Positions 1 through 49,636 of a stretch of 49,636 nucleotides of DNA are shown here, piece by piece. The number at the start of each line of letters is the position of its first letter. The first letter of the stretch is position 1. The translations under genes and the position numbers were made by a program. The notes under the pieces were generated by a model. The model saw only the letters and a list, made by a program, of their open reading frames with translations. It was not told the origin of the DNA and searched no databases. The stretch comes from a virus, in the IMG/VR virus record IMGVR_UViG_3300046472_000117, positions 1 to 49,636 of that record; one strand, written 5' to 3'.

Positions 1-128
1 CAACACAATCACCGGCCGCGATGGTGCGGCCATACACCCACTACTTTGCACCGGGCACTGAGTTCTGGTTTAGGTGGGAGGGGCCGGAATGGCTGGTTGT
101 CGCACAGGTGCCTAACCCACACGTGGAC
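1..128. repeat. Terminal repeat, left copy
   Basis: This stretch repeats at the right end (49510-49636). The copies match throughout except that this one has CCC at 37-39 where the right copy has CC at 49546-49547. The right copy is 127 nt long, a common maximum k-mer size in de Bruijn assemblers. That suggests an assembly overlap of a circular or permuted genome rather than a biological terminal repeat (inference). Confidence 0.95.
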
Positions 129-293
129 GAGTGGAAGACCATTGAGATCGAGGACTGGGAAACCGAGATGGGTGGCGAGGTTTGCTGGGACGAGCTCAAG
201 GTGTACGCAGCACGCTACAGCCATCAAGAGTTCGAGCGCTACTGTGCAAGCAAGGCAGATCCCCACGACGCAGCACACGGAGACGACCGATGA
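1..293 (+). CDS. 3' part of a gene split by the contig ends (hypothetical protein)
   Basis: This is the continuation of the gene that starts at 49490. Joining the right copy at 49636 to position 129 gives a 103-residue protein. The left copy carries one extra C at 37-39, which breaks the frame if read through from its own upstream bases; downstream of that point the frame is the correct one. The protein is acidic and rich in Trp and Glu (EFWFRWEGPEWLVVAQV, then EWKTIEIEDWE). I recognise no family. Its stop overlaps the next start (ATGA at 290). Confidence 0.8.
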   Translation, partial: TQSPAAMVRPYTHYFAPGTEFWFRWEGPEWLVVAQVPNPHVDEWKTIEIEDWETEMGGEVCWDELKVYAARYSHQEFERYCASKADPHDAAHGDDR

Positions 294-688
294 TCAGCAA
301 ACGTACACATTGTTCAGACGCATACCTGCGGCTGCTTGGCTTAAGCAAGGTGCCTGAGATGGGCACCCGGCAACGGGTTGATTTTGACATCGTCAAGCAC
401 ATGGACACCAACGGCTTTGGCAGCGCACGCACGCTATGCACCGTGGCCCACTGCTCGTCGGCCATGCTTGGCTATCGCATGCGAGCTCTGCGTGACAGGG
501 GCATCGTCAGGCGCGTGCATGGCGGTGCTGAGGCAGTAGCGCTGGGCTGTGTTTGCTTGCTGGCCAAGCGGCGAGCCTACACGCTCACGGCCACTGCACG
601 GCGTGAAGTGTGGCAGCACCGGCTACGGCAGCGGGCTGTGAGTAAGCTCGGCAAGGCACCTAAGCGCACCCGGGCTGGCCGCTGGTAG
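290..688 (+). CDS. Winged-helix-like putative DNA-binding protein
   Basis: The protein has 132 residues, starting at ATG 290, which overlaps the previous stop (ATGA). Residues about 24-105 have the layout of a winged helix: a first helix (RVDFDIVKHM), a turn, a recognition-helix-like stretch (SSAMLGYRMRALRDRGIVRRV) and a C-terminal segment (YTLTATARREV) typical of MarR/PadR-like regulators. The C-terminus is very basic (KLGKAPKRTRAGRW), consistent with DNA binding. It is the last gene before the terminator at 715-750. A second ATG at 359 is possible but has no better ribosome site. The regulatory role is inferred; no close family is recognised. Confidence 0.7.
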   Translation: MISKRTHCSDAYLRLLGLSKVPEMGTRQRVDFDIVKHMDTNGFGSARTLCTVAHCSSAMLGYRMRALRDRGIVRRVHGGAEAVALGCVCLLAKRRAYTLTATARREVWQHRLRQRAVSKLGKAPKRTRAGRW

Positions 689-689
689 C

Positions 690-932
690 CTGTAGGCGCG
701 TTCGGCTGTGCCTAGGCCCGTTGCCTCTGCGGAGGGGCAGCGGGCCTTTTGAGTGCTTGGCTCAGGGTTGCTGGCAGCTATCGTGTGGCGCTGTGGGGCG
801 TCGTGTAAGGGGAATTCGTGAGCTAGGGTAGGCCAGGGTGAGGGCTGTCTGATTGTGGGGCTTAGGCGGGCTTACAGCGGGCCTGGCTGCTGGTATTTGG
901 CTCTGTAGGCGGGCTGGCTGGGGCTGTAGGCG
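690..932. repeat. Noncoding gap with three CTGTAGGCG repeats next to terminase
   Basis: The stretch 689-964 has no supported gene. The 9-mer CTGTAGGCG occurs at 690-698, 903-911 and 924-932, all direct. The + strand is rich in G and T here. The position just upstream of the small terminase gene makes this a candidate packaging-initiation or terminase-binding region (inference). No cos end is visible directly. Confidence 0.5.
715..750 (+). terminator. Intrinsic terminator after the early unit
   Basis: Arms GGCCCGTTGCC (715-725) and GGCAGCGGGCC (736-746) form an 11-bp GC-rich stem with one G-U pair and a 10-nt loop, followed at once by TTTT (747-750). It lies 27 nt past the stop of the winged-helix-like gene and ends the transcription unit before the packaging genes. 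Confidence 0.85.
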
Positions 933-948
933 TGGGCCAGGCGTGGGC

Positions 949-957
949 TGGTACCCT
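949..957 (+). promoter_or_regulatory. Extended -10 promoter, leaderless start for small terminase
   Basis: TGG TACCCT fits an extended -10 box (TGnTANNNT). Seven bases separate the hexamer from the ATG at 965, so the predicted transcription start falls on the A of the start codon and the mRNA would be leaderless. No -35 match and no Shine-Dalgarno are seen. The same box occurs at 27378. Confidence 0.55.
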
Positions 958-964
958 GCCGGGC

Positions 965-1690
965 ATGCCTGCCACCGGCAAAAGGAAACGTGCGAAACAT
1001 GCTAAGAGCAAGGTTCGAATTCCTGAATCTGAGCGTCTTGTGGCTAAGGATTCGCATGCGAGGCCAGGTGCTCCGCCCAAGCGTGCCCCGGATGAGAAAT
1101 GCCAGGGGCGCAAAACGAATGAACGTTCATACTGCACCAAACCCGCAGGCTGGGGCACTGAACACGTTGGCTATGGGCGTTGCCGCAAGCATGGTGGGAA
1201 CACACCCATGGGCAAGAAGGCTGCGGCCAAGCTGGCTGCCGAGTCACTGGCACACAGCTACGGGCTGCCCATAGAGGTTGACCCACAGGAAGCATTGGTT
1301 CAGGAGCTACACCGCACAGCAGGGCACGTGGGCTACCTGAAAACTCTGGTTGACCAACTTGAGGAAGACAAGCTGCACGGCAAGGTGGGCACTGAGGGTG
1401 CGGCTGAAGGCAAAACGTTCTTGGCCAAAAGCGAGCCGCACGTGCTAGTGCGAATGTACCAAACCGAGCGGAAGATGCTGGAGCGCATTGCCAAGTCGTG
1501 CATTGAAGCTGGCATCGAAGAGCGTCGTGTGCGCATCGCAGAAGACCAAGGCAAGCTGTTCGCGCAAGTGGTGCAAGGCATTCTGAAAGACCTAAATGTA
1601 GATGCTACAGACCCGGACGTAGGCAAGATCGTCCGCCGCAATTTCACACTGATCGACTCTGGCCAGTCGGCAGTCGCGGCGAACAATTGA
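965..1690 (+). CDS. terS: Putative terminase small subunit with zinc-finger motif
   Basis: The protein has 241 residues. The N-terminal ~30 are very basic. A cysteine/histidine cluster follows (CQGRK...YCTKP...RCRKHGGNTPMGKK), as in many small terminase subunits of actinobacteriophages, and a helical C-terminal half would mediate oligomerisation (family knowledge). It would bind the packaging site and load the large subunit. The gene lies three small ORFs upstream of terL and directly after the repeat gap. I chose ATG 965 because the promoter box at 949-957 places the transcript start there; GTG 932 is in frame but has no ribosome site and would lie upstream of that start. Confidence 0.7.
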   Translation: MPATGKRKRAKHAKSKVRIPESERLVAKDSHARPGAPPKRAPDEKCQGRKTNERSYCTKPAGWGTEHVGYGRCRKHGGNTPMGKKAAAKLAAESLAHSYGLPIEVDPQEALVQELHRTAGHVGYLKTLVDQLEEDKLHGKVGTEGAAEGKTFLAKSEPHVLVRMYQTERKMLERIAKSCIEAGIEERRVRIAEDQGKLFAQVVQGILKDLNVDATDPDVGKIVRRNFTLIDSGQSAVAANN

Positions 1691-1772
1691 CTTCACACAT
1701 CTTGGGCCATAGACGAGGGGTCGACGCAGCCAGGAGCCCTGCCCGTACTGGCGCGAACCTCTGGCCCGAGCG

Positions 1773-1807
1773 GGCGGAACGGTGTAGTGGCGGCTGGCCG
1801 TTCCGCC
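1773..1807 (+). other. Hairpin between terS and the next small gene
   Basis: GGCGGAACGG (1773-1782) and CCGTTCCGCC (1798-1807) form a perfect 10-bp stem with a 15-nt loop. No T-run follows, so it is not a classic terminator. It may be an mRNA processing or stability element, or part of a terminase-related site. It ends 16 nt before the next start. Confidence 0.5.
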
Positions 1808-1823
1808 TAGCTTGGAGCGACCA

Positions 1824-1955
1824 GTGATTAAAGATTGGTGTGAGCTATGGGTTGGTGGCCCACGTGGCAAGGGTGTGCCCTATGACAGCATCAGGGCTAC
1901 CATCTTGCTATGGCTGTACCAGCCGTACTCAGGCAGGCTGAAGGTGTACTGGTGA
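1824..1955 (+). CDS. Small hypothetical protein, 43 residues
   Basis: The GTG start is preceded by GGAG at 1814-1817, seven bases upstream. The product begins MIKDWCELWVGGPRGKG and ends with aromatic residues (LLWLYQPYSGRLKVYW). The stop overlaps the next start in a GTGA arrangement (GTG 1952, TGA 1953-1955). This is the junction type used across this genome and is the main support for the gene. No family is recognised. Confidence 0.55.
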   Translation: MIKDWCELWVGGPRGKGVPYDSIRATILLWLYQPYSGRLKVYW

Positions 1956-2161
1956 ACAGTAAGCTGGCCCACATCAAGCAGCGCGTGGATGACGGCACGT
2001 ACACGGTTGACCCTGCTTTGGTAGCTGAGTCAATACTGACCCATCGCAAGCACGACGCTGTAACTCAAGTAGACCGCAGGGCTGCACGGTCAAGCACAGC
2101 ACCGTCGTTCTGCAACCCTCGTGAGTTGTTCTACACGTTCCTACCGCATAGGAGCTACTGA
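1952..2161 (+). CDS. FlgM-like anti-sigma-factor domain protein
   Basis: The protein has 69 residues from GTG 1952, which overlaps the preceding stop and has GAAGG upstream. Residues 3-29 (KLAHIKQRVDDGTYTVDP then ALVAESIL) match the FlgM-type anti-sigma-28 signature: a helix with I-K, then GTY-VD, then a helix ending VA--IL. In bacteria FlgM binds and holds SigD/FliA-type sigma factors. The remaining ~40 residues show no recognised domain. Its place in the packaging operon suggests late expression. It could instead be a phage protein that merely resembles FlgM; only the short signature supports the call. An in-frame ATG at 1910 would add 14 residues. Confidence 0.55.
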   Translation: MNSKLAHIKQRVDDGTYTVDPALVAESILTHRKHDAVTQVDRRAARSSTAPSFCNPRELFYTFLPHRSY

Positions 2162-2427
2162 TGCGCACGGTGCTGCCCAACCACGCTGTAGCCAAAGAAA
2201 AGAGTTTCTTGGACTGGCTGCGCAAGCACGACGTTGAGCCGAACGACTGCTATCGGGTTGACATGCACAAGTCGCACATGGTAGTTCACTGCTACAAACG
2301 CAACCAGCGTGGCTACAAGTACACGGTCGTTGAGAATGGTGAAGCCAACATTGCCAAGCTGCCACCTAAGCGCATTGAGTACCTAAGCAGGTATTGGGTG
2401 GGTGAGAGTAATGGCAACGGCCATTAG
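2161..2427 (+). CDS. Hypothetical protein upstream of terL
   Basis: The protein has 88 residues; start and stop are coupled (TGATG). It is basic, with alternating charged and aromatic residues (KSHMVVHCYKRNQRGYKYTVVENGE) suggesting a small beta-sheet fold. It overlaps the terL start by 17 nt, so the two are probably translated together. No family is recognised. Confidence 0.75.
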   Translation: MRTVLPNHAVAKEKSFLDWLRKHDVEPNDCYRVDMHKSHMVVHCYKRNQRGYKYTVVENGEANIAKLPPKRIEYLSRYWVGESNGNGH

Positions 2428-3766
2428 CCCCTTCGCACACGCGGCGGACATACTCGATCCACCCGACTGGCAGCCGCAGGGTAGGCCGAAGGCTGAGCCG
2501 CACCAGATACCGCCTGCCAAGCTGGGCCTGAAAGGCGGGCCGAAGCTGTGGCTGCTTGAGGCCGGACGTGGTGCAGGCAAGACAGAGGCCTGCGCACGGT
2601 ACTACTGCAAGTTCATGCGGCAGCACCCCGGAGCACGTGGCCGCATCATCGCACCTACGTTCGGCGACGCTGTTGAAGCCTGTGTGCGTGGTCCGTCAGG
2701 TGTACTGAACCAAGACCCCGAGGTCAGGTGGGTGCCAGGTGCCGACGGTGGTAGCAAGCTCATATGGCCAGGCGGTGCCGAGGCTCTGGTTATGGGCACG
2801 CCGTTTCAGAAGGACGTTGAACGTTTGCGAGCCACTGGTAACCGCCACATTGATTGGTGGGAGGAGATGGCAGCCAATACACAGCTTGAAGAAGCGTGGG
2901 ATCAGGCGGCGCTGGGGCTGCGTTTGGGCGAGTACCCACATGCCATAGCTTCAACCACACCACGCAGCATCAAAGCGTATCGGGCCATACGTGACATGGA
3001 CGAAACTGAATTGGTGAACGGCATCAGCATGTTTGCCAACCCGCATAACCCGCAGTCTTTCATCGACACGATGAAAAAGAAATACGACGGCACGCGGCTA
3101 GGTAGGCAGGAACTGTATGGCGAGCTACTGGAAGACGTCATCGGCGCACTGTGGACGCGCATCAGCATTGAGTACACCCGAGTTACAGACAAGGACGACC
3201 TGCCCGATATGGTCATCTTGGTCATCGCCGTTGACCCTGCTGCCACAAGCTCAGACAGTGCTGACGACACCGGCATCGTGGTGTGCGGGCTAGGCACCGA
3301 TGGCTGCGGTTACGTACTTGAAGACGCCACGTGCCACCTGCCGCCTAGCAAGTGGGGCAACAGAGTTGTTGACCGCTACGAAAAGTGGGATGCCGACTAC
3401 GTAGTGGGTGAGGTGAACAATGGCGGCGAGATGGTAGAGCACGTCATAGCCACTGTGAACCCAGACGTGCCGTTCAAGGGTGTTCATGCCAGTAGGGGCA
3501 AGGCCACACGAGCACAGCCGATAGCCAGCTTGTACGGCGACTACGAGGATGACGGCACACCCAACCGTGAAGGTACCATCAGGCACGTAGGCGGGCACCC
3601 CGAACTTGAGGACCAGATGTGTACATGGGTGCCAGGTGATGAAGACAGCCCCGACAACATGGATGCGCTTGTGTGGGGCATGACCGAGATCTTCCTGGAA
3701 GAGCAAGAGGAGACTGAAGTCTACGAGGAAGGCTACGAGCCGCGCAAGATAGGGGCAACGATATGA
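2411..3766 (+). CDS. terL: Terminase large subunit
   Basis: This ATPase-nuclease drives DNA into the prohead and cuts the concatemer. It has 451 residues. Walker A is GRGAGKT (residues 52-58), and the Walker B/catalytic Glu stretch is DWWEE (148-152). The RNase H-like nuclease half starts near AVDPA (Asp275), with further acidic residues in VGEVNNGG and DNMDALVWG near the C-terminus. The length and two-domain order are typical of TerL. I chose ATG 2411, preceded by GGTGAGAG; an upstream GTG at 2402 is also in frame. The C-terminus (EEQEETEVYEEGYEPRK) is acidic and may contact the portal (inference). Confidence 0.95.
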   Translation: MATAISPFAHAADILDPPDWQPQGRPKAEPHQIPPAKLGLKGGPKLWLLEAGRGAGKTEACARYYCKFMRQHPGARGRIIAPTFGDAVEACVRGPSGVLNQDPEVRWVPGADGGSKLIWPGGAEALVMGTPFQKDVERLRATGNRHIDWWEEMAANTQLEEAWDQAALGLRLGEYPHAIASTTPRSIKAYRAIRDMDETELVNGISMFANPHNPQSFIDTMKKKYDGTRLGRQELYGELLEDVIGALWTRISIEYTRVTDKDDLPDMVILVIAVDPAATSSDSADDTGIVVCGLGTDGCGYVLEDATCHLPPSKWGNRVVDRYEKWDADYVVGEVNNGGEMVEHVIATVNPDVPFKGVHASRGKATRAQPIASLYGDYEDDGTPNREGTIRHVGGHPELEDQMCTWVPGDEDSPDNMDALVWGMTEIFLEEQEETEVYEEGYEPRKIGATI

Positions 3767-3921
3767 CACGCAGGCTAGTACTCAGTGAGACGGACGGCAT
3801 CATCAGCTCATACAAGACCACAGCACCGCCACAGGAGCAAGAGCTCCGCACAGTCAAGCAGCCGCGCAAGCCCGGCAAGGGCAAACCACAGAACCCACCA
3901 CCGAAGGAGCCAAGCAAATGA
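3763..3921 (+). CDS. Small proline- and lysine-rich protein, 52 residues
   Basis: The start overlaps the terL stop (ATGA), and the stop overlaps the start of the papain-like protease. The first ~20 residues look ordinary (MTRRLVLSETDGIISSYK); the C-terminal half is a low-complexity basic tail (KQPRKPGKGKPQNPPPKEPSK) and probably disordered. No family is recognised. Both coupled junctions support translation. Confidence 0.7.
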   Translation: MTRRLVLSETDGIISSYKTTAPPQEQELRTVKQPRKPGKGKPQNPPPKEPSK

Positions 3922-4700
3922 ACACACCCACACACCACTTCGGTTGGAAGCCAAGCCTTCCTGACTTTCACGACATACCTGCTGACGCACGTGACCTGAC
4001 CGTGCTTGATGAGGTTGACCCGCGTCCAGACATGCCGCCTGTCTACGACCAGGGCCAGCTAGGTAGCTGCACGGCCAATGCCATCGCGGCTGCGTTGCAA
4101 TACGACCGCATTCTCAATAGTGAGGAAGCGCCGGTGCCAAGCCGCCTGTTCCTGTACTACGAGGAGCGTGTGCGTGAGGGCACAGTGGACACCGACAGCG
4201 GTGCGTATGGGCGCGATGGCTTCAAGGTACTGAAGAAGACAGGCTGCCCGCCCGAGTCGGTGTGGCCGTACATCGTTGAGGGCTTTGCCACCAAGCCAAA
4301 CGAAATGGCTTTCGAAGAGGCACACAAGTACAGGATTGGCAACTACGTTCATCCTGGCCTAGGGCACGGCATCACGCTGCTTGACCGTGTGGAAAGTTTC
4401 AAACGGCTGCTGAGCAACAAGCAGACCATCGCCTTCGGCTTTACCGTGTACGAGAGTTTCGAGGGTAGCGGTTGGGAAGACGGCCTGATGCCCATGCCCG
4501 AGAAGGGCGAGTCGGTGCTTGGCGGGCACGAGGTTCTGCTCGTTGGCTACCTAGCCGAACAGCCTGAGTACGCATTGGTACGAAACTCATGGGGCAGCGG
4601 GTGGCAGCGCGAAGGCTACTTCCTCATGCCGTGGAAGTTCCTGTGCGACCCTGCCTACGCTAGCGACTGGCGCAGCATCTACCGTGAGGCTGGCAAATGA
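3918..4700 (+). CDS. Papain-like (C1A) cysteine protease
   Basis: The protein has 260 residues and a complete papain catalytic set: Gln45 and Cys51 in VYDQGQLGSCTANA, His204 in GGHEVLLVGY and Asn223 in RNSWGSGW. The order, spacing and NSWG signature are those of C1 peptidases. There is no long inhibitory pro-region (only ~40 residues precede the oxyanion Gln) and no signal peptide. The protein would therefore act inside the host or inside the virion. It lies between terL and portal, translationally coupled on both sides, which suggests co-expression with head genes. Possible roles are structural-protein processing, an internal protein ejected with DNA, or cleavage of a host defence protein (all inference). 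A separate prohead protease is encoded at 10584. Confidence 0.9.
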   Translation: MNTPTHHFGWKPSLPDFHDIPADARDLTVLDEVDPRPDMPPVYDQGQLGSCTANAIAAALQYDRILNSEEAPVPSRLFLYYEERVREGTVDTDSGAYGRDGFKVLKKTGCPPESVWPYIVEGFATKPNEMAFEEAHKYRIGNYVHPGLGHGITLLDRVESFKRLLSNKQTIAFGFTVYESFEGSGWEDGLMPMPEKGESVLGGHEVLLVGYLAEQPEYALVRNSWGSGWQREGYFLMPWKFLCDPAYASDWRSIYREAGK

Positions 4701-4873
4701 CCTTCGATGACCTGAAGCGGTACAAGATCGTTGACGCCACCACAGGCGAGACACTTGACGACGGCTACATTCGTAAGAACGCAGCCGAGAAGCGCGCTCG
4801 CAAGATGCACAAGCGTGATAACATCGCAGCCATCGTGCGTCCGGCTGGCGTGCAGGAGCACGTAGAGGCATGA
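4697..4873 (+). CDS. Small hypothetical protein, 58 residues
   Basis: The start overlaps the protease stop (ATGA), and the stop overlaps the portal start (ATGA). The sequence (MTFDDLKRYKIVDATTGE then a basic helix with KNAAEKRARKMHKRDN) suggests a short beta hairpin plus a helix. Tight coupling on both sides supports expression with the packaging genes. No family is recognised. Confidence 0.75.
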   Translation: MTFDDLKRYKIVDATTGETLDDGYIRKNAAEKRARKMHKRDNIAAIVRPAGVQEHVEA

Positions 4874-6447
4874 GTGTAGTCAGTACCATCCGCGAGTCGC
4901 TTAGCCGTGGTGGTGGCACGGACAGTGACCTACGCAGCCAGCTAGAGGCTGAGCGTATGACCGTTGACATGATGGTCGAGAACCTTCAGTTGCTTGAAAT
5001 GTCAATGGAAGACGAGGGCTGGCGCAAGCTGGGCATACAGGCCGAACGCGAATTCACACGCCGTGGCCTAGACCAGCTCATCCGTGTGAGTAGGGCGATG
5101 TACCTGTCGCACCCGTTGGTCAAGCGTGGTGTGAACGTAACCACGTACTACACATGGGCACAAGGCGTCACGATGCAGGCCAAAGACCAAACGGTTCAGG
5201 ATGAGATCGTGCTGCCCACCATGGATGACGACGCCAACCGCCAAGAGCTATACGGCTACCAAGCACGCATCCTCACCGACGTTGACCAGATGAACGAAGG
5301 CAACGTGTTCATCGTAATGTTTACCAACATGAACGGCGACGTAAGCGTGCGGTCTATACCCACCAACGAGATAACTGAAATCATGTCACGTGAGGGCGAT
5401 GGCCGCATACTGACGTACTACCGCAGGGTGTGGTCTGAAAGCAGCATGGACCTACGTACTGCCACGCCGATCATACGGCAGAAAGAAGAGTTCTACCCAG
5501 ACTGGCGCTACCACCCCGACAACAAGCCCGACACCGTGGCAGGCATCAAGGTGAACTGGGATGCGCCCATCATCCACCAGAAGACAGGTGGCTTGAAGAA
5601 CATGCGGTTCGGCATACCCGAGACCTACGCAGCCTTCGAGTGGGCACGTGCATATAAGAGCTTCCTGGAGGACTGGCACACGCTCGTCAACTCGCTCAGT
5701 CGCTTTGCTTTCAAAGCCACCACCAAGGGCAAGAAAATACAGCGACTGAAAGAAAAACTAGAAAGCGAGGGCAAACGGCAAACACAGGACGAAGCCGAAA
5801 CAGACCTGAATGACCGGCAGCCTAGGCGGCGCAAAGTGGGCGACGTGTACGTAGGCAAAGAAGGCGACGACATTCAAGCCATACCTAAGTCAGGTGCCAC
5901 CATCTCGTCTGACGATGCCAGGCCCAGCAGGCTAATGATCGCATCTGCGATGGACCTGCCTGACACCATACTCAGCGGCGACGTTGACGTAGGTAACTTC
6001 GCTACCAGCAAAACACTTGACAGGCCCACCGAGCTTGCGATGCTACACAGGCAGACGCTGTGGAGTGACTTCCATAAGGACATCTTCAGGTATTGCATTG
6101 ACGCCAAGGTACGGGCACTGGAGCTACCAGGTAAACAGGAAAAGGATCCACGCACAGAACTGAACATTATCGTGCCCTCGTTCGACAGCACAGTGGAGGT
6201 TACGTTCCCGCCCATCTTGGAGGACGACAAGGCTGCGAACATCAATGCCATCGTGGCTGCGGCCACCCTTCAGGGCAAAGCGAACGCAGAGGTACTACCA
6301 CCCGAGCTCGTCAGCAAGATGCTGCTTGAATCTTTGGGTGTGGAAGATGTGGATGCCACACTGGACGAACTGCCTGAGCCCGAAGCTGCACAGGTGGAAG
6401 AAGCTCTCAATAACCTGACGGAGGCCATACGTGCCGCTGCTGCTTGA
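4870..6447 (+). CDS. Portal protein
   Basis: The protein has 525 residues and would form the dodecameric DNA channel at the capsid vertex. Support comes from position (after terL, before a MuF-domain gene), length and overall look: a helical N-terminal region, a central beta-rich section (NVFIVMFTNMNGDVSVRSIP, then EITEIM) and a long helical C-terminus (LEDDKAANINAIVAAATLQ, then EEALNNLTEAIRAAAA). A lysine/glutamate-rich stretch near residues 285-320 (KKIQRLKEKLESEGKRQ) may be a mobile loop. It overlaps the MuF gene by 17 nt. Individual functional residues cannot be assigned from sequence alone. Confidence 0.85.
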   Translation: MSVVSTIRESLSRGGGTDSDLRSQLEAERMTVDMMVENLQLLEMSMEDEGWRKLGIQAEREFTRRGLDQLIRVSRAMYLSHPLVKRGVNVTTYYTWAQGVTMQAKDQTVQDEIVLPTMDDDANRQELYGYQARILTDVDQMNEGNVFIVMFTNMNGDVSVRSIPTNEITEIMSREGDGRILTYYRRVWSESSMDLRTATPIIRQKEEFYPDWRYHPDNKPDTVAGIKVNWDAPIIHQKTGGLKNMRFGIPETYAAFEWARAYKSFLEDWHTLVNSLSRFAFKATTKGKKIQRLKEKLESEGKRQTQDEAETDLNDRQPRRRKVGDVYVGKEGDDIQAIPKSGATISSDDARPSRLMIASAMDLPDTILSGDVDVGNFATSKTLDRPTELAMLHRQTLWSDFHKDIFRYCIDAKVRALELPGKQEKDPRTELNIIVPSFDSTVEVTFPPILEDDKAANINAIVAAATLQGKANAEVLPPELVSKMLLESLGVEDVDATLDELPEPEAAQVEEALNNLTEAIRAAAA

Positions 6448-7261
6448 CGAGAACGATGTGAGCACACTGATGCTGCTTAGCAAGCGCGACCTAGTGCCGC
6501 TGCTTGGTGAGCTTGCAGAGGCTGTAGCTCCAGGGGCTAAGATCGTAGCCGAACTGCGGCGCGAGCAGGTGCAGTTGATAGCCAGGTTCGAGTCGGACCT
6601 ACACCGTGAATTCGTAGTGCTAGGGCACGTGGTAGTGGCGGCACTCAATGCCAAGGGTGGGCTGATACTGGAGTCGGCTGAGACGCGCGACGCAAGGGTG
6701 CGTGCCATCATCGAAGCTGCGAACTTGGAAGAGTGGGAGAATACGAACTTGCGGAACGTGTACCTCTACCACTACAAAAAGATCGCGGCTGCCACGTACG
6801 ACATACTCAACAAGATGGGGCTCGAGACCACCTTCCGTGACCGCGCTGAGAAAAAGATATTGAAGGAAGGTGGCAAACGGCTGGGGCTGCTTGACATCAA
6901 GGGTGATGTGAAGAAGTCTATCTTCCGTGCCATAGAGCAAGCTCGTGAGGAGGGTATCAACCCGAAGGCCACGGCAAGACTTATTGAAGACCTCGTACCC
7001 AAAGGTAGGTTCGTAAATGCCGGTAGCCGGTACAGGTCCAAGCTGATCGCTCGCACCGAGACACTACATGCTCAGAGGATCAGCACACTTGAAGCGTATC
7101 GCAGCACCAACTATGTGAAAGAAGTAGTTGCGCTCGACGGCGACAGCGACGAGGAATGCGCAGCACGTAATGGCGAAACCTTCACGTTCGACGAAGCAGC
7201 GATGGAGGCTGACATCACACACCCGAACTGCGTCCTGGCGTTTGCGCCAGTCGGCACCTAA
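6431..7261 (+). CDS. MuF-like minor head morphogenesis protein
   Basis: The protein has 276 residues from GTG 6431, inside the portal gene, with GGAGG just upstream. The C-terminal ~90 residues carry the MuF signature: an RTE helix (IARTETLHAQRISTLEAYR), then DSDEECAARNGETF and the closing HPNCVLAFAPV. MuF proteins are minor head components that join portal and capsid and are often ejected with the genome (family knowledge). In some phages the MuF module carries a toxin; here no extra domain follows. Confidence 0.9.
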   Translation: MPLLLDENDVSTLMLLSKRDLVPLLGELAEAVAPGAKIVAELRREQVQLIARFESDLHREFVVLGHVVVAALNAKGGLILESAETRDARVRAIIEAANLEEWENTNLRNVYLYHYKKIAAATYDILNKMGLETTFRDRAEKKILKEGGKRLGLLDIKGDVKKSIFRAIEQAREEGINPKATARLIEDLVPKGRFVNAGSRYRSKLIARTETLHAQRISTLEAYRSTNYVKEVVALDGDSDEECAARNGETFTFDEAAMEADITHPNCVLAFAPVGT

Positions 7262-7273
7262 CGAGGAGACACA

Positions 7274-9328
7274 ATGGCTTTCCCGACCACAGTGAGTGCT
7301 CTACCCACCGGCAGTAAAAACGAAGAACTTTCAAAAAACCTACACCCGAAACTTCACAACGATGCCAACGCCGAGATTAACCAGATTGAGGCAGTGCTGG
7401 CACCACGGCTGCTTGACCTGGTCAGCATCCACGATTTCGACAAAGCCGAAAACGGTGACGGTGCGGTAGACGACACTGCACCCTTCAAGGAAACCTTCGC
7501 AGCCGCCGGAGTCATTGGCAGGTGTACCATCATCATCCCGTCGCGCCGCAGGAATGGTGAATCGGCACTATGGACGGTAGGCAAAAGTGAAGCAGGTGGT
7601 GGCGAAAAATCTGTGGTCGTTCGCATACCTTCACATGTAACCGTCTCCGCCTATGGTGCCCGCATCCAGGCGCTCAAAGAATCCGGCGGCGTCGAAATGA
7701 AATGGAAACTGTTTGGTACTAGTTCGCTAAACGAACCTAAAGAAGCTCTTACAGTTGAAAATGTACGTTGGTTCGGCGGCCACTTTGTTGGCAGTGGCAA
7801 AGAGCCTGAACAGCAAGGATGTCTGGGATTTACTAGGAGCAAGGACATATGTGTTCGCGATATGAAAGCCACTAAATGGAGCAAGGAACCCACAGGATCA
7901 GGTGGTGGAGTTCTGGACTTTGGAGATAACCAAAGATGTCGTGTTGAAAGCTGTACTTTCTTGGAATGCAGCAAGGTGGGTGGCATCAACGTCATCCAGA
8001 TCACAGACTCCTACAGTGGCGGCAGCAACGAACTTCCGTTCACGGAAATTCTGGTTACCAACAACATCGTTACCGGAGCTGGAGCTTCACCGATGTGCAT
8101 CGGCATGGGGTCCGGCAGCAAATACGTGAATACTAACCCTGTACGCATAATCATCTCTAACAACGTCGCAGAGTCTACTGGTTGGTCAGGTATCACAGTA
8201 GAGCTTGGTGGTAACCCTCCGGCTGAAGGTAACTTCCACCAGATCTCAATTACCAACAATCACGCGCGCACTTCTGCAACCGCAGGGTTCAGTTACGGCA
8301 TCAGCTGTGTGGTTGATTCCACGCCGATTGTCGAATCGGCAACTGTTATTGAAAGTATCCTGATCGCCAACAACGTCGTGGACTCCACACGGTTCGGTAT
8401 CAATTCAATGGGCAGCAACACGCTGTGTCAGGACAACCTAATCAAGTGCAAGGAAAAAGGAATCTACTTCCAGTCTCCTACGGGTGTGTTCCTAGAACAG
8501 ATGTACATTGAAGGTGGTTCCATTCAGGTCAAAGAAGGAAACGCCGTTTATATGAATAAATGTATCGGCGGCACTTGCAATGTCAATGCCATGTATACAG
8601 GGGGTGGAGCTGGAGAAGAAGGCGGCATCTACCTACAAACCTGTTCACATGTCAGTGTAGAATCCAAGGTACGTAACGCTCTGGGTCCGGGCATCAAGAT
8701 TGAAGGTGGCGCTGGACATATCTCTGTCCTGTCCGGCACTCGCATTTATAACTGTTCCACCAACGGCACCAAGGCGGGCATCGAAGTAAGAGGCGAACCG
8801 ACTGGTCCGGTGTACATCATCGGAGCACAAGCCAAAGATGATCGCGGCGGCGAAGCGAAAATGAAATACGGCATTCAGAACCTGTCTGCCGGGACCAAGG
8901 TGTTCTCGCTCCGCAACATCTTGCTCGGGTGGGTAACATCAGATCACAACGGTACCTTCGCCCAGAAGCATGACAACACCATCGACGAAACCGGCAACCT
9001 GGTCGGAGCATTGGTGTGGAAAGAAGTCACAGAAGAAGTCAACGCTAAATTGGAAGCGTCCTTCTCCAAAATCGAATACGCGGTCTGGAACAACATCGTC
9101 TATCTGCGTGGTTCGATGAAATGCAAAGCAGGGGAAGAAATCGCGGCCAATGCGGTTCTCTTCAAACTCCCCGCTGGAGCGCGACCCGCTTCAACCCGCC
9201 TTATTACACAGCCAACCACAGAAGCGGTCCGCGCTGGAAAGGCCGAAGCATCGGGATCAGTCACATGTCTGAATGCCCTGAAAACGGGAATCAGCATTGG
9301 CTTCGACGGAGTTAACTTTGCGATCTAG
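7274..9328 (+). CDS. Right-handed beta-helix spike-like protein (pectate-lyase fold)
   Basis: The protein has 684 residues with ribosome site GAGGAG. Residues ~48-80 (VSIHDFDKAENGDGAVDDTA) match the start of the pectate-lyase-3 superfamily. The middle is a long run of beta-helix rungs with ITNN/SNN/ANN turns (residues ~170-510). The last ~85 residues resemble a tail-fibre receptor-binding end (VWNNIVYLRGSMKC, then FKLPAGARPASTR). Such proteins usually bind or degrade host surface glycans. It sits between MuF and the small head genes rather than after the tail genes, where no other fibre candidate is found. It may be a capsid-mounted spike or a tail spike encoded out of order. Codon use (more AAA, GAA, GTT) looks unlike its upstream neighbours, hinting at separate acquisition. 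Confidence 0.85.
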   Translation: MAFPTTVSALPTGSKNEELSKNLHPKLHNDANAEINQIEAVLAPRLLDLVSIHDFDKAENGDGAVDDTAPFKETFAAAGVIGRCTIIIPSRRRNGESALWTVGKSEAGGGEKSVVVRIPSHVTVSAYGARIQALKESGGVEMKWKLFGTSSLNEPKEALTVENVRWFGGHFVGSGKEPEQQGCLGFTRSKDICVRDMKATKWSKEPTGSGGGVLDFGDNQRCRVESCTFLECSKVGGINVIQITDSYSGGSNELPFTEILVTNNIVTGAGASPMCIGMGSGSKYVNTNPVRIIISNNVAESTGWSGITVELGGNPPAEGNFHQISITNNHARTSATAGFSYGISCVVDSTPIVESATVIESILIANNVVDSTRFGINSMGSNTLCQDNLIKCKEKGIYFQSPTGVFLEQMYIEGGSIQVKEGNAVYMNKCIGGTCNVNAMYTGGGAGEEGGIYLQTCSHVSVESKVRNALGPGIKIEGGAGHISVLSGTRIYNCSTNGTKAGIEVRGEPTGPVYIIGAQAKDDRGGEAKMKYGIQNLSAGTKVFSLRNILLGWVTSDHNGTFAQKHDNTIDETGNLVGALVWKEVTEEVNAKLEASFSKIEYAVWNNIVYLRGSMKCKAGEEIAANAVLFKLPAGARPASTRLITQPTTEAVRAGKAEASGSVTCLNALKTGISIGFDGVNFAI

Positions 9329-9342
9329 GAGGAATGAATACC

Positions 9343-9768
9343 GTGGCTAAGAAGGGACGCGGCGCACGCCGCAAGACAGCACGCAAACGTCGTCGTCATC
9401 CGGCGAAGATGAAACGACTCCAGGAACTGGAGCACTTGCAGCCGGACGCTACTGAGCAGGTGGTGCAGGCAACCAACCGCAGAATGCGTCAGGCCATGCA
9501 AGACGGCGAGCTTGAGGATGGTCTGGTCAAAGGCCCGCTGACGGTAGCAGCCGAGCACATGGTTCATCAGCTCATGCGCATACACGGCTTTGAGGGCGAG
9601 GAAGATGAGGCAGCCATCACGGCTTACCTCGAAGGCATCTGGGGTGAGCTTGCACATGCGTTCCCTGAAAAGCCTGACGTACCGTCTTACCCTGAATGGC
9701 GTGAACGCAGCCATAAGCATGCTCTAGAGGCCGCTGTGGCTGCGTCCAACGGTGACAGCCATGACTGA
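9343..9768 (+). CDS. Hypothetical basic-N-terminus protein in head module
   Basis: The protein has 141 residues. The first ~25 are strongly basic (AKKGRGARRKTARKRRRHPAK), then helical and acidic. I chose GTG 9343, ten bases after AGGAGG; ATG 9334 is in frame but only one base from that site. The gene lies between the spike-like protein and several small head genes. It could bind DNA or a capsid surface; no family is recognised. Confidence 0.7.
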   Translation: MAKKGRGARRKTARKRRRHPAKMKRLQELEHLQPDATEQVVQATNRRMRQAMQDGELEDGLVKGPLTVAAEHMVHQLMRIHGFEGEEDEAAITAYLEGIWGELAHAFPEKPDVPSYPEWRERSHKHALEAAVAASNGDSHD

Positions 9769-9943
9769 AGAAAAGGCTGGCGGTCCGCTTGATGGCAAGG
9801 GCATGCTCGGTTCAGACACACTTGGCTTTGGCACGCTGGGCGCAGGTACCGAATCCATCTGGGACGACGCCGAGCTAGGTGTTGAGTTTGAACCCGGAAC
9901 TGTGTTCTTGCGCGACTACGGTTGTTTCTACCCACAATACTAA
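9761..9943 (+). CDS. Small protein with GxLG repeats
   Basis: The protein has 60 residues from ATG 9761, overlapping the previous stop by 8 nt. It contains a glycine/leucine repeat (GMLGSDTLGFGTLGAGTE) followed by an acidic end with aromatic residues (FLRDYGCFYPQY). A similar SGTLGSGTLGEP stretch opens the tail protein at 23856, so the motif may be a shared assembly or docking element (inference). No family is recognised. Confidence 0.65.
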   Translation: MTEEKAGGPLDGKGMLGSDTLGFGTLGAGTESIWDDAELGVEFEPGTVFLRDYGCFYPQY

Positions 9944-9952
9944 GGAGAAGTA

Positions 9953-10165
9953 ATGGAGATCAGAGTCACAAACGACGCAGAGGGATGCCCGAAGGTGGAG
10001 GTCATCCAGCTTGGTGAGGGCGGAAAGCCCCACGAGGCTGACGCCGTCATCTCTTGCGTTGAGCTTGCACACAGTCAACAGGTAACAATCACAGCGGTCA
10101 ATGCCACAGAGGCGTCCGACATCGAGGTCGGCGAAGTGACCGCGTCACCCGAGGAGACATCATGA
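9953..10165 (+). CDS. Small hypothetical head-module protein, 70 residues
   Basis: Preceded by AAGGAG and coupled to the next gene by an ATGA overlap. It is acidic with alternating hydrophobic residues (VEVIQLGEGG, then QQVTITAVNATE), suggesting a small beta-sandwich. It could be a decoration or adaptor protein. No family is recognised. Confidence 0.7.
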   Translation: MEIRVTNDAEGCPKVEVIQLGEGGKPHEADAVISCVELAHSQQVTITAVNATEASDIEVGEVTASPEETS

Positions 10166-10557
10166 AGAAGGTTCTCAAGGCGTTTGCCCTTGCTCTCGGC
10201 GTCGCTGTCGCGATGTCCATGGCAGAAGTCGAACGTGCCCGACAGAAGACAGAAGCAAAAGGTGCCGAACCAGTCGTGGTCGAACCGGTGGCCAATGACA
10301 CTCAGCTGATCCCCAACGGGGACGGCACCACACTGCTGCGTATCACGGCACCTGCCGAAGCGGTGGAAGTCACAGTCATCACACCGAATCAGGTGGGCGG
10401 CAACCCGATCGAAGATCTCAAAAACCCGATCGGATCAAGCAAAACCGAGGTCATGGGTCCGTTCGACCCGGGGGTGTACAACAATTCCAAAGGCCAACTG
10501 GAAGTTAAAATCAACAAAAGCGCGTGCAAAGTCGAGATCTTCAACGTCACCTTCTAG
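10162..10557 (+). CDS. Putative head-associated beta protein with hydrophobic N-terminus
   Basis: The protein has 131 residues. Residues 1-20 (MKKVLKAFALALGVAVAMSM) look like a signal or membrane segment, but no clear cleavage site follows and the next part is helical. Residues ~48-131 form a beta-rich domain (TLLRITAPAEAVEVTVITP, then GPFDPGVYNNSKGQLEVKIN) of a kind common among phage capsid decoration proteins. Location just before the prohead protease fits a head role. The reason for a hydrophobic N-terminus in this context is unclear. Confidence 0.65.
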   Translation: MKKVLKAFALALGVAVAMSMAEVERARQKTEAKGAEPVVVEPVANDTQLIPNGDGTTLLRITAPAEAVEVTVITPNQVGGNPIEDLKNPIGSSKTEVMGPFDPGVYNNSKGQLEVKINKSACKVEIFNVTF

Positions 10558-10583
10558 GACCAGAAAGAGACAGGAGAAACGTC

Positions 10584-11999
10584 ATGGAGCTAGTAGCCGA
10601 GAGAGCGCCGATTCGTGAGGCGTCGACGAGGGCTTTCCGTGAGGGCGCTGGCACCGGGTCCAAACGTGAAATAGTAATCATCGAAGCTGGATGGGGCTCT
10701 TCCGGTTACTACTCCGAGACGGTACTCGAGCGCGACATCCCGCGCATCTTCCCGGTAGGTACTCATATGTACCTGGACCATCCCACGGTCAAAGAGGAGC
10801 GGGAACGGCCAGAGCGCAGTGTGCGTGACCTGGTCGGCACCATCGTTGAGGCTCCGCGCATGGCTGGCATCGCGTCTGTGGCTGTGTGTGAAGTATTCGA
10901 GCATTGGGTGCCTGTGATAGATGCCCTTGCCGAGTCCATCGGCTTGTCCATCCGTGCGTTCGGCGTGTCCGAAGAGGGCAGTGCTGGAGGCAAGGACGGG
11001 CCAATTATTCAAACCCTTACCGAGGGCTTGAGTATTGACTATGTAACGATGGCCGGTGCGGGTGGCAAGATCGGTGCCCTAACCGAGGCAGCACGTGCCA
11101 AGGTAATGCCACTGATCGAGTCGGCCCGTGAGAAGCAGCCAGATGCTCTGAAGCAAGAGGCACTGGACAGCGAGCTACATCAAAACCTGGAAAAGGCTGG
11201 TGAAGAAAGATTCGCTTCCGATGAACCTTACACGTACTGCTATGTGGAAGACATCGAGATCGATGACAATTGGGTTGTCTACCGCGTCCGTGTGTCGGGC
11301 GAGGAGGCTACTTACCAGCGTGTCGGGTTTGTTCGCAACACGGATGGTGACGTCGCACTGTCAGCGTCGTCCGAAGAAGTGGAGCGGGAGATTTCTTGGG
11401 TCAATGACGCGGAAGACACGGACGATGAACCAGTCATTGCTCAAGAGGTTCAGAAACTACTTGAAAAGAACCGCTCCGGCGGTCCAACCAAGGAGGACAG
11501 TATGTCCGATGAGGACAGAAAACGACTGTCGGAGCTTGAAGAGAGCAACCGTCAGTTGGAGAACGAGAACAAAACCCTCAAGGAGGAGAATGGGAAACTT
11601 CAGACCCGCGTCGAGCGCGTCGAGGAAGCCCAGAAACTCGGTGAGGCTGCCAGCGTCGCGACCAAGGCGGTTGCCAAGGTTGAGGCACTGGCCAAGTTGC
11701 CGAAGGCTCAGGCACGCGCAGTGCGCGAGGCCACTTCCGGCACCTTGCCAACCGACTCGGAGGGTCGTCTCGACAAAGACGCACTCGAAGAGCGGGCCAC
11801 CAAGAAGGCCAAGGACGAGATGGAGTATCTCGGCCTGACTTCAGAGGCTGGCAAACCGCGTGGCGTCGGCGGCGGAAACGGCGACGTGCCCGTCGAGGAG
11901 GCCGAGAACGAGAAGGACACAGCGTCGTTCGAGGCCGAGCTGATCGCGGGCGGAATGTCCGAGTCGGCTGCAAAGGTCGCAGCCCGAGGGAGGCGGTAG
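10584..11999 (+). CDS. Capsid maturation protease fused to scaffold
   Basis: The protein has 471 residues from ATG 10584 with AGGAG upstream. Residues ~1-200 resemble actinophage capsid maturation proteases (HMYLDHPTVKEE, then SIGLSIRAFG and GLSIDYVTMAG). The C-terminal ~165 residues are a charged coiled coil (RLSELEESNRQLENENKTLK) typical of scaffold proteins. Protease and scaffold in one frame with an internal start at 11502 is the lambda C/Nu3 arrangement. The protease would cleave scaffold and capsid parts during maturation. The catalytic residues are not certain from sequence alone. Confidence 0.8.
   Translation: MELVAERAPIREASTRAFREGAGTGSKREIVIIEAGWGSSGYYSETVLERDIPRIFPVGTHMYLDHPTVKEERERPERSVRDLVGTIVEAPRMAGIASVAVCEVFEHWVPVIDALAESIGLSIRAFGVSEEGSAGGKDGPIIQTLTEGLSIDYVTMAGAGGKIGALTEAARAKVMPLIESAREKQPDALKQEALDSELHQNLEKAGEERFASDEPYTYCYVEDIEIDDNWVVYRVRVSGEEATYQRVGFVRNTDGDVALSASSEEVEREISWVNDAEDTDDEPVIAQEVQKLLEKNRSGGPTKEDSMSDEDRKRLSELEESNRQLENENKTLKEENGKLQTRVERVEEAQKLGEAASVATKAVAKVEALAKLPKAQARAVREATSGTLPTDSEGRLDKDALEERATKKAKDEMEYLGLTSEAGKPRGVGGGNGDVPVEEAENEKDTASFEAELIAGGMSESAAKVAARGRR
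11502..11999 (+). CDS. Nested scaffold protein from internal start
   Basis: ATG 11502 is in frame inside the protease-scaffold gene and is preceded by AAGGAGG at 11490-11496 with five bases of spacing, a stronger ribosome site than most here. The product would be 165 residues (MSDEDRKRLSELEESNRQ...), all coiled coil followed by a disordered acidic tail. This matches free scaffold made in excess over the protease form, as in lambda Nu3. Expression is inferred from the ribosome site. Confidence 0.65.
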   Translation: MSDEDRKRLSELEESNRQLENENKTLKEENGKLQTRVERVEEAQKLGEAASVATKAVAKVEALAKLPKAQARAVREATSGTLPTDSEGRLDKDALEERATKKAKDEMEYLGLTSEAGKPRGVGGGNGDVPVEEAENEKDTASFEAELIAGGMSESAAKVAARGRR

Positions 12000-12002
12000 C
12001 CA

Positions 12003-12347
12003 ATGGCTAAGAACCGCAAGTTCGAGACCGGAAGCAACCCGCTTCCGCTCCTCGTCCCAGCAGGTGTGAAATCGGGTGACCCGGTCGTAGTTGGCCAGAT
12101 CCCCGGCGTCGCGCTGTTGGATTCACAGTACCCGGCCAAGACGGCCACTGACTGCGGAGGGGTTTACAACTTCTCCGTGGAAGGAAAAAACAAAGCAGGA
12201 GAAAAAGCGATCGCCGAAGGCGACATCATCTACATCAAGGAAGGCAAACTCAGCGTGAACAACGAAGAAGGTACTCGCTTCGGGTACGCGATGGGTGCTG
12301 TCGTCAAAAACAAAACCGAAGTCATCCCCGTCAAAGTCGGGTACTAG
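12003..12347 (+). CDS. Capsid decoration protein (DUF2190-like)
   Basis: The protein has 114 residues and lies between scaffold and major capsid genes, the usual place for head decoration proteins. The sequence has the beta-barrel pattern of the DUF2190/gpD-like group (PLLVPAGVKSGDPVVVGQIPG, then GVYNFSVEG, AIAEGDIIYIKEG, GYAMGAVV). It would trimerise on the mature capsid and stabilise it (family knowledge). Confidence 0.75.
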   Translation: MAKNRKFETGSNPLPLLVPAGVKSGDPVVVGQIPGVALLDSQYPAKTATDCGGVYNFSVEGKNKAGEKAIAEGDIIYIKEGKLSVNNEEGTRFGYAMGAVVKNKTEVIPVKVGY

Positions 12348-12362
12348 AAAGGAGATTGCCTC

Positions 12363-13526
12363 ATGAGTGACGTACTAGAGGTAATCGAGAGCATGCGTGG
12401 CGAGGAGGCCACCATTGCCCGACTGTTCTCGAAAGAGGACGGTGTCAAGATGGGTGGTGGTGGACGCTTCTCCGCACATGAGCTCGCAGAGACGCAGAAG
12501 TTCCTGAACGACATCAAGACCGGACGCCGGAAATTCTGGCAGTTCGAAGAGGCCATGAGCACTTCGGACTTCCCGATCCTGATGGGCGACATCCTCGACC
12601 GGCAGCTTCTGGGTGGATACACCGAGATTCAGCCAAGCTGGCAGGGGTATGTCAAGAAAGGTACCGTCAACGACTTCCGCAAAGTGAAGCGGGTCGCCGT
12701 CGACGGAGCCGAGGCAGTGTTCGGAAAGGTCGGCGAGCAGCAGCCGTACCCCGAGGACAGCGTCACGGACAAGAAGGACGAATATCAGGTGTTTAAGATG
12801 GGTAAGAGGATCAGCATTGACTGGGAGGACATGATCAATGATGACCTCGGTGGGTTGGACAACCTGCCCAACCGTCTTGCGCGTGGTGCGCGTAGGACGG
12901 AGCAGAAGGTCGCGGCCGAACTGTGGCTCGACGAAAACGGTCCGTCGGCCACGCTGTACTCGGCGGAACACAAAAACATCATTCCGAAAAACCCGCCGCT
13001 GAGCATCGCGGCGCTACAAACCGCGTTCCTGACCCTCGCCGAAATGAAGGATTTCGAGGGGGAACCGATCGAGATCGACGCGATCACACTGGTGATCCCG
13101 TACACCCTCTCGGTCACGGCGAACAACATCCTCCACGCTCTGACGATCGACGTCAACGAGTTTGGCGGAACCGAAAAACAGCGTCTGCGTGCCCAGAACT
13201 GGATGCAGAACAAGCTGACGGTGGTGGAAGAGCCTTACATTCCCACCATCTGTAGCAAAAAAAATGGCCTCACGACTTGGGCCTTGTTCGCGACGCCGGG
13301 GACTGCACGTCCGGCGCTCGAGCTCGGGTTCCTGCGTGGCCACGAAACTCCGGCGCTCTACGAAAAGGCACCGGACGCCCGCCTGCTCGGCGGAGGCGGA
13401 GAGGTCAGGGAGTCGTTCGAGAACGACACCATCGCCTACCGTATCCGGCACGTGCTGGGCGGTACTCAGTTCAACGAAACCGGCGGCTACAAAGTCACGG
13501 TCGCGTCGAACGGGTCTGGCGAATAG
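12363..13526 (+). CDS. Major capsid protein
   Basis: The protein has 387 residues with ribosome site AAAGGAG. Position after scaffold and decoration protein, and before the connectors, fits the HK97-fold major capsid protein. The N-terminal ~75 residues are charged and helical; the rest shows alternating beta and helix typical of this fold (FKMGKRISIDWEDMINDDLGG, then VAAELWLDENGPSATLYSAEH). A hairpin 12 nt past the stop may stabilise its mRNA. No cleaved propeptide site can be fixed by eye. Confidence 0.85.
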   Translation: MSDVLEVIESMRGEEATIARLFSKEDGVKMGGGGRFSAHELAETQKFLNDIKTGRRKFWQFEEAMSTSDFPILMGDILDRQLLGGYTEIQPSWQGYVKKGTVNDFRKVKRVAVDGAEAVFGKVGEQQPYPEDSVTDKKDEYQVFKMGKRISIDWEDMINDDLGGLDNLPNRLARGARRTEQKVAAELWLDENGPSATLYSAEHKNIIPKNPPLSIAALQTAFLTLAEMKDFEGEPIEIDAITLVIPYTLSVTANNILHALTIDVNEFGGTEKQRLRAQNWMQNKLTVVEEPYIPTICSKKNGLTTWALFATPGTARPALELGFLRGHETPALYEKAPDARLLGGGGEVRESFENDTIAYRIRHVLGGTQFNETGGYKVTVASNGSGE

Positions 13527-13537
13527 AACAAGGGATC

Positions 13538-13565
13538 GGGTCGGGTGGCTTAGGCTGCCCGACCC
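13538..13565 (+). other. Hairpin after the major capsid gene
   Basis: GGGTCGGG (13538-13545) and CCCGACCC (13558-13565) form a perfect 8-bp stem, extendable by two wobble pairs. No T-run follows. Structures at this place commonly act as weak terminators or protect the capsid mRNA 3' end (inference). Confidence 0.55.
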
Positions 13566-13589
13566 AACTCCTGCCACCGAGAGGCTGCA

Positions 13590-13955
13590 ATGACACAAAC
13601 ATACGACATCACGAATGACGCAGGTAAGGTCCGTCTCCTTATCTCAGACGTCGGTGGCGAAGATGGCAAATCTTTTCTGTATCAGGACAACGAGATCGTG
13701 GCCTTCCTGGAACTGGCTCCAGAAGAAGACATACGCCTCGCGGCTGCGCAAGCACTCCGGGCTATTGCAGCAAACGAAGCTCAGGTGTCCAAGCGCATCA
13801 AGTACCTCGAACTTACTACCGACGGTCCATCTGTGGCCGGAGCGCTGGAAAAGCTGGCAGACAAATACGAAGACGAAGCCGAAGGCGACTCTGAGGTTGA
13901 CATAGCCGAAATGGGTCGCGACGCATACGGCGATGACGCGCTAGGACTGGCCTGA
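13590..13955 (+). CDS. Head-tail connector (adaptor) protein
   Basis: The protein has 121 residues and is mostly helical (EDIRLAAAQALRAIAANEAQVSKRIKYLELTTDG), the pattern of HK97 gp6/SPP1 gp15-type adaptors that bind below the portal. It is the first gene after the major capsid protein and is coupled to the next gene (TGATG). The assignment is by position and helical pattern. Confidence 0.7.
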   Translation: MTQTYDITNDAGKVRLLISDVGGEDGKSFLYQDNEIVAFLELAPEEDIRLAAAQALRAIAANEAQVSKRIKYLELTTDGPSVAGALEKLADKYEDEAEGDSEVDIAEMGRDAYGDDALGLA

Positions 13956-14359
13956 TGCCACGAGCCGCAATCAAGTCGGGCCTGCCAGGTACAGGCCAAG
14001 CGCTGTTCCCAGAGGCTGCCAAGGAGCAGGCCCGCAGGATCGGCCTCAAAGACGAAGCTGCGCTCATCTTTGAATTCTCGTCCGAAGACGACGGAGGAGG
14101 CGACACCAAAACCACATGGAAACCTCAGGCGAAAAAAGTACGTGGTCGCATCGATCCTGTTGGCACCAAAGGCACAGGCACTTCTTTCGGCGCACAGATC
14201 GACGAGTCTACAACGCATGTCATTACTCTCGATCCAACCGCCAAAGTGTCTTCCCGCGATCGGGTAGAAATTGAGGGTGTCATGTGGACCATCACTTCAC
14301 GCCACTTTGTAACGCAGGGTGCATCCATCCAGGTGCAAGTGAAAGAGCTACGGACATGA
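13955..14359 (+). CDS. Head-tail stopper-like protein
   Basis: The protein has 134 residues and is beta-rich (VRGRIDPVGTKG, then THVITLDPTAKVSSRDRVEIEGVMWTI). The -DRVEIEG--W-I- segment is characteristic of stopper proteins that close the portal channel after packaging (family knowledge). It overlaps the next gene (ATGA). Confidence 0.7.
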   Translation: MPRAAIKSGLPGTGQALFPEAAKEQARRIGLKDEAALIFEFSSEDDGGGDTKTTWKPQAKKVRGRIDPVGTKGTGTSFGAQIDESTTHVITLDPTAKVSSRDRVEIEGVMWTITSRHFVTQGASIQVQVKELRT

Positions 14360-14652
14360 ACCTGCGCTGCGAGGTATCCATAGATATTGATCCCAACCGC
14401 AAGATTTGGATCACAGGGTCTGCCGGGCCAGTAGAGCCGGGCCAAGTGACCGACGTCGCGGCTGCGTTGACTGAGAGCGTTACCAGCCAAGCCCTAGAAG
14501 CTCACAAGGCTATGGGCATGCCAGTGGGCAACGCAGACGCGGTGCTTGCGGCTGCCAGGGCTGGCGACCCCAGCGAACGCAAACCACGTCCAGAGGACAA
14601 AGCCAGCATGGCCACGTTTGGAGAAGAGGAGGAGGACGAGGATGCCACTTGA
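14356..14652 (+). CDS. Hypothetical neck-region protein
   Basis: The protein has 98 residues from ATG 14356, coupled to the stopper gene. An N-terminal beta segment (RCEVSIDIDPNRKIWITG) is followed by helices and a very acidic end (FGEEEEDEDAT). It lies between stopper and gp10-like genes. No family is recognised; a neck or head-tail joining role is likely from context only. Confidence 0.65.
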   Translation: MNLRCEVSIDIDPNRKIWITGSAGPVEPGQVTDVAAALTESVTSQALEAHKAMGMPVGNADAVLAAARAGDPSERKPRPEDKASMATFGEEEEDEDAT

Positions 14653-14953
14653 GAGTCGTATCCCCAAGATCATCCTGCTCTCGCAGAGCGGAGTCACCCT
14701 TGCCGTGCGCAAAGCTGAAGCTGCCATCGAGCGTCGCGCTAAGGAAAAGTCACGTGTGGACACCGGGGCTATGCGCGGCGGCTGGCAGCACAGGGCCACG
14801 AGCAGCATGGAGGGTGTGGTGTTCAACCTTGTGTCCTACACAATCTACAACGAGTACGGCACAGTGAACATGTCGGCACAGCCCATGCTCCGTCCGGCCA
14901 TTGAGGAGACGAGGGGCGAGTTCGAGAAGAACATACGTGAGGCGTACCTATGA
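14642..14953 (+). CDS. HK97 gp10-like neck/tail completion protein
   Basis: The protein has 103 residues from ATG 14642, preceded by GGAGGAGGACGAGG. The typical gp10 pattern is present: a helix (LAVRKAEAAIERRAKEKSR), then VDTGAMRGGW, then YTIYNEYGT and QPMLRPAIEE. These proteins join the tail tube to the head (family knowledge). It overlaps the next gene (ATGA). Confidence 0.85.
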   Translation: MPLESRIPKIILLSQSGVTLAVRKAEAAIERRAKEKSRVDTGAMRGGWQHRATSSMEGVVFNLVSYTIYNEYGTVNMSAQPMLRPAIEETRGEFEKNIREAYL

Positions 14954-15345
14954 ACCCGGTACGTAAAGCCCTTGCCACTGTGATGAAGGAAGACAAACCG
15001 TTGATGGCGCTTGCGACAGGTGGTGTGCATTACAAGATGGCACCGCAGGGCACAGTGCCTCCGTATGTGATCTTCTTCAAGTCTTCGGGCATACCTGACT
15101 ATGCCTTCCGCGGATACCCGATCGACCAAGATGTATGGCTGATCAAGGGTGTAGGTGAAAGCACTGTCGCGGAGGATATAGACAAACGCCTTAAGGAAAT
15201 CTTGGATGGTGCTGACTTGACCATCGAAGGAAAGGCTCACCAAGACCTACGTCACATTTCGGACGTAGACTTCGACGAGGTAGTAAACGGTGAGCGAATC
15301 GATCATGTCGGGGCTGAGTATAAGCTCGACTCGGAATATCAGTAA
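14950..15345 (+). CDS. Tail terminator-like protein
   Basis: The protein has 131 residues. It starts with a helix, then has the alternating beta pattern of the lambda gpU/DUF3168 group (PPYVIFFKSSG, then QDVWLIKGVGES and AEDIDKRLKEILDGADLTIEG). It would cap the tail at its final length and mate with the neck. Position before the major tail protein supports this. Confidence 0.75.
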   Translation: MNPVRKALATVMKEDKPLMALATGGVHYKMAPQGTVPPYVIFFKSSGIPDYAFRGYPIDQDVWLIKGVGESTVAEDIDKRLKEILDGADLTIEGKAHQDLRHISDVDFDEVVNGERIDHVGAEYKLDSEYQ

Positions 15346-15358
15346 GGAGGAAGTCAGT

Positions 15359-15565
15359 ATGAAAACCTACAAGAACATCAGTACGGTCGAGCAGCTTGGA
15401 ATCGATCCAGGCCAGACCGGACAGATCGACATCCCGAAAGACCAAGAGGATCGCATGGTCGACAGGGGTGCCATCGAAGTAGTGACGACCAGCACGACAT
15501 CCGAAGGCGGTTCAAGCGGCACGACGAAGACGCCCCCGGACACTCGGGCTGGCGGGAAGGAGTAA
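15359..15565 (+). CDS. Small hypothetical protein before the major tail gene
   Basis: The protein has 68 residues from ATG 15359 with AAGGAGGA upstream. The first ~45 residues form a compact-looking unit (TYKNISTVEQLGIDPGQTG); the C-terminus is a low-complexity Ser/Thr/Gly tail. No family is recognised. It is probably a minor neck or tail protein. Confidence 0.65.
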   Translation: MKTYKNISTVEQLGIDPGQTGQIDIPKDQEDRMVDRGAIEVVTTSTTSEGGSSGTTKTPPDTRAGGKE

Positions 15566-15568
15566 CTG

Positions 15569-16036
15569 ATGGGTAAGGAGATACTCAAAAAACCAGTCAT
15601 CACCATCGATGGTACCAACCTGACTGGACGCATCAGCCAGCTTTCCATCGAGCAGCCGGACGACGAAGTTGACACGACCACGTTCGGCAGCGAATTCAAA
15701 CAAACGGACTCCGGGATGCGTGACGCCTCCATGGGCTTCACGGCGTTCCAGGACTTCGCTGCTGCGCAGGTGAACGCGGTGTTCTCGAACCTGAAGAACA
15801 CCAACAAAAAGTTCATCGTCAAGGTCCAGGTGCGGTCCGGGGAAGTCTCGGCCTCCAACCCGGTCTTCCTGATGGGTGGCAAGCTGTTCAACTACACGCC
15901 GCTCAGTGGGTCGGTCGGCGAGGCGAGCCAGACGGAACCGGCAATCAAAAATCAGACCCAGCTCGGCATCGTCGAATGCAAATCGGCGGCGGAAGTTATC
16001 GAAAAGGAAGCCGCGATTAACGCGGAACTCGTTTAA
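15569..16036 (+). CDS. Major tail tube protein
   Basis: The protein has 155 residues. It is beta-rich with the usual N-terminal pattern (TIDGTNLTGRISQLSIEQPD then DTTTFGSEFK), as in actinophage major tail subunits. It is directly followed by the chaperone genes and tape measure, the standard order. It would stack as hexameric rings to form the tail tube. Its mRNA would be abundant late in infection. Confidence 0.85.
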   Translation: MGKEILKKPVITIDGTNLTGRISQLSIEQPDDEVDTTTFGSEFKQTDSGMRDASMGFTAFQDFAAAQVNAVFSNLKNTNKKFIVKVQVRSGEVSASNPVFLMGGKLFNYTPLSGSVGEASQTEPAIKNQTQLGIVECKSAAEVIEKEAAINAELV

Positions 16037-16075
16037 CCCAACGCAACGGCCAGCGGCCAGCACAAGGAGAACCAA

Positions 16076-16510
16076 ATGGATGACTCAGTAGGTAACGGTT
16101 TGAAAGCCACACAAAAGGGCGATCTCCCTATCGGGACGGTCGAGGGCATTCTGAAGGCTGCCCCGGCCGACCTGATTGAGGAGGTACTTGCGATCCCGGA
16201 GTGGGGCTGTTCGGTTAAGGTCAAGTCTTTCACGGGTATGCAGAGTGCTGCCGTGAAGGAAAAGAGCCTTGCCCTCAAAGGTGAAAACACGGAGGTCGCC
16301 TGGGCCGAGATGGAGATTTCGCAATTCCAGATGGGTGTAGTCGAACCGTTCTTCACCGAAGACCAGGTGCGTGAGCTTTACGCAACGTCTGGACGAGGGT
16401 TCCAGCGGGTCATCAACTGGCTGGACGAGAAGGGGAATGTAGATAAGGAGGCTCTCGCCAAGGCGAGGGACGAATTTCGAACAAACTCCGACGAGTCAGC
16501 TCAGGTTTGA
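16076..16510 (+). CDS. Tail assembly chaperone, short form (gpG-like)
   Basis: The protein has 144 residues with ribosome site AAGGAG. It lies between major tail protein and tape measure, where the gpG-like chaperone always sits. It would coat the tape measure during tail assembly. A longer form is made by frameshifting near 16475 (see the next entry). The zero-frame end after Phe134 (RTNSDESAQV) is short. Confidence 0.8.
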   Translation: MDDSVGNGLKATQKGDLPIGTVEGILKAAPADLIEEVLAIPEWGCSVKVKSFTGMQSAAVKEKSLALKGENTEVAWAEMEISQFQMGVVEPFFTEDQVRELYATSGRGFQRVINWLDEKGNVDKEALAKARDEFRTNSDESAQV

Positions 16511-16649
16511 GTACATCCTCGCACTTGACATGAATAGATCGCACGCCGAGTTGCTTGCAACGTTCTCCTCCCAGGAGATAGCAACTTGGCGTGCGTTCTA
16601 TGAAATCAAAAGCGAAGAGGACCAGATCGCAAGAGCGGAAGGGTCTTAG
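16076..16649 (+). CDS. Tail assembly chaperone, frameshifted long form (gpG-T-like)
   Basis: A second frame, offset +1 from gpG, is open from 16443 to the stop at 16647-16649, three bases before the tape measure start. It encodes RFEYILALDMNRSHAELLATF, then EIATWRAFYEIKSEEDQ, the usual T-extension pattern, and has no start codon with a ribosome site. The best site is TTT CGA at 16475-16480: tRNA-Phe can slip from TTT to TTC, and the A-site CGA codon is often slow. Fusion there gives 190 residues. A -2 slip would reach the same frame and cannot be excluded. Confidence 0.75.
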
Positions 16650-16651
16650 AG

Positions 16652-19600
16652 ATGCAACCAGCAGCAATGCTCGCAGTGGTGGTGAAGGCTCAGGGAATAG
16701 CCTCTACCAACGCACAGCTAAAATCAGTACAGGCCAACCTCCAGAAGGTTGACGCCGAGGGTATCGCTGCTGGAAAATCGATGCAGAAGTCCGGCGCTAT
16801 GATGACGTCGGCTGGCAAGAAGATGACTAAGGCGGTCACACTGCCCATTCTTGCCATCGGGGCTGCGTCTGCTGATATGGCCCTTAACTTTGGACGGGAC
16901 ATGAACCTAATCCAAACACAGGCAGGCGCATCGGCCAAGGAAACGGCTTACCTGAAGAAAGAAGTACTCGGTCTAGCGGGCGCTACCAAGTTTGGACCTG
17001 ACGAGCTTGCCAAGGCTCTGTTCCGTGTAAGGTCCGCAGGATTCAAGGGTGCTAAGGGGCTGGCCATCATGCGAGAGGGGGCAAACCTGGCCACCCTAGG
17101 TAACTCTGATCTGGAGATGACAACCAAAGCTCTGACGGGCGCAGCCAAGTCTCTAGGTCTAGAGGGTGGTAAGGCATTCAAGCACTTGGCAGCAGAAATG
17201 AATGCCACGGTAGGTACTGGCGATATGCGCATGGAAGAACTCCAGTCTGCGCTGTCAACGGGTGTACTACCAGCCTTTGTAGCTGCCGGGCTTGGCATGC
17301 GTGACTATGCGTCTGCCCTGACGGTCATGACTGACCGCAACGTGCCAGCGCAGATAGCTTCCACACGCCTAAGGACAGCGGTCACCATGTTGGTACCACA
17401 TACTAAAAAGGCTGAAGAAGCTCTGGGCGGTATTGGCATCAAGTCAGAAGCACTTGCTAACATCATGCGCAAACAAGGTTTGCCACAGGCCATCGCTTAC
17501 CTGGCAGAACACTTGGACAAGCTGTCTGCCAACAAGGCGAACCGAGTTCAGATCGAAGCGTTCGGTGGTGCCAAATCAAGTGCGACCATTGAGATGCTCG
17601 TGCAGAACTACGAAGAACTCTTTGAAAAAGAAAAGCTGGTTGGAAAGGGCATAGGCAAGTACAACAGCGAGATCGCGGCGGCAGAACGCAATCCATTGGT
17701 CCAACTTCAAAAAGCGTGGAGCGGCATAGAGGGCGACCTGATCAAGATCGGTGAAGTGGTCCTGCCGATTGTCGTCCCTGCCTTGCTCCACACCGCTACG
17801 GCCATCGGCGATGTAATCGACAAGTTCAAAACCCTCAACCCACACACCCAGAAAACGATTGTCTACATTGCTCTCTTGGTCGCAGCCATCGGTCCTCTGC
17901 TTAGGATCTGGGGCTTCCTGACGACGCAGGCTGGCGCACTGATGATCATGCTGAGCAAACTTGGCGGTACCTACACCGCCGACGCTGCGGCAGCTACTGA
18001 GGCAGCGGCTGCGAATGCTGAGCTTGCTGCAAGCCTGACGGGTGTAGCAGGGGCACAAAAGGAGTTACTGATCGCGAACGCTTCGGGCACGGTCACGAGC
18101 ACGGTGCCCATTGCAGCTAGCACGGCTGCTAGCGGCGCAGGCGTGGCAGAGGGGGCAGGGCTAGGGGTAGCCGCCAAATCGGCCGCAGGCTCCTTTGCAG
18201 CGGGCCTAGGGAGGATGCTACCGGGTGCTCTGGCCATAGTCGGCATCGGCAACATAGTCGCCTCGGCAGTTCAGGGCAACCAGAAAGCGGCCATCTACAA
18301 AGCAGGCGGAGCGGCAGCCGGTGCTTTGGTGGGCGGAATCGTTGGTGGTGTACCTGGCGCTATGGCAGGTTCTGGCATCGGTTCAATCATGGGCGGTCTG
18401 CTAGAGAGCTTGATCAGCGGCAAAAAACTTAGCCCTATTCAGGAACAGATTCAAAGACAGGCCAACCATGCCGCCGATGCCATACGTAACCAGCGCGATG
18501 CTGTGAAGGGTTTGCATCAGGCCGAAAACAATATGTCTGCCGCCAACAAACGGCACCACGAGTCCACCGAACACGTGACGATGGCCCATAAGCATCTGAA
18601 CGAGGCCATCCACAAGTTTGGTCCAGCGTCAGAGCCCGCTCGCAGAGCGATGCACGAACTGACTATACTCGAACACCGCAACGCTCTTGCCGCCAAGGGT
18701 GTTGAACACGCTCATCGTCTGAGCGGCCATCAGCTTAAGCTCTACCGACACGAAACCATGGAAGCTGTCCATGCGGAGAAGGCTCGTTTGCCTGCCATCG
18801 ACGCCGACATCAAGCATCTAAATAAGAAGGTGACTCAGGAAGAAAAGGCCGGACACGAAGGCAAGAATTACTGGAAGCTAATGCATGAAGTCACAGGAAA
18901 GGAAAAGATCGATGGAAAGATTCGCGCCAACATCCAAAAGGAAATCGCAGAAGCAGCCAAGGTCAGCGGGCAAAAGTTTGCAGACTCGCTCCGTCACATC
19001 TCGACCGACCAGGCTTCTCTGGGTAAACACTTTCATGGTATTGTCATTGGGGCTCACCATGTAAGAGATTCGATGGAAGAATATGCCACACGCGGTGCTT
19101 TGGCAAACAAGCATTTCGCGGCGTCGGCATACAAAGGACAAGAACTGTTCCGGGAAGATGCTCGTAAAATCAGTGAAGCATCGGGCATCGCAGCAGATCG
19201 CATCGAACACAGACTAGCCAAAGCACTTGTGAAGATGGGTGTGTCGGCCGTCCAGTTCGGCGTCAAAGATGGCAAGACAGGCAAGGCCGGTGCCATTGAA
19301 CATAAGCAGCATAAGCAGACAGGCGGCATGGTCGTCCCTGGCAATACTGTCGGTGACAAGGTGGCCATGACGGCAATGGTTGAGCCGCATGAGATTGTTC
19401 ATGTACTAAACAGCCGTGCATCGCGTGACATGCGCAAGCTTGGCGCGCTTGAATCTATCAACCATAATCGCCCACGCTTCCAGAAGGGCGGCACGATGAG
19501 CGGCGGAGTCTGGCGTGGCATAAGCTCTGCCGGTGTACACCCTGGCGCTAGGGAGGCTGCCGAAGCAGTGATGGCACACTTCTCGGGGCTGGAAGCTACC

Positions 19601-21931
19601 AGCACCACAGGCGGCACACACGCATCCGGTTCATACCATTACCTCGGCGAGGCTGTCGACGTTGGTGGTGGGTCCAGGGCGGAAGAATTCGCAGCCGCCG
19701 AATGGATCAAGAAAAGCGGTCTGTTCCGGTCACTGGTCGAGGGCATCCACAATCCGAACCTGTCAGTGTCGGCTGGCAAGATGGTGCCACCTAGCTTCTA
19801 CTCTGAAGTGTGGGCTGACCACCTTACCCATATCCACCTGGCTGTAGCCGGTGCCGTTGGTGAATTCATGGGTGCGGCTATGGCCCAACCCAATCTGCTT
19901 AGCGACCTGGAAATCACAGGACCCGATGGTGGATTCAAGAGCTTGGCTCAGGGTGCTGCCAACAAACAGACTGACGCTGCTAACAAGTACCTGAAAGCAC
20001 ATGCGCCGAAAGGTGGGAAAGGTGGCGGAGGCGGAGCATTGCCTGGCGTCAGCTTGAAGGGTGTCAGCGGGTCAGTGGCTGCACAAGCCGCACAGATTGT
20101 CAAACGTACACACGCTGAATACATACCTACCCTGGCACTGTTCGAGGCCTTGTGGGCAGAGAGCAGCATGGGTGCGTCTGCACCTGGCAACGTACTTCAG
20201 GGGCTTGGCACTGGCGGCGCACCGATCATGGACGCAGCCAGTGAGATCAGTGGGTTCCTAACAGGCCACCCGACCTGGACGGGTACCAGCGCCATAGGTG
20301 CGCACAGGTCTAATCCTGAACTACCAGCCAACGCTATTGCCCAGCTAGTGCAGGCGTCAGGTGTAGGTGAAGGTAACGAAGGACGAGCCAACTACCTACA
20401 GCAGAAGGGTGCTGCCCTGGCCACGATGCGTCAGTTCGGTTTGTTCACAGGTGGAGCCGGTGCCAGTACCAGCATGTTGATGAAAAAAGGCGGCAAAGAG
20501 CCGTCATTCACCAAGAGCATCAAACAGATTCTGAAAGGTGTAAAGGGCAACAAACATCCTGCGAAATACAAAGGTGCCCTCAAAAAGCTGGCACGACACA
20601 TTGAAGGTGTGGGGCTTGATCCTAAACGGCTAGACCAGATGAACAACGTGTCAAAGGATGCAGAAAAATTCGCAGAATACGCTGGCAACGCTTCCAGCCT
20701 TACCACGCAGGATGAAGAAGGCAATAGCATCCAGGGCATCTTCCAGCACCGCACCGAGGGCGAATGGCTGAACGATCAGCTTAACTCACTCATGACATTG
20801 CGCCGCGAAGTGATCAAGGCACACGGCGTCATTGAAAAGAACTACATACCACAGGTCCACAAACTACTCTTGGGTTCACGCCATCGTCTGCGTGAGGTAG
20901 AAGCGGCCATCCGCAAAGCCGAACAGGAAAAGAAGGACCTGGAAAAGAAGATCACTGAAATCAACAAATCGCAGAACGAGACACAGCATAAAATCGAAAA
21001 AGAAATTAACACGATGGAGCACTCCATCGCCGAAGCGCGTCGTCAGCCTTCACCCAAAGGCAAAGCCGCCAAAAAAGCACAGCAGGATAGGATCAACACG
21101 ATGGAGGCTCAGCTCGAAGCCAAAAAGGTTGCACTGTCACATTCGGGTGCGGGCAGCACTGCCGAAATCAAAAAGATCCACGAAGAAATCAAAAAGATTG
21201 AAAAAGACCAAAGCGCTCGTGGTCGTGTACAGAACGCACTGTCTGGCAGCATCATCCCGGCATTTGAAACTAAACAGACTAGCTTGACCGAAACGATGGC
21301 TGGCCTGTTCGGAGAAGGCGGGGAAGTTAAGAAAAAGAGTTTCATGGGCCTCCAACAAATACAGGGGCTAGGAGGCTCGTTGCAAACAATCCAGGGCATA
21401 CCGCCCATTGGCACGCTTGGTGGCGAAGTCCTTACAGTGCAGGCCCGCCTACAACAGATAGGTGAAGAAGCCAAGAAAACACCACAGCCTGCCGGACCAT
21501 CGGAATCGGCTGAAGAAATCGCATCGCTTGAACACGAAAACGCTGAAGTGTGGCGCAAGCGCAATCTCGTATCCGAATCTGCGCTTAAGGTACTGCGCCA
21601 ATTCCCGTCTGTTCAAGCCATCGCGGCTGCGCCGTTCGCTGGCTCGTTTGCTAAGGGTGGCGTCATGATGGCTGAAGTAGGCGAGAAGGGTCGCGAGGTC
21701 ATTGCTGCACCGCAGGGTTCACGTGTGGTATCCAAGACAGACGTGGACAGATCTCTGCGTGGTGGCGCACCCGACTTTAATTTCGAAGAGGTACATTTCC
21801 ACGAGGCAGAGGGCAAGGTCACTGGCCGTGTTAATGGAAGAGAGTTTGAGAAGGATGTCAAAGACGTTACCCGCAAGGAAGCCAAGGGAGCCGCTAAGCC
21901 TTCTCCCGGTTCTAAGAGGAGGAGGAAATAG
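16652..21931 (+). CDS. Tape measure protein with M15-like peptidase and transglycosylase-like domains
   Basis: The protein has 1759 residues. It sets tail length and is ejected ahead of DNA. Residues ~60-400 resemble the TP901-type tape measure region (AGATKFGPDELAKALFRVRS). Hydrophobic, Ala/Gly-rich stretches occur near 400-600. Residues ~955-1070 look like an M15-type zinc peptidase: SGSYHYLGEAVDVG with the first metal His near 996 and HIHLAV (His1060, His1062). Residues ~1145-1260 resemble a lytic transglycosylase (ALFEALWAESSMG, candidate catalytic Glu1170). Residues ~1390-1560 form a long charged coiled coil. The C-terminus repeats a GEKGREVIAAPQGSRVVSK motif common in tape measures. The wall-degrading domains would help the DNA cross the cell wall. 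The last base overlaps the next GTG start. Confidence 0.9.
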   Translation: MQPAAMLAVVVKAQGIASTNAQLKSVQANLQKVDAEGIAAGKSMQKSGAMMTSAGKKMTKAVTLPILAIGAASADMALNFGRDMNLIQTQAGASAKETAYLKKEVLGLAGATKFGPDELAKALFRVRSAGFKGAKGLAIMREGANLATLGNSDLEMTTKALTGAAKSLGLEGGKAFKHLAAEMNATVGTGDMRMEELQSALSTGVLPAFVAAGLGMRDYASALTVMTDRNVPAQIASTRLRTAVTMLVPHTKKAEEALGGIGIKSEALANIMRKQGLPQAIAYLAEHLDKLSANKANRVQIEAFGGAKSSATIEMLVQNYEELFEKEKLVGKGIGKYNSEIAAAERNPLVQLQKAWSGIEGDLIKIGEVVLPIVVPALLHTATAIGDVIDKFKTLNPHTQKTIVYIALLVAAIGPLLRIWGFLTTQAGALMIMLSKLGGTYTADAAAATEAAAANAELAASLTGVAGAQKELLIANASGTVTSTVPIAASTAASGAGVAEGAGLGVAAKSAAGSFAAGLGRMLPGALAIVGIGNIVASAVQGNQKAAIYKAGGAAAGALVGGIVGGVPGAMAGSGIGSIMGGLLESLISGKKLSPIQEQIQRQANHAADAIRNQRDAVKGLHQAENNMSAANKRHHESTEHVTMAHKHLNEAIHKFGPASEPARRAMHELTILEHRNALAAKGVEHAHRLSGHQLKLYRHETMEAVHAEKARLPAIDADIKHLNKKVTQEEKAGHEGKNYWKLMHEVTGKEKIDGKIRANIQKEIAEAAKVSGQKFADSLRHISTDQASLGKHFHGIVIGAHHVRDSMEEYATRGALANKHFAASAYKGQELFREDARKISEASGIAADRIEHRLAKALVKMGVSAVQFGVKDGKTGKAGAIEHKQHKQTGGMVVPGNTVGDKVAMTAMVEPHEIVHVLNSRASRDMRKLGALESINHNRPRFQKGGTMSGGVWRGISSAGVHPGAREAAEAVMAHFSGLEATSTTGGTHASGSYHYLGEAVDVGGGSRAEEFAAAEWIKKSGLFRSLVEGIHNPNLSVSAGKMVPPSFYSEVWADHLTHIHLAVAGAVGEFMGAAMAQPNLLSDLEITGPDGGFKSLAQGAANKQTDAANKYLKAHAPKGGKGGGGGALPGVSLKGVSGSVAAQAAQIVKRTHAEYIPTLALFEALWAESSMGASAPGNVLQGLGTGGAPIMDAASEISGFLTGHPTWTGTSAIGAHRSNPELPANAIAQLVQASGVGEGNEGRANYLQQKGAALATMRQFGLFTGGAGASTSMLMKKGGKEPSFTKSIKQILKGVKGNKHPAKYKGALKKLARHIEGVGLDPKRLDQMNNVSKDAEKFAEYAGNASSLTTQDEEGNSIQGIFQHRTEGEWLNDQLNSLMTLRREVIKAHGVIEKNYIPQVHKLLLGSRHRLREVEAAIRKAEQEKKDLEKKITEINKSQNETQHKIEKEINTMEHSIAEARRQPSPKGKAAKKAQQDRINTMEAQLEAKKVALSHSGAGSTAEIKKIHEEIKKIEKDQSARGRVQNALSGSIIPAFETKQTSLTETMAGLFGEGGEVKKKSFMGLQQIQGLGGSLQTIQGIPPIGTLGGEVLTVQARLQQIGEEAKKTPQPAGPSESAEEIASLEHENAEVWRKRNLVSESALKVLRQFPSVQAIAAAPFAGSFAKGGVMMAEVGEKGREVIAAPQGSRVVSKTDVDRSLRGGAPDFNFEEVHFHEAEGKVTGRVNGREFEKDVKDVTRKEAKGAAKPSPGSKRRRK

Positions 21932-23856
21932 TGGAGACCATTGTTGGCGATCCCGCAGCGTTCATTTCAAATCGTGTTGAATTAGAGCTGGACAAACTTG
22001 GCATCAACGTAAGGGGTGAGCCCGATTGGGGCGACTCTGAGATGGAGCTCTTTCTTATCCGGCAAGCGCTCGGCGAAGTACCTGCTGACAGACATCCGCC
22101 TAATCGTGAGGTCCAGCTACAGCTAATGGTGGCCCAGAAGGGTGCTGTCAGCTTGGCTGAAGCTGCTATGCGCTTGCAGCAGAAGGTGGGCACATGGCAA
22201 CGAGAGAATGGGTTTGTACGACGAGACTTTGATTCCAAAGGTGGGTTCTCGACCTCTGTCGCCACACAGGTGTACGGCGCTGCTCTTGGCGGTATAGGGG
22301 GCTGGATGATGGCGCACAGGCAGAAGGCACCAGATGTAACACTCAACTTGGTAACAGGTCCATACTTCTACGGTGTCAAACCCATTACGAGCGGAGAATT
22401 CAAAGCAGAAAACGCAAGCAAGCTGTATTGGGAATTGGATGAAGTTAGTGGTTCGGCTCCTGGCTTGATTCGGGTGGCCATCAAAAACGAAGATGCCAAA
22501 GACTGGAATGGCTTGCTTCACAGCATTGAGTCTAGATACTTGGCACCTGAAGGCACGCGCACCACCACAGCCGATTCGTTCTACGAGTGTGAGAAACTTA
22601 CTCTGTGGGGCGGTTCGACCGTGGTGGAAAAAACAGAAACGTCAAGCGGCAAAGCTGTGGAGAATGCAGCATTGTCAAATGGGTTCATTCAGGTACTGTC
22701 TTCAAAAATAGCTGGCGTAGGCGACATGACCCACACTGGCCCGCGTCGTGTATGGATGCGTGTGTTTGACTATGGGTTTGTAGCTGAAAACATTGAACTC
22801 AAGTTGGAATGGCGTGCGCTCGGTTCTGCCAGGTGGTCTTCCAATAGGGCCGTTAGGGTAGCCGTAACAGGAGAAGCATATTCAAAGATTGACCTCGGGG
22901 AAGTGCGTCCCGAAACAGCCATCCTCGGGGAACAGCGCTGGGAATGGCGCTTGCTTGCGCGAGCACGCAATGGTGCGGGCAAAATTCGTATGGATATTGT
23001 GGCCTTGCTTACGACAGAGCAGTATCTAGCTCTGGCCACTGTGCCTAACTCTTCAAGTGTCATCGCCGATAAACAGGTTGCCAAATCTCCCACCAAAGTT
23101 ATAGACGGAGCAGGGGCAGGACTGAAAGTGGCTTGGACCAATCCGGAAAATGCCAAAGCGTCAGACAATGCGTATGCGACGGCCAAACTCAAAGAAGGAG
23201 AAAAGACCCACTGGCTTGAGGCTAGCAAATTCGGGTTCGCCATTCCCGGCACAGCAACCATCCTAGGCATTGTGTTTGAAGTTGAGCGTAGTGCAAGTGT
23301 CGAAGAAGGTATAACTGATTACTTCGCTTGTCTAATCGCAGGAGGGGCGATCAGGCTGGAAACGGATAAGGCATCATTTGGGAACTGGCCTACGGTAGAT
23401 GTGTACAAAGCGTATGGAAGTGCCACGGACCTATGGGGAGTATCCTCACGTACCCCTGCTGAAATCAACGAAGAAACGTTTGGCTTCGCACTTGTCGCCG
23501 AGCATTACTTTGGCACAGGAGGCGGTGAATTTACAGCATCGGTTGACCATATCAAATGCACTGTGTATTACTCTGAATCGGTGGACGACAACAAAGTGTG
23601 CTTCGCCACACGGTCCGCTGAGCTTAGGAGTGATGGTGTGTTCCGTCAACATCTTACCGACGAAGTGTGGGGGCATGGTGTTCCTGACGGGTTCTTGCCT
23701 TATGCTCCTCCGTCGGGACTCGAGGAACGTGCTGCTCGTGGCATCATCATCCCCAGCCAGGGCAACCACCAAACGACGCCCGACACTGGTTTGCACAAAC
23801 TGAGCGCCGTAGTTCACTACTTCCCCGGCTACCACTTTACGTCCGAGGCTGAATAG
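21931..23856 (+). CDS. Minor tail protein, distal-tail region
   Basis: The protein has 641 residues from GTG 21931, coupled to the tape measure gene. It is the first gene after the tape measure, the place of the distal tail protein in siphoviruses. It is beta-rich, with paired Trp-containing strands (IELKLEWRALGSARWSS, then GEQRWEWRLLARARNG) suggesting carbohydrate-binding-like or jelly-roll domains. The length exceeds a minimal Dit, so an extra domain is likely. Function is assigned by position. Confidence 0.7.
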   Translation: METIVGDPAAFISNRVELELDKLGINVRGEPDWGDSEMELFLIRQALGEVPADRHPPNREVQLQLMVAQKGAVSLAEAAMRLQQKVGTWQRENGFVRRDFDSKGGFSTSVATQVYGAALGGIGGWMMAHRQKAPDVTLNLVTGPYFYGVKPITSGEFKAENASKLYWELDEVSGSAPGLIRVAIKNEDAKDWNGLLHSIESRYLAPEGTRTTTADSFYECEKLTLWGGSTVVEKTETSSGKAVENAALSNGFIQVLSSKIAGVGDMTHTGPRRVWMRVFDYGFVAENIELKLEWRALGSARWSSNRAVRVAVTGEAYSKIDLGEVRPETAILGEQRWEWRLLARARNGAGKIRMDIVALLTTEQYLALATVPNSSSVIADKQVAKSPTKVIDGAGAGLKVAWTNPENAKASDNAYATAKLKEGEKTHWLEASKFGFAIPGTATILGIVFEVERSASVEEGITDYFACLIAGGAIRLETDKASFGNWPTVDVYKAYGSATDLWGVSSRTPAEINEETFGFALVAEHYFGTGGGEFTASVDHIKCTVYYSESVDDNKVCFATRSAELRSDGVFRQHLTDEVWGHGVPDGFLPYAPPSGLEERAARGIIIPSQGNHQTTPDTGLHKLSAVVHYFPGYHFTSEAE

Positions 23857-25616
23857 TGGCGGGCAAACTTGAAAGCGGGACGTTAGGGTCCGGCACCCTT
23901 GGTGAACCACTTGCGGTCATCGTTGAACCGGAAGACGTTGCACCCCATGCTTCTGTCACAGCCGAGTTCCCGCCAGACAAGTTGGCCATACGAATTGATT
24001 CACCGTATGGCGGGTCTGCTCGATGGGCAGAAGATGAGGGCTCTCCCGACAACGTACTGTCGGACATAGAGTTTTCAGATGAGATCCCCGGCGGATACAA
24101 AGAAGCCAGCGGCACCCTTGCTCGTAACCCGCGTGATGACTACCGCGACCTAGATTCATACAGCGACATCAACATCTATCAGCCGGGTGTGGAGTCTGTG
24201 TGGCAGGGGTCTCTTGACAAGGGGCCGAAAGTAACTGGCGACCAGGTGTCTATCTCACCGGCTGCGTTGGGATACCAATACATTCTTGAGGATGACAATG
24301 CCGCACAGGTTGGGTTCATCAGTAGTGACCTAGGTAAGTGGGGAGACCCGTCTTCCGAACGACGTCGTATCTTGGCCTCTGAAAATGTTAGACCGAATGG
24401 CACTATCGGCGTAGGATTTAGAGACGCTGGGGCTGCGTTGGCTGGGATACTGTTCATATACGAACGCCTAGCCAAAGGGTACATGGGTGGTGAGAAGTGG
24501 TTCTACGGTGACGGGATTGACATTGGGAAGCTGCTGTACAACTTCACAGGTACGGGCTTTGACGAAGCGTGGACTGACCTTGCTGCTCTGTGTGTTGATG
24601 ACCTATACTCAGGAGCCTCGGCTTTTATTCAAAGTCTGGATTACAACGGGGTCACTACACCTGAACAGGTCATTGATGCCTTCTCTAGTGGCTACGGATA
24701 CAAGTACGCCATCTTCTCAACGTGGCGCAATCAGGGCGAAGCTGAAATAGATCCGTATGGTGGCATTCACTCATGGGACGTTCCCAAAGTGCTTGGCAAA
24801 CATGGCATCGCTCCCGTGGGTGTGTGGCCGAACGTCGGGCTGCCTGTCAAGCCCATGATTGAATACTTGATCAAACACTTTGCCCAGCCGCTAACCATTG
24901 ATCCTGATTTCATTGATGATGATGGATACGCTGTGGCTGATGCTTGGTACGGGGAGCCGTCGCCGCTATCTACCATCCTCAACGAGATTACCAAACTCGG
25001 TTTGTATGATTGGTTCGTCTACTTCGGTAAGCGGCTTGAGTACCGTAAACCCGGAACGTATGGCAGGTTCTGGAAGGCATACACAGCCCCAAGTGATCTG
25101 AACGAGCTTGGGGAAGACAGCCAGCGGCTATGGCGCAAAATCACAGTGCGGTACCAGGACGCCGATGGTTCCACCCGGTTGATTGGTCCTCCTGGCTCTG
25201 GCAACCGTATTGAATCAACCGAACTTGAAATCACAGACCCAGAACACCCGGCAGTAAAGGCTGGCCGCACCCGCCGCGACTTGCTAGACCTGCAAGGAAT
25301 TCACACATCAGAAACGGCGCTGTCGGTTGGCGTCAGGTTCCTCGAAGAAGCAAACCTGCTCAACCGCTCTGGGTCTGCCACGTTGTCTGGGTACGTTCTT
25401 GATGACTACGGGCTGTGGAGGCCAGCCGCGCAGGTCAAGTCAGGTGACTACGTAAGTTTCGTAGACGCTGCGGATACCAGCTACCGCAAGATAGTTGGGA
25501 AACAATATCAGCACGCAAGTCGAGCTTCAGCAATTGACCTAGACGCTCCTCCGTCAGGGTTGGAAGCATTGCTTGAGCGTTTGCAAGCCGGGCTAATTGA
25601 AGCGGGGGTGAATTGA
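23856..25616 (+). CDS. Tail protein, ReqiPepy6 Gp37-like
   Basis: The protein has 586 residues from GTG 23856, overlapping the previous stop. It opens with a GTLGSGTLGEP stretch like that of the small protein at 9761. Residues ~40-110 (DSPYGGSARWAEDEG, then DIEFSDEIPGGYKEAS) and the later organisation match the Gp37-like tail proteins of actinophages, usually placed at the tail tip as a baseplate or Tal-like component (family knowledge). It is the last structural gene before lysis. No separate tail fibre gene follows. Confidence 0.75.
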   Translation: MAGKLESGTLGSGTLGEPLAVIVEPEDVAPHASVTAEFPPDKLAIRIDSPYGGSARWAEDEGSPDNVLSDIEFSDEIPGGYKEASGTLARNPRDDYRDLDSYSDINIYQPGVESVWQGSLDKGPKVTGDQVSISPAALGYQYILEDDNAAQVGFISSDLGKWGDPSSERRRILASENVRPNGTIGVGFRDAGAALAGILFIYERLAKGYMGGEKWFYGDGIDIGKLLYNFTGTGFDEAWTDLAALCVDDLYSGASAFIQSLDYNGVTTPEQVIDAFSSGYGYKYAIFSTWRNQGEAEIDPYGGIHSWDVPKVLGKHGIAPVGVWPNVGLPVKPMIEYLIKHFAQPLTIDPDFIDDDGYAVADAWYGEPSPLSTILNEITKLGLYDWFVYFGKRLEYRKPGTYGRFWKAYTAPSDLNELGEDSQRLWRKITVRYQDADGSTRLIGPPGSGNRIESTELEITDPEHPAVKAGRTRRDLLDLQGIHTSETALSVGVRFLEEANLLNRSGSATLSGYVLDDYGLWRPAAQVKSGDYVSFVDAADTSYRKIVGKQYQHASRASAIDLDAPPSGLEALLERLQAGLIEAGVN

Positions 25617-25903
25617 TGGAGGCAGGAGGCATCCCACTACGGGATTGGATCGCAGACAGGTTCAAGAACTACGACGCACGTATACGCAGCAACCACGATC
25701 GGGTGGCAGACCAGCAGAGAGAACTCAACACGCAGGGGAGATCGTTGGTTAAAATCGAAGAGCAGCTAAAGGACCAGGGCGAAGACATTGCAGAAATGAA
25801 GAACGACATGAAATGGATTAAGCGTGGCCTGTTTGGTGCTATAGCTGTCGGTCTTATGTTCACTGTCGCAGTATCCACACTAGTCATACAGGTGGCCCAC
25901 TGA
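25616..25903 (+). CDS. Lysis-associated membrane protein with coiled coil (XhlA-like)
   Basis: The protein has 95 residues from ATG 25616, coupled on both sides. Residues ~20-65 form a coiled coil (RVADQQRELNTQGRSLVKIEEQ), and residues ~70-92 a single transmembrane segment (GLFGAIAVGLMFTVAVSTLV). This layout is that of XhlA/hemolysin-type proteins that cooperate with holin. It could alternatively be a tail-associated protein. Confidence 0.65.
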   Translation: MEAGGIPLRDWIADRFKNYDARIRSNHDRVADQQRELNTQGRSLVKIEEQLKDQGEDIAEMKNDMKWIKRGLFGAIAVGLMFTVAVSTLVIQVAH

Positions 25904-26262
25904 TGAAACACAAGAATGCAAAAATCAAAACCAAGTGGATTGTCCTAACCTTACTGACTGTCATTGCCATGTCAGGTGCTGGACTAGGTGCATACCTATA
26001 CGTCCATGCACTACAAGAATCGGAATTGCTTAATAGTCTGATCGCCAATTGCGAAAAGAACGGCAATCCGCTTAGGAAAGGTCTGCAAGAGGAAAAGGAA
26101 CTTGAACTTAAAGTAGCCGAACACCCCGAAGCCAAGCTTCTAAAGGCATTGCATATCACCAGGGCACAAGCCATAGAACTTTCTCAGCCGCAGATTAAAC
26201 GATTGAGGTATGACGTCAACGTTAGATACAAGCCCATCGACTGTATTAATTCATACAAATAA
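25903..26262 (+). CDS. Single-pass membrane protein in lysis cassette
   Basis: The protein has 119 residues. A basic N-terminus (MKHKNAKIKTK) precedes one transmembrane helix (residues ~12-35), then a ~80-residue outer or periplasmic-side domain with two Cys (ANCEKNG, DCINSYK) that could pair. The topology resembles type II membrane proteins. It could be a holin modulator, an Rz-like spanin part or a superinfection protein. None is proven. Confidence 0.65.
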   Translation: MKHKNAKIKTKWIVLTLLTVIAMSGAGLGAYLYVHALQESELLNSLIANCEKNGNPLRKGLQEEKELELKVAEHPEAKLLKALHITRAQAIELSQPQIKRLRYDVNVRYKPIDCINSYK

Positions 26263-26272
26263 AGGAGCCGCT

Positions 26273-26899
26273 ATGAAGATCGACGTTACAGACATATCGC
26301 CAAAGCAGTCAAGCCGCGAGGGTGCCCGCATCCACGGCTTGGTGCTGCACACGACCGAGGGCAGTGACAACCCAACCGGTGACGCGGACCTTAAGCAGCT
26401 TGGGTCTATCTTTCACAACGAGGAGGCGTCTGCCCATTTAGGCGTCAACGTCCACGGCAGGTTCGGTCGCTACGTCGAGGACAGTGCAAAGGCATGGGCA
26501 GTCTGTGAATTCAACAGCGTAACGCTGTCACTAGAGCAGATCGCCTTCGCCGCCTACGACAAGCACACATGGATGACGCATCGCCACGATCAGCTCCACG
26601 GCGCTGCTGAATTCCTTGCCTACGGCCACACGCATTACGGCGTGCCGCTGGAGCCTGGTCAGTGCAGCGGCGCAGCCATCACGAGGCCCGGTGTGTTCCA
26701 GCACAAGGATCTCGGCATCATGGGCAGCGGGCACAGCGACTGCGGCAGCGGTTACCCGCAGGGCTACGTCACTCTGCTCGCCAAATATTTCATCGCACAC
26801 AAGCTCCACGCAACCGCACAGCACACGGAACGGCTGCGCAAGGAGATCAACAACATCCGGCGGCATTACGGCATCGACATCATCACGCCGGTCAAATAA
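26273..26899 (+). CDS. Endolysin, N-acetylmuramoyl-L-alanine amidase (Amidase_2-like)
   Basis: The protein has 208 residues from ATG 26273 with AAGGAG upstream. The amidase-2/PGRP signature is complete: VLHTTEG with zinc ligand His26, then QHKDLGIMGSGHSDCG near residues 143-158 providing His144 and probably Asp156. It would cut the bond between muramic acid and the stem peptide. The C-terminal ~35 residues are a helical basic segment (HTERLRKEINNIRRHYG) that may bind the wall or membrane. There is no signal peptide, so release depends on the neighbouring holin. Confidence 0.9.
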   Translation: MKIDVTDISPKQSSREGARIHGLVLHTTEGSDNPTGDADLKQLGSIFHNEEASAHLGVNVHGRFGRYVEDSAKAWAVCEFNSVTLSLEQIAFAAYDKHTWMTHRHDQLHGAAEFLAYGHTHYGVPLEPGQCSGAAITRPGVFQHKDLGIMGSGHSDCGSGYPQGYVTLLAKYFIAHKLHATAQHTERLRKEINNIRRHYGIDIITPVK

Positions 26900-26908
26900 G
26901 GAGGAACG

Positions 26909-27277
26909 ATGCTCGAACGTTACAGCAAGGGGATTATCAGTCTCTTGGCGTTTGCCTTCGCTGCGGTTGCTTTGCTTCTCGGCAACCAAATCCTGGGCTT
27001 CCACATCACGGCTGACTTCCAGTCGCAGGTCATCGCGCTCGTGCCGCTAGGTGCTGGCGTCGTGGCTGTGTTTGGTACCAAGAACGCTACTGAAGACGCA
27101 ATAGACAAGGCGATCATGCAACTAGTTACCGGCTTGATCGCTGTGTCGCAGTTCTTTGCGCAAATACCAAGTGACCTCGGCGTCAAGATCGGCGCATTGG
27201 TCTATGCGGGTGTGGCTGCCTACTTTGTGTGGGTCAAGTCAAACACGCCAGCCGCTACGCAGAAGTTCGTCAATTAA
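26909..27277 (+). CDS. Holin
   Basis: The protein has 122 residues right after the endolysin. Hydrophobic segments at about residues 8-28, 39-57, 67-86 and 90-108 suggest three or four membrane passes, with a short polar C-terminus (KSNTPAATQKFVN). The gene order endolysin-holin and this size fit phage holins of Gram-positive hosts. It is the last gene before the terminator-like region. Confidence 0.8.
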   Translation: MLERYSKGIISLLAFAFAAVALLLGNQILGFHITADFQSQVIALVPLGAGVVAVFGTKNATEDAIDKAIMQLVTGLIAVSQFFAQIPSDLGVKIGALVYAGVAAYFVWVKSNTPAATQKFVN

Positions 27278-27288
27278 TTAGACGAGTT

Positions 27289-27360
27289 TCTGTGCCCTGC
27301 CTCCTCCGCCCCCAACCACACCCGTAAGGGTGGTGGGGGTGGGGGTATAGGCAGCACAGA
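27289..27360 (+). terminator. Composite terminator-like structure after the late genes
   Basis: An outer stem pairs TCTGTG (27289-27294) plus CTGCC (27297-27301) with GGCAG (27350-27354) plus CACAGA (27355-27360), with a two-base bulge. Inside lies a C-rich/G-rich imperfect hairpin (CACCC-GTAA-GGGTG). No U-tract follows. It separates the late unit from the early unit, so termination is likely though the type is unclear. Confidence 0.6.
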
Positions 27361-27377
27361 GAGGGTAAGCGGGGCTA

Positions 27378-27386
27378 TGGTACCCT
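27378..27386 (+). promoter_or_regulatory. Extended -10 promoter for the early unit
   Basis: TGG TACCCT matches the box at 949-957. The predicted transcript would start near 27394, 24 nt upstream of the ATG at 27418. Part of the box plus leader (CCTGTC 27384-27389, GACAGG 27405-27410) can pair and would cover the weak CAGGAAAC ribosome site. Confidence 0.55.
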
Positions 27387-27417
27387 GTCGGGATAACGAC
27401 CCCAGACAGGAAACAAT

Positions 27418-27618
27418 ATGCCACCACTGTTCAAGGAGTTCAAGGTAGTTGAGTTAGAAGGAAAGCTAGGCACACTGCAATGCCCTCGGAAGGGGTGCGG
27501 CGGTGAGTTCACTGTAAACAGGGCTCTCTTCAAGCAGTCAAAGCCGACGTTTCCGACTCGGCCTTGTCCCTATTGCTTTCAAGTGAGTTTACTACCGGGC
27601 ACACACAAGGAGGATTAA
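27418..27618 (+). CDS. Small zinc-ribbon protein
   Basis: The protein has 66 residues. Four cysteines form a ribbon: CPRKGC (residues ~22-27) and CPYC (~50-53), consistent with one zinc ion. It is the first gene after an extended -10 promoter. Zinc ribbons of this size in phages often bind nucleic acid or host proteins; no specific role can be assigned. Confidence 0.75.
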   Translation: MPPLFKEFKVVELEGKLGTLQCPRKGCGGEFTVNRALFKQSKPTFPTRPCPYCFQVSLLPGTHKED

Positions 27619-27619
27619 C

Positions 27620-27988
27620 ATGGATCACGTAGAGGCAGTAGATATGATCGACGAGGTCACGGCTCCCAACCACGGCAACCCCGAGCTTGCGTTCTTGAGG
27701 ATAGCGGGCATCGCACCAAGCAACCCGTCATACGTTGAGGGGCTGAGGCAGATACGTGATGGCATTGAGAACATGGCCACACTGCTTGAGGACTGCACAC
27801 CTGACTGCACCGAGCCAACCTGCATCTCTGCCCCTGTACACCAGAAGCTCATAAGGGATACGGATATGGAAGCAGCCATAGCCAATCTCAGGGCAGCCGC
27901 CTTGCGGGCCAAAGCGGCGCTGGTCGACGTGGTGGTGGTCACGACAAGCTGCGACTGCCCCGGCTGCCAGCCGCGCCAAGGGCTCTAG
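27620..27988 (+). CDS. Hypothetical early protein, Cys-containing
   Basis: The protein has 122 residues with ribosome site AAGGAGG. It is helical (NMATLLEDC, AAIANLRAAALRAKAALVD), with cysteines in CTPDCTEPTC and a C-terminal CDCPGC that could bind metal. No family is recognised. Confidence 0.7.
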   Translation: MDHVEAVDMIDEVTAPNHGNPELAFLRIAGIAPSNPSYVEGLRQIRDGIENMATLLEDCTPDCTEPTCISAPVHQKLIRDTDMEAAIANLRAAALRAKAALVDVVVVTTSCDCPGCQPRQGL

Positions 27989-28063
27989 CAAGCCAAATTC
28001 ATAGGGGGCTAGGCAGGGCCAGTGCCAGGCGTGGCCAGGCAGCCAGCAGGCAGCCGCCGCTTC

Positions 28064-28072
28064 CGGTAGCAT
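28064..28072 (+). promoter_or_regulatory. Possible promoter (CGGTAGCAT)
   Basis: CGG TAGCAT is one base away from the TGnTANNNT box seen at 949, 27378, 47470 and 48231, and lies in the 136-nt gap before the next gene. No -35 match. The gap otherwise holds only GGCAGCC/GGCCAGG direct repeats. Confidence 0.35.
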
Positions 28073-28110
28073 TGGCTCTGCCAAGCCAAAAACTCGCCCA
28101 CCGAGGCGAC

Positions 28111-28121
28111 AGGAGGTTACA
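28111..28121 (+). promoter_or_regulatory. Start-associated element AGGAGGTTACA
   Basis: This is a ribosome site extended by a conserved TTACA, four bases before ATG 28125. The same element precedes the starts at 31220, 48294 (AGGAGGTTACC) and 49490, and a variant precedes 46781. The TTACA part is not complementary to the 16S 3' end, so conservation beyond the ribosome site is notable. Confidence 0.6.
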
Positions 28122-28124
28122 ACA

Positions 28125-28751
28125 ATGAGCCAAGCAACAGCACACCGACCCGCCACCGAGCGGACGATCCAGTACATCAAGAACCTGCTCGACGAGCGGG
28201 AGCTGACTGCGAGCCAGAAGTTCGCAGATGCCACGCAGGCTATGGACGAGGGCGAGCTTAGCCGGTACATGTGCCAGCTACGGCAACGGCCACGTTCCAT
28301 GACACAGGCCGAGGCGAGTGAGTGGATCGAGGCTCTGAAGCGGTTGCCACGCAAGGGCACGTCGCAGGCGACAGGCCATTCGGCACACGTGGAGTTCAAG
28401 GTGCTTGCCGAGAAGGTGCCCGCTGGCAGGTATGCCGTAACCGGGGAGGACGGGACGACCGACTTTTACCGGGTGGACAGGCCCACCGATGGCAGGTGGA
28501 AGGGCTACACGTTTGTGAAGCTAGGTACAGGTGGCCCGCATGGTGGTGAACTCCATTGGCAGCGTCTGTCGTTCAAGAACACAGCGGCCATCCTCGGCAA
28601 GATCATCGCCGACACACCGGAAGCGGCTGCTAAGCGGTTCGGCAAGGAGATCGGTCGCTGTGGCATGTGTGGCCGCACGCTCACCAACCCTGAGAGCATT
28701 GAGCGGGGCATTGGGCCTGTGTGTGCTGGCAACAGTGGGTGGAGCTTTTAA
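28125..28751 (+). CDS. DUF6011-type zinc-binding protein
   Basis: The protein has 208 residues. The C-terminal ~35 (GRCGMCGRTLTNPESIERG, then GPVCA) match the DUF6011 cysteine motif common in actinobacterial phages and plasmids. The middle (RYAVTGEDGTTDFYRVDRPT, then WKGYTFVKLGTGG) forms a beta domain often fused to it. Function is unknown. The stop overlaps the start of the SNF2 helicase gene, suggesting a joint role in DNA metabolism. Confidence 0.75.
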   Translation: MSQATAHRPATERTIQYIKNLLDERELTASQKFADATQAMDEGELSRYMCQLRQRPRSMTQAEASEWIEALKRLPRKGTSQATGHSAHVEFKVLAEKVPAGRYAVTGEDGTTDFYRVDRPTDGRWKGYTFVKLGTGGPHGGELHWQRLSFKNTAAILGKIIADTPEAAAKRFGKEIGRCGMCGRTLTNPESIERGIGPVCAGNSGWSF

Positions 28752-30787
28752 TGCCTACCCCTTTTGACACAGACCTAGTGGCACCGCCAAAGGTGCAAGC
28801 CGAGCTGAGCAAGGACCGGAAGACGGTCCTTGTTCGGTTTGACTATGACCCCACCTACATCGTGAAAGTCAAGCGTGTGCCTGGCCGCAGGTTTGTAGGC
28901 AAGGACAAACCAGAGGGTCCGGCATGGCGACTTGACAAAGACCTCACTGTGATGCGCAGGTTGCGCGAGCAGTTTAAGGACGAGCTCACACTTGGCCCTA
29001 AGCTGCGCAAGTGGGGTAAGGAACAGGTGCAGGTGGAGAACCGCCTGCGCGAGCGCAGCCAAGCCAACGACGCCACACTAGCCAACGTGCCCGACAGCTT
29101 GGTCGCCGGCGACGGCTTTACCCTGCGGCCATACCAGCGGGCCGACATAGCGTTCATGGCTGAAGGCAGGTACATCAACGCAAACAAACCGGGCAGCGGC
29201 AAGACTGCTGAGATCATCGGGGCTGTGTTTGAGGCAGAGCTGGAGTGGGGCATACACCTAGTGTCAGCGCCGCTGATTAGTCTCGAAGACGTGTGGGAAA
29301 AAGAAATCACAGATATGTATGCTCGGGCAGGCTACGACGAGCCCACCATACTCACAGGCACCACCACGCGGGCACGCAAGGCGGCGCTACGGGAAGCCAA
29401 GGAGCTAGCCGACGAAGGCTATGCGTTCTGGCTTGTGGTCAACCCCGAGATGCTGCGAATGAAAAAGGAACTGAGTGACGAGGCTCGGTCTAAGATGAAA
29501 GAGAACCAGTTCTACTCGCCGGTCGAGGATGACTACGAGGAAGAGCTTCTGTTTCCCGAACTGGCCGAAATAGAATGGGACAGCTTCCAGGTGGATGAGT
29601 TTCACTTGGCTGGCCTTGGCAACCCGGCTACACAGTTCTATGCAGGAGCCAATGAGGTTGCTCAGGCTACGCAGCCAGCGATTAGGGGCTGTGCCAGTGG
29701 CACGCCTATGGGTGGCAAGCCGATCAAGCTGTGGGGCGCACTGCACTTTGTACACCCTGAGAAGTTCTCAGCACGTTGGTCATGGGCTCGGCAGTGGCTA
29801 GACATCAGTGACAACGGCCACGGCAAAAAGATCGAGGGGCTGATTGACGGCAGGGAGGAGGAGTTCTATGACCACCTTAAGCCGTACCTGATCAGGCGCA
29901 CCAAGGAGGAGGTACTGCCAGGGCTGCCACCTAAGAACCAGATTCATGTGTGGTGCCAGATGACGCCCAAACAAAAGGCACAGTATCGTGCGTTCGAGGC
30001 GGAGGCCGAGTTGCGCATTGAGGGTGCCGAGGAAGAAGGCAGACTGTCGGCACCTAACGTGCTCGCCGAGTACACGCGGCTTAAACAATTCGCGGCTGCG
30101 TTTTGTAACGTGCGCTTCACTGGCCGCGAGGTCGGCGGTATGCCGGAGATCAAGGTGGAGACCACGCTGGACGGTGGCAAATTCCTACACCTTGAGGAGA
30201 AGCTGCGCGAGGAGAACGTAATCGTTGCTGGCAAGTCGGACGATGACCCGCCGGAGTGTGCGCTTATCTTCAGTCAGCACAATGCCACGGTGGAAGCGGC
30301 CAAAGCCCTGTGCGACAAGCACAAGGTGCCAGCCGCTATGCTCATGGGTGTGGGCAAGACACGTGACCGTGACCGCAAAGCTGCGGCCAAGGCGTTCCAG
30401 ACCCAGAGCGTAGAGTTCATCAAAGACCTTAAGCGGCCAAGCAAGCTGATGCTCGAATTGCTAAAGGTTGGCCCGCCACGTGTGCTGTGTATCGGCACGA
30501 GGGCTGGCAGCACGGCGCTTAACCTGTCGCGGGCTAACAGCGTGCATATGCTCGACGAGACTTGGGTGCCAGATGACCTGGAGCAGGCCGAGGACAGGGC
30601 ACACCGAGGCGACGAGCTGACGGAAGCCAAGGATGAACTCCGTATCTACATCTACCGCACCAAGGAGAGCATCGAGGAATACATTCAGCAGGTCAACATC
30701 GACAAGGACATCAGTAACAAAACGATCCTCGACTTGGTAAGGCAGATGCAGGAAGCCCGCGTGGAAGAGGAAGCGGTGGCCGCATGA
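28751..30787 (+). CDS. SNF2-like DEAD/DEAH helicase
   Basis: The protein has 678 residues from ATG 28751. Residues ~1-110 are a helical/beta front domain; the helicase core starts at LRPYQRADIAFMAEG. Walker A is NKPGSGKT (145-152). Walker B is DEFH (282-285), a DExH variant, and motif III-like SGTPMGG follows. The C-terminal lobe has GTRAGSTALNLSRANSVHMLDETW and QAEDRAHRG, the SNF2 motifs V-VI. Such phage enzymes remodel DNA during replication or recombination (family knowledge). It is coupled to the next gene. Confidence 0.9.
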   Translation: MPTPFDTDLVAPPKVQAELSKDRKTVLVRFDYDPTYIVKVKRVPGRRFVGKDKPEGPAWRLDKDLTVMRRLREQFKDELTLGPKLRKWGKEQVQVENRLRERSQANDATLANVPDSLVAGDGFTLRPYQRADIAFMAEGRYINANKPGSGKTAEIIGAVFEAELEWGIHLVSAPLISLEDVWEKEITDMYARAGYDEPTILTGTTTRARKAALREAKELADEGYAFWLVVNPEMLRMKKELSDEARSKMKENQFYSPVEDDYEEELLFPELAEIEWDSFQVDEFHLAGLGNPATQFYAGANEVAQATQPAIRGCASGTPMGGKPIKLWGALHFVHPEKFSARWSWARQWLDISDNGHGKKIEGLIDGREEEFYDHLKPYLIRRTKEEVLPGLPPKNQIHVWCQMTPKQKAQYRAFEAEAELRIEGAEEEGRLSAPNVLAEYTRLKQFAAAFCNVRFTGREVGGMPEIKVETTLDGGKFLHLEEKLREENVIVAGKSDDDPPECALIFSQHNATVEAAKALCDKHKVPAAMLMGVGKTRDRDRKAAAKAFQTQSVEFIKDLKRPSKLMLELLKVGPPRVLCIGTRAGSTALNLSRANSVHMLDETWVPDDLEQAEDRAHRGDELTEAKDELRIYIYRTKESIEEYIQQVNIDKDISNKTILDLVRQMQEARVEEEAVAA

Positions 30788-31011
30788 TGAGTGAAGAACT
30801 TATCCAATTGATTGTTAAAACTACTGTCAACACACTTCGGCAAGTGGCTTGGGTGCAGAACATGGACTATGGAAGTGTTTCACTATCTGAGATGGCCGAT
30901 GATGTGGAACAAGCAACTATAGACAGCCTTTCTGAAATCTGCCCATTGTGCGAGGAGGTAGTCTGCGACGGAGGCTGCCCACTGGAGCCAGTGCGTAAGG
31001 AGCTTTCATGA
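30784..31011 (+). CDS. Small cysteine-rich protein, 75 residues
   Basis: The start overlaps the helicase stop (ATGA). An acidic helical N-terminal part is followed by CPLCEEVVCDGGCP, four cysteines able to bind one zinc. The stop overlaps the start of the next small ORF. No family is recognised. Confidence 0.7.
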   Translation: MMSEELIQLIVKTTVNTLRQVAWVQNMDYGSVSLSEMADDVEQATIDSLSEICPLCEEVVCDGGCPLEPVRKELS

Positions 31012-31172
31012 ACCGGCCAACCTGGCTACGCACGCATGCCAGCAAGCCGCCACGCTGGGACCGCAAGGCACGTAAACGGCACGATGCTGCCAGCCGCCAT
31101 ATGCGGAGGCCTGCGGGCCTTATAAATGATACCCCTAGCCCTGCCCCGAACCATATCCCCTTAGAGCCTTAA
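31008..31172 (+). CDS. Small basic protein, 54 residues
   Basis: ATG 31008 overlaps the previous stop (ATGA) with AAGGAG upstream. The product is rich in Arg, Lys and His (PPRWDRKARKRHDAASRHMRR) and ends in a Pro-rich tail. It may bind nucleic acid; no family. Coupling and the ribosome site are the only support. Confidence 0.5.
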   Translation: MNRPTWLRTHASKPPRWDRKARKRHDAASRHMRRPAGLINDTPSPAPNHIPLEP

Positions 31173-31206
31173 AACGGCTTACAACGCCCCAAACCAACCA
31201 CGACAC

Positions 31207-31217
31207 AGGAGGTTACA
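31207..31217 (+). promoter_or_regulatory. Start-associated element AGGAGGTTACA
   Basis: Identical to the element at 28111, two bases before ATG 31220. The AT-rich gap upstream (TATAAATGATACCCC near 31130) could hold a promoter, but the match is weak. Confidence 0.6.
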
Positions 31218-31219
31218 CC

Positions 31220-31393
31220 ATGAAAAAGCTACTCGCAATAGGTGCCGTTGCCCTTTCGTTTGCGGGGTGTGGCGGCACACACGAAACGCCCAGACAAGAA
31301 CTTGAGCAGCGTCAGCGCGTACACGCACAGGAAGCGGAGGCCAGCTTGAACCAAGTGCTTTGCATGGAGGAAGAGCCCGGGTGCAAGCAATGA
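31220..31393 (+). CDS. Small lipoprotein, 57 residues
   Basis: The N-terminus is a clear lipoprotein signal: MKKLLAIGAVALSFAGCGG, with the lipobox LSFAGC (or SFAG|C) placing the lipidated Cys at residue 17. The mature part is ~41 residues, polar and helical (RQELEQRQRVHAQEAEASLNQ) with two further Cys. Signal peptidase II would anchor it on the outer face of the cell membrane. Phage lipoproteins of this type often block superinfection, but that is inference here. It begins a unit with a strong ribosome site, and its stop overlaps the nuclease start (ATGA). Confidence 0.8.
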   Translation: MKKLLAIGAVALSFAGCGGTHETPRQELEQRQRVHAQEAEASLNQVLCMEEEPGCKQ

Positions 31394-32667
31394 CCAAATC
31401 TAAAACAAAAACTCGTAAGGCCAAGAAGCCGCTAGGCAAGCCACCGAAGGGTGCGATGCTTATGCGTACCAGCGAGCGCAGCACATTCAACCGCTGTCGC
31501 TGGCAATGGGGGCGCATCTATGGTGAAGGGCTCAAGCCAATCCAAGAGCATCCTGCCTTGCGGTTCGGCAGTCTTATTCACGAAGCACTAGAGGTCCGCT
31601 ACCCGGTCGGCATCAAGCGCGGACCACACCCGGCACAGACGTTCGAAAAGCTGTATGCCGCCGATCTGAAGAAGAACGAGCAGGAGTGGGGCATGTTTGC
31701 TGACGAAGAGTGGACGGACGCTCTGGAGCTTGGCATAGATATGCTGAACGGGTACGTAGACAAATATGGCCGCGACGAGCAGTGGGAGGTACTGGCCAGC
31801 GAGATGAAGTTCGCTGTGCCTGTGTACATGACAGACGAGATGGCCATCGACAACGTCATGCTCGTGGCAGCCCTGTACCAAGCCGGTGTGTTAACAGAGA
31901 AACAAGTTCAGGGCAAAGAACCGCTGTTCTGGTACGTGGGCACGATGGACGGCGTGTGGAAAGACCGTAGCAGCGCACGTGTGCGGATCAACGACTACAA
32001 GACAACCAGTGGCGACGCTGTCAAAGAGGGTGAAGCTAAGGGTGTGCTGGATGAGCAGGCCACGGCTTACTGGACGTTCGGTGTGGACTACCTGATTGCC
32101 AAAGCCCTGATGAAGGCACGTGTTATCGAGGCACTGGACGGCATGCTGTACACGTTCCTGAAAAAGAGCAAGAAGGATGACCGTCCAGTTAACGACTCGG
32201 GTTATGCACTGAACAAGCCTAAGAAGGATGCGGTCATGGCCTACTACGAGGAGGAAGGTATTGCGTTGCCTACAGCGGGCACAGGCAAAAACGGCAACGT
32301 GGTACTCGATGACCTCATTGCCAACCTAGGCGACGCAGCCCTGACGCTGGGAGAGGTAAGCAAAGACCAGCCCGCCAAACGGTTCCACCGCGAGATTGTG
32401 TACAGGGGGCAGGCTGACAGAGAGAACGCACGTGCCAGGGTGGTTGAGGAGTTCCTGGAGATGGAGTGTGTCAAAGCAAACCTGATGCCGTACCGCAAGA
32501 CACCCGGCAGCAGCTATCCCACGCTCCAGTGCAAAGGTTGCTCGGTGCGTGACCTGTGTGAGATACACGAGGCAGGCCAAGACTGGCAAGAAGCCAAGGA
32601 GCTCACGATGATTCCTTGGGACCCCTACAGCGCTCACGAGATCGTAGAGGAAGGCAAGGGTTCATGA
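31390..32667 (+). CDS. PD-(D/E)XK nuclease with predicted Fe-S cluster (Cas4/AddB-like)
   Basis: The protein has 425 residues from ATG 31390. Nuclease residues: an FGSLIHEALE helix, Asp187 in TMDGVW, and Asp202-Tyr203-Lys204 in RINDYKTT. Four cysteines in the Cas4/AddB arrangement (Cys36 near the front; Cys381, Cys384, Cys390 in CKGCSVRDLC) predict a 4Fe-4S cluster. It would process DNA ends for recombination or replication. It lies upstream of the Sak4-like ATPase and SSB-like genes, forming a recombination module. No cas genes are near, so this is not a CRISPR adaptation protein. Confidence 0.88.
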   Translation: MTKSKTKTRKAKKPLGKPPKGAMLMRTSERSTFNRCRWQWGRIYGEGLKPIQEHPALRFGSLIHEALEVRYPVGIKRGPHPAQTFEKLYAADLKKNEQEWGMFADEEWTDALELGIDMLNGYVDKYGRDEQWEVLASEMKFAVPVYMTDEMAIDNVMLVAALYQAGVLTEKQVQGKEPLFWYVGTMDGVWKDRSSARVRINDYKTTSGDAVKEGEAKGVLDEQATAYWTFGVDYLIAKALMKARVIEALDGMLYTFLKKSKKDDRPVNDSGYALNKPKKDAVMAYYEEEGIALPTAGTGKNGNVVLDDLIANLGDAALTLGEVSKDQPAKRFHREIVYRGQADRENARARVVEEFLEMECVKANLMPYRKTPGSSYPTLQCKGCSVRDLCEIHEAGQDWQEAKELTMIPWDPYSAHEIVEEGKGS

Positions 32668-32912
32668 ACGATAAACTGTCACTAGAACTGCTGCCAGGTG
32701 CTTTGCGTGACTTGGCCCACATACTTGAGGAAGAACAACGCGAAGTCGAGATAGAGGCACATATTAAAATTCATCCAGGGCCAATTACAAAGGAGATGAT
32801 GCTTAAGGACGAGGACGATTTACACAATGGAATTCAGCCAATGGATCGCACCACACCCATGACCATAGATATCAAAGTGGACACCCGTCCAGTAAGGGCA
32901 CAGAAGAGATGA
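32664..32912 (+). CDS. Hypothetical protein, 82 residues
   Basis: ATG 32664 overlaps the nuclease stop (ATGA). It starts with a helix (LELLPGALRDLAHILEEEQREVE), then a beta segment (AHIKIHPGPITKE) and a polar end. It overlaps the next gene by 4 nt. No family is recognised. Confidence 0.65.
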   Translation: MNDKLSLELLPGALRDLAHILEEEQREVEIEAHIKIHPGPITKEMMLKDEDDLHNGIQPMDRTTPMTIDIKVDTRPVRAQKR

Positions 32913-33166
32913 GTAACTTCCCCACCATTAAGGCCAAGCGAACGCAGCTTTACTCCATGGCTGCCGTGTCAACCTATGGCACACACACTCAGCTGATCAT
33001 CAAAGCCACCAACAGCAAAGACGTTCTGTGCGCCGTCAAGATGCGCGACACCTGTCCCAAGCAACAACTGAAAGACCGCCACAAGAACGGATATGCCTAC
33101 TACCTCGTTAGCGAGGACGGAGTGATCAAACCACTTACCGAAAAGGAGCTGAGGAAGATACCATGA
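32909..33166 (+). CDS. Hypothetical protein, 85 residues
   Basis: Coupled on both sides by ATGA overlaps. It is basic and beta-rich (AAVSTYGTHTQLIIKATNSK, then GYAYYLVSEDGVIKPL). It may be a small nucleic-acid-associated protein; no family is recognised. Confidence 0.65.
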   Translation: MSNFPTIKAKRTQLYSMAAVSTYGTHTQLIIKATNSKDVLCAVKMRDTCPKQQLKDRHKNGYAYYLVSEDGVIKPLTEKELRKIP

Positions 33167-33306
33167 AAAAGGCAATCAAAGATTTGACCTACGACCATGC
33201 CCAACCTAACTCTTGGTTCCAGAAATATTTGGACGCCGAAGGCAAATGGACAGGGCAGACGCCGTGTACGTGCGAGCAGTGCAGGGCACGGCGTGCCACC
33301 AAGTAA
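33163..33306 (+). CDS. Small protein with CxxC motif, 47 residues
   Basis: ATG 33163 overlaps the previous stop (ATGA). The product (MKKAIKDLTYDHAQPNSWF ...) ends TPCTCEQCRARRATK. Three Cys in CTCEQC might bind metal, perhaps as a dimer. No family. Coupling supports translation. Confidence 0.6.
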   Translation: MKKAIKDLTYDHAQPNSWFQKYLDAEGKWTGQTPCTCEQCRARRATK

Positions 33307-33316
33307 CGTCTGCAAT

Positions 33317-33415
33317 ATGCAGGTCTTACACCACACAGGCTGCCTTGTGCGGGCCAAGTGTGTAAGGGTGACGCGACGTGGCTGTGTAGCCAAACCGACC
33401 AAGGAGATAGTGTGA
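33317..33415 (+). CDS. Possible 32-residue ORF before the ATPase
   Basis: ATG 33317 to TGA 33413-33415, overlapping the ATPase GTG start in a GTGA arrangement. The product is basic with three Cys (HTGCLVRAKCVRVTRRGC). No clear ribosome site, so only the junction supports it. Confidence 0.25.
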   Translation: MQVLHHTGCLVRAKCVRVTRRGCVAKPTKEIV

Positions 33416-34221
33416 GACCGCGTAAGCTAAATACGAGACAGGGTAAGGCATCCGTCATCTTGTTTGCCGTACCAGGAGCAGGGAAGACGCGGTTTATCGC
33501 TGGCGGCAAGAAGACCCTGATCATACGACCACCATCAGACCATGTAGACTCAGTCGACTTTGTCACAGACTGCGAAGAGATCGTGGTGGAAAACTGGGAT
33601 CAGCTATTTGAGGCTGAGCATTACGTGATGACAGAGGGCTGGAAGATATACGATTGGATATGGCTGGACAGTCTTTCACTGTGGCAGGACTACGGCTTGG
33701 AAGATGTGCTGGACGACGCTGTCAAACGTAAACCTGACCGGGGCATTATGAAAGGCGGCATGAACGTCGTCGAGCATGGTCCGGACAAAGGTGAGTACCG
33801 TACCAACATGGATCGGGTTGCCAAATTCGTGCGGGAGATGCAGGCGCTCGCCGAGGAAGGCAAGTTCCACTTCGGCATGACTGCACACCCGTTCGAATGG
33901 TACAACCCGGTGCAGGATGAGGATACATGGGCACCCTGGATACAGGGCAAAAACATGATCCCGAAGATTTGTGGGTACATGAACATGGTCCTGTACTTGG
34001 AAACGAAAAACCGTAAAGGCAAACCCCCTGCGCAATGTCTGTACTCGCAGGCCGAGGGCATCTACGGCAAGGACCAGTACCAATGCTTCCCGGAACTCAA
34101 GTCCGGCAAGAGAGGCCTAGTCAATCCGACGATGGCCAAGCTGACCGCTGCCATTGAGGGTAGTACGGGCAGCCGTACACCTAGGCAGCGCAAACGTACA
34201 AACAAAAGAAGGAGAAAGTAA
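33412..34221 (+). CDS. Sak4-like RecA-fold ATPase (recombinase)
   Basis: The protein has 269 residues from GTG 33412, five bases after AAGGAG. Walker A is VPGAGKT (20-26), and Walker B is DWIWLDS (81-87, key Asp86). The AAA_24/Sak4 layout is complete, with HFGMTAHPFEW and the basic end (RTPRQRKRTNKRRRK). Sak4 proteins promote strand annealing and recombination together with an SSB (family knowledge). The stop abuts the GTG start of the SSB-like gene, so the two products are probably made in step. Confidence 0.85.
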   Translation: MRPRKLNTRQGKASVILFAVPGAGKTRFIAGGKKTLIIRPPSDHVDSVDFVTDCEEIVVENWDQLFEAEHYVMTEGWKIYDWIWLDSLSLWQDYGLEDVLDDAVKRKPDRGIMKGGMNVVEHGPDKGEYRTNMDRVAKFVREMQALAEEGKFHFGMTAHPFEWYNPVQDEDTWAPWIQGKNMIPKICGYMNMVLYLETKNRKGKPPAQCLYSQAEGIYGKDQYQCFPELKSGKRGLVNPTMAKLTAAIEGSTGSRTPRQRKRTNKRRRK

Positions 34222-35094
34222 GTGCCACCTACATTGAAATATGACATCCGAGGAGTAGAGTCGGGGCAGGACTTCGACGAGCCGATTCCTAAGGGTGTCT
34301 ACCGCATGAGCATCCTTTCATGTATCCAGACCAAATCCAGCAAAGGCAACGACATGCTGGAATTGGAACTGGAAATCATCAAAGGCAAATTCAAGGGCAG
34401 GCGCGTGTGGGACTACGTGGTCCTTACCAAAAAATCCGAATGGAAGCTGGCCAGCTTGGTCCGCGCATTGGGACTGAAAGAGAAAGGTGGCCTCAACCCA
34501 GAAAAACTAACCGGCAAGACGTTGACGGCGAAAGTGAAGCTGGAAACGTACACCACGGAAGACGACGACGGTGATGAGGTAACCAAGGTCACCAACAAGA
34601 TCGCATCCCTGCTTCCGAAGGCTGACGCCGAAGAGGCTGAGGAGGAGGAGCCCGAGGAGGAAGAGGAAGAAGAGGAGGCCGAGGAGCCGGACGAGGAAGA
34701 AGAGGAAGAGGACGGCGACGAGGAGGGTTACACCGAGGAGGAGATCAACGAGGCTGACAAAGCCGCGCTGAAGGAGATCATCTCCGACGAGGAGCTCGGC
34801 ATCCGCGTCACCAAAAAAACCAAAGTCGCGGCGCTCCGCAAGAAAGTGTTGGAGGCTTTGGAAGAGGCCGAGCTCATGGAGGAGGCCGAGGAGCCGGACG
34901 AGGAAGAAGAGGAAGAGGGCGACGAGGACGAGGCAGGCTACGACGAGATGTCGTTGGCCGAACTCAAGGCGGAGCTCAAAGAGAGGGAGCTCAAAGTCGG
35001 TGGCAAAAAGCCAGCCCTGATCAAGCGGCTGGAAGCAGACGACGAAGAAGAGGAGGGCGAGGGCGAGGACGATGACGGAGACGAGCCCTTCTAA
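34222..35094 (+). CDS. Putative ssDNA-binding protein with SAP domain and acidic SSB-like tip
   Basis: The protein has 290 residues from GTG 34222 with AGAAGGAGAAAG upstream. Residues ~1-130 form a beta domain of DUF669 type (YRMSILSCIQTKSSKGNDML, then GRRVWDYVVLT), a group linked to phage ssDNA binding. Two acidic linkers flank a helical module (residues ~170-215), and the C-terminus holds a SAP-like domain (YDEMSLAELKAELKERELK, then KKPALIKRLEA). The end, GDDDGDEPF, resembles the SSB C-terminal tip that recruits partner proteins. A 40-nt direct repeat encodes both acidic linkers. Neighbours (Sak4, primase) support a single-strand DNA role. Confidence 0.8.
   Translation: MPPTLKYDIRGVESGQDFDEPIPKGVYRMSILSCIQTKSSKGNDMLELELEIIKGKFKGRRVWDYVVLTKKSEWKLASLVRALGLKEKGGLNPEKLTGKTLTAKVKLETYTTEDDDGDEVTKVTNKIASLLPKADAEEAEEEEPEEEEEEEEAEEPDEEEEEEDGDEEGYTEEEINEADKAALKEIISDEELGIRVTKKTKVAALRKKVLEALEEAELMEEAEEPDEEEEEEGDEDEAGYDEMSLAELKAELKERELKVGGKKPALIKRLEADDEEEEGEGEDDDGDEPF
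34672..34918 (+). repeat. 40-nt direct repeat inside the SSB-like gene
   Basis: Bases 34672-34711 and 34879-34918 are identical. The copies are 207 nt apart, a multiple of three. Each encodes EEAEEPDEEEEEE. Recombination between copies would remove or duplicate one helical module in frame. Confidence 0.85.
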
Positions 35095-35365
35095 AGAGGA
35101 CAACCGAAAGTTCGTAATCACAGACCTAACCCTATCAGCGTTTCTAATACTCAAGGGGCACAAGGCAGACATGATTAGGAAAGGAGAGACGGGACGAGGG
35201 CACCCCATCGGTGGGTGGAGTTTCGACAGCACACCCGAGCTGAAGAACCTCGTCATGGAATACAACCAAGGCAAGACGGAGGTCGAACCACGTGACTTCC
35301 ACAATGCCCTGTCGAACACACGTAGCAAGCTGCTTGACTTTCTAGGCGTGAGGAAGAAGGGCTAG
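35072..35365 (+). CDS. DUF5659-like protein
   Basis: The protein has 97 residues from ATG 35072, which lies inside the codons for the acidic tip of the upstream gene (23-nt overlap). The conserved part (VITDLTLSAFLILKGHKADM, then PELKNLVMEYNQGKTEVEPRDF) fits DUF5659, a small helical phage/bacterial domain of unknown function with possible DNA binding. It sits between SSB-like and primase genes. Confidence 0.7.
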   Translation: MTETSPSKEDNRKFVITDLTLSAFLILKGHKADMIRKGETGRGHPIGGWSFDSTPELKNLVMEYNQGKTEVEPRDFHNALSNTRSKLLDFLGVRKKG

Positions 35366-35366
35366 C

Positions 35367-36302
35367 ATGCTCCCCGACCAAGTGATGGCCAAACTCAAAC
35401 CCTATATGGCAGGTGCTCAGCCGGATGCGCGAGGCGAGGTAGAAATGTTCTGCCCCTTGCATAACGACACGCGGCGCAGTGCCAGCCTGAATGTAGAGAT
35501 GGAGGTTTGGTTCTGTCATGGTGGGTGTGGCGGAGGTAGCATCCGTCACTTGGTCGACGCCGAGGACATATGGGTCAGGCTGGAGGGACGGGTACCAAAC
35601 GGTAACTCGCTCTCCAGCTTGGCTCAGTCCTTCGGCCCTATCCCAAACGAAAAGAAGCTCAAGAAGGAAGTGGTCGCATGGCACAAACGGTTGATCCATG
35701 ACCCGGAACGCTTGCGATACCTGTTCGAACTACGTGGCATTACCAAGGCCACGGCCAAGCGGGCAGAGCTTGGTTGGGATGGCAGGTACTTCAAGATACC
35801 TGTGTGGTCACCAGAGCGGGAGCTATGGAACGTGAGAACATACGATCCCAAACCAAGGCTGGGACGCCGCAAGATATGGGGCGTGCGCGGCAGCAACCGG
35901 CCACGGCTGTACCCGGCAGGCGTCATGGAGCGGCTTGACCCTGGCGACCGTGTGATATTCTCAGAGGGCGAGTTAGATGCGCTCATGGGCAACCAGTCGG
36001 GCATACCCACAGTGACCCGCACAGACGGCGCAGGCAAGCCGTGGCACCCTGAATGGACCGTAGCCTTTGCCGGGTTGCACGTGTACCTGTGCCAAGACGT
36101 TGATAAGCAAGGCGACACAGCCACAGCGATAACGGGCCAAGCCCTCGCGGCTGTGTCGAACGTTCACGTGTGTCGGCTGCCGTATGGGTGGAAGCCCAAA
36201 GGTGGCCGTGACCTCACAGACTTTCTGTTGGACGCGGAGCAGCCGCGTGTGGCGCTGGAGTTACTACTAGAGATGTCAAAACCATACCAGGAGATAACAT
36301 GA
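35367..36302 (+). CDS. DNA primase with zinc finger and Toprim-like domain
   Basis: The protein has 311 residues. The N-terminal zinc finger has ligands in FCPLHNDTRRS and WFCHGGCGGGS. The Toprim core shows FSEGELDAL (catalytic Glu) and the DVD of YLCQDVDKQGD, with GGRDLTDFL at the end. It would make RNA primers for the DnaE polymerase. It is shorter than DnaG and lacks a helicase domain; the helicase role may fall to the RepA-like ATPase at 44934. It is coupled to the next gene (ATGA). Confidence 0.88.
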   Translation: MLPDQVMAKLKPYMAGAQPDARGEVEMFCPLHNDTRRSASLNVEMEVWFCHGGCGGGSIRHLVDAEDIWVRLEGRVPNGNSLSSLAQSFGPIPNEKKLKKEVVAWHKRLIHDPERLRYLFELRGITKATAKRAELGWDGRYFKIPVWSPERELWNVRTYDPKPRLGRRKIWGVRGSNRPRLYPAGVMERLDPGDRVIFSEGELDALMGNQSGIPTVTRTDGAGKPWHPEWTVAFAGLHVYLCQDVDKQGDTATAITGQALAAVSNVHVCRLPYGWKPKGGRDLTDFLLDAEQPRVALELLLEMSKPYQEIT

Positions 36303-37090
36303 ATAAGAAGGCAATCATTCTAGGTTGCGGACCGGCTGCCATGCTGGCAGCAAACCAACTCTGGCGTGATTTCAATTACGCAATAGAGGACATTGAATTC
36401 ATGTCCTTGTTTGTGGATCCGTCACCCATCGGCGGAGCGCAGTACCTACACGAGCCTATGGTTCAGATGGGTACACCACCCGATGCCACTATTGAGTTCA
36501 TCAAGGTGGGTAATCCAGAGGACTACGCCGAGAAGGTGTACGGCAGCCCACACGTGCCGACAAGCTGGGGAGAGTACGGCAGGCGTCAGGTTGCTTGGAA
36601 GTTGCAAACCACCTACACAGATCTGTTCAGCAAGTTCCGCCACATGATCACGGGAGGGTGGCAGGCAACCGCCACATCAGTTCAGCAGCTACTGGAAGAG
36701 CGGCTAGAGCCAGGTGTGCTGTTCCTAAGCTCGGTGCCAGCGGACTGTCTGTGCAAACGACCTGACCTACATAACTTCCCGCGTGCTTACATCACCATAC
36801 GCAAGGAGCAGCCCGACTTCCTGCCGATGGACAATGTAGTGGTGTACAACGGCAGGCCCGATGATGAGTGGTATCGGGCGTGTAAATTATTCGGCCAGTG
36901 TTGGACTGAGTTCGGTGCCAATGAGATAGTGCTTCGGGAGGGGAAAGATGAGTTTATTACAGGACAGAAGCCTATGGGCACTTCCTGTGACTGCTATCCC
37001 GAGATACATCGCATCGGCCGGTTCGGCACGTGGGATCGCAAAGTGCTACTGACAGACGTGCCGAAGCAGGTTCAGGAGGCGCTTGCATGA
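36299..37090 (+). CDS. FAD/NAD-binding oxidoreductase-like protein
   Basis: The protein has 263 residues. It starts with a Rossmann motif (AIILGCGPAAMLAANQL, residues 5-21) and ends with a segment like that of FAD enzymes (HRIGRFGTWDRKVLLTDV), which in UDP-galactopyranose mutase-type proteins closes the FAD site. The middle lacks an obvious substrate domain and is shorter than full enzymes. Several Cys lie in CLCKRP and SCDCYPE. First gene of the coupled cassette 36299-39456. The substrate is unknown; a role in nucleotide or DNA modification is inferred from context. Confidence 0.65.
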   Translation: MNKKAIILGCGPAAMLAANQLWRDFNYAIEDIEFMSLFVDPSPIGGAQYLHEPMVQMGTPPDATIEFIKVGNPEDYAEKVYGSPHVPTSWGEYGRRQVAWKLQTTYTDLFSKFRHMITGGWQATATSVQQLLEERLEPGVLFLSSVPADCLCKRPDLHNFPRAYITIRKEQPDFLPMDNVVVYNGRPDDEWYRACKLFGQCWTEFGANEIVLREGKDEFITGQKPMGTSCDCYPEIHRIGRFGTWDRKVLLTDVPKQVQEALA

Positions 37091-37737
37091 AATGCACTAG
37101 CTGCGGCACCATTGTCAAGCCGATCGTAGCCGTTGACATTGACGGCACACTTGGCAACTACCATGCACACTTTGAAGATTTCGCCGAGGAGTACTTTGAC
37201 AGGGTCATTAGGCCCGGCTGCCTGTACAGGGGTGGCGAGAGTATGAGTGCATGGGCCATTAGGGAGCTCGGCATCACGCGGGCAGCGTACCGGGATTGTA
37301 AACTCGCCTACCGGCAAGGTGGCCTCAAGAGGACCATGCCCCTATTTGATGGCGCAAAGGGGCTGTGCGAGCGCATACGGGCTGCTGGCGGGGAGCTATG
37401 GCTAACCACCACCCGGCCATACCTGCGGCTGGACAACGTAGACCCAGACACGCGGGAGTGGTTGCGGCGCAAGGGTATTCAGTATGACCACCTTTTGTAT
37501 GACGAGAACAAGTATCAAGTGCTTCACGACCGCCTAACAGACCCCGACCGGGTAGTAGCGATCGTAGATGATCTCGTAACCAACATCAGTGAAGCTCAAC
37601 ACATCTTCCGCTGGGATAAGGCCATGTGGATACGTACCCAATGGAATGAGAAGGACGGAGGCGGAGGCATCGGGCTTGAGGGTGTCGCGCCATTCGTAGA
37701 GACCAAGATCAAGGAGTGGATACACAGCCATGAGTAA
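37087..37737 (+). CDS. HAD-superfamily phosphatase-like protein
   Basis: The protein has 216 residues from ATG 37087. An N-terminal CTSC precedes the HAD motif I VAVDIDGTLG (Asp17, Asp19), then LTTTRP (motif II) and IVDDLVTN (motif IV). The size and cap arrangement fit 5'-nucleotidase or deoxynucleotidase-type HAD enzymes, or a polynucleotide 3'-phosphatase. Coupled to both neighbours (ATGA before, 8-nt overlap after). A nucleotide substrate is a reasonable guess in this setting. Confidence 0.8.
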   Translation: MKCTSCGTIVKPIVAVDIDGTLGNYHAHFEDFAEEYFDRVIRPGCLYRGGESMSAWAIRELGITRAAYRDCKLAYRQGGLKRTMPLFDGAKGLCERIRAAGGELWLTTTRPYLRLDNVDPDTREWLRRKGIQYDHLLYDENKYQVLHDRLTDPDRVVAIVDDLVTNISEAQHIFRWDKAMWIRTQWNEKDGGGGIGLEGVAPFVETKIKEWIHSHE

Positions 37738-38425
37738 TAAGACCATGATAGTAATAGGAGCCCGTCGCGGCAGCGGCAACATTGGTGAGGGTATCAAAGA
37801 GGCCATGCAAGATGCAATGTGGCAGGTGTACTCACACGATGCCGAACTGGACGATGGCAGCTACGGTGTGCCAACGTTGGACAAACGACTGTGGCAAGAA
37901 GCTGATGCTCTGGTCGTCAGTCTGGGTACCGTATCCATGGAGCCTTTCATAGACCTACACCCCGAAGACCTACAGGAAGTAATTCAGGGCTGTCTGACGC
38001 TGCCTTTGCAAGTGGTGATGCAGTATGTACAGTCACGCCGTGAGAAGGGTGGCAAGATCATCATGATCGGCAGTTATGCGCACAGGCACCCGTTCACCAA
38101 TGGTGTGCCGTACTGCGCAGCCAAGGCGGGTCTTGACATGGCAGGCAAGGTGCTTGGTTGGGAGCTTACTGCACAGGGATTCAGTACGCATGTGGTGCAT
38201 CCTTACCACGTACCTGACTCGCCCATGTGGGAGGTCGTGCAAGAGGGTGTCATGGAACAGCGCGGTATGGACCGGCAGGAAGCTGACTACCATGCGTTCA
38301 AGGACAACCGCATGCGGCTGATGGATCCGTATGAGATAGGTGTCATGGTGCATATGCTCTGCACCCTGCCCGAGGCTGCTTGGTTGTCAGGTACCAACCT
38401 GGAGCTCTTCGGTGGCACAAGGTAG
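37730..38425 (+). CDS. Short-chain dehydrogenase/reductase (SDR)
   Basis: The protein has 231 residues. The cofactor motif is GARRGSGNIG (10-19), a variant of the usual GxxxGxG. Catalytic Ser115, Tyr128 and Lys132 are all present (IGSYAHRH, PYCAAKAG). The C-terminus follows the SDR pattern (WLSGTNLELFGG). It should act as an NAD(P)-dependent oxidoreductase. An SDR beside oxidoreductase, HAD and Nmad-like genes in a phage replication region suggests modified nucleotide synthesis (inference). Overlaps both neighbours. Confidence 0.85.
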   Translation: MSNKTMIVIGARRGSGNIGEGIKEAMQDAMWQVYSHDAELDDGSYGVPTLDKRLWQEADALVVSLGTVSMEPFIDLHPEDLQEVIQGCLTLPLQVVMQYVQSRREKGGKIIMIGSYAHRHPFTNGVPYCAAKAGLDMAGKVLGWELTAQGFSTHVVHPYHVPDSPMWEVVQEGVMEQRGMDRQEADYHAFKDNRMRLMDPYEIGVMVHMLCTLPEAAWLSGTNLELFGGTR

Positions 38426-38684
38426 AAACTTCCGCCTCAACAAAGTCCAGGCATTCAAACTGGCCACTGTTGGTTACTTCTCGGAGAGCGACGAGGTAGT
38501 GATTGACGCTGACAGCTATGACCATCACACGGAATCTTTTCTGTTCGCTCTGAAGGTACACCCCGAACGCATCCCCGAGAGTACGTGGGCCATCCTCAAG
38601 GCCAACCCAAAGGGATGGAGCTTCTTCAAGATGCACCACGACGGTAACTTTTTCCCATACGACAAGGACGGAGACAATGGTTAA
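38412..38684 (+). CDS. Small cassette protein, 90 residues
   Basis: GTG 38412 lies inside the SDR gene, seven bases after GGAG. The product has a basic N-terminus (AQGRNFRLNKVQAFKLATVG) and an aromatic, acidic end (SFFKMHHDGNFFPYDKDGDNG). No family is recognised. It is coupled to the SDR and to the VOC-Nmad gene (8-nt overlap), so it may be a partner or subunit. Confidence 0.65.
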   Translation: MAQGRNFRLNKVQAFKLATVGYFSESDEVVIDADSYDHHTESFLFALKVHPERIPESTWAILKANPKGWSFFKMHHDGNFFPYDKDGDNG

Positions 38685-39456
38685 AATAGATCACGTCACG
38701 GTAGTAATCCCTGACGACCCAATCGCAATGGAGAACGCACTCAGCATGCTTACCGCTATGGGCATGCGACTGGTAGAACCTGACACTCAGTATGCCGCCA
38801 GAAATACGCAGTGGAAATACAACCATCTCGAAGACGACAACGGCTTCAAGGTACACGTGGTCTGCGAGGGAGAGAACGATGCCAAAGCTGGCGAGCCGGG
38901 GCTGGCACACTTCCGGGCTGTGGTCACACGTGAGACCTTCGAACGGTTGACTACGTGTGTCTACTGTGAGCGCAACGCAGGCAGTGGACGCATATGGTTG
39001 CGTGGCCCTGGCACACTGCGGGCCGAGGTCATTACCACTGCGGGGCTGATGCCATCCAAGAGGGGCGAGTTCGGTGTGGAAGTGGAGGGTGCTGAGTTTA
39101 TTCCGTCAATGGGTGGCATCCTCGATGATATCCCTGAGGACGAGGGGCATGCTCTACACCTGCGCCGCCACAAAGAAATCATGGAGCGCGCTTTGAACAT
39201 CATGGTAGAGCGCGATCCTAAGTACCACGACTCGTGGAAGAACTACGGGTGGCGCGGTGCAATATTCAACATGAGGCGCAAGGCAGAACGTGTGTGGCAT
39301 CTGATGTTCAATCTGGATCCGAACGATCTGAATACAGACACTATGCACCGTGACGTTGATGACCTCTACGACATCATCAACTATGCAACGATGGCCGTGC
39401 AGTGCATTGAAGATGCCAACCGCGATGGCACCGACGGATGGTGGAAGGCAGACTGA
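38677..39456 (+). CDS. VOC-like domain fused to Nmad1/DUF1599-like domain
   Basis: The protein has 259 residues. Residues ~1-120 resemble the glyoxalase/VOC fold (KIDHVTVVIPDD, then GFKVHVVCEGE and GTLRAEVITT). Residues ~185-259 (KYHDSWKNYGWRGAIFNMRR, then VDDLYDIINYATMAVQC) match DUF1599, also called nucleotide modification-associated domain 1, found in phage operons predicted to make modified bases (family knowledge). The fusion is unusual. It ends the cassette, and its stop overlaps the polymerase start (TGATG). The precise reaction is unknown. Confidence 0.7.
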   Translation: MVKIDHVTVVIPDDPIAMENALSMLTAMGMRLVEPDTQYAARNTQWKYNHLEDDNGFKVHVVCEGENDAKAGEPGLAHFRAVVTRETFERLTTCVYCERNAGSGRIWLRGPGTLRAEVITTAGLMPSKRGEFGVEVEGAEFIPSMGGILDDIPEDEGHALHLRRHKEIMERALNIMVERDPKYHDSWKNYGWRGAIFNMRRKAERVWHLMFNLDPNDLNTDTMHRDVDDLYDIINYATMAVQCIEDANRDGTDGWWKAD

Positions 39457-42400
39457 TGCCGAAAGCATGGCACGGACATAGTGCTGAGGATTCCAAGGTC
39501 AGCACATTTCAGGAGGGGCAGAAGAAGCACTTTGACTTCCAGCCCTTAGCTGTACGTGCCAAGAAAGGCAGACGAGTCGCAGAGGCTAACGCAGGGCTCA
39601 AGCCAATGCGATTCGTCAGCCTGCACCATCACAGTACGTTCAGCTTCTTGGATGGGTTCCAGATGCCCGAGGCACACGTGCGCAGGGCTAGCGAGCTAGA
39701 GATGAACACACTAGCCATGACAGAGCATGGCAACATCTTCAGCCACGTCAAGCTGGAGAAGGCAGCCGAGGAGATAGGTGTCAAGCCTGTGTTCGGGTGC
39801 GAGTTCTACATGGGTTGGACAGACGAGAAGCGGCGCACGCAGCGCAAGAACCATCTGACAGTAGTGGCCAAGAACTCTGAGGGGTATGCCAACCTGCTTC
39901 ACCTAGTCAACCTGTCATGGGCGCAGGGGTTCTACTACGAGCCGACCGTGGACTGGCGCTGGCTGGTCCAGTATCAGAAGGGCTTGGTAGTGCTGTCAGG
40001 CTGCCAGGGGTCCGCACTGTTCACAGCACTAGTGGGAGGTAAGCATGTCAAAGAAGAGGATGCGAGTTACGCACGTGGTCTCAAGGTGGCTAAGTGGCTT
40101 TCCGCCAGGCTGGACGATTTCTATATCGAGGTCCAAGCATTCCCGGAGCTCGTCAAGACTCGGCGTGCTAACCCTATGCTCGCCACTATTGCACGTGAGA
40201 TACGTAGACCTCTTGTTGCCACGGTCGACTGTCACTATACGATTCCAGAGGAGGCGGAGATCCAGCAAGGGCTACACGCGGTTCGTCCAGGAGAGAAACG
40301 CTCGGCTGAGGAACTCGCTAGGGATTGGGGCTACGAAGCGCCGCTCTGCCACCCGCTGACAGACAACGAACTGTATCGTAAACTCAAGAACACAGGGCTG
40401 ACCAAGAGCCAAGCCATAGAGGCCATAGTGAGTACTGAGGAGATCGGGCAGGAGGCCACGGTAACCCTGCCCCGCCTGCCGCAGGTCAAGTACCCGCTAC
40501 CACCCGGCTACGACACCGCACAGGACCTGTGGCGGGCTTGGCTACGCAAGGGCTGGAGATACCGAGGGTGCCACCAACTACCGGCCAAGGAACGTGCTAG
40601 GTACAAAGCTCAACTGGCTAAAGAGATGGAGGTCATCGAGGCCAAGGGGTATGAAAACCTGTTTCTGATCACGTCCGACATCGTGCGGTTTGCCAAGCGG
40701 CAGCAGATACCCGTCGGGCCAGCTAGAGGCAGCGCGGCTGCGTCTCTCGTGTGCTACCTGATGCGCATCACCGAGATCGACCCAATGAAATACGACTACC
40801 TAGTGTTCGAGCGTTTCATTGACTGGTCGCGTGCTGACATGCCTGATATCGACCTGGACTTTGCCAGCTACGGCAGACCCATCATCCGTCAGTATGCCGT
40901 TGACAAATACGGTGAGGACTGTGTGAACAACATAGGTACGTTCACTTACTATAAGGCGAAGAACAGCCTAGATGACACAGCCCGCGTGTATAGGATTCCA
41001 AAGGCGGCAGCTATCACAGTGAAAGGCTTGCTGATAGAACGCTCGTCGGGTGACCTGCGTGCGTCGGCAACCATTGAGGACACGGCCAATCAGTTCGAGG
41101 AGGCCGGTTCGGTGTTCACTAAGTACCCCGAGCTCCAGAACGCAATGGACCTGGAGGGCAACGTCAAAGGGTTCGGGGTGCATGCGGCAGGGTTGGTGCT
41201 GAGCACGCAGCCTATTGAGAGTGTGTGTGCCACCATCAAAAAGGAAGTGCCCAAAGGCAGCGGCCACTGGATGACGGTGCTGTCAATGGACAAGCATGAC
41301 TGTGTGCGGCAGGGGCTTGAGAAGCTTGACCTGCTTGGCCTGAATACGATGGACATGATCGCCGAGGCCTTGCATAACCTAGACATGGACCTGGAGGAAC
41401 TCTATAACCTGGAGTTGGATGACCCAGAGGTATTGCAAGGGTTCAACGAAAACGATACGGTCGGCATCTTCCAGTTTGATGGCAAGATCACACGCACAGT
41501 GACCGCGTCAGTACAGCCTGAAAACTTCACCGAGCTTGCTCTGCTCATTGCACTGGCCAGGCCAGGCCCGCTACATGGTGGTGGTGTGTCCGGGTACATA
41601 GAAGCGAAGTTCGGCGGCAAGGAACCGTATATGCACCCGGCACTTGCGGCCATCACCAAGGACACACGTGGCCAGATCATCTTCCAGGAGCAGATCATGA
41701 AAATAGTCCACGAGATAGGTGGATTTGACTGGGAGGGTGTGGGCTACATACGCAAGATCATCAGCAAGAAGATGGGGAAGCAGGAGTTCCAAAAGCAGTG
41801 GAAAAGGTTTAGGGACGGCGCTCTAGAACTACACAAGCGTGACCCCAATATGCCCGAGATGACCCTAGCCGAAGCACAAGCCATCTGGAACAAGTGCGTG
41901 ACCGCAGGTGTGTACGCATTCAATGCGGCGCACAGCTTCAGCTATGCCATGATCGCGTACTGGAGCATGTGGCTTAAGCGGAAGCACCCGACCGAGTTCT
42001 TTGCAGCCGCCATGATGGTGACCGAACGGTCTAGCAGCAGCGACAAGGGCAAACAGAAGGTTCTGAACCTACGTCGTGACGCCATACGTGGCAAGGGACC
42101 ACGTAAGCCGACCAAGGTGCTGCCCCCTGACCTGAACAGCGGTGTGCATTGGCTGCCCGAGGGCGACGCCATACGGGCTGGCTGGGAACAGGTGCCCAAA
42201 ATAGGCGAGAAGACTGCACAGAAGATCGTTGAGTTTGCTACCGACAACGGAGGGCTACATGAGCTGAAGGAAATTGAAAAGGTACACGGCATCGGGGAAG
42301 CTGCGGTCAAACGTATTGCCGAGTTCATGGCAAAGGATGACCCGTTTGATGTGTACAAACTCGAACAGACACTGGCCAAGGTGCGTGATGGCCTAGAGGG

Positions 42401-42782
42401 TATGGGCCTGCCACTACCTACACACACTTCAGAAGAGGTACTTGACGTACAGAAGGGCAAAGTGGTGTGGATGGGTGTGGGTGTGTCACGCAACCTGAAG
42501 AACATCTTCGAGGCCCATTTGTCTAAGACAGGAGAGGAGCTTGACCCTGCGACGGTTAAAAGACCAGACCTTTTTGAGCGCGTGGTTATGCACGCTAGAG
42601 ATGCTGACGACAGTGTGGTGCTCACGTTCAACCGCTTTATATATCCGCAGTTCAAGGAGGCCATATTTGGAATAGACCTTGGCAATGATGTGATCCTTTG
42701 CCAGTGTAGGAAGAACAGCTTTGGGGCTGACGAACGATCGTCAATCCTTGAAGTGAAAAAAATGTGGGTCATTCAACCATAA
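39456..42782 (+). CDS. dnaE: DNA polymerase III alpha subunit (DnaE-like)
   Basis: The protein has 1108 residues from ATG 39456. The N-terminal PHP domain begins SLHHHSTFSFLDGF. The C-family polymerase core has GPARGSAAASLVCYL, the catalytic PDIDLDF (Asp464, Asp466) and LDLLGL with the third Asp625. A helix-hairpin-helix region follows (VPKIGEKTAQKI, VHGIGEAAVKRI), and the C-terminal ~150 residues suggest an OB-like domain. The length is close to bacterial DnaE. It would be the phage replicase. No separate clamp gene is recognised, so it may use the host clamp. Confidence 0.95.
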   Translation: MPKAWHGHSAEDSKVSTFQEGQKKHFDFQPLAVRAKKGRRVAEANAGLKPMRFVSLHHHSTFSFLDGFQMPEAHVRRASELEMNTLAMTEHGNIFSHVKLEKAAEEIGVKPVFGCEFYMGWTDEKRRTQRKNHLTVVAKNSEGYANLLHLVNLSWAQGFYYEPTVDWRWLVQYQKGLVVLSGCQGSALFTALVGGKHVKEEDASYARGLKVAKWLSARLDDFYIEVQAFPELVKTRRANPMLATIAREIRRPLVATVDCHYTIPEEAEIQQGLHAVRPGEKRSAEELARDWGYEAPLCHPLTDNELYRKLKNTGLTKSQAIEAIVSTEEIGQEATVTLPRLPQVKYPLPPGYDTAQDLWRAWLRKGWRYRGCHQLPAKERARYKAQLAKEMEVIEAKGYENLFLITSDIVRFAKRQQIPVGPARGSAAASLVCYLMRITEIDPMKYDYLVFERFIDWSRADMPDIDLDFASYGRPIIRQYAVDKYGEDCVNNIGTFTYYKAKNSLDDTARVYRIPKAAAITVKGLLIERSSGDLRASATIEDTANQFEEAGSVFTKYPELQNAMDLEGNVKGFGVHAAGLVLSTQPIESVCATIKKEVPKGSGHWMTVLSMDKHDCVRQGLEKLDLLGLNTMDMIAEALHNLDMDLEELYNLELDDPEVLQGFNENDTVGIFQFDGKITRTVTASVQPENFTELALLIALARPGPLHGGGVSGYIEAKFGGKEPYMHPALAAITKDTRGQIIFQEQIMKIVHEIGGFDWEGVGYIRKIISKKMGKQEFQKQWKRFRDGALELHKRDPNMPEMTLAEAQAIWNKCVTAGVYAFNAAHSFSYAMIAYWSMWLKRKHPTEFFAAAMMVTERSSSSDKGKQKVLNLRRDAIRGKGPRKPTKVLPPDLNSGVHWLPEGDAIRAGWEQVPKIGEKTAQKIVEFATDNGGLHELKEIEKVHGIGEAAVKRIAEFMAKDDPFDVYKLEQTLAKVRDGLEGMGLPLPTHTSEEVLDVQKGKVVWMGVGVSRNLKNIFEAHLSKTGEELDPATVKRPDLFERVVMHARDADDSVVLTFNRFIYPQFKEAIFGIDLGNDVILCQCRKNSFGADERSSILEVKKMWVIQP

Positions 42783-42793
42783 GGAGTTTAGCA

Positions 42794-43045
42794 ATGCCGA
42801 TTCTACCAAGCAGTCCCATCCCATACATCGTGCTCGCCCTGTTCCTAGGGGCAGCGGTGTTTGCCCTGATCATACTCTGTGCCCTGTGGGCCGGAGGCAA
42901 GAGCGACGAGCGCCCCGAGGATATGCCATGGGGCATTCGTATAACGAACAACGAGGTTACGCCAACCGAGTTCGGAATCTACTACAGAGGCTGGCCCTAC
43001 CACACTGACTGGCTGGCCGTTGACCCGCCCACCTGGGATTGGTAA
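42794..43045 (+). CDS. Small membrane protein, 83 residues
   Basis: ATG 42794 has AAGGAG eight bases upstream. One transmembrane helix covers residues ~8-33 (IPYIVLALFLGAAVFALIIL). The rest is a polar, Trp-rich cytoplasmic or outer part (YYRGWPYHTDWLAVDPPTWDW). Coupled to the next gene (TAATG). Role unknown; superinfection or membrane attachment of replication are possible. Confidence 0.7.
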   Translation: MPILPSSPIPYIVLALFLGAAVFALIILCALWAGGKSDERPEDMPWGIRITNNEVTPTEFGIYYRGWPYHTDWLAVDPPTWDW

Positions 43046-43320
43046 TGATAAAAGAACACACACCCATCTATGATCTTCTGCAAGAGGTCGCAGATGAAAT
43101 GGAGCAGGCCGAGGCACGCGATGTCAACGGTGTCGAAGAGTGGCTGGACGCACGCGGTATAAGCCAGATGGAGTTTCTAATGTTCAGCAAGGACCTGACT
43201 CTGTATATGTTCGGAGCTGATGGTCCACTGACAGAAAACGCACCGGCACAGATACGTACAGCGTTTCAAGTGGGTTATGAGATGGCCGCACGCAAATATG
43301 CAAAGGAGGATCCAAGATGA
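43045..43320 (+). CDS. Hypothetical protein, 91 residues
   Basis: ATG 43045 overlaps the previous stop. It is helical and acidic (YDLLQEVADEMEQAEARDVN, then FQVGYEMAARKYAKEDPR). It overlaps the next gene by 4 nt. No family is recognised. Confidence 0.65.
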   Translation: MIKEHTPIYDLLQEVADEMEQAEARDVNGVEEWLDARGISQMEFLMFSKDLTLYMFGADGPLTENAPAQIRTAFQVGYEMAARKYAKEDPR

Positions 43321-43508
43321 GCGCAGATATGGGCCAGAGGACTAAGCCAATGGTTGACGGCATGTACACCCGTCACCCTCAATATTCAACACCGAAACAC
43401 AATCACGAACAACTAGTGGCGCTACAGGCAGCACAGGGCCAGCGGTGTAGGCAGAAGGCCATCGCCCGCCAAAACGCAAGAGACATACTATCGAAAAGGT
43501 TGGTGTGA
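43317..43508 (+). CDS. Small basic protein, 63 residues
   Basis: Coupled to the preceding gene by ATGA. It is rich in Gln, His and Arg (EQLVALQAAQGQRCRQKAIA). It lies just before thyX. No family is recognised. Confidence 0.6.
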   Translation: MSADMGQRTKPMVDGMYTRHPQYSTPKHNHEQLVALQAAQGQRCRQKAIARQNARDILSKRLV

Positions 43509-43511
43509 CAA

Positions 43512-44408
43512 ATGGGTACAGACATTCAAAGATGGGCAGACACGGCCATGTATAGCGCCGAGCCGGTGGAGGGGCTGAGTGTAACACTGCTAGCCGCGAC
43601 ACCAGACCCGCTCGGCTCCATCGCGGCTGCGTCGAACATTTACAAGGGCAAGGTCATACGCAGCAAGACTGACCTGACCGACATCGAACGTGTGGACTTC
43701 TTCGAGGACATACAGAAGACACACCTACAGGCACCGCTCGAGTACATGGACCTGCACTTCCTGCTGGAGGGTGTGACGCGCAGTTTCACACATCAGTTGG
43801 TGCGGCAGCGTACAGCCGTGTATGCACAGGAGAGCATGCGGTTTGCAGTGAAGGAAGACCTCGTGACCGAGGCTGTCAAGCCGCCCAGCCTGGTAGACAA
43901 GGGCGAGAGCGGTGTGTTCAAGAGCAGCAAGGAGCAGGAGATCGCCGTCAGCATCTGGGACGACGCCATTGCACACATCGACGAGGCCTATAAGGTGCTC
44001 GTCAATATGGGTGTGCCAGCAGAGGATGCACGCGGGCTTATGCCGCACGCTACACCGACGCGCGTCCACTACAAGACCAATCTGAGAGGGCTGGCTGACC
44101 ACGCTGGTAACCGCCTGTGTACGCAGGCACAGTTCGAATGGCGAGAAGTGATCGCACTCATGATCAAAGCCATCTACAACTACAGCACTCCGATGGCTGA
44201 TTTCATGAAGGACGACGGCTGGCAGTTCATGCGCATCGCCGAGAGCAAGCTATTCCAGCCGGTGTGTTTCACACAAGGCAAGTGCCCGTTCAATGCCAGC
44301 TTTGACCGTGGCTGTACCATCAGGCCACGTGTGGAAGAGGGTAAGTTCGACGAGATCAGCATGGGCGAGTGGATGCTTGACCCGGCTGCCGCGAGGAGAG
44401 ACAAATGA
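43512..44408 (+). CDS. thyX: Flavin-dependent thymidylate synthase ThyX
   Basis: The protein has 298 residues. ThyX makes dTMP from dUMP using FAD, NADPH and methylene-tetrahydrofolate. The signature region is RQRTAVYAQESMR (98-110), aligned with the usual RHRxxSxNxxSxR: Arg98, Arg100, Ser108 and Arg110 are kept, while His, first Ser and Asn are replaced by Gln, Val and Ala. The surrounding HFLLEGVTRSFTHQLVRQR and GRLxD-like regions fit the family. It would feed the replicase with dTTP. Coupled to the next gene (ATGA). Confidence 0.9.
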   Translation: MGTDIQRWADTAMYSAEPVEGLSVTLLAATPDPLGSIAAASNIYKGKVIRSKTDLTDIERVDFFEDIQKTHLQAPLEYMDLHFLLEGVTRSFTHQLVRQRTAVYAQESMRFAVKEDLVTEAVKPPSLVDKGESGVFKSSKEQEIAVSIWDDAIAHIDEAYKVLVNMGVPAEDARGLMPHATPTRVHYKTNLRGLADHAGNRLCTQAQFEWREVIALMIKAIYNYSTPMADFMKDDGWQFMRIAESKLFQPVCFTQGKCPFNASFDRGCTIRPRVEEGKFDEISMGEWMLDPAAARRDK

Positions 44409-44614
44409 GTAATGACCATTGGACAGGAGTAATCCTAGCTGTTGCAGCCATTGGGTTCATCGTGGCTTTAGGTCTGATGATCCATAGCTGTGGCAGTACC
44501 ATCGAGGTAACGTGCCCCGGTGGCGGTTCAGCAACCATTACCAAGACAGGAGACATCGGTGGTGAAGAAGATACCAAGGGTGTCTGTCAGAAGCTGGAAG
44601 AAGGAAGTGAATAA
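44405..44614 (+). CDS. Small membrane or lipoprotein-like protein, 69 residues
   Basis: A hydrophobic segment (residues ~7-27, WTGVILAVAAIGFIVALGLMI) is followed by HSCGS, which looks partly like a lipobox but lacks the usual small residues. The outer part is Gly-rich with two Cys (VTCPGGGSATITKTG, GVCQKLEEG). Probably an N-terminal membrane anchor. Coupled to both neighbours. Confidence 0.65.
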   Translation: MSNDHWTGVILAVAAIGFIVALGLMIHSCGSTIEVTCPGGGSATITKTGDIGGEEDTKGVCQKLEEGSE

Positions 44615-44745
44615 TGTTTAGCGATGAGGTGATCGAGAAAGCAATTGACAAGCATTGGGAGACCATCAAATGGATCAAGACTGGTAAGGCAGGGGTACTA
44701 GAGGCAACCAAGATCATACTGAAAGAGATCGAGCATGGTGAGTGA
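44614..44745 (+). CDS. Small helical protein, 43 residues
   Basis: ATG 44614 overlaps the previous stop (TAATG). The product is helical and amphipathic (SDEVIEKAIDKHWETIKWIK then GVLEATKIILKEIEHGE). No family. The next gene starts inside it. Confidence 0.6.
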   Translation: MFSDEVIEKAIDKHWETIKWIKTGKAGVLEATKIILKEIEHGE

Positions 44746-44947
44746 GACTATCAAGGCCAAGCACCCTAGGCTAGCGATGATGTGTTACCTGTTCGGCAGG
44801 CCCACTGTGGGGCAGGCTATGGGCGAGAGCATGAAGGAGTACATAGAAGCCACCAAGGGCACAGACGCAGCCCCGATTGAGGCACTGGTACTGACAGTGC
44901 GCAAGGAGATGGAGTCCCACCCGAAAGTCGGCCGTGGCACCACGTAG
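44735..44947 (+). CDS. Hypothetical protein, 70 residues
   Basis: ATG 44735 lies 11 nt inside the previous gene. The protein is helical (KHPRLAMMCYLFGRPTVG, then IEALVLTVRKEMESHPK). It overlaps the RepA-like gene by 14 nt. No family is recognised. Confidence 0.65.
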   Translation: MVSETIKAKHPRLAMMCYLFGRPTVGQAMGESMKEYIEATKGTDAAPIEALVLTVRKEMESHPKVGRGTT

Positions 44948-46124
44948 GCGTCGCAAGAAGAACGGACGGAAGCGCAGCGATGCGGAGAACGCGCAACGCA
45001 TGGCGGCGATGCAGCATGCCGAACAGGTGGTGGAAGAGCGCAAAAAGAAGAAAGAGAAAGTAGAATCACGTAGCAAGGAGGACGAAGAACGCATTGAGGC
45101 ACGCCTCGTTCGAATGCGTATTGACCACGAGGCACGGCGCAGGTTGGCCATTGAGGTTAGTAGACAGAAACCCCTGCAATTGCCAGAGATTGGCTGGCAC
45201 GCTGGAGAGTTCGTAGACGAAGACGAGGGTATGCCTATACCCGTCATTGAGCACCTGCACTACGAGGGCAACAACACCCTGCTCGTGGCAGAGTTCAAGA
45301 CAGGCAAGACAACGATGGAGATAAGCCTGGCAGCCGCGCTTGTGGATGAGGAACCGTTTCTGGGTAAGTATGAGACCAACTTCCAGGGCAACATTGCGTT
45401 CCTGAACTACGAGATGGACCGTAGGCAGTTCCGCAAATGGCTATCGGAAAGTGAGATCGAGCACATAGACCGCATCATCCCACTGAACCTGCGTGGCTGG
45501 CACCTACCGTTCTGGAACGACCTACAGATGTTGGTGCTGGCAGAGTGGCTGGATGAGAACGATGTCAAGCTGATCATCATGGACCCTGCCGCTAGGGCTT
45601 GGCGTGGCTTGGTAGATGATGAGAACGACAACACAAAGGTGTCAGAGTTCTTTGGTGCCATAGACGAACTCAAGCGGCTGTCAGACTGCCCCAACCTAAT
45701 CCTGGCTGTGCATACCCCTCGGGCCGGTGCAGACCGTGCCCGTGGATCGGGTGAGATAGAAGCATGGCCTGACGCTAACTGGTACCTAGGCAAAGTGAAG
45801 GGCATCAAGGAGCGGTCGTTCCGGGCAGAGGGTCGTGACGTGCTCGTCGAGGAGATGCTGTTGGGGTTCAACGAGGATATGCGTACCCTTCACGTGGTAG
45901 AGGACACGCCTACCCAGATCAAAGGACGCAAGAAGATGCAGGAAGTGGTCGACATCGTGGAGCAGCATGGCATCGTTGAAGGTGTGGGCGCATTGGCATC
46001 GCTTTTGAAAGGCAATAACGACGAGAAGAGAGCACGCATCAAAATGGCTGTAGACGAGGGTCTAATCGTCATGCGACCAGACGAGGAATCCAACAAGAAA
46101 ATATTCGAAATTAAACAGCCATAA
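44934..46124 (+). CDS. RepA/DnaB-like AAA_25 ATPase (putative replicative helicase)
   Basis: The protein has 396 residues from GTG 44934. A very basic coiled N-terminus (~70 residues, RRRKKNGRKRSDAENAQ) precedes the RecA-fold core: Walker A AEFKTGKTT (119-127), Walker B KLIIMDPAARAW (key Asp217) and a conserved AVHTPRAGADRARGSGEIEAW stretch, as in plasmid RepA helicases. The C-terminal ~60 residues resemble a winged helix (QEVVDIVEQHGIVEGVGALA). It may be the fork helicase working with the primase at 35367. Confidence 0.82.
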   Translation: MAPRRRRKKNGRKRSDAENAQRMAAMQHAEQVVEERKKKKEKVESRSKEDEERIEARLVRMRIDHEARRRLAIEVSRQKPLQLPEIGWHAGEFVDEDEGMPIPVIEHLHYEGNNTLLVAEFKTGKTTMEISLAAALVDEEPFLGKYETNFQGNIAFLNYEMDRRQFRKWLSESEIEHIDRIIPLNLRGWHLPFWNDLQMLVLAEWLDENDVKLIIMDPAARAWRGLVDDENDNTKVSEFFGAIDELKRLSDCPNLILAVHTPRAGADRARGSGEIEAWPDANWYLGKVKGIKERSFRAEGRDVLVEEMLLGFNEDMRTLHVVEDTPTQIKGRKKMQEVVDIVEQHGIVEGVGALASLLKGNNDEKRARIKMAVDEGLIVMRPDEESNKKIFEIKQP

Positions 46125-46129
46125 AACAC

Positions 46130-46173
46130 CTATACCCCGCCTCCCCTGTTAAGGGGGCGGGTAGGGGGTATGG
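46130..46173 (+). terminator. Terminator-like hairpin after the RepA-like gene
   Basis: CTATAC (46130-46135) plus CCCGC (46136-46140) plus CCCC (46143-46146) pair with GGGG (46153-46156), GCGGG (46157-46161) and GTATGG (46168-46173), with small bulges and a 6-nt loop. No U-tract follows. It starts six bases past the stop. Confidence 0.55.
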
Positions 46174-46189
46174 GTAGCTGTGTGTAAAA

Positions 46190-46207
46190 GGGTAGGCAGA
46201 CCTACCC
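46190..46207 (+). promoter_or_regulatory. Small palindrome before the RuvC-like gene
   Basis: GGGTAGG-CAGA-CCTACCC is a perfect 7-bp inverted repeat, 16 nt before ATG 46224. GGGTAG also occurs directly at 46160 and 46172. It may be an operator or a second weak hairpin. Confidence 0.45.
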
Positions 46208-46223
46208 AAACTCAAAGGGCAAA

Positions 46224-46769
46224 ATGACCACAAAATTGATACGTGAAGACGAGCATGCAATTATGGGCATAGACCCCGGTGGCACTACAGGTGTCGCAGC
46301 AGCCTATGTGCCGTCGCTAGGTACGTTAAAAGAGAGCCTGCGTGCTGCCAAGCGGAAGAAGAGCGTGGAGGTCAAGGGCACGTGGCTAGAACAGGCCACG
46401 ACGCTAGCAACATTGATGGTCAGGTTCCAGTACCGGGCCAATGTAGAGCATGGCATTGCGTTGCCGAACATTCACTTCGCCATAGAGGACTACGTGCTGC
46501 GTATGCCTGCGACTAACAAGAACTTGATTCCGGTGTGGGTGGCAGCGGCAACGGCTGCCCTCTACATCGGGGTGCAGGCGTTCCGTGATGAATTTGCATT
46601 TGAGATAAGCGAGCCAAAGGCAGCAGACATTACCTGGCAACAGCCATCGCAGATCAAGTCGTTCGCCACAAATGATCGGCTAAAATTGTGGGGCATCTAC
46701 ACGACAGGCTCTGAACACGAACGTGACGCATGGCGGCATGTAGCACTAAAGGCCAATTCAGTTATCTAA
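46224..46769 (+). CDS. RuvC-like Holliday junction resolvase
   Basis: The protein has 181 residues. The RNase H-fold begins MGIDPGGTTG (Asp17), with FAIEDYV (Glu88/Asp89) in the middle and HERDAWRH (Asp168) near the end: the RuvC catalytic set. It would cut branched DNA formed by recombination or before packaging. The ribosome site is weak (AAAGGGC). Confidence 0.85.
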   Translation: MTTKLIREDEHAIMGIDPGGTTGVAAAYVPSLGTLKESLRAAKRKKSVEVKGTWLEQATTLATLMVRFQYRANVEHGIALPNIHFAIEDYVLRMPATNKNLIPVWVAAATAALYIGVQAFRDEFAFEISEPKAADITWQQPSQIKSFATNDRLKLWGIYTTGSEHERDAWRHVALKANSVI

Positions 46770-46780
46770 GGTGGTTACAC
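46768..46780 (+). promoter_or_regulatory. Start-associated element, variant AAGGTGGTTACAC
   Basis: This variant of the AGGAGGTTACA element, directly before ATG 46781, keeps GGTTACA but has GGTGG in the ribosome-binding part. Confidence 0.5.
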
Positions 46781-46984
46781 ATGAATTCACCACAAGAGAA
46801 CAGACGTAAGGTTGCGACGGGTGCTAATGCGCCTATAGAAAACACAAGGCGAGGCGGCGATGAACAGTGGAGTCGCATGCTGCTTGACATCAACGACATG
46901 AAATACGCTGATGCATTGGGTGGTGTGAATATCAAACCATCGCCGTCTGGACAACGTCGGTTGCCACATAGGAGGCATTTCTAA
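46781..46984 (+). CDS. Hypothetical protein, 67 residues
   Basis: ATG 46781. The product is polar and basic (QENRRKVATGANAPIENTRR, then SGQRRLPHRRHF) with a short helical middle (QWSRMLLDINDMKYADALGG). Coupled to the next gene by TAATG. No family is recognised. Confidence 0.65.
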   Translation: MNSPQENRRKVATGANAPIENTRRGGDEQWSRMLLDINDMKYADALGGVNIKPSPSGQRRLPHRRHF

Positions 46985-47355
46985 TGGACATTACCAAATT
47001 GCCGCAGGATAAGTTCCTGACAGAGATAGAGAAGCGGGAAGACATCTTGCGCGAAGAGCTGATGGGCGACGAAGTGCGTGTGAGGTTTAATGGCTACAGG
47101 AAGATGATCAAGGCCACAGTGGTTGCACGTAAGCGGCCTGACTACAGCAGCGTCGGGCCAGAGTGGCGCATTGGGTTCACGTATGGCAGGGGTCACCAGG
47201 GGCAGCAGCTTGCACGGTGCCGCAGGCTAGACGTGAACACCGACAACGGCTGGCGCACGGTCTGGGATGACGGCATTGGTGAATTTGCCGAGTGGCAGGC
47301 CAAGGGCATCAAGCTGCCTAGCTGCCCAAAGTGGCGGAGCGGCACGCTCGGCTAA
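46984..47355 (+). CDS. Hypothetical protein, 123 residues
   Basis: The start overlaps the previous stop. An N-terminal helix (LPQDKFLTEIEKREDILREE) is followed by a beta domain (RVRFNGYRKMIKATVVARK, then WRIGFTYGRGHQGQQ). No family is recognised. It is the last gene before a 181-nt gap. Confidence 0.7.
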   Translation: MDITKLPQDKFLTEIEKREDILREELMGDEVRVRFNGYRKMIKATVVARKRPDYSSVGPEWRIGFTYGRGHQGQQLARCRRLDVNTDNGWRTVWDDGIGEFAEWQAKGIKLPSCPKWRSGTLG

Positions 47356-47404
47356 GCTGTGCCTGTCTGCGCACGCGCCTGCTGGGGTCGGCGTGCCAGG
47401 CAGC

Positions 47405-47442
47405 GCGAGGTCCGGCTCTCTTGCTTGGCAGCCGGGCCTCGC
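47405..47442 (+). other. Strong hairpin in the 47356-47536 gap
   Basis: GCGAGGTCCGGCT (47405-47417) and AGCCGGGCCTCGC (47430-47442) form a 13-bp stem with one G-U pair and a 12-nt loop. No T-run follows. It lies about 30 nt upstream of the promoter box at 47470 and may end the upstream transcript. Confidence 0.6.
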
Positions 47443-47469
47443 CCCCTGCCTGCGGCGCAGGGAAAACTC

Positions 47470-47478
47470 TGGTAGCTT
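47470..47478 (+). promoter_or_regulatory. Extended -10 promoter for the zinc-ribbon/basic-tail gene
   Basis: TGG TAGCTT fits TGnTANNNT. No -35 match. The next start is at 47537, leaving a leader of about 50 nt with AAGGAG at 47522-47527. Confidence 0.5.
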
Positions 47479-47536
47479 GGTGGCCGTCAAGCAAAGCGTG
47501 CCCAGCCGGGCACGGCATACCAAGGAGAAAAATCAC

Positions 47537-48124
47537 ATGGCACGTAAAGCCAAAGGACGCAAAGCCGCCAAAGGCAAAGGACGGAAACGTTCACGCCAAG
47601 GCACAGAGGCAACGGGTGGGTCCAGCAAGTGGGCAAAGTTCAACACGAACAGCCTGGAGCGCCGCATGGGTACCCGCAAGGAGGGTCGCTGTCAGCTCTG
47701 CCTGACCAAGGCTGATCTGGACGACCAGTACACGGTCGTCAACGACCTGGACGCTGGCACGGTGAAGAAAGCCAAGAATGCCAGCGCCGAGAAGAACGAG
47801 CACCTGTCGCACTACTGCGGCGACTGTGCTGACAAGCGTGTCGCGCGCAAGGAATACTGGATGGAGAATGTCCGCGAGGCATCCGGTCCAGACCAGCGTG
47901 GCAAGTCGGGCGGCAGCAAAAAGAAAACCGCCAAAAAGAAAAGGGTGCGAAAAGGCAAAGGCACCAAAGGCAAAGGCAAAGGCAAGAAAGCGGCAGCCAA
48001 AGGCAAGGCACCGCGCAAGCGCACCCGCAAGACGCGGGCCAAGAGCGACGCCAAGCCCAAACGGCAGCGGCGCACGGCCAAGGCCAAGGCGGCTGAGGCG
48101 GACGGCGACGACGAGCCCTTCTAG
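47537..48124 (+). CDS. Zinc-ribbon protein with histone-like basic tail and SSB-like acidic tip
   Basis: The protein has 195 residues. A basic N-terminus (ARKAKGRKAAKGKGRKRS) is followed by a zinc ribbon (Cys52-Cys55, Cys94-Cys97 in CQLC and CGDC). Then comes a ~70-residue Lys/Arg/Ala-rich tail (KKTAKKKRVRKGKGTKGKG), like histone H1 or the HupB tails of actinobacteria. It ends abruptly with ADGDDEPF, close to the acidic tip of the SSB-like protein at 34222 and to bacterial SSB tips. It has its own promoter and terminator. It may coat or compact DNA and recruit replication factors (inference). Confidence 0.75.
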   Translation: MARKAKGRKAAKGKGRKRSRQGTEATGGSSKWAKFNTNSLERRMGTRKEGRCQLCLTKADLDDQYTVVNDLDAGTVKKAKNASAEKNEHLSHYCGDCADKRVARKEYWMENVREASGPDQRGKSGGSKKKTAKKKRVRKGKGTKGKGKGKKAAAKGKAPRKRTRKTRAKSDAKPKRQRRTAKAKAAEADGDDEPF

Positions 48125-48148
48125 GCCCGTTGCGGCGCAGTGAATTTG

Positions 48149-48182
48149 GCACAGGGGCTGGCCTTCGGGCTGGCCCTTGTGC
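48149..48182 (+). terminator. Terminator with UUCG tetraloop
   Basis: GCACAGGGGCTGGCC (48149-48163) pairs with GGCTGGCCCTTGTGC (48168-48182) over 15 bp with three G-U pairs, capped by TTCG. TATTT follows. ATTTGGCACA occurs directly on both sides (48144 and 48184). Confidence 0.8.
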
Positions 48183-48202
48183 TATTTGGCACAAACTTCT
48201 TG

Positions 48203-48224
48203 ACGGCACGTTGCAAGGTGCCGT
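48203..48224 (+). promoter_or_regulatory. Operator-like palindrome over the -35 box
   Basis: ACGGCAC (48203-48209) and GTGCCGT (48218-48224) are perfect inverted arms. The centre is the palindrome TTGCAA (48211-48216), which is also the -35 box. 20 of 22 positions are symmetric. This is the expected layout of a dimeric repressor site that blocks RNA polymerase. Confidence 0.6.
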
Positions 48225-48239
48225 GAGTTCTGATAGCCT
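48211..48239 (+). promoter_or_regulatory. Sigma-70-type promoter
   Basis: -35 TTGCAA (48211-48216), 17-bp spacer, -10 TAGCCT (48234-48239) with upstream TGA giving an extended -10. This is the best promoter in the window. The predicted start lies at 48246-48247, which is also an in-frame ATG. Confidence 0.7.
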
Positions 48240-48280
48240 TGCGGCATGGCCGCAAGCCACAAACCAAGCCAAGCACAATC

Positions 48281-48290
48281 AGGAGGTTAC
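48281..48290 (+). promoter_or_regulatory. Start-associated element AGGAGGTTAC
   Basis: Same element as at 28111 and 31207, three bases before GTG 48294. It decides the start in favour of GTG 48294 over the in-frame ATG 48246. Confidence 0.6.
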
Positions 48291-48293
48291 CAA

Positions 48294-48779
48294 GTGAACA
48301 CCGATACCCACACCATCGACATCAGCCAGCTAGTTCGGGGCAATGAGATTCGCGTCAGCGTCCATCGGCGCTACGGCGAAGAAGCCGAGTGTGCCGATAG
48401 CTGGACTGCCTACGTTTGGGACGTCATGCCCGAACAGGACCAGATCGCCATCGTCAACAACGATCCGGCCACCATCACCGACCCGACGCCAACCTGCCGG
48501 TTCATCAGCCGGGAAGGTGCCAACGACGGAGGGCACGACCCAAGCCACACCGACACGCAGAAGTACGCCAAGACCGAGGACGGTTGCTGGCACCCAATCA
48601 CCAACGAGCACCCGGCTGTGGTTGCTAAGCAGGTGGAGGCCATTCGCGAGCGCAAGATTCAAAAGGCACTGCGGCTCACCGCCAAGGTGCGCAAGGTGGC
48701 CTACAAAGACCGCGACAAGCTGACGGCCGAACTGACCGAGGTCATCAACGAGCTCAGCTTCTTCCGGGTAGGTGGCTGA
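48294..48779 (+). CDS. Hypothetical early protein, 161 residues
   Basis: I chose GTG 48294 because AGGAGGTTAC lies three bases upstream. ATG 48246 is in frame and coincides with the predicted transcript start, so a leaderless longer form (177 residues) is possible. The sequence is polar: a beta N-terminal half (NEIRVSVHRRYGEEAECADSW) and a helical C-terminus (KALRLTAKVRKVAYKDRDKL). No family is recognised. It is under the best promoter/operator in the window, so it may be strongly and selectively expressed. Confidence 0.7.
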   Translation: MNTDTHTIDISQLVRGNEIRVSVHRRYGEEAECADSWTAYVWDVMPEQDQIAIVNNDPATITDPTPTCRFISREGANDGGHDPSHTDTQKYAKTEDGCWHPITNEHPAVVAKQVEAIRERKIQKALRLTAKVRKVAYKDRDKLTAELTEVINELSFFRVGG

Positions 48780-48781
48780 GC

Positions 48782-49474
48782 ATGGCTGCTAGCAAGATCA
48801 TCGACAAAGTACGCAAGCTGCTTGAACTGGCAGACGAGACCAGGGGAGGCACAGAGGCAGAGCGCAACTTGGCAGCCGAAAGGGCTGCCGAGTTGATGGC
48901 CAAGCACAATCTCGCGCAAGGCGACCTCACCGGGCAGAGCGCACCCGGTGAGGTCGGCGACGACGTACAGCACATTTCAGGCAGCATGGATTTCTGGAAG
49001 GTCACGCTTGCCTGCGCCATTGGCCGCGTGAGCATGGTGGATTCGTTCTACGTCAAACGTGCAAGGTTCGCATGGGACCTGCACATGATCGGTAGGCAAG
49101 ACAACGTGACCTACGTGCAGACGCTGTGCCAGCACTTGATCCCCTGGCTGGAGCAGGAGCAGAAGGATGCGTACAAAGCAGCACGTGAGATTGACCCGAC
49201 TGTAAAGCCGCGCAGCTTTGGCATGGCCTTTTACGAGGCAGCCTGCTACGAGATACAGGGCAGGTGCCGCAAGCTGCGTGACAGCACGTTTGAAGGCTCG
49301 GGCATGGAACTGATCAAAAACGAGGAGGCGGCAAACAAACAATTCATGTTGGAGAAGGGCCACAATGTTCGGCCTAGTGGCAAGCGCGGTCACGGCAGCG
49401 CACGTGGCCACGCGGCAGGACGCAAGGCAGGCAGTGAAGCTGACCTGCTCCCCGGCAAGAAGCTCAACAGCTAA
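48782..49474 (+). CDS. DUF2786-containing protein
   Basis: The protein has 230 residues. Residues ~1-45 (SKIIDKVRKLLELADETRGG, then ERAAELMAKHNLAQGDL) match DUF2786, a helical domain common in phages and conjugative elements, of unknown function. The rest resembles the domain often attached to it (WKVTLACAIGRVSMVDSFYVK, then FGMAFYEAACYEIQGR). The C-terminus is basic (GKRGHGSARGHAAGRKAGS). Confidence 0.8.
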   Translation: MAASKIIDKVRKLLELADETRGGTEAERNLAAERAAELMAKHNLAQGDLTGQSAPGEVGDDVQHISGSMDFWKVTLACAIGRVSMVDSFYVKRARFAWDLHMIGRQDNVTYVQTLCQHLIPWLEQEQKDAYKAAREIDPTVKPRSFGMAFYEAACYEIQGRCRKLRDSTFEGSGMELIKNEEAANKQFMLEKGHNVRPSGKRGHGSARGHAAGRKAGSEADLLPGKKLNS

Positions 49475-49485
49475 CGGAGGTTACA
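49475..49485 (+). promoter_or_regulatory. Start-associated element CGGAGGTTACA
   Basis: Fifth copy of the GGAGGTTACA element, four bases before ATG 49490. Confidence 0.6.
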
Positions 49486-49489
49486 AACC

Positions 49490-49636
49490 ATGAGCATCCA
49501 AGACAGGTTCAACACAATCACCGGCCGCGATGGTGCGGCCATACACCACTACTTTGCACCGGGCACTGAGTTCTGGTTTAGGTGGGAGGGGCCGGAATGG
49601 CTGGTTGTCGCACAGGTGCCTAACCCACACGTGGAC
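49490..49636 (+). CDS. 5' part of the gene split by the contig ends
   Basis: ATG 49490 has GGAGG upstream. The 49 codons here (MSIQDRFNTITGRDGAAIHH...) run to the last base and continue at position 129 of the left end. The intact frame in this copy argues that its CC at 49546-49547 is the correct version and that the CCC at 37-39 is an error. Confidence 0.8.
   Translation, partial: MSIQDRFNTITGRDGAAIHHYFAPGTEFWFRWEGPEWLVVAQVPNPHVD
49510..49636. repeat. Terminal repeat, right copy
   Basis: 127-nt copy of bases 1-128, lacking one C. See the left copy. Confidence 0.95.

Follow-up and report, generated by a model that had tools for sequence, protein, structure and literature searches.

A conserved block of phage genes at DnaE, associated with a ThyX lacking the RHR histidine, as a candidate pathway for a modified pyrimidine

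Results

Layout of the block

The window, i.e. the whole stretch of DNA analysed, is the viral record IMGVR_UViG_3300046472_000117, positions 1-49,636, and all coordinates are those of the window. Five tightly packed ORFs (36299-39456) are set between a primase and DnaE. The exact overlaps are 4 nt for primase and gene 1, 4 nt for genes 1 and 2 (ATGA at 37087), 8 nt for genes 2 and 3, 14 nt for genes 3 and 4 (GTG start at 38412), 8 nt for genes 4 and 5, and 1 nt for gene 5 and DnaE (ATG at 39456). The first-pass annotation had given these same ORFs and overlaps, and its domain calls (oxidoreductase-like, HAD, SDR, small unknown, VOC-Nmad1-like fusion) are upheld by profile and fold searches. 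The ThyX gene at 43512-44408, which that annotation did not list, is also a member of the module.

35367..36302, plus strand: primase-like protein, context of the block
36299..37090, plus strand: gene 1, minimal FAD/Rossmann protein with a UDP-galactopyranose-mutase fold (predicted), 263 aa, phrog_8720; module core
37087..37737, plus strand: gene 2, HAD phosphatase, NT5C/PNKP-phosphatase-like, with family-invariant catalytic Asp, Thr, Lys and Asp
37730..38425, plus strand: gene 3, short-chain dehydrogenase/reductase (SDR) retaining the Ser-Tyr-Lys residues
38412..38684, plus strand: gene 4, 90-aa protein without assigned function, single homologue (L105)
38677..39110, plus strand: gene 5, N-terminal part, VOC domain with invariant H6, H60, H78 and E117
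39130..39453, plus strand: gene 5, C-terminal part, helical Nmad1-like (DUF1599-related) domain, a gene of its own in L095, L102, L156 and RikSengupta
39456..42782, plus strand: DnaE-type DNA polymerase III alpha, translationally coupled to gene 5
43512..44408, plus strand: ThyX-family flavin-dependent thymidylate synthase, RQR replacing RHR, 0.7 kb past DnaE

The encoded proteins

Gene 1 encodes a Rossmann/FAD protein (phrog_8720, E 4e-34) with no match in Pfam; genes 1, 2 and 5 have no match in NCBIfam. The GxGPxG motif is present in the sequence and, judged by the AlphaFold model (pLDDT 94), the protein would combine an FAD-binding Rossmann motif with the fold of UDP-galactopyranose mutase (UGM). 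The best fold match of the model is indeed such a mutase (4dsg; Z 15.3, rmsd 3.6, 252 residues), with which gene 1 also shares a GR-[YF]-x-x-W region close to the C-terminus. The protein could accordingly be imagined as a real mutase providing a furanose with which DNA or the actinobacterial cell wall is glycosylated, but we hold this to be quite improbable: further FAD proteins are matched at Z 12-13, which makes the fold match partly generic, gene 1 is much shorter than the mutases (263 aa versus 360-510), and glycosyltransferases are not among the conserved members of the block.

The invariant residues D17, D19, T108/T109, K142, D161 and D162 of gene 2 constitute the DxDGT, Thr, Lys and DD motifs. 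Its assignment to PF06941 is borderline, since it scores 24.9 bits for a cut-off of 24.8, and its profile matched no solved structure at E 0.01. The nearest PHROG is phrog_415, the polynucleotide kinase family, and this proximity would suit a DNA-end or base repair module in which the HAD protein acts as a PNKP-type 3'-phosphatase with uracil-DNA glycosylase (UDG), a pyrimidine-dimer glycosylase (Pyr_excise family) and ligase. UDG and Pyr_excise genes are found in or adjoining the block at 30 and 47 loci, respectively, and ligase is present in Pbunavirus and Wifcevirus. However, no kinase domain was found, the window contains neither UDG nor Pyr_excise, and end repair offers no role to the flavoprotein, the SDR, the VOC protein or ThyX; a repair function therefore appears rather improbable to us.

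The SDR encoded by gene 3 matches PF13561 (49.9 bits, cut-off 27; E 4e-13), and the S115, Y128 and K132 residues of its Ser-YxxxK signature are invariant. Gene 4 is a real gene, though nearly an orphan, whose sole homologue (42% identity) occupies the equivalent position at locus L105.

Among the Foldseek matches listed for the whole model of gene 5, all are VOC/glyoxalase-type chains (best E 2e-4, with moderate model confidence there), and the paired beta-alpha-beta-beta-beta units of the VOC fold can be recognised in the model. The putative metal ligands H6, H60, H78 and E117 are invariant in five members and would lie on, or adjoin, strands beta1, beta4, beta5 and beta8. As for the C-terminal part, 8 of the 50 members of the Nmad1-like family are recognised by PF07659 ('Nucleotide modification associated domain 1'), with E values down to 3e-5; the protein of the window gave no direct Pfam match. 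A search of whole genomes with PF07659 returned no match, even in relatives, and the Pfam model alone is thus too weak here. No close relative of gene 5 in its fused form emerged from single-sequence searches of phages and viral contigs, and its relatives were found solely via their module neighbours. RikSengupta, L095, L102 and L156 carry neighbouring but separate VOC and Nmad1 genes, which are fused in the window and L105. A second fusion, of HAD with Nmad1, occurs in Pbunavirus, Wifcevirus and Myosmarvirus (riknm profile E 5e-20, 2e-28 and 3e-34). These two kinds of fusion tie the parts of the block together.

Conservation in other phages

Among 109 distinct loci, the flavoprotein gene is followed by HAD in 107, Nmad1 in 102, SDR in 42 and VOC in 20, and a downstream ThyX gene accompanies it in 78 of 83 loci. 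In a separate count, loci were picked by the flavoprotein alone, of which 61 reach DnaE; between the two genes HAD is present in 60 and Nmad1 in 58 of these 61, and the median pairwise identity of the flavoproteins in the loci so picked is about 40%. The conservation of the block is far beyond chance, and the block is an old module. The first-pass annotation had stated that a cassette absent or scrambled in relatives would speak against it; in more than 100 distinct loci the set is retained with its genes in one direction, and the search in further genomes that it had proposed also located the cassette in E. coli and Serratia phages. Its description as a five-gene cassette is to be modified: flavoprotein, HAD, Nmad1, ThyX and DnaE form the core, SDR and VOC are frequent add-ons, and the small gene is almost private.

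In the actinophages RikSengupta, BigMama, Wollypog, Gibson, Leopard, Rumi and Zany, the oxidoreductase-phosphatase-DnaE blocks have a core order identical to that of the window, RikSengupta presenting flavoprotein-HAD-SDR-VOC-Nmad1-DnaE as separate genes. They differ from the window by unfused VOC and Nmad1, by the missing small gene and, in some, by a methyltransferase. The neighbours added in relatives are enzymes acting on pyrimidines or DNA bases, namely ThyX, UDG, dCTP deaminase/dUTPase and Pyr_excise.

The flavoprotein was found in phages only, a scan of 84,980 bacterial and archaeal genomes giving 32 pattern matches of which none was confirmed. Such a distribution would be in keeping with a counter-defence function in which a signalling nucleotide or NAD, both possible targets of phosphatase and redox enzymes, is destroyed or altered; the constant coupling to DnaE and ThyX, and not to early accessory genes, leads us to consider this function very improbable.

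The whole set, with ThyX, is found at the polymerase of Bas101 (Wifcevirus, E. coli) and MyoSmar (Serratia), with SDR matches of E 2.5e-49 and 4.5e-50 and VOC matches of E 8e-28 and 2e-28, respectively. In this replication locus, published without assigned function, a UGM-like flavoprotein, an RTR-type ThyX, HAD+Nmad1, SDR and VOC adjoin a DnaE-type polymerase as in the window, but the fusion is HAD-Nmad1 instead of VOC-Nmad1, ThyX lies upstream, and the flavoprotein is longer, at about 330 aa, with only distant sequence similarity. The Pbunavirus and Wifcevirus flavoproteins are only remotely related to that of the window, with a profile-profile E of 3e-10 and single-sequence E values of 1e-4 to 4e-3. 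Pbunavirus carries the core; SDR and VOC were not found there.

The ThyX signature

The window ThyX matches PF02511 (110 bits, cut-off 24.8) and lacks the RHRx7S signature, its RQR aligning with the RHR of the M. tuberculosis enzyme. The 115 ThyX ORFs of the module have RQR, RSR, RTR, RNR or RGR, and the RHR histidine in none; it is also missing from the ThyX of Pbunavirus, PCSE1, TM30, MyoSmar, Bas101 and BiteSize, and is kept in the ThyX of ten phages without any flavoprotein match. Pbunavirus, PCSE1 and Rhizobium TM30 had been taken as flavoprotein-free ThyX controls and were dropped when a BFVD fold search and its follow-up revealed a UGM-like flavoprotein in them, which turns an apparent counter-example into support.

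The RHR-to-RxR difference may be the mark of a clade instead of a new activity. The window enzyme scores above the NCBI thyX equivalog threshold (TIGR02170, 91.3 bits, cut-off 87.9) and may therefore simply make dTMP. The block would then serve nucleotide supply and pool hygiene, no modified base being made: ThyX would deliver ordinary dTMP, the 5'-nucleotidase-like HAD and the Nmad1/MazG-like domain would trim the dNMP and dNTP pools, and the flavoprotein and SDR would assist fast replication through cofactor or salvage reactions. The MazG-like, dCTP deaminase/dUTPase and DUF4406 genes near the block fit this explanation, as does the digestibility of Pbunavirus DNA, which is cut by SacII in JG024 (PMC3008698) and gives banding patterns with several enzymes in a study where YuA-like DNA was resistant (PMC4482731). 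We nevertheless judge it unlikely, because the standard dNTP routes have no use for the combination of UGM-fold flavoprotein, SDR, metal-binding VOC enzyme and optional methyltransferase, because ThyX has an altered signature in every flavoprotein phage read, and because it leaves a published phenotype unexplained: of all the restriction systems tested, Wifcevirus Bas98-101 are sensitive to EcoP1_I alone, and their resistance to the others has no known mechanism (PMC11990801). This resistance could also come from an anti-restriction protein.

Discussion

The model that we favour on balance, deduced from sequence, is that the block forms the heart of a pathway by which the phage makes a modified pyrimidine, step by step, for its DNA. 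What is read directly is the gene set, its conservation, the intact catalytic residues of HAD and SDR and metal-ligand residues of VOC, and a ThyX without the RHR histidine. The RxR-type ThyX would generate a 5-substituted dUMP, or thymidylate as substrate. The small UGM-fold flavoprotein and, in phages that have them, SDR, VOC and methyltransferase would act successively on the substituent. The HAD protein would take a phosphate off an intermediate, or off the unmodified nucleotide that competes with the modified one, and the Nmad1 domain would bind or cleave the nucleotide. The coupled DnaE would copy the product into DNA, unless the modification is completed on the DNA. The variable add-ons would lead to different end products across phages, and the likely benefit would be escape from restriction.

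In favour of this pathway we count the conservation of the block, the fusions, the whole set at the Bas101 and MyoSmar polymerase, the Wifcevirus resistance, the loss of the RHR histidine that tracks the flavoprotein, the UDG, dCTP-deaminase/dUTPase and Pyr_excise genes joining the block, and the precedent of thymidylate-synthase variants. Against it we count the digestible DNA of the core-only Pbunavirus, the sensitivity of Wifcevirus to EcoP1_I, the window ThyX passing the NCBI cut-off and the remoteness of the Pbunavirus/Wifcevirus flavoprotein.

As to that precedent, variants of the thymidylate-synthase family with deaminase and pyrophosphohydrolase domains mark modified phage DNA (PMC8670742; PMC13390438). 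In the thymidine hypermodification of M6, ViI and phi W-14, a thymidylate-synthase-type enzyme also comes first and tailoring enzymes are added (PMC6449724), but 5hmdU is made there and is then phosphorylated by 5hmdU DNA kinase; that kinase (PF18723) is matched in 0 of 10 cassette genomes, the control genomes being likewise silent. The carbamoyl-hmC and arabinosyl-hydroxycytosine pathways similarly rely on a variant thymidylate-synthase family enzyme, which creates the pyrimidine handle while it is still a mononucleotide (PMC8670742; PMC13390438); they differ by ThyA-type enzymes and a carbamoyl- or arabinosyltransferase, none of which is in the window block. The first-pass annotation had recognised no described system in the set, and our literature search, of partial coverage, agrees in finding no paper on this gene set, on actinophage modified bases or on a ThyX hydroxymethylase.

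Given its recurrence with an altered-signature ThyX in more than 100 phages, including laboratory-grown E. coli phages resistant to most restriction enzymes tested, the block is probably an undescribed route to chemically altered phage DNA. A bolder proposal, which we advance tentatively and with slightly more doubt than belief, is that of a very widespread undescribed pathway in which RxR-type ThyX, minimal UGM-fold flavoprotein, HAD and Nmad1 form the base, diversified by SDR, VOC and methyltransferase, a pathway through which phages of Actinobacteria and Proteobacteria would acquire new pyrimidine bases and Wifcevirus its missing genome protection.

In conclusion, our observations unite, as parts of a single candidate pathway, the anonymous 'oxidoreductase', 'phosphatase' and 'hypothetical' genes that occur in hundreds of phage genomes, and tie this pathway to the published and unexplained restriction resistance of Wifcevirus. 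These phages grow on E. coli K-12 derivatives, so that the question is open to experiment. If the modified base is real, it would be relevant to restriction and phage defence, to the sequencing of phage DNA and, because Pbunavirus carries the core, to the choice of phages for therapy.

Results

The window, a virus record of 49.6 kb, carries five plus-strand genes between a primase-like gene and DnaE. The overlaps at the junctions (4, 4, 8, 14, 8 and 1 nt) agree in every case with the first-pass annotation, which proposed a coupled cassette for a modified nucleotide.

Genes of the cassette and its borders in the window
35367-36302, primase-like gene, upstream border
start 36299 (ATG), plus strand, gene 1, flavoprotein
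start 37087 (ATG), plus strand, gene 2, HAD phosphatase
start 37730 (ATG), plus strand, gene 3, SDR
start 38412 (GTG), plus strand, gene 4, orphan
start 38677 (ATG), plus strand, gene 5, VOC and Nmad1-like
start 39456 (ATG), DnaE, downstream border

Elsewhere in the window, a DUF669 (ssDNA-binding-like) protein (34222-35094) combines long acidic repeats, a C-terminal SAP domain (PF02037, E 2e-10) and a GDEPF terminus resembling the acidic tip of SSB proteins; a basic histone-H1-like protein rich in lysine and alanine (47267-48124) has the same ending, an acidic GDDEPF tip.

Gene 1 has no Pfam match and was assigned to phrog_8720. Its AlphaFold model, built with 76 relatives as input (pLDDT 94, pTM 0.90), is closest to the UDP-galactopyranose mutases (UGM; 4dsg: Z 15.3, rmsd 3.6, 252 residues), followed by other FAD enzymes (Z 12-13), which predicts a small FAD protein of the UGM fold. 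A pattern scan of bacterial and archaeal genomes did not find this flavoprotein. A role in sugar-nucleotide chemistry is possible and ranks third among the rival explanations.

Gene 2 encodes a HAD phosphatase, close to the NT5C (borderline) and polynucleotide-kinase phosphatase domains, whose catalytic residues are all invariant across its family, and gene 3 is an SDR retaining Ser, Tyr and Lys. The orphan gene 4 has a single homologue (42% identity), at the same position in locus L105. The N-terminal part of gene 5 has the VOC fold; its invariant residues H6, H60, H78 and E117 are modelled on or adjoining strands beta1, beta4, beta5 and beta8, the metal-ligand places of VOC enzymes. Its C-terminal helical domain is Nmad1-like: members of its family match PF07659 (best E 3e-5), and in structure it is closest to archaeal AF_0060 (Z 9.1 over 84 residues), a MazG-like protein.

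Scanning IMG/VR with the flavoprotein and HAD alignments gave 167 flavoprotein loci, 127 of them distinct at 90% identity. Between flavoprotein and DnaE, the 109 loci whose contig extends to DnaE encode HAD (107), Nmad1 (102), SDR (42), VOC (20) and methyltransferase (9); of the 83 loci with enough sequence, 78 have ThyX downstream. Loci picked by the flavoprotein alone gave HAD in 60/61 and Nmad1 in 58/61, and annotated actinophages have the same pattern. VOC and Nmad1, fused in the window and L105, are adjoining separate genes in L095, L102 and L156. All genes are separate in phage RikSengupta (order: flavoprotein, HAD, SDR, VOC, Nmad1, DnaE), where a predicted membrane glycosyltransferase directly follows DnaE (L004:15233-16309). 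In most Krampusvirus-type phages (for example L003 and L013, Microbacterium phages CoolCookie and Haunter), ThyX stands inside the cassette, replacing HAD, SDR and VOC; in RikSengupta and other close relatives that place is taken by HAD-SDR-VOC, and ThyX lies further downstream.

Relatives also encode a dCTP-deaminase/dUTPase (14 between flavoprotein and DnaE) and DUF6378 (8). Pool hygiene, the first-ranked rival, is a possible function of the cassette. Thirty loci of relatives, L042:12818-13441 among them, have a gene of the uracil-DNA glycosylase superfamily (PF03167, E 2e-24), which is found only between flavoprotein and DnaE (30/30). In 47 loci, including L059:7692-8264, the gene immediately 5' of the flavoprotein belongs to the pyrimidine-dimer DNA glycosylase family (PF03013). 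DNA repair, ranked second, is likewise possible.

A search of a viral fold library matched a protein of Pseudomonas phage PA5 (E 1e-9). Pbunavirus Ab28 encodes UGM-like gp81 (L178:20348-21349) together with ThyX, a DnaE-type polymerase and gp73, in which HAD and Nmad1 are fused (profile E 5e-20). The order in E. coli Wifcevirus Bas101 is UGM-like 0051, ThyX 0049, HAD+Nmad1 0048 (2e-28), SDR 0047 (2.5e-49), VOC 0046 (8e-28), exonuclease and polymerase, and Serratia MyoSmar has the same arrangement. The flavoprotein of Pbunavirus, Wifcevirus and Myosmarvirus can be aligned to the actinophage family across 236 columns at E 3e-10, and the aligned stretch takes in the C-terminal GR(Y/F)xxW motif. 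Counting phages of Pseudomonas, Escherichia, Serratia, Xanthomonas, Rhizobium and further hosts, 359 records have a match to UGM-like flavoproteins, most of which are annotated as hypothetical.

The ThyX signature is RHR in the M. tuberculosis enzyme as against RQR in the window; the module loci show RQR, RSR, RTR, RNR or RGR, never RHR. Non-RHR forms also occur in flavoprotein-bearing Pbunavirus Ab28, Salmonella PCSE1, Rhizobium TM30, MyoSmar, Bas101 and BiteSize. ThyX is RHR in ClubL, KLEB27-1, Cruella, BRock, STSV2, Neville, SP-076, phiYS40 and S-RIM12 and KHK in CRP-5, and the flavoprotein had no match in these 10 phages. From the sequences, altered signature and flavoprotein presence are associated along clades.

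Discussion

Wifcevirus Bas98-101 are reported to withstand every restriction system tested apart from EcoP1_I, with no recognised means of protection (PMC11990801). The SacII site, CCGCGG, is without A or T. SacII cuts the DNA of Pbunavirus JG024 (PMC3008698), and Pbunavirus-containing collections gave ordinary digests, YuA-like DNA being resistant (PMC4482731); the SacII cutting and the ordinary Pbunavirus digests count against a general restriction block. Counter-defence is a possible role, ranked fourth among the rivals. The tested Ab28 replication genes gave no match to SDR or VOC, so that one possibility is that these add-ons would finish a protective group.

The gene set fits the stepwise construction of a modified pyrimidine, to which the ThyX variant, redox and tailoring enzymes, the phosphatase, the Nmad1 domain and the coupled polymerase would all contribute. 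Modified phage DNA is marked by variants of the thymidylate synthase family with deaminase and pyrophosphohydrolase domains (PMC8670742), which give such a pyrimidine route one precedent; hydroxycytosine synthases give another (PMC13390438).

We found no description of the module in the literature. The modified-nucleotide reading of the cassette is supported though not proven, and the cassette is one version of a widespread module, not private to the window phage.
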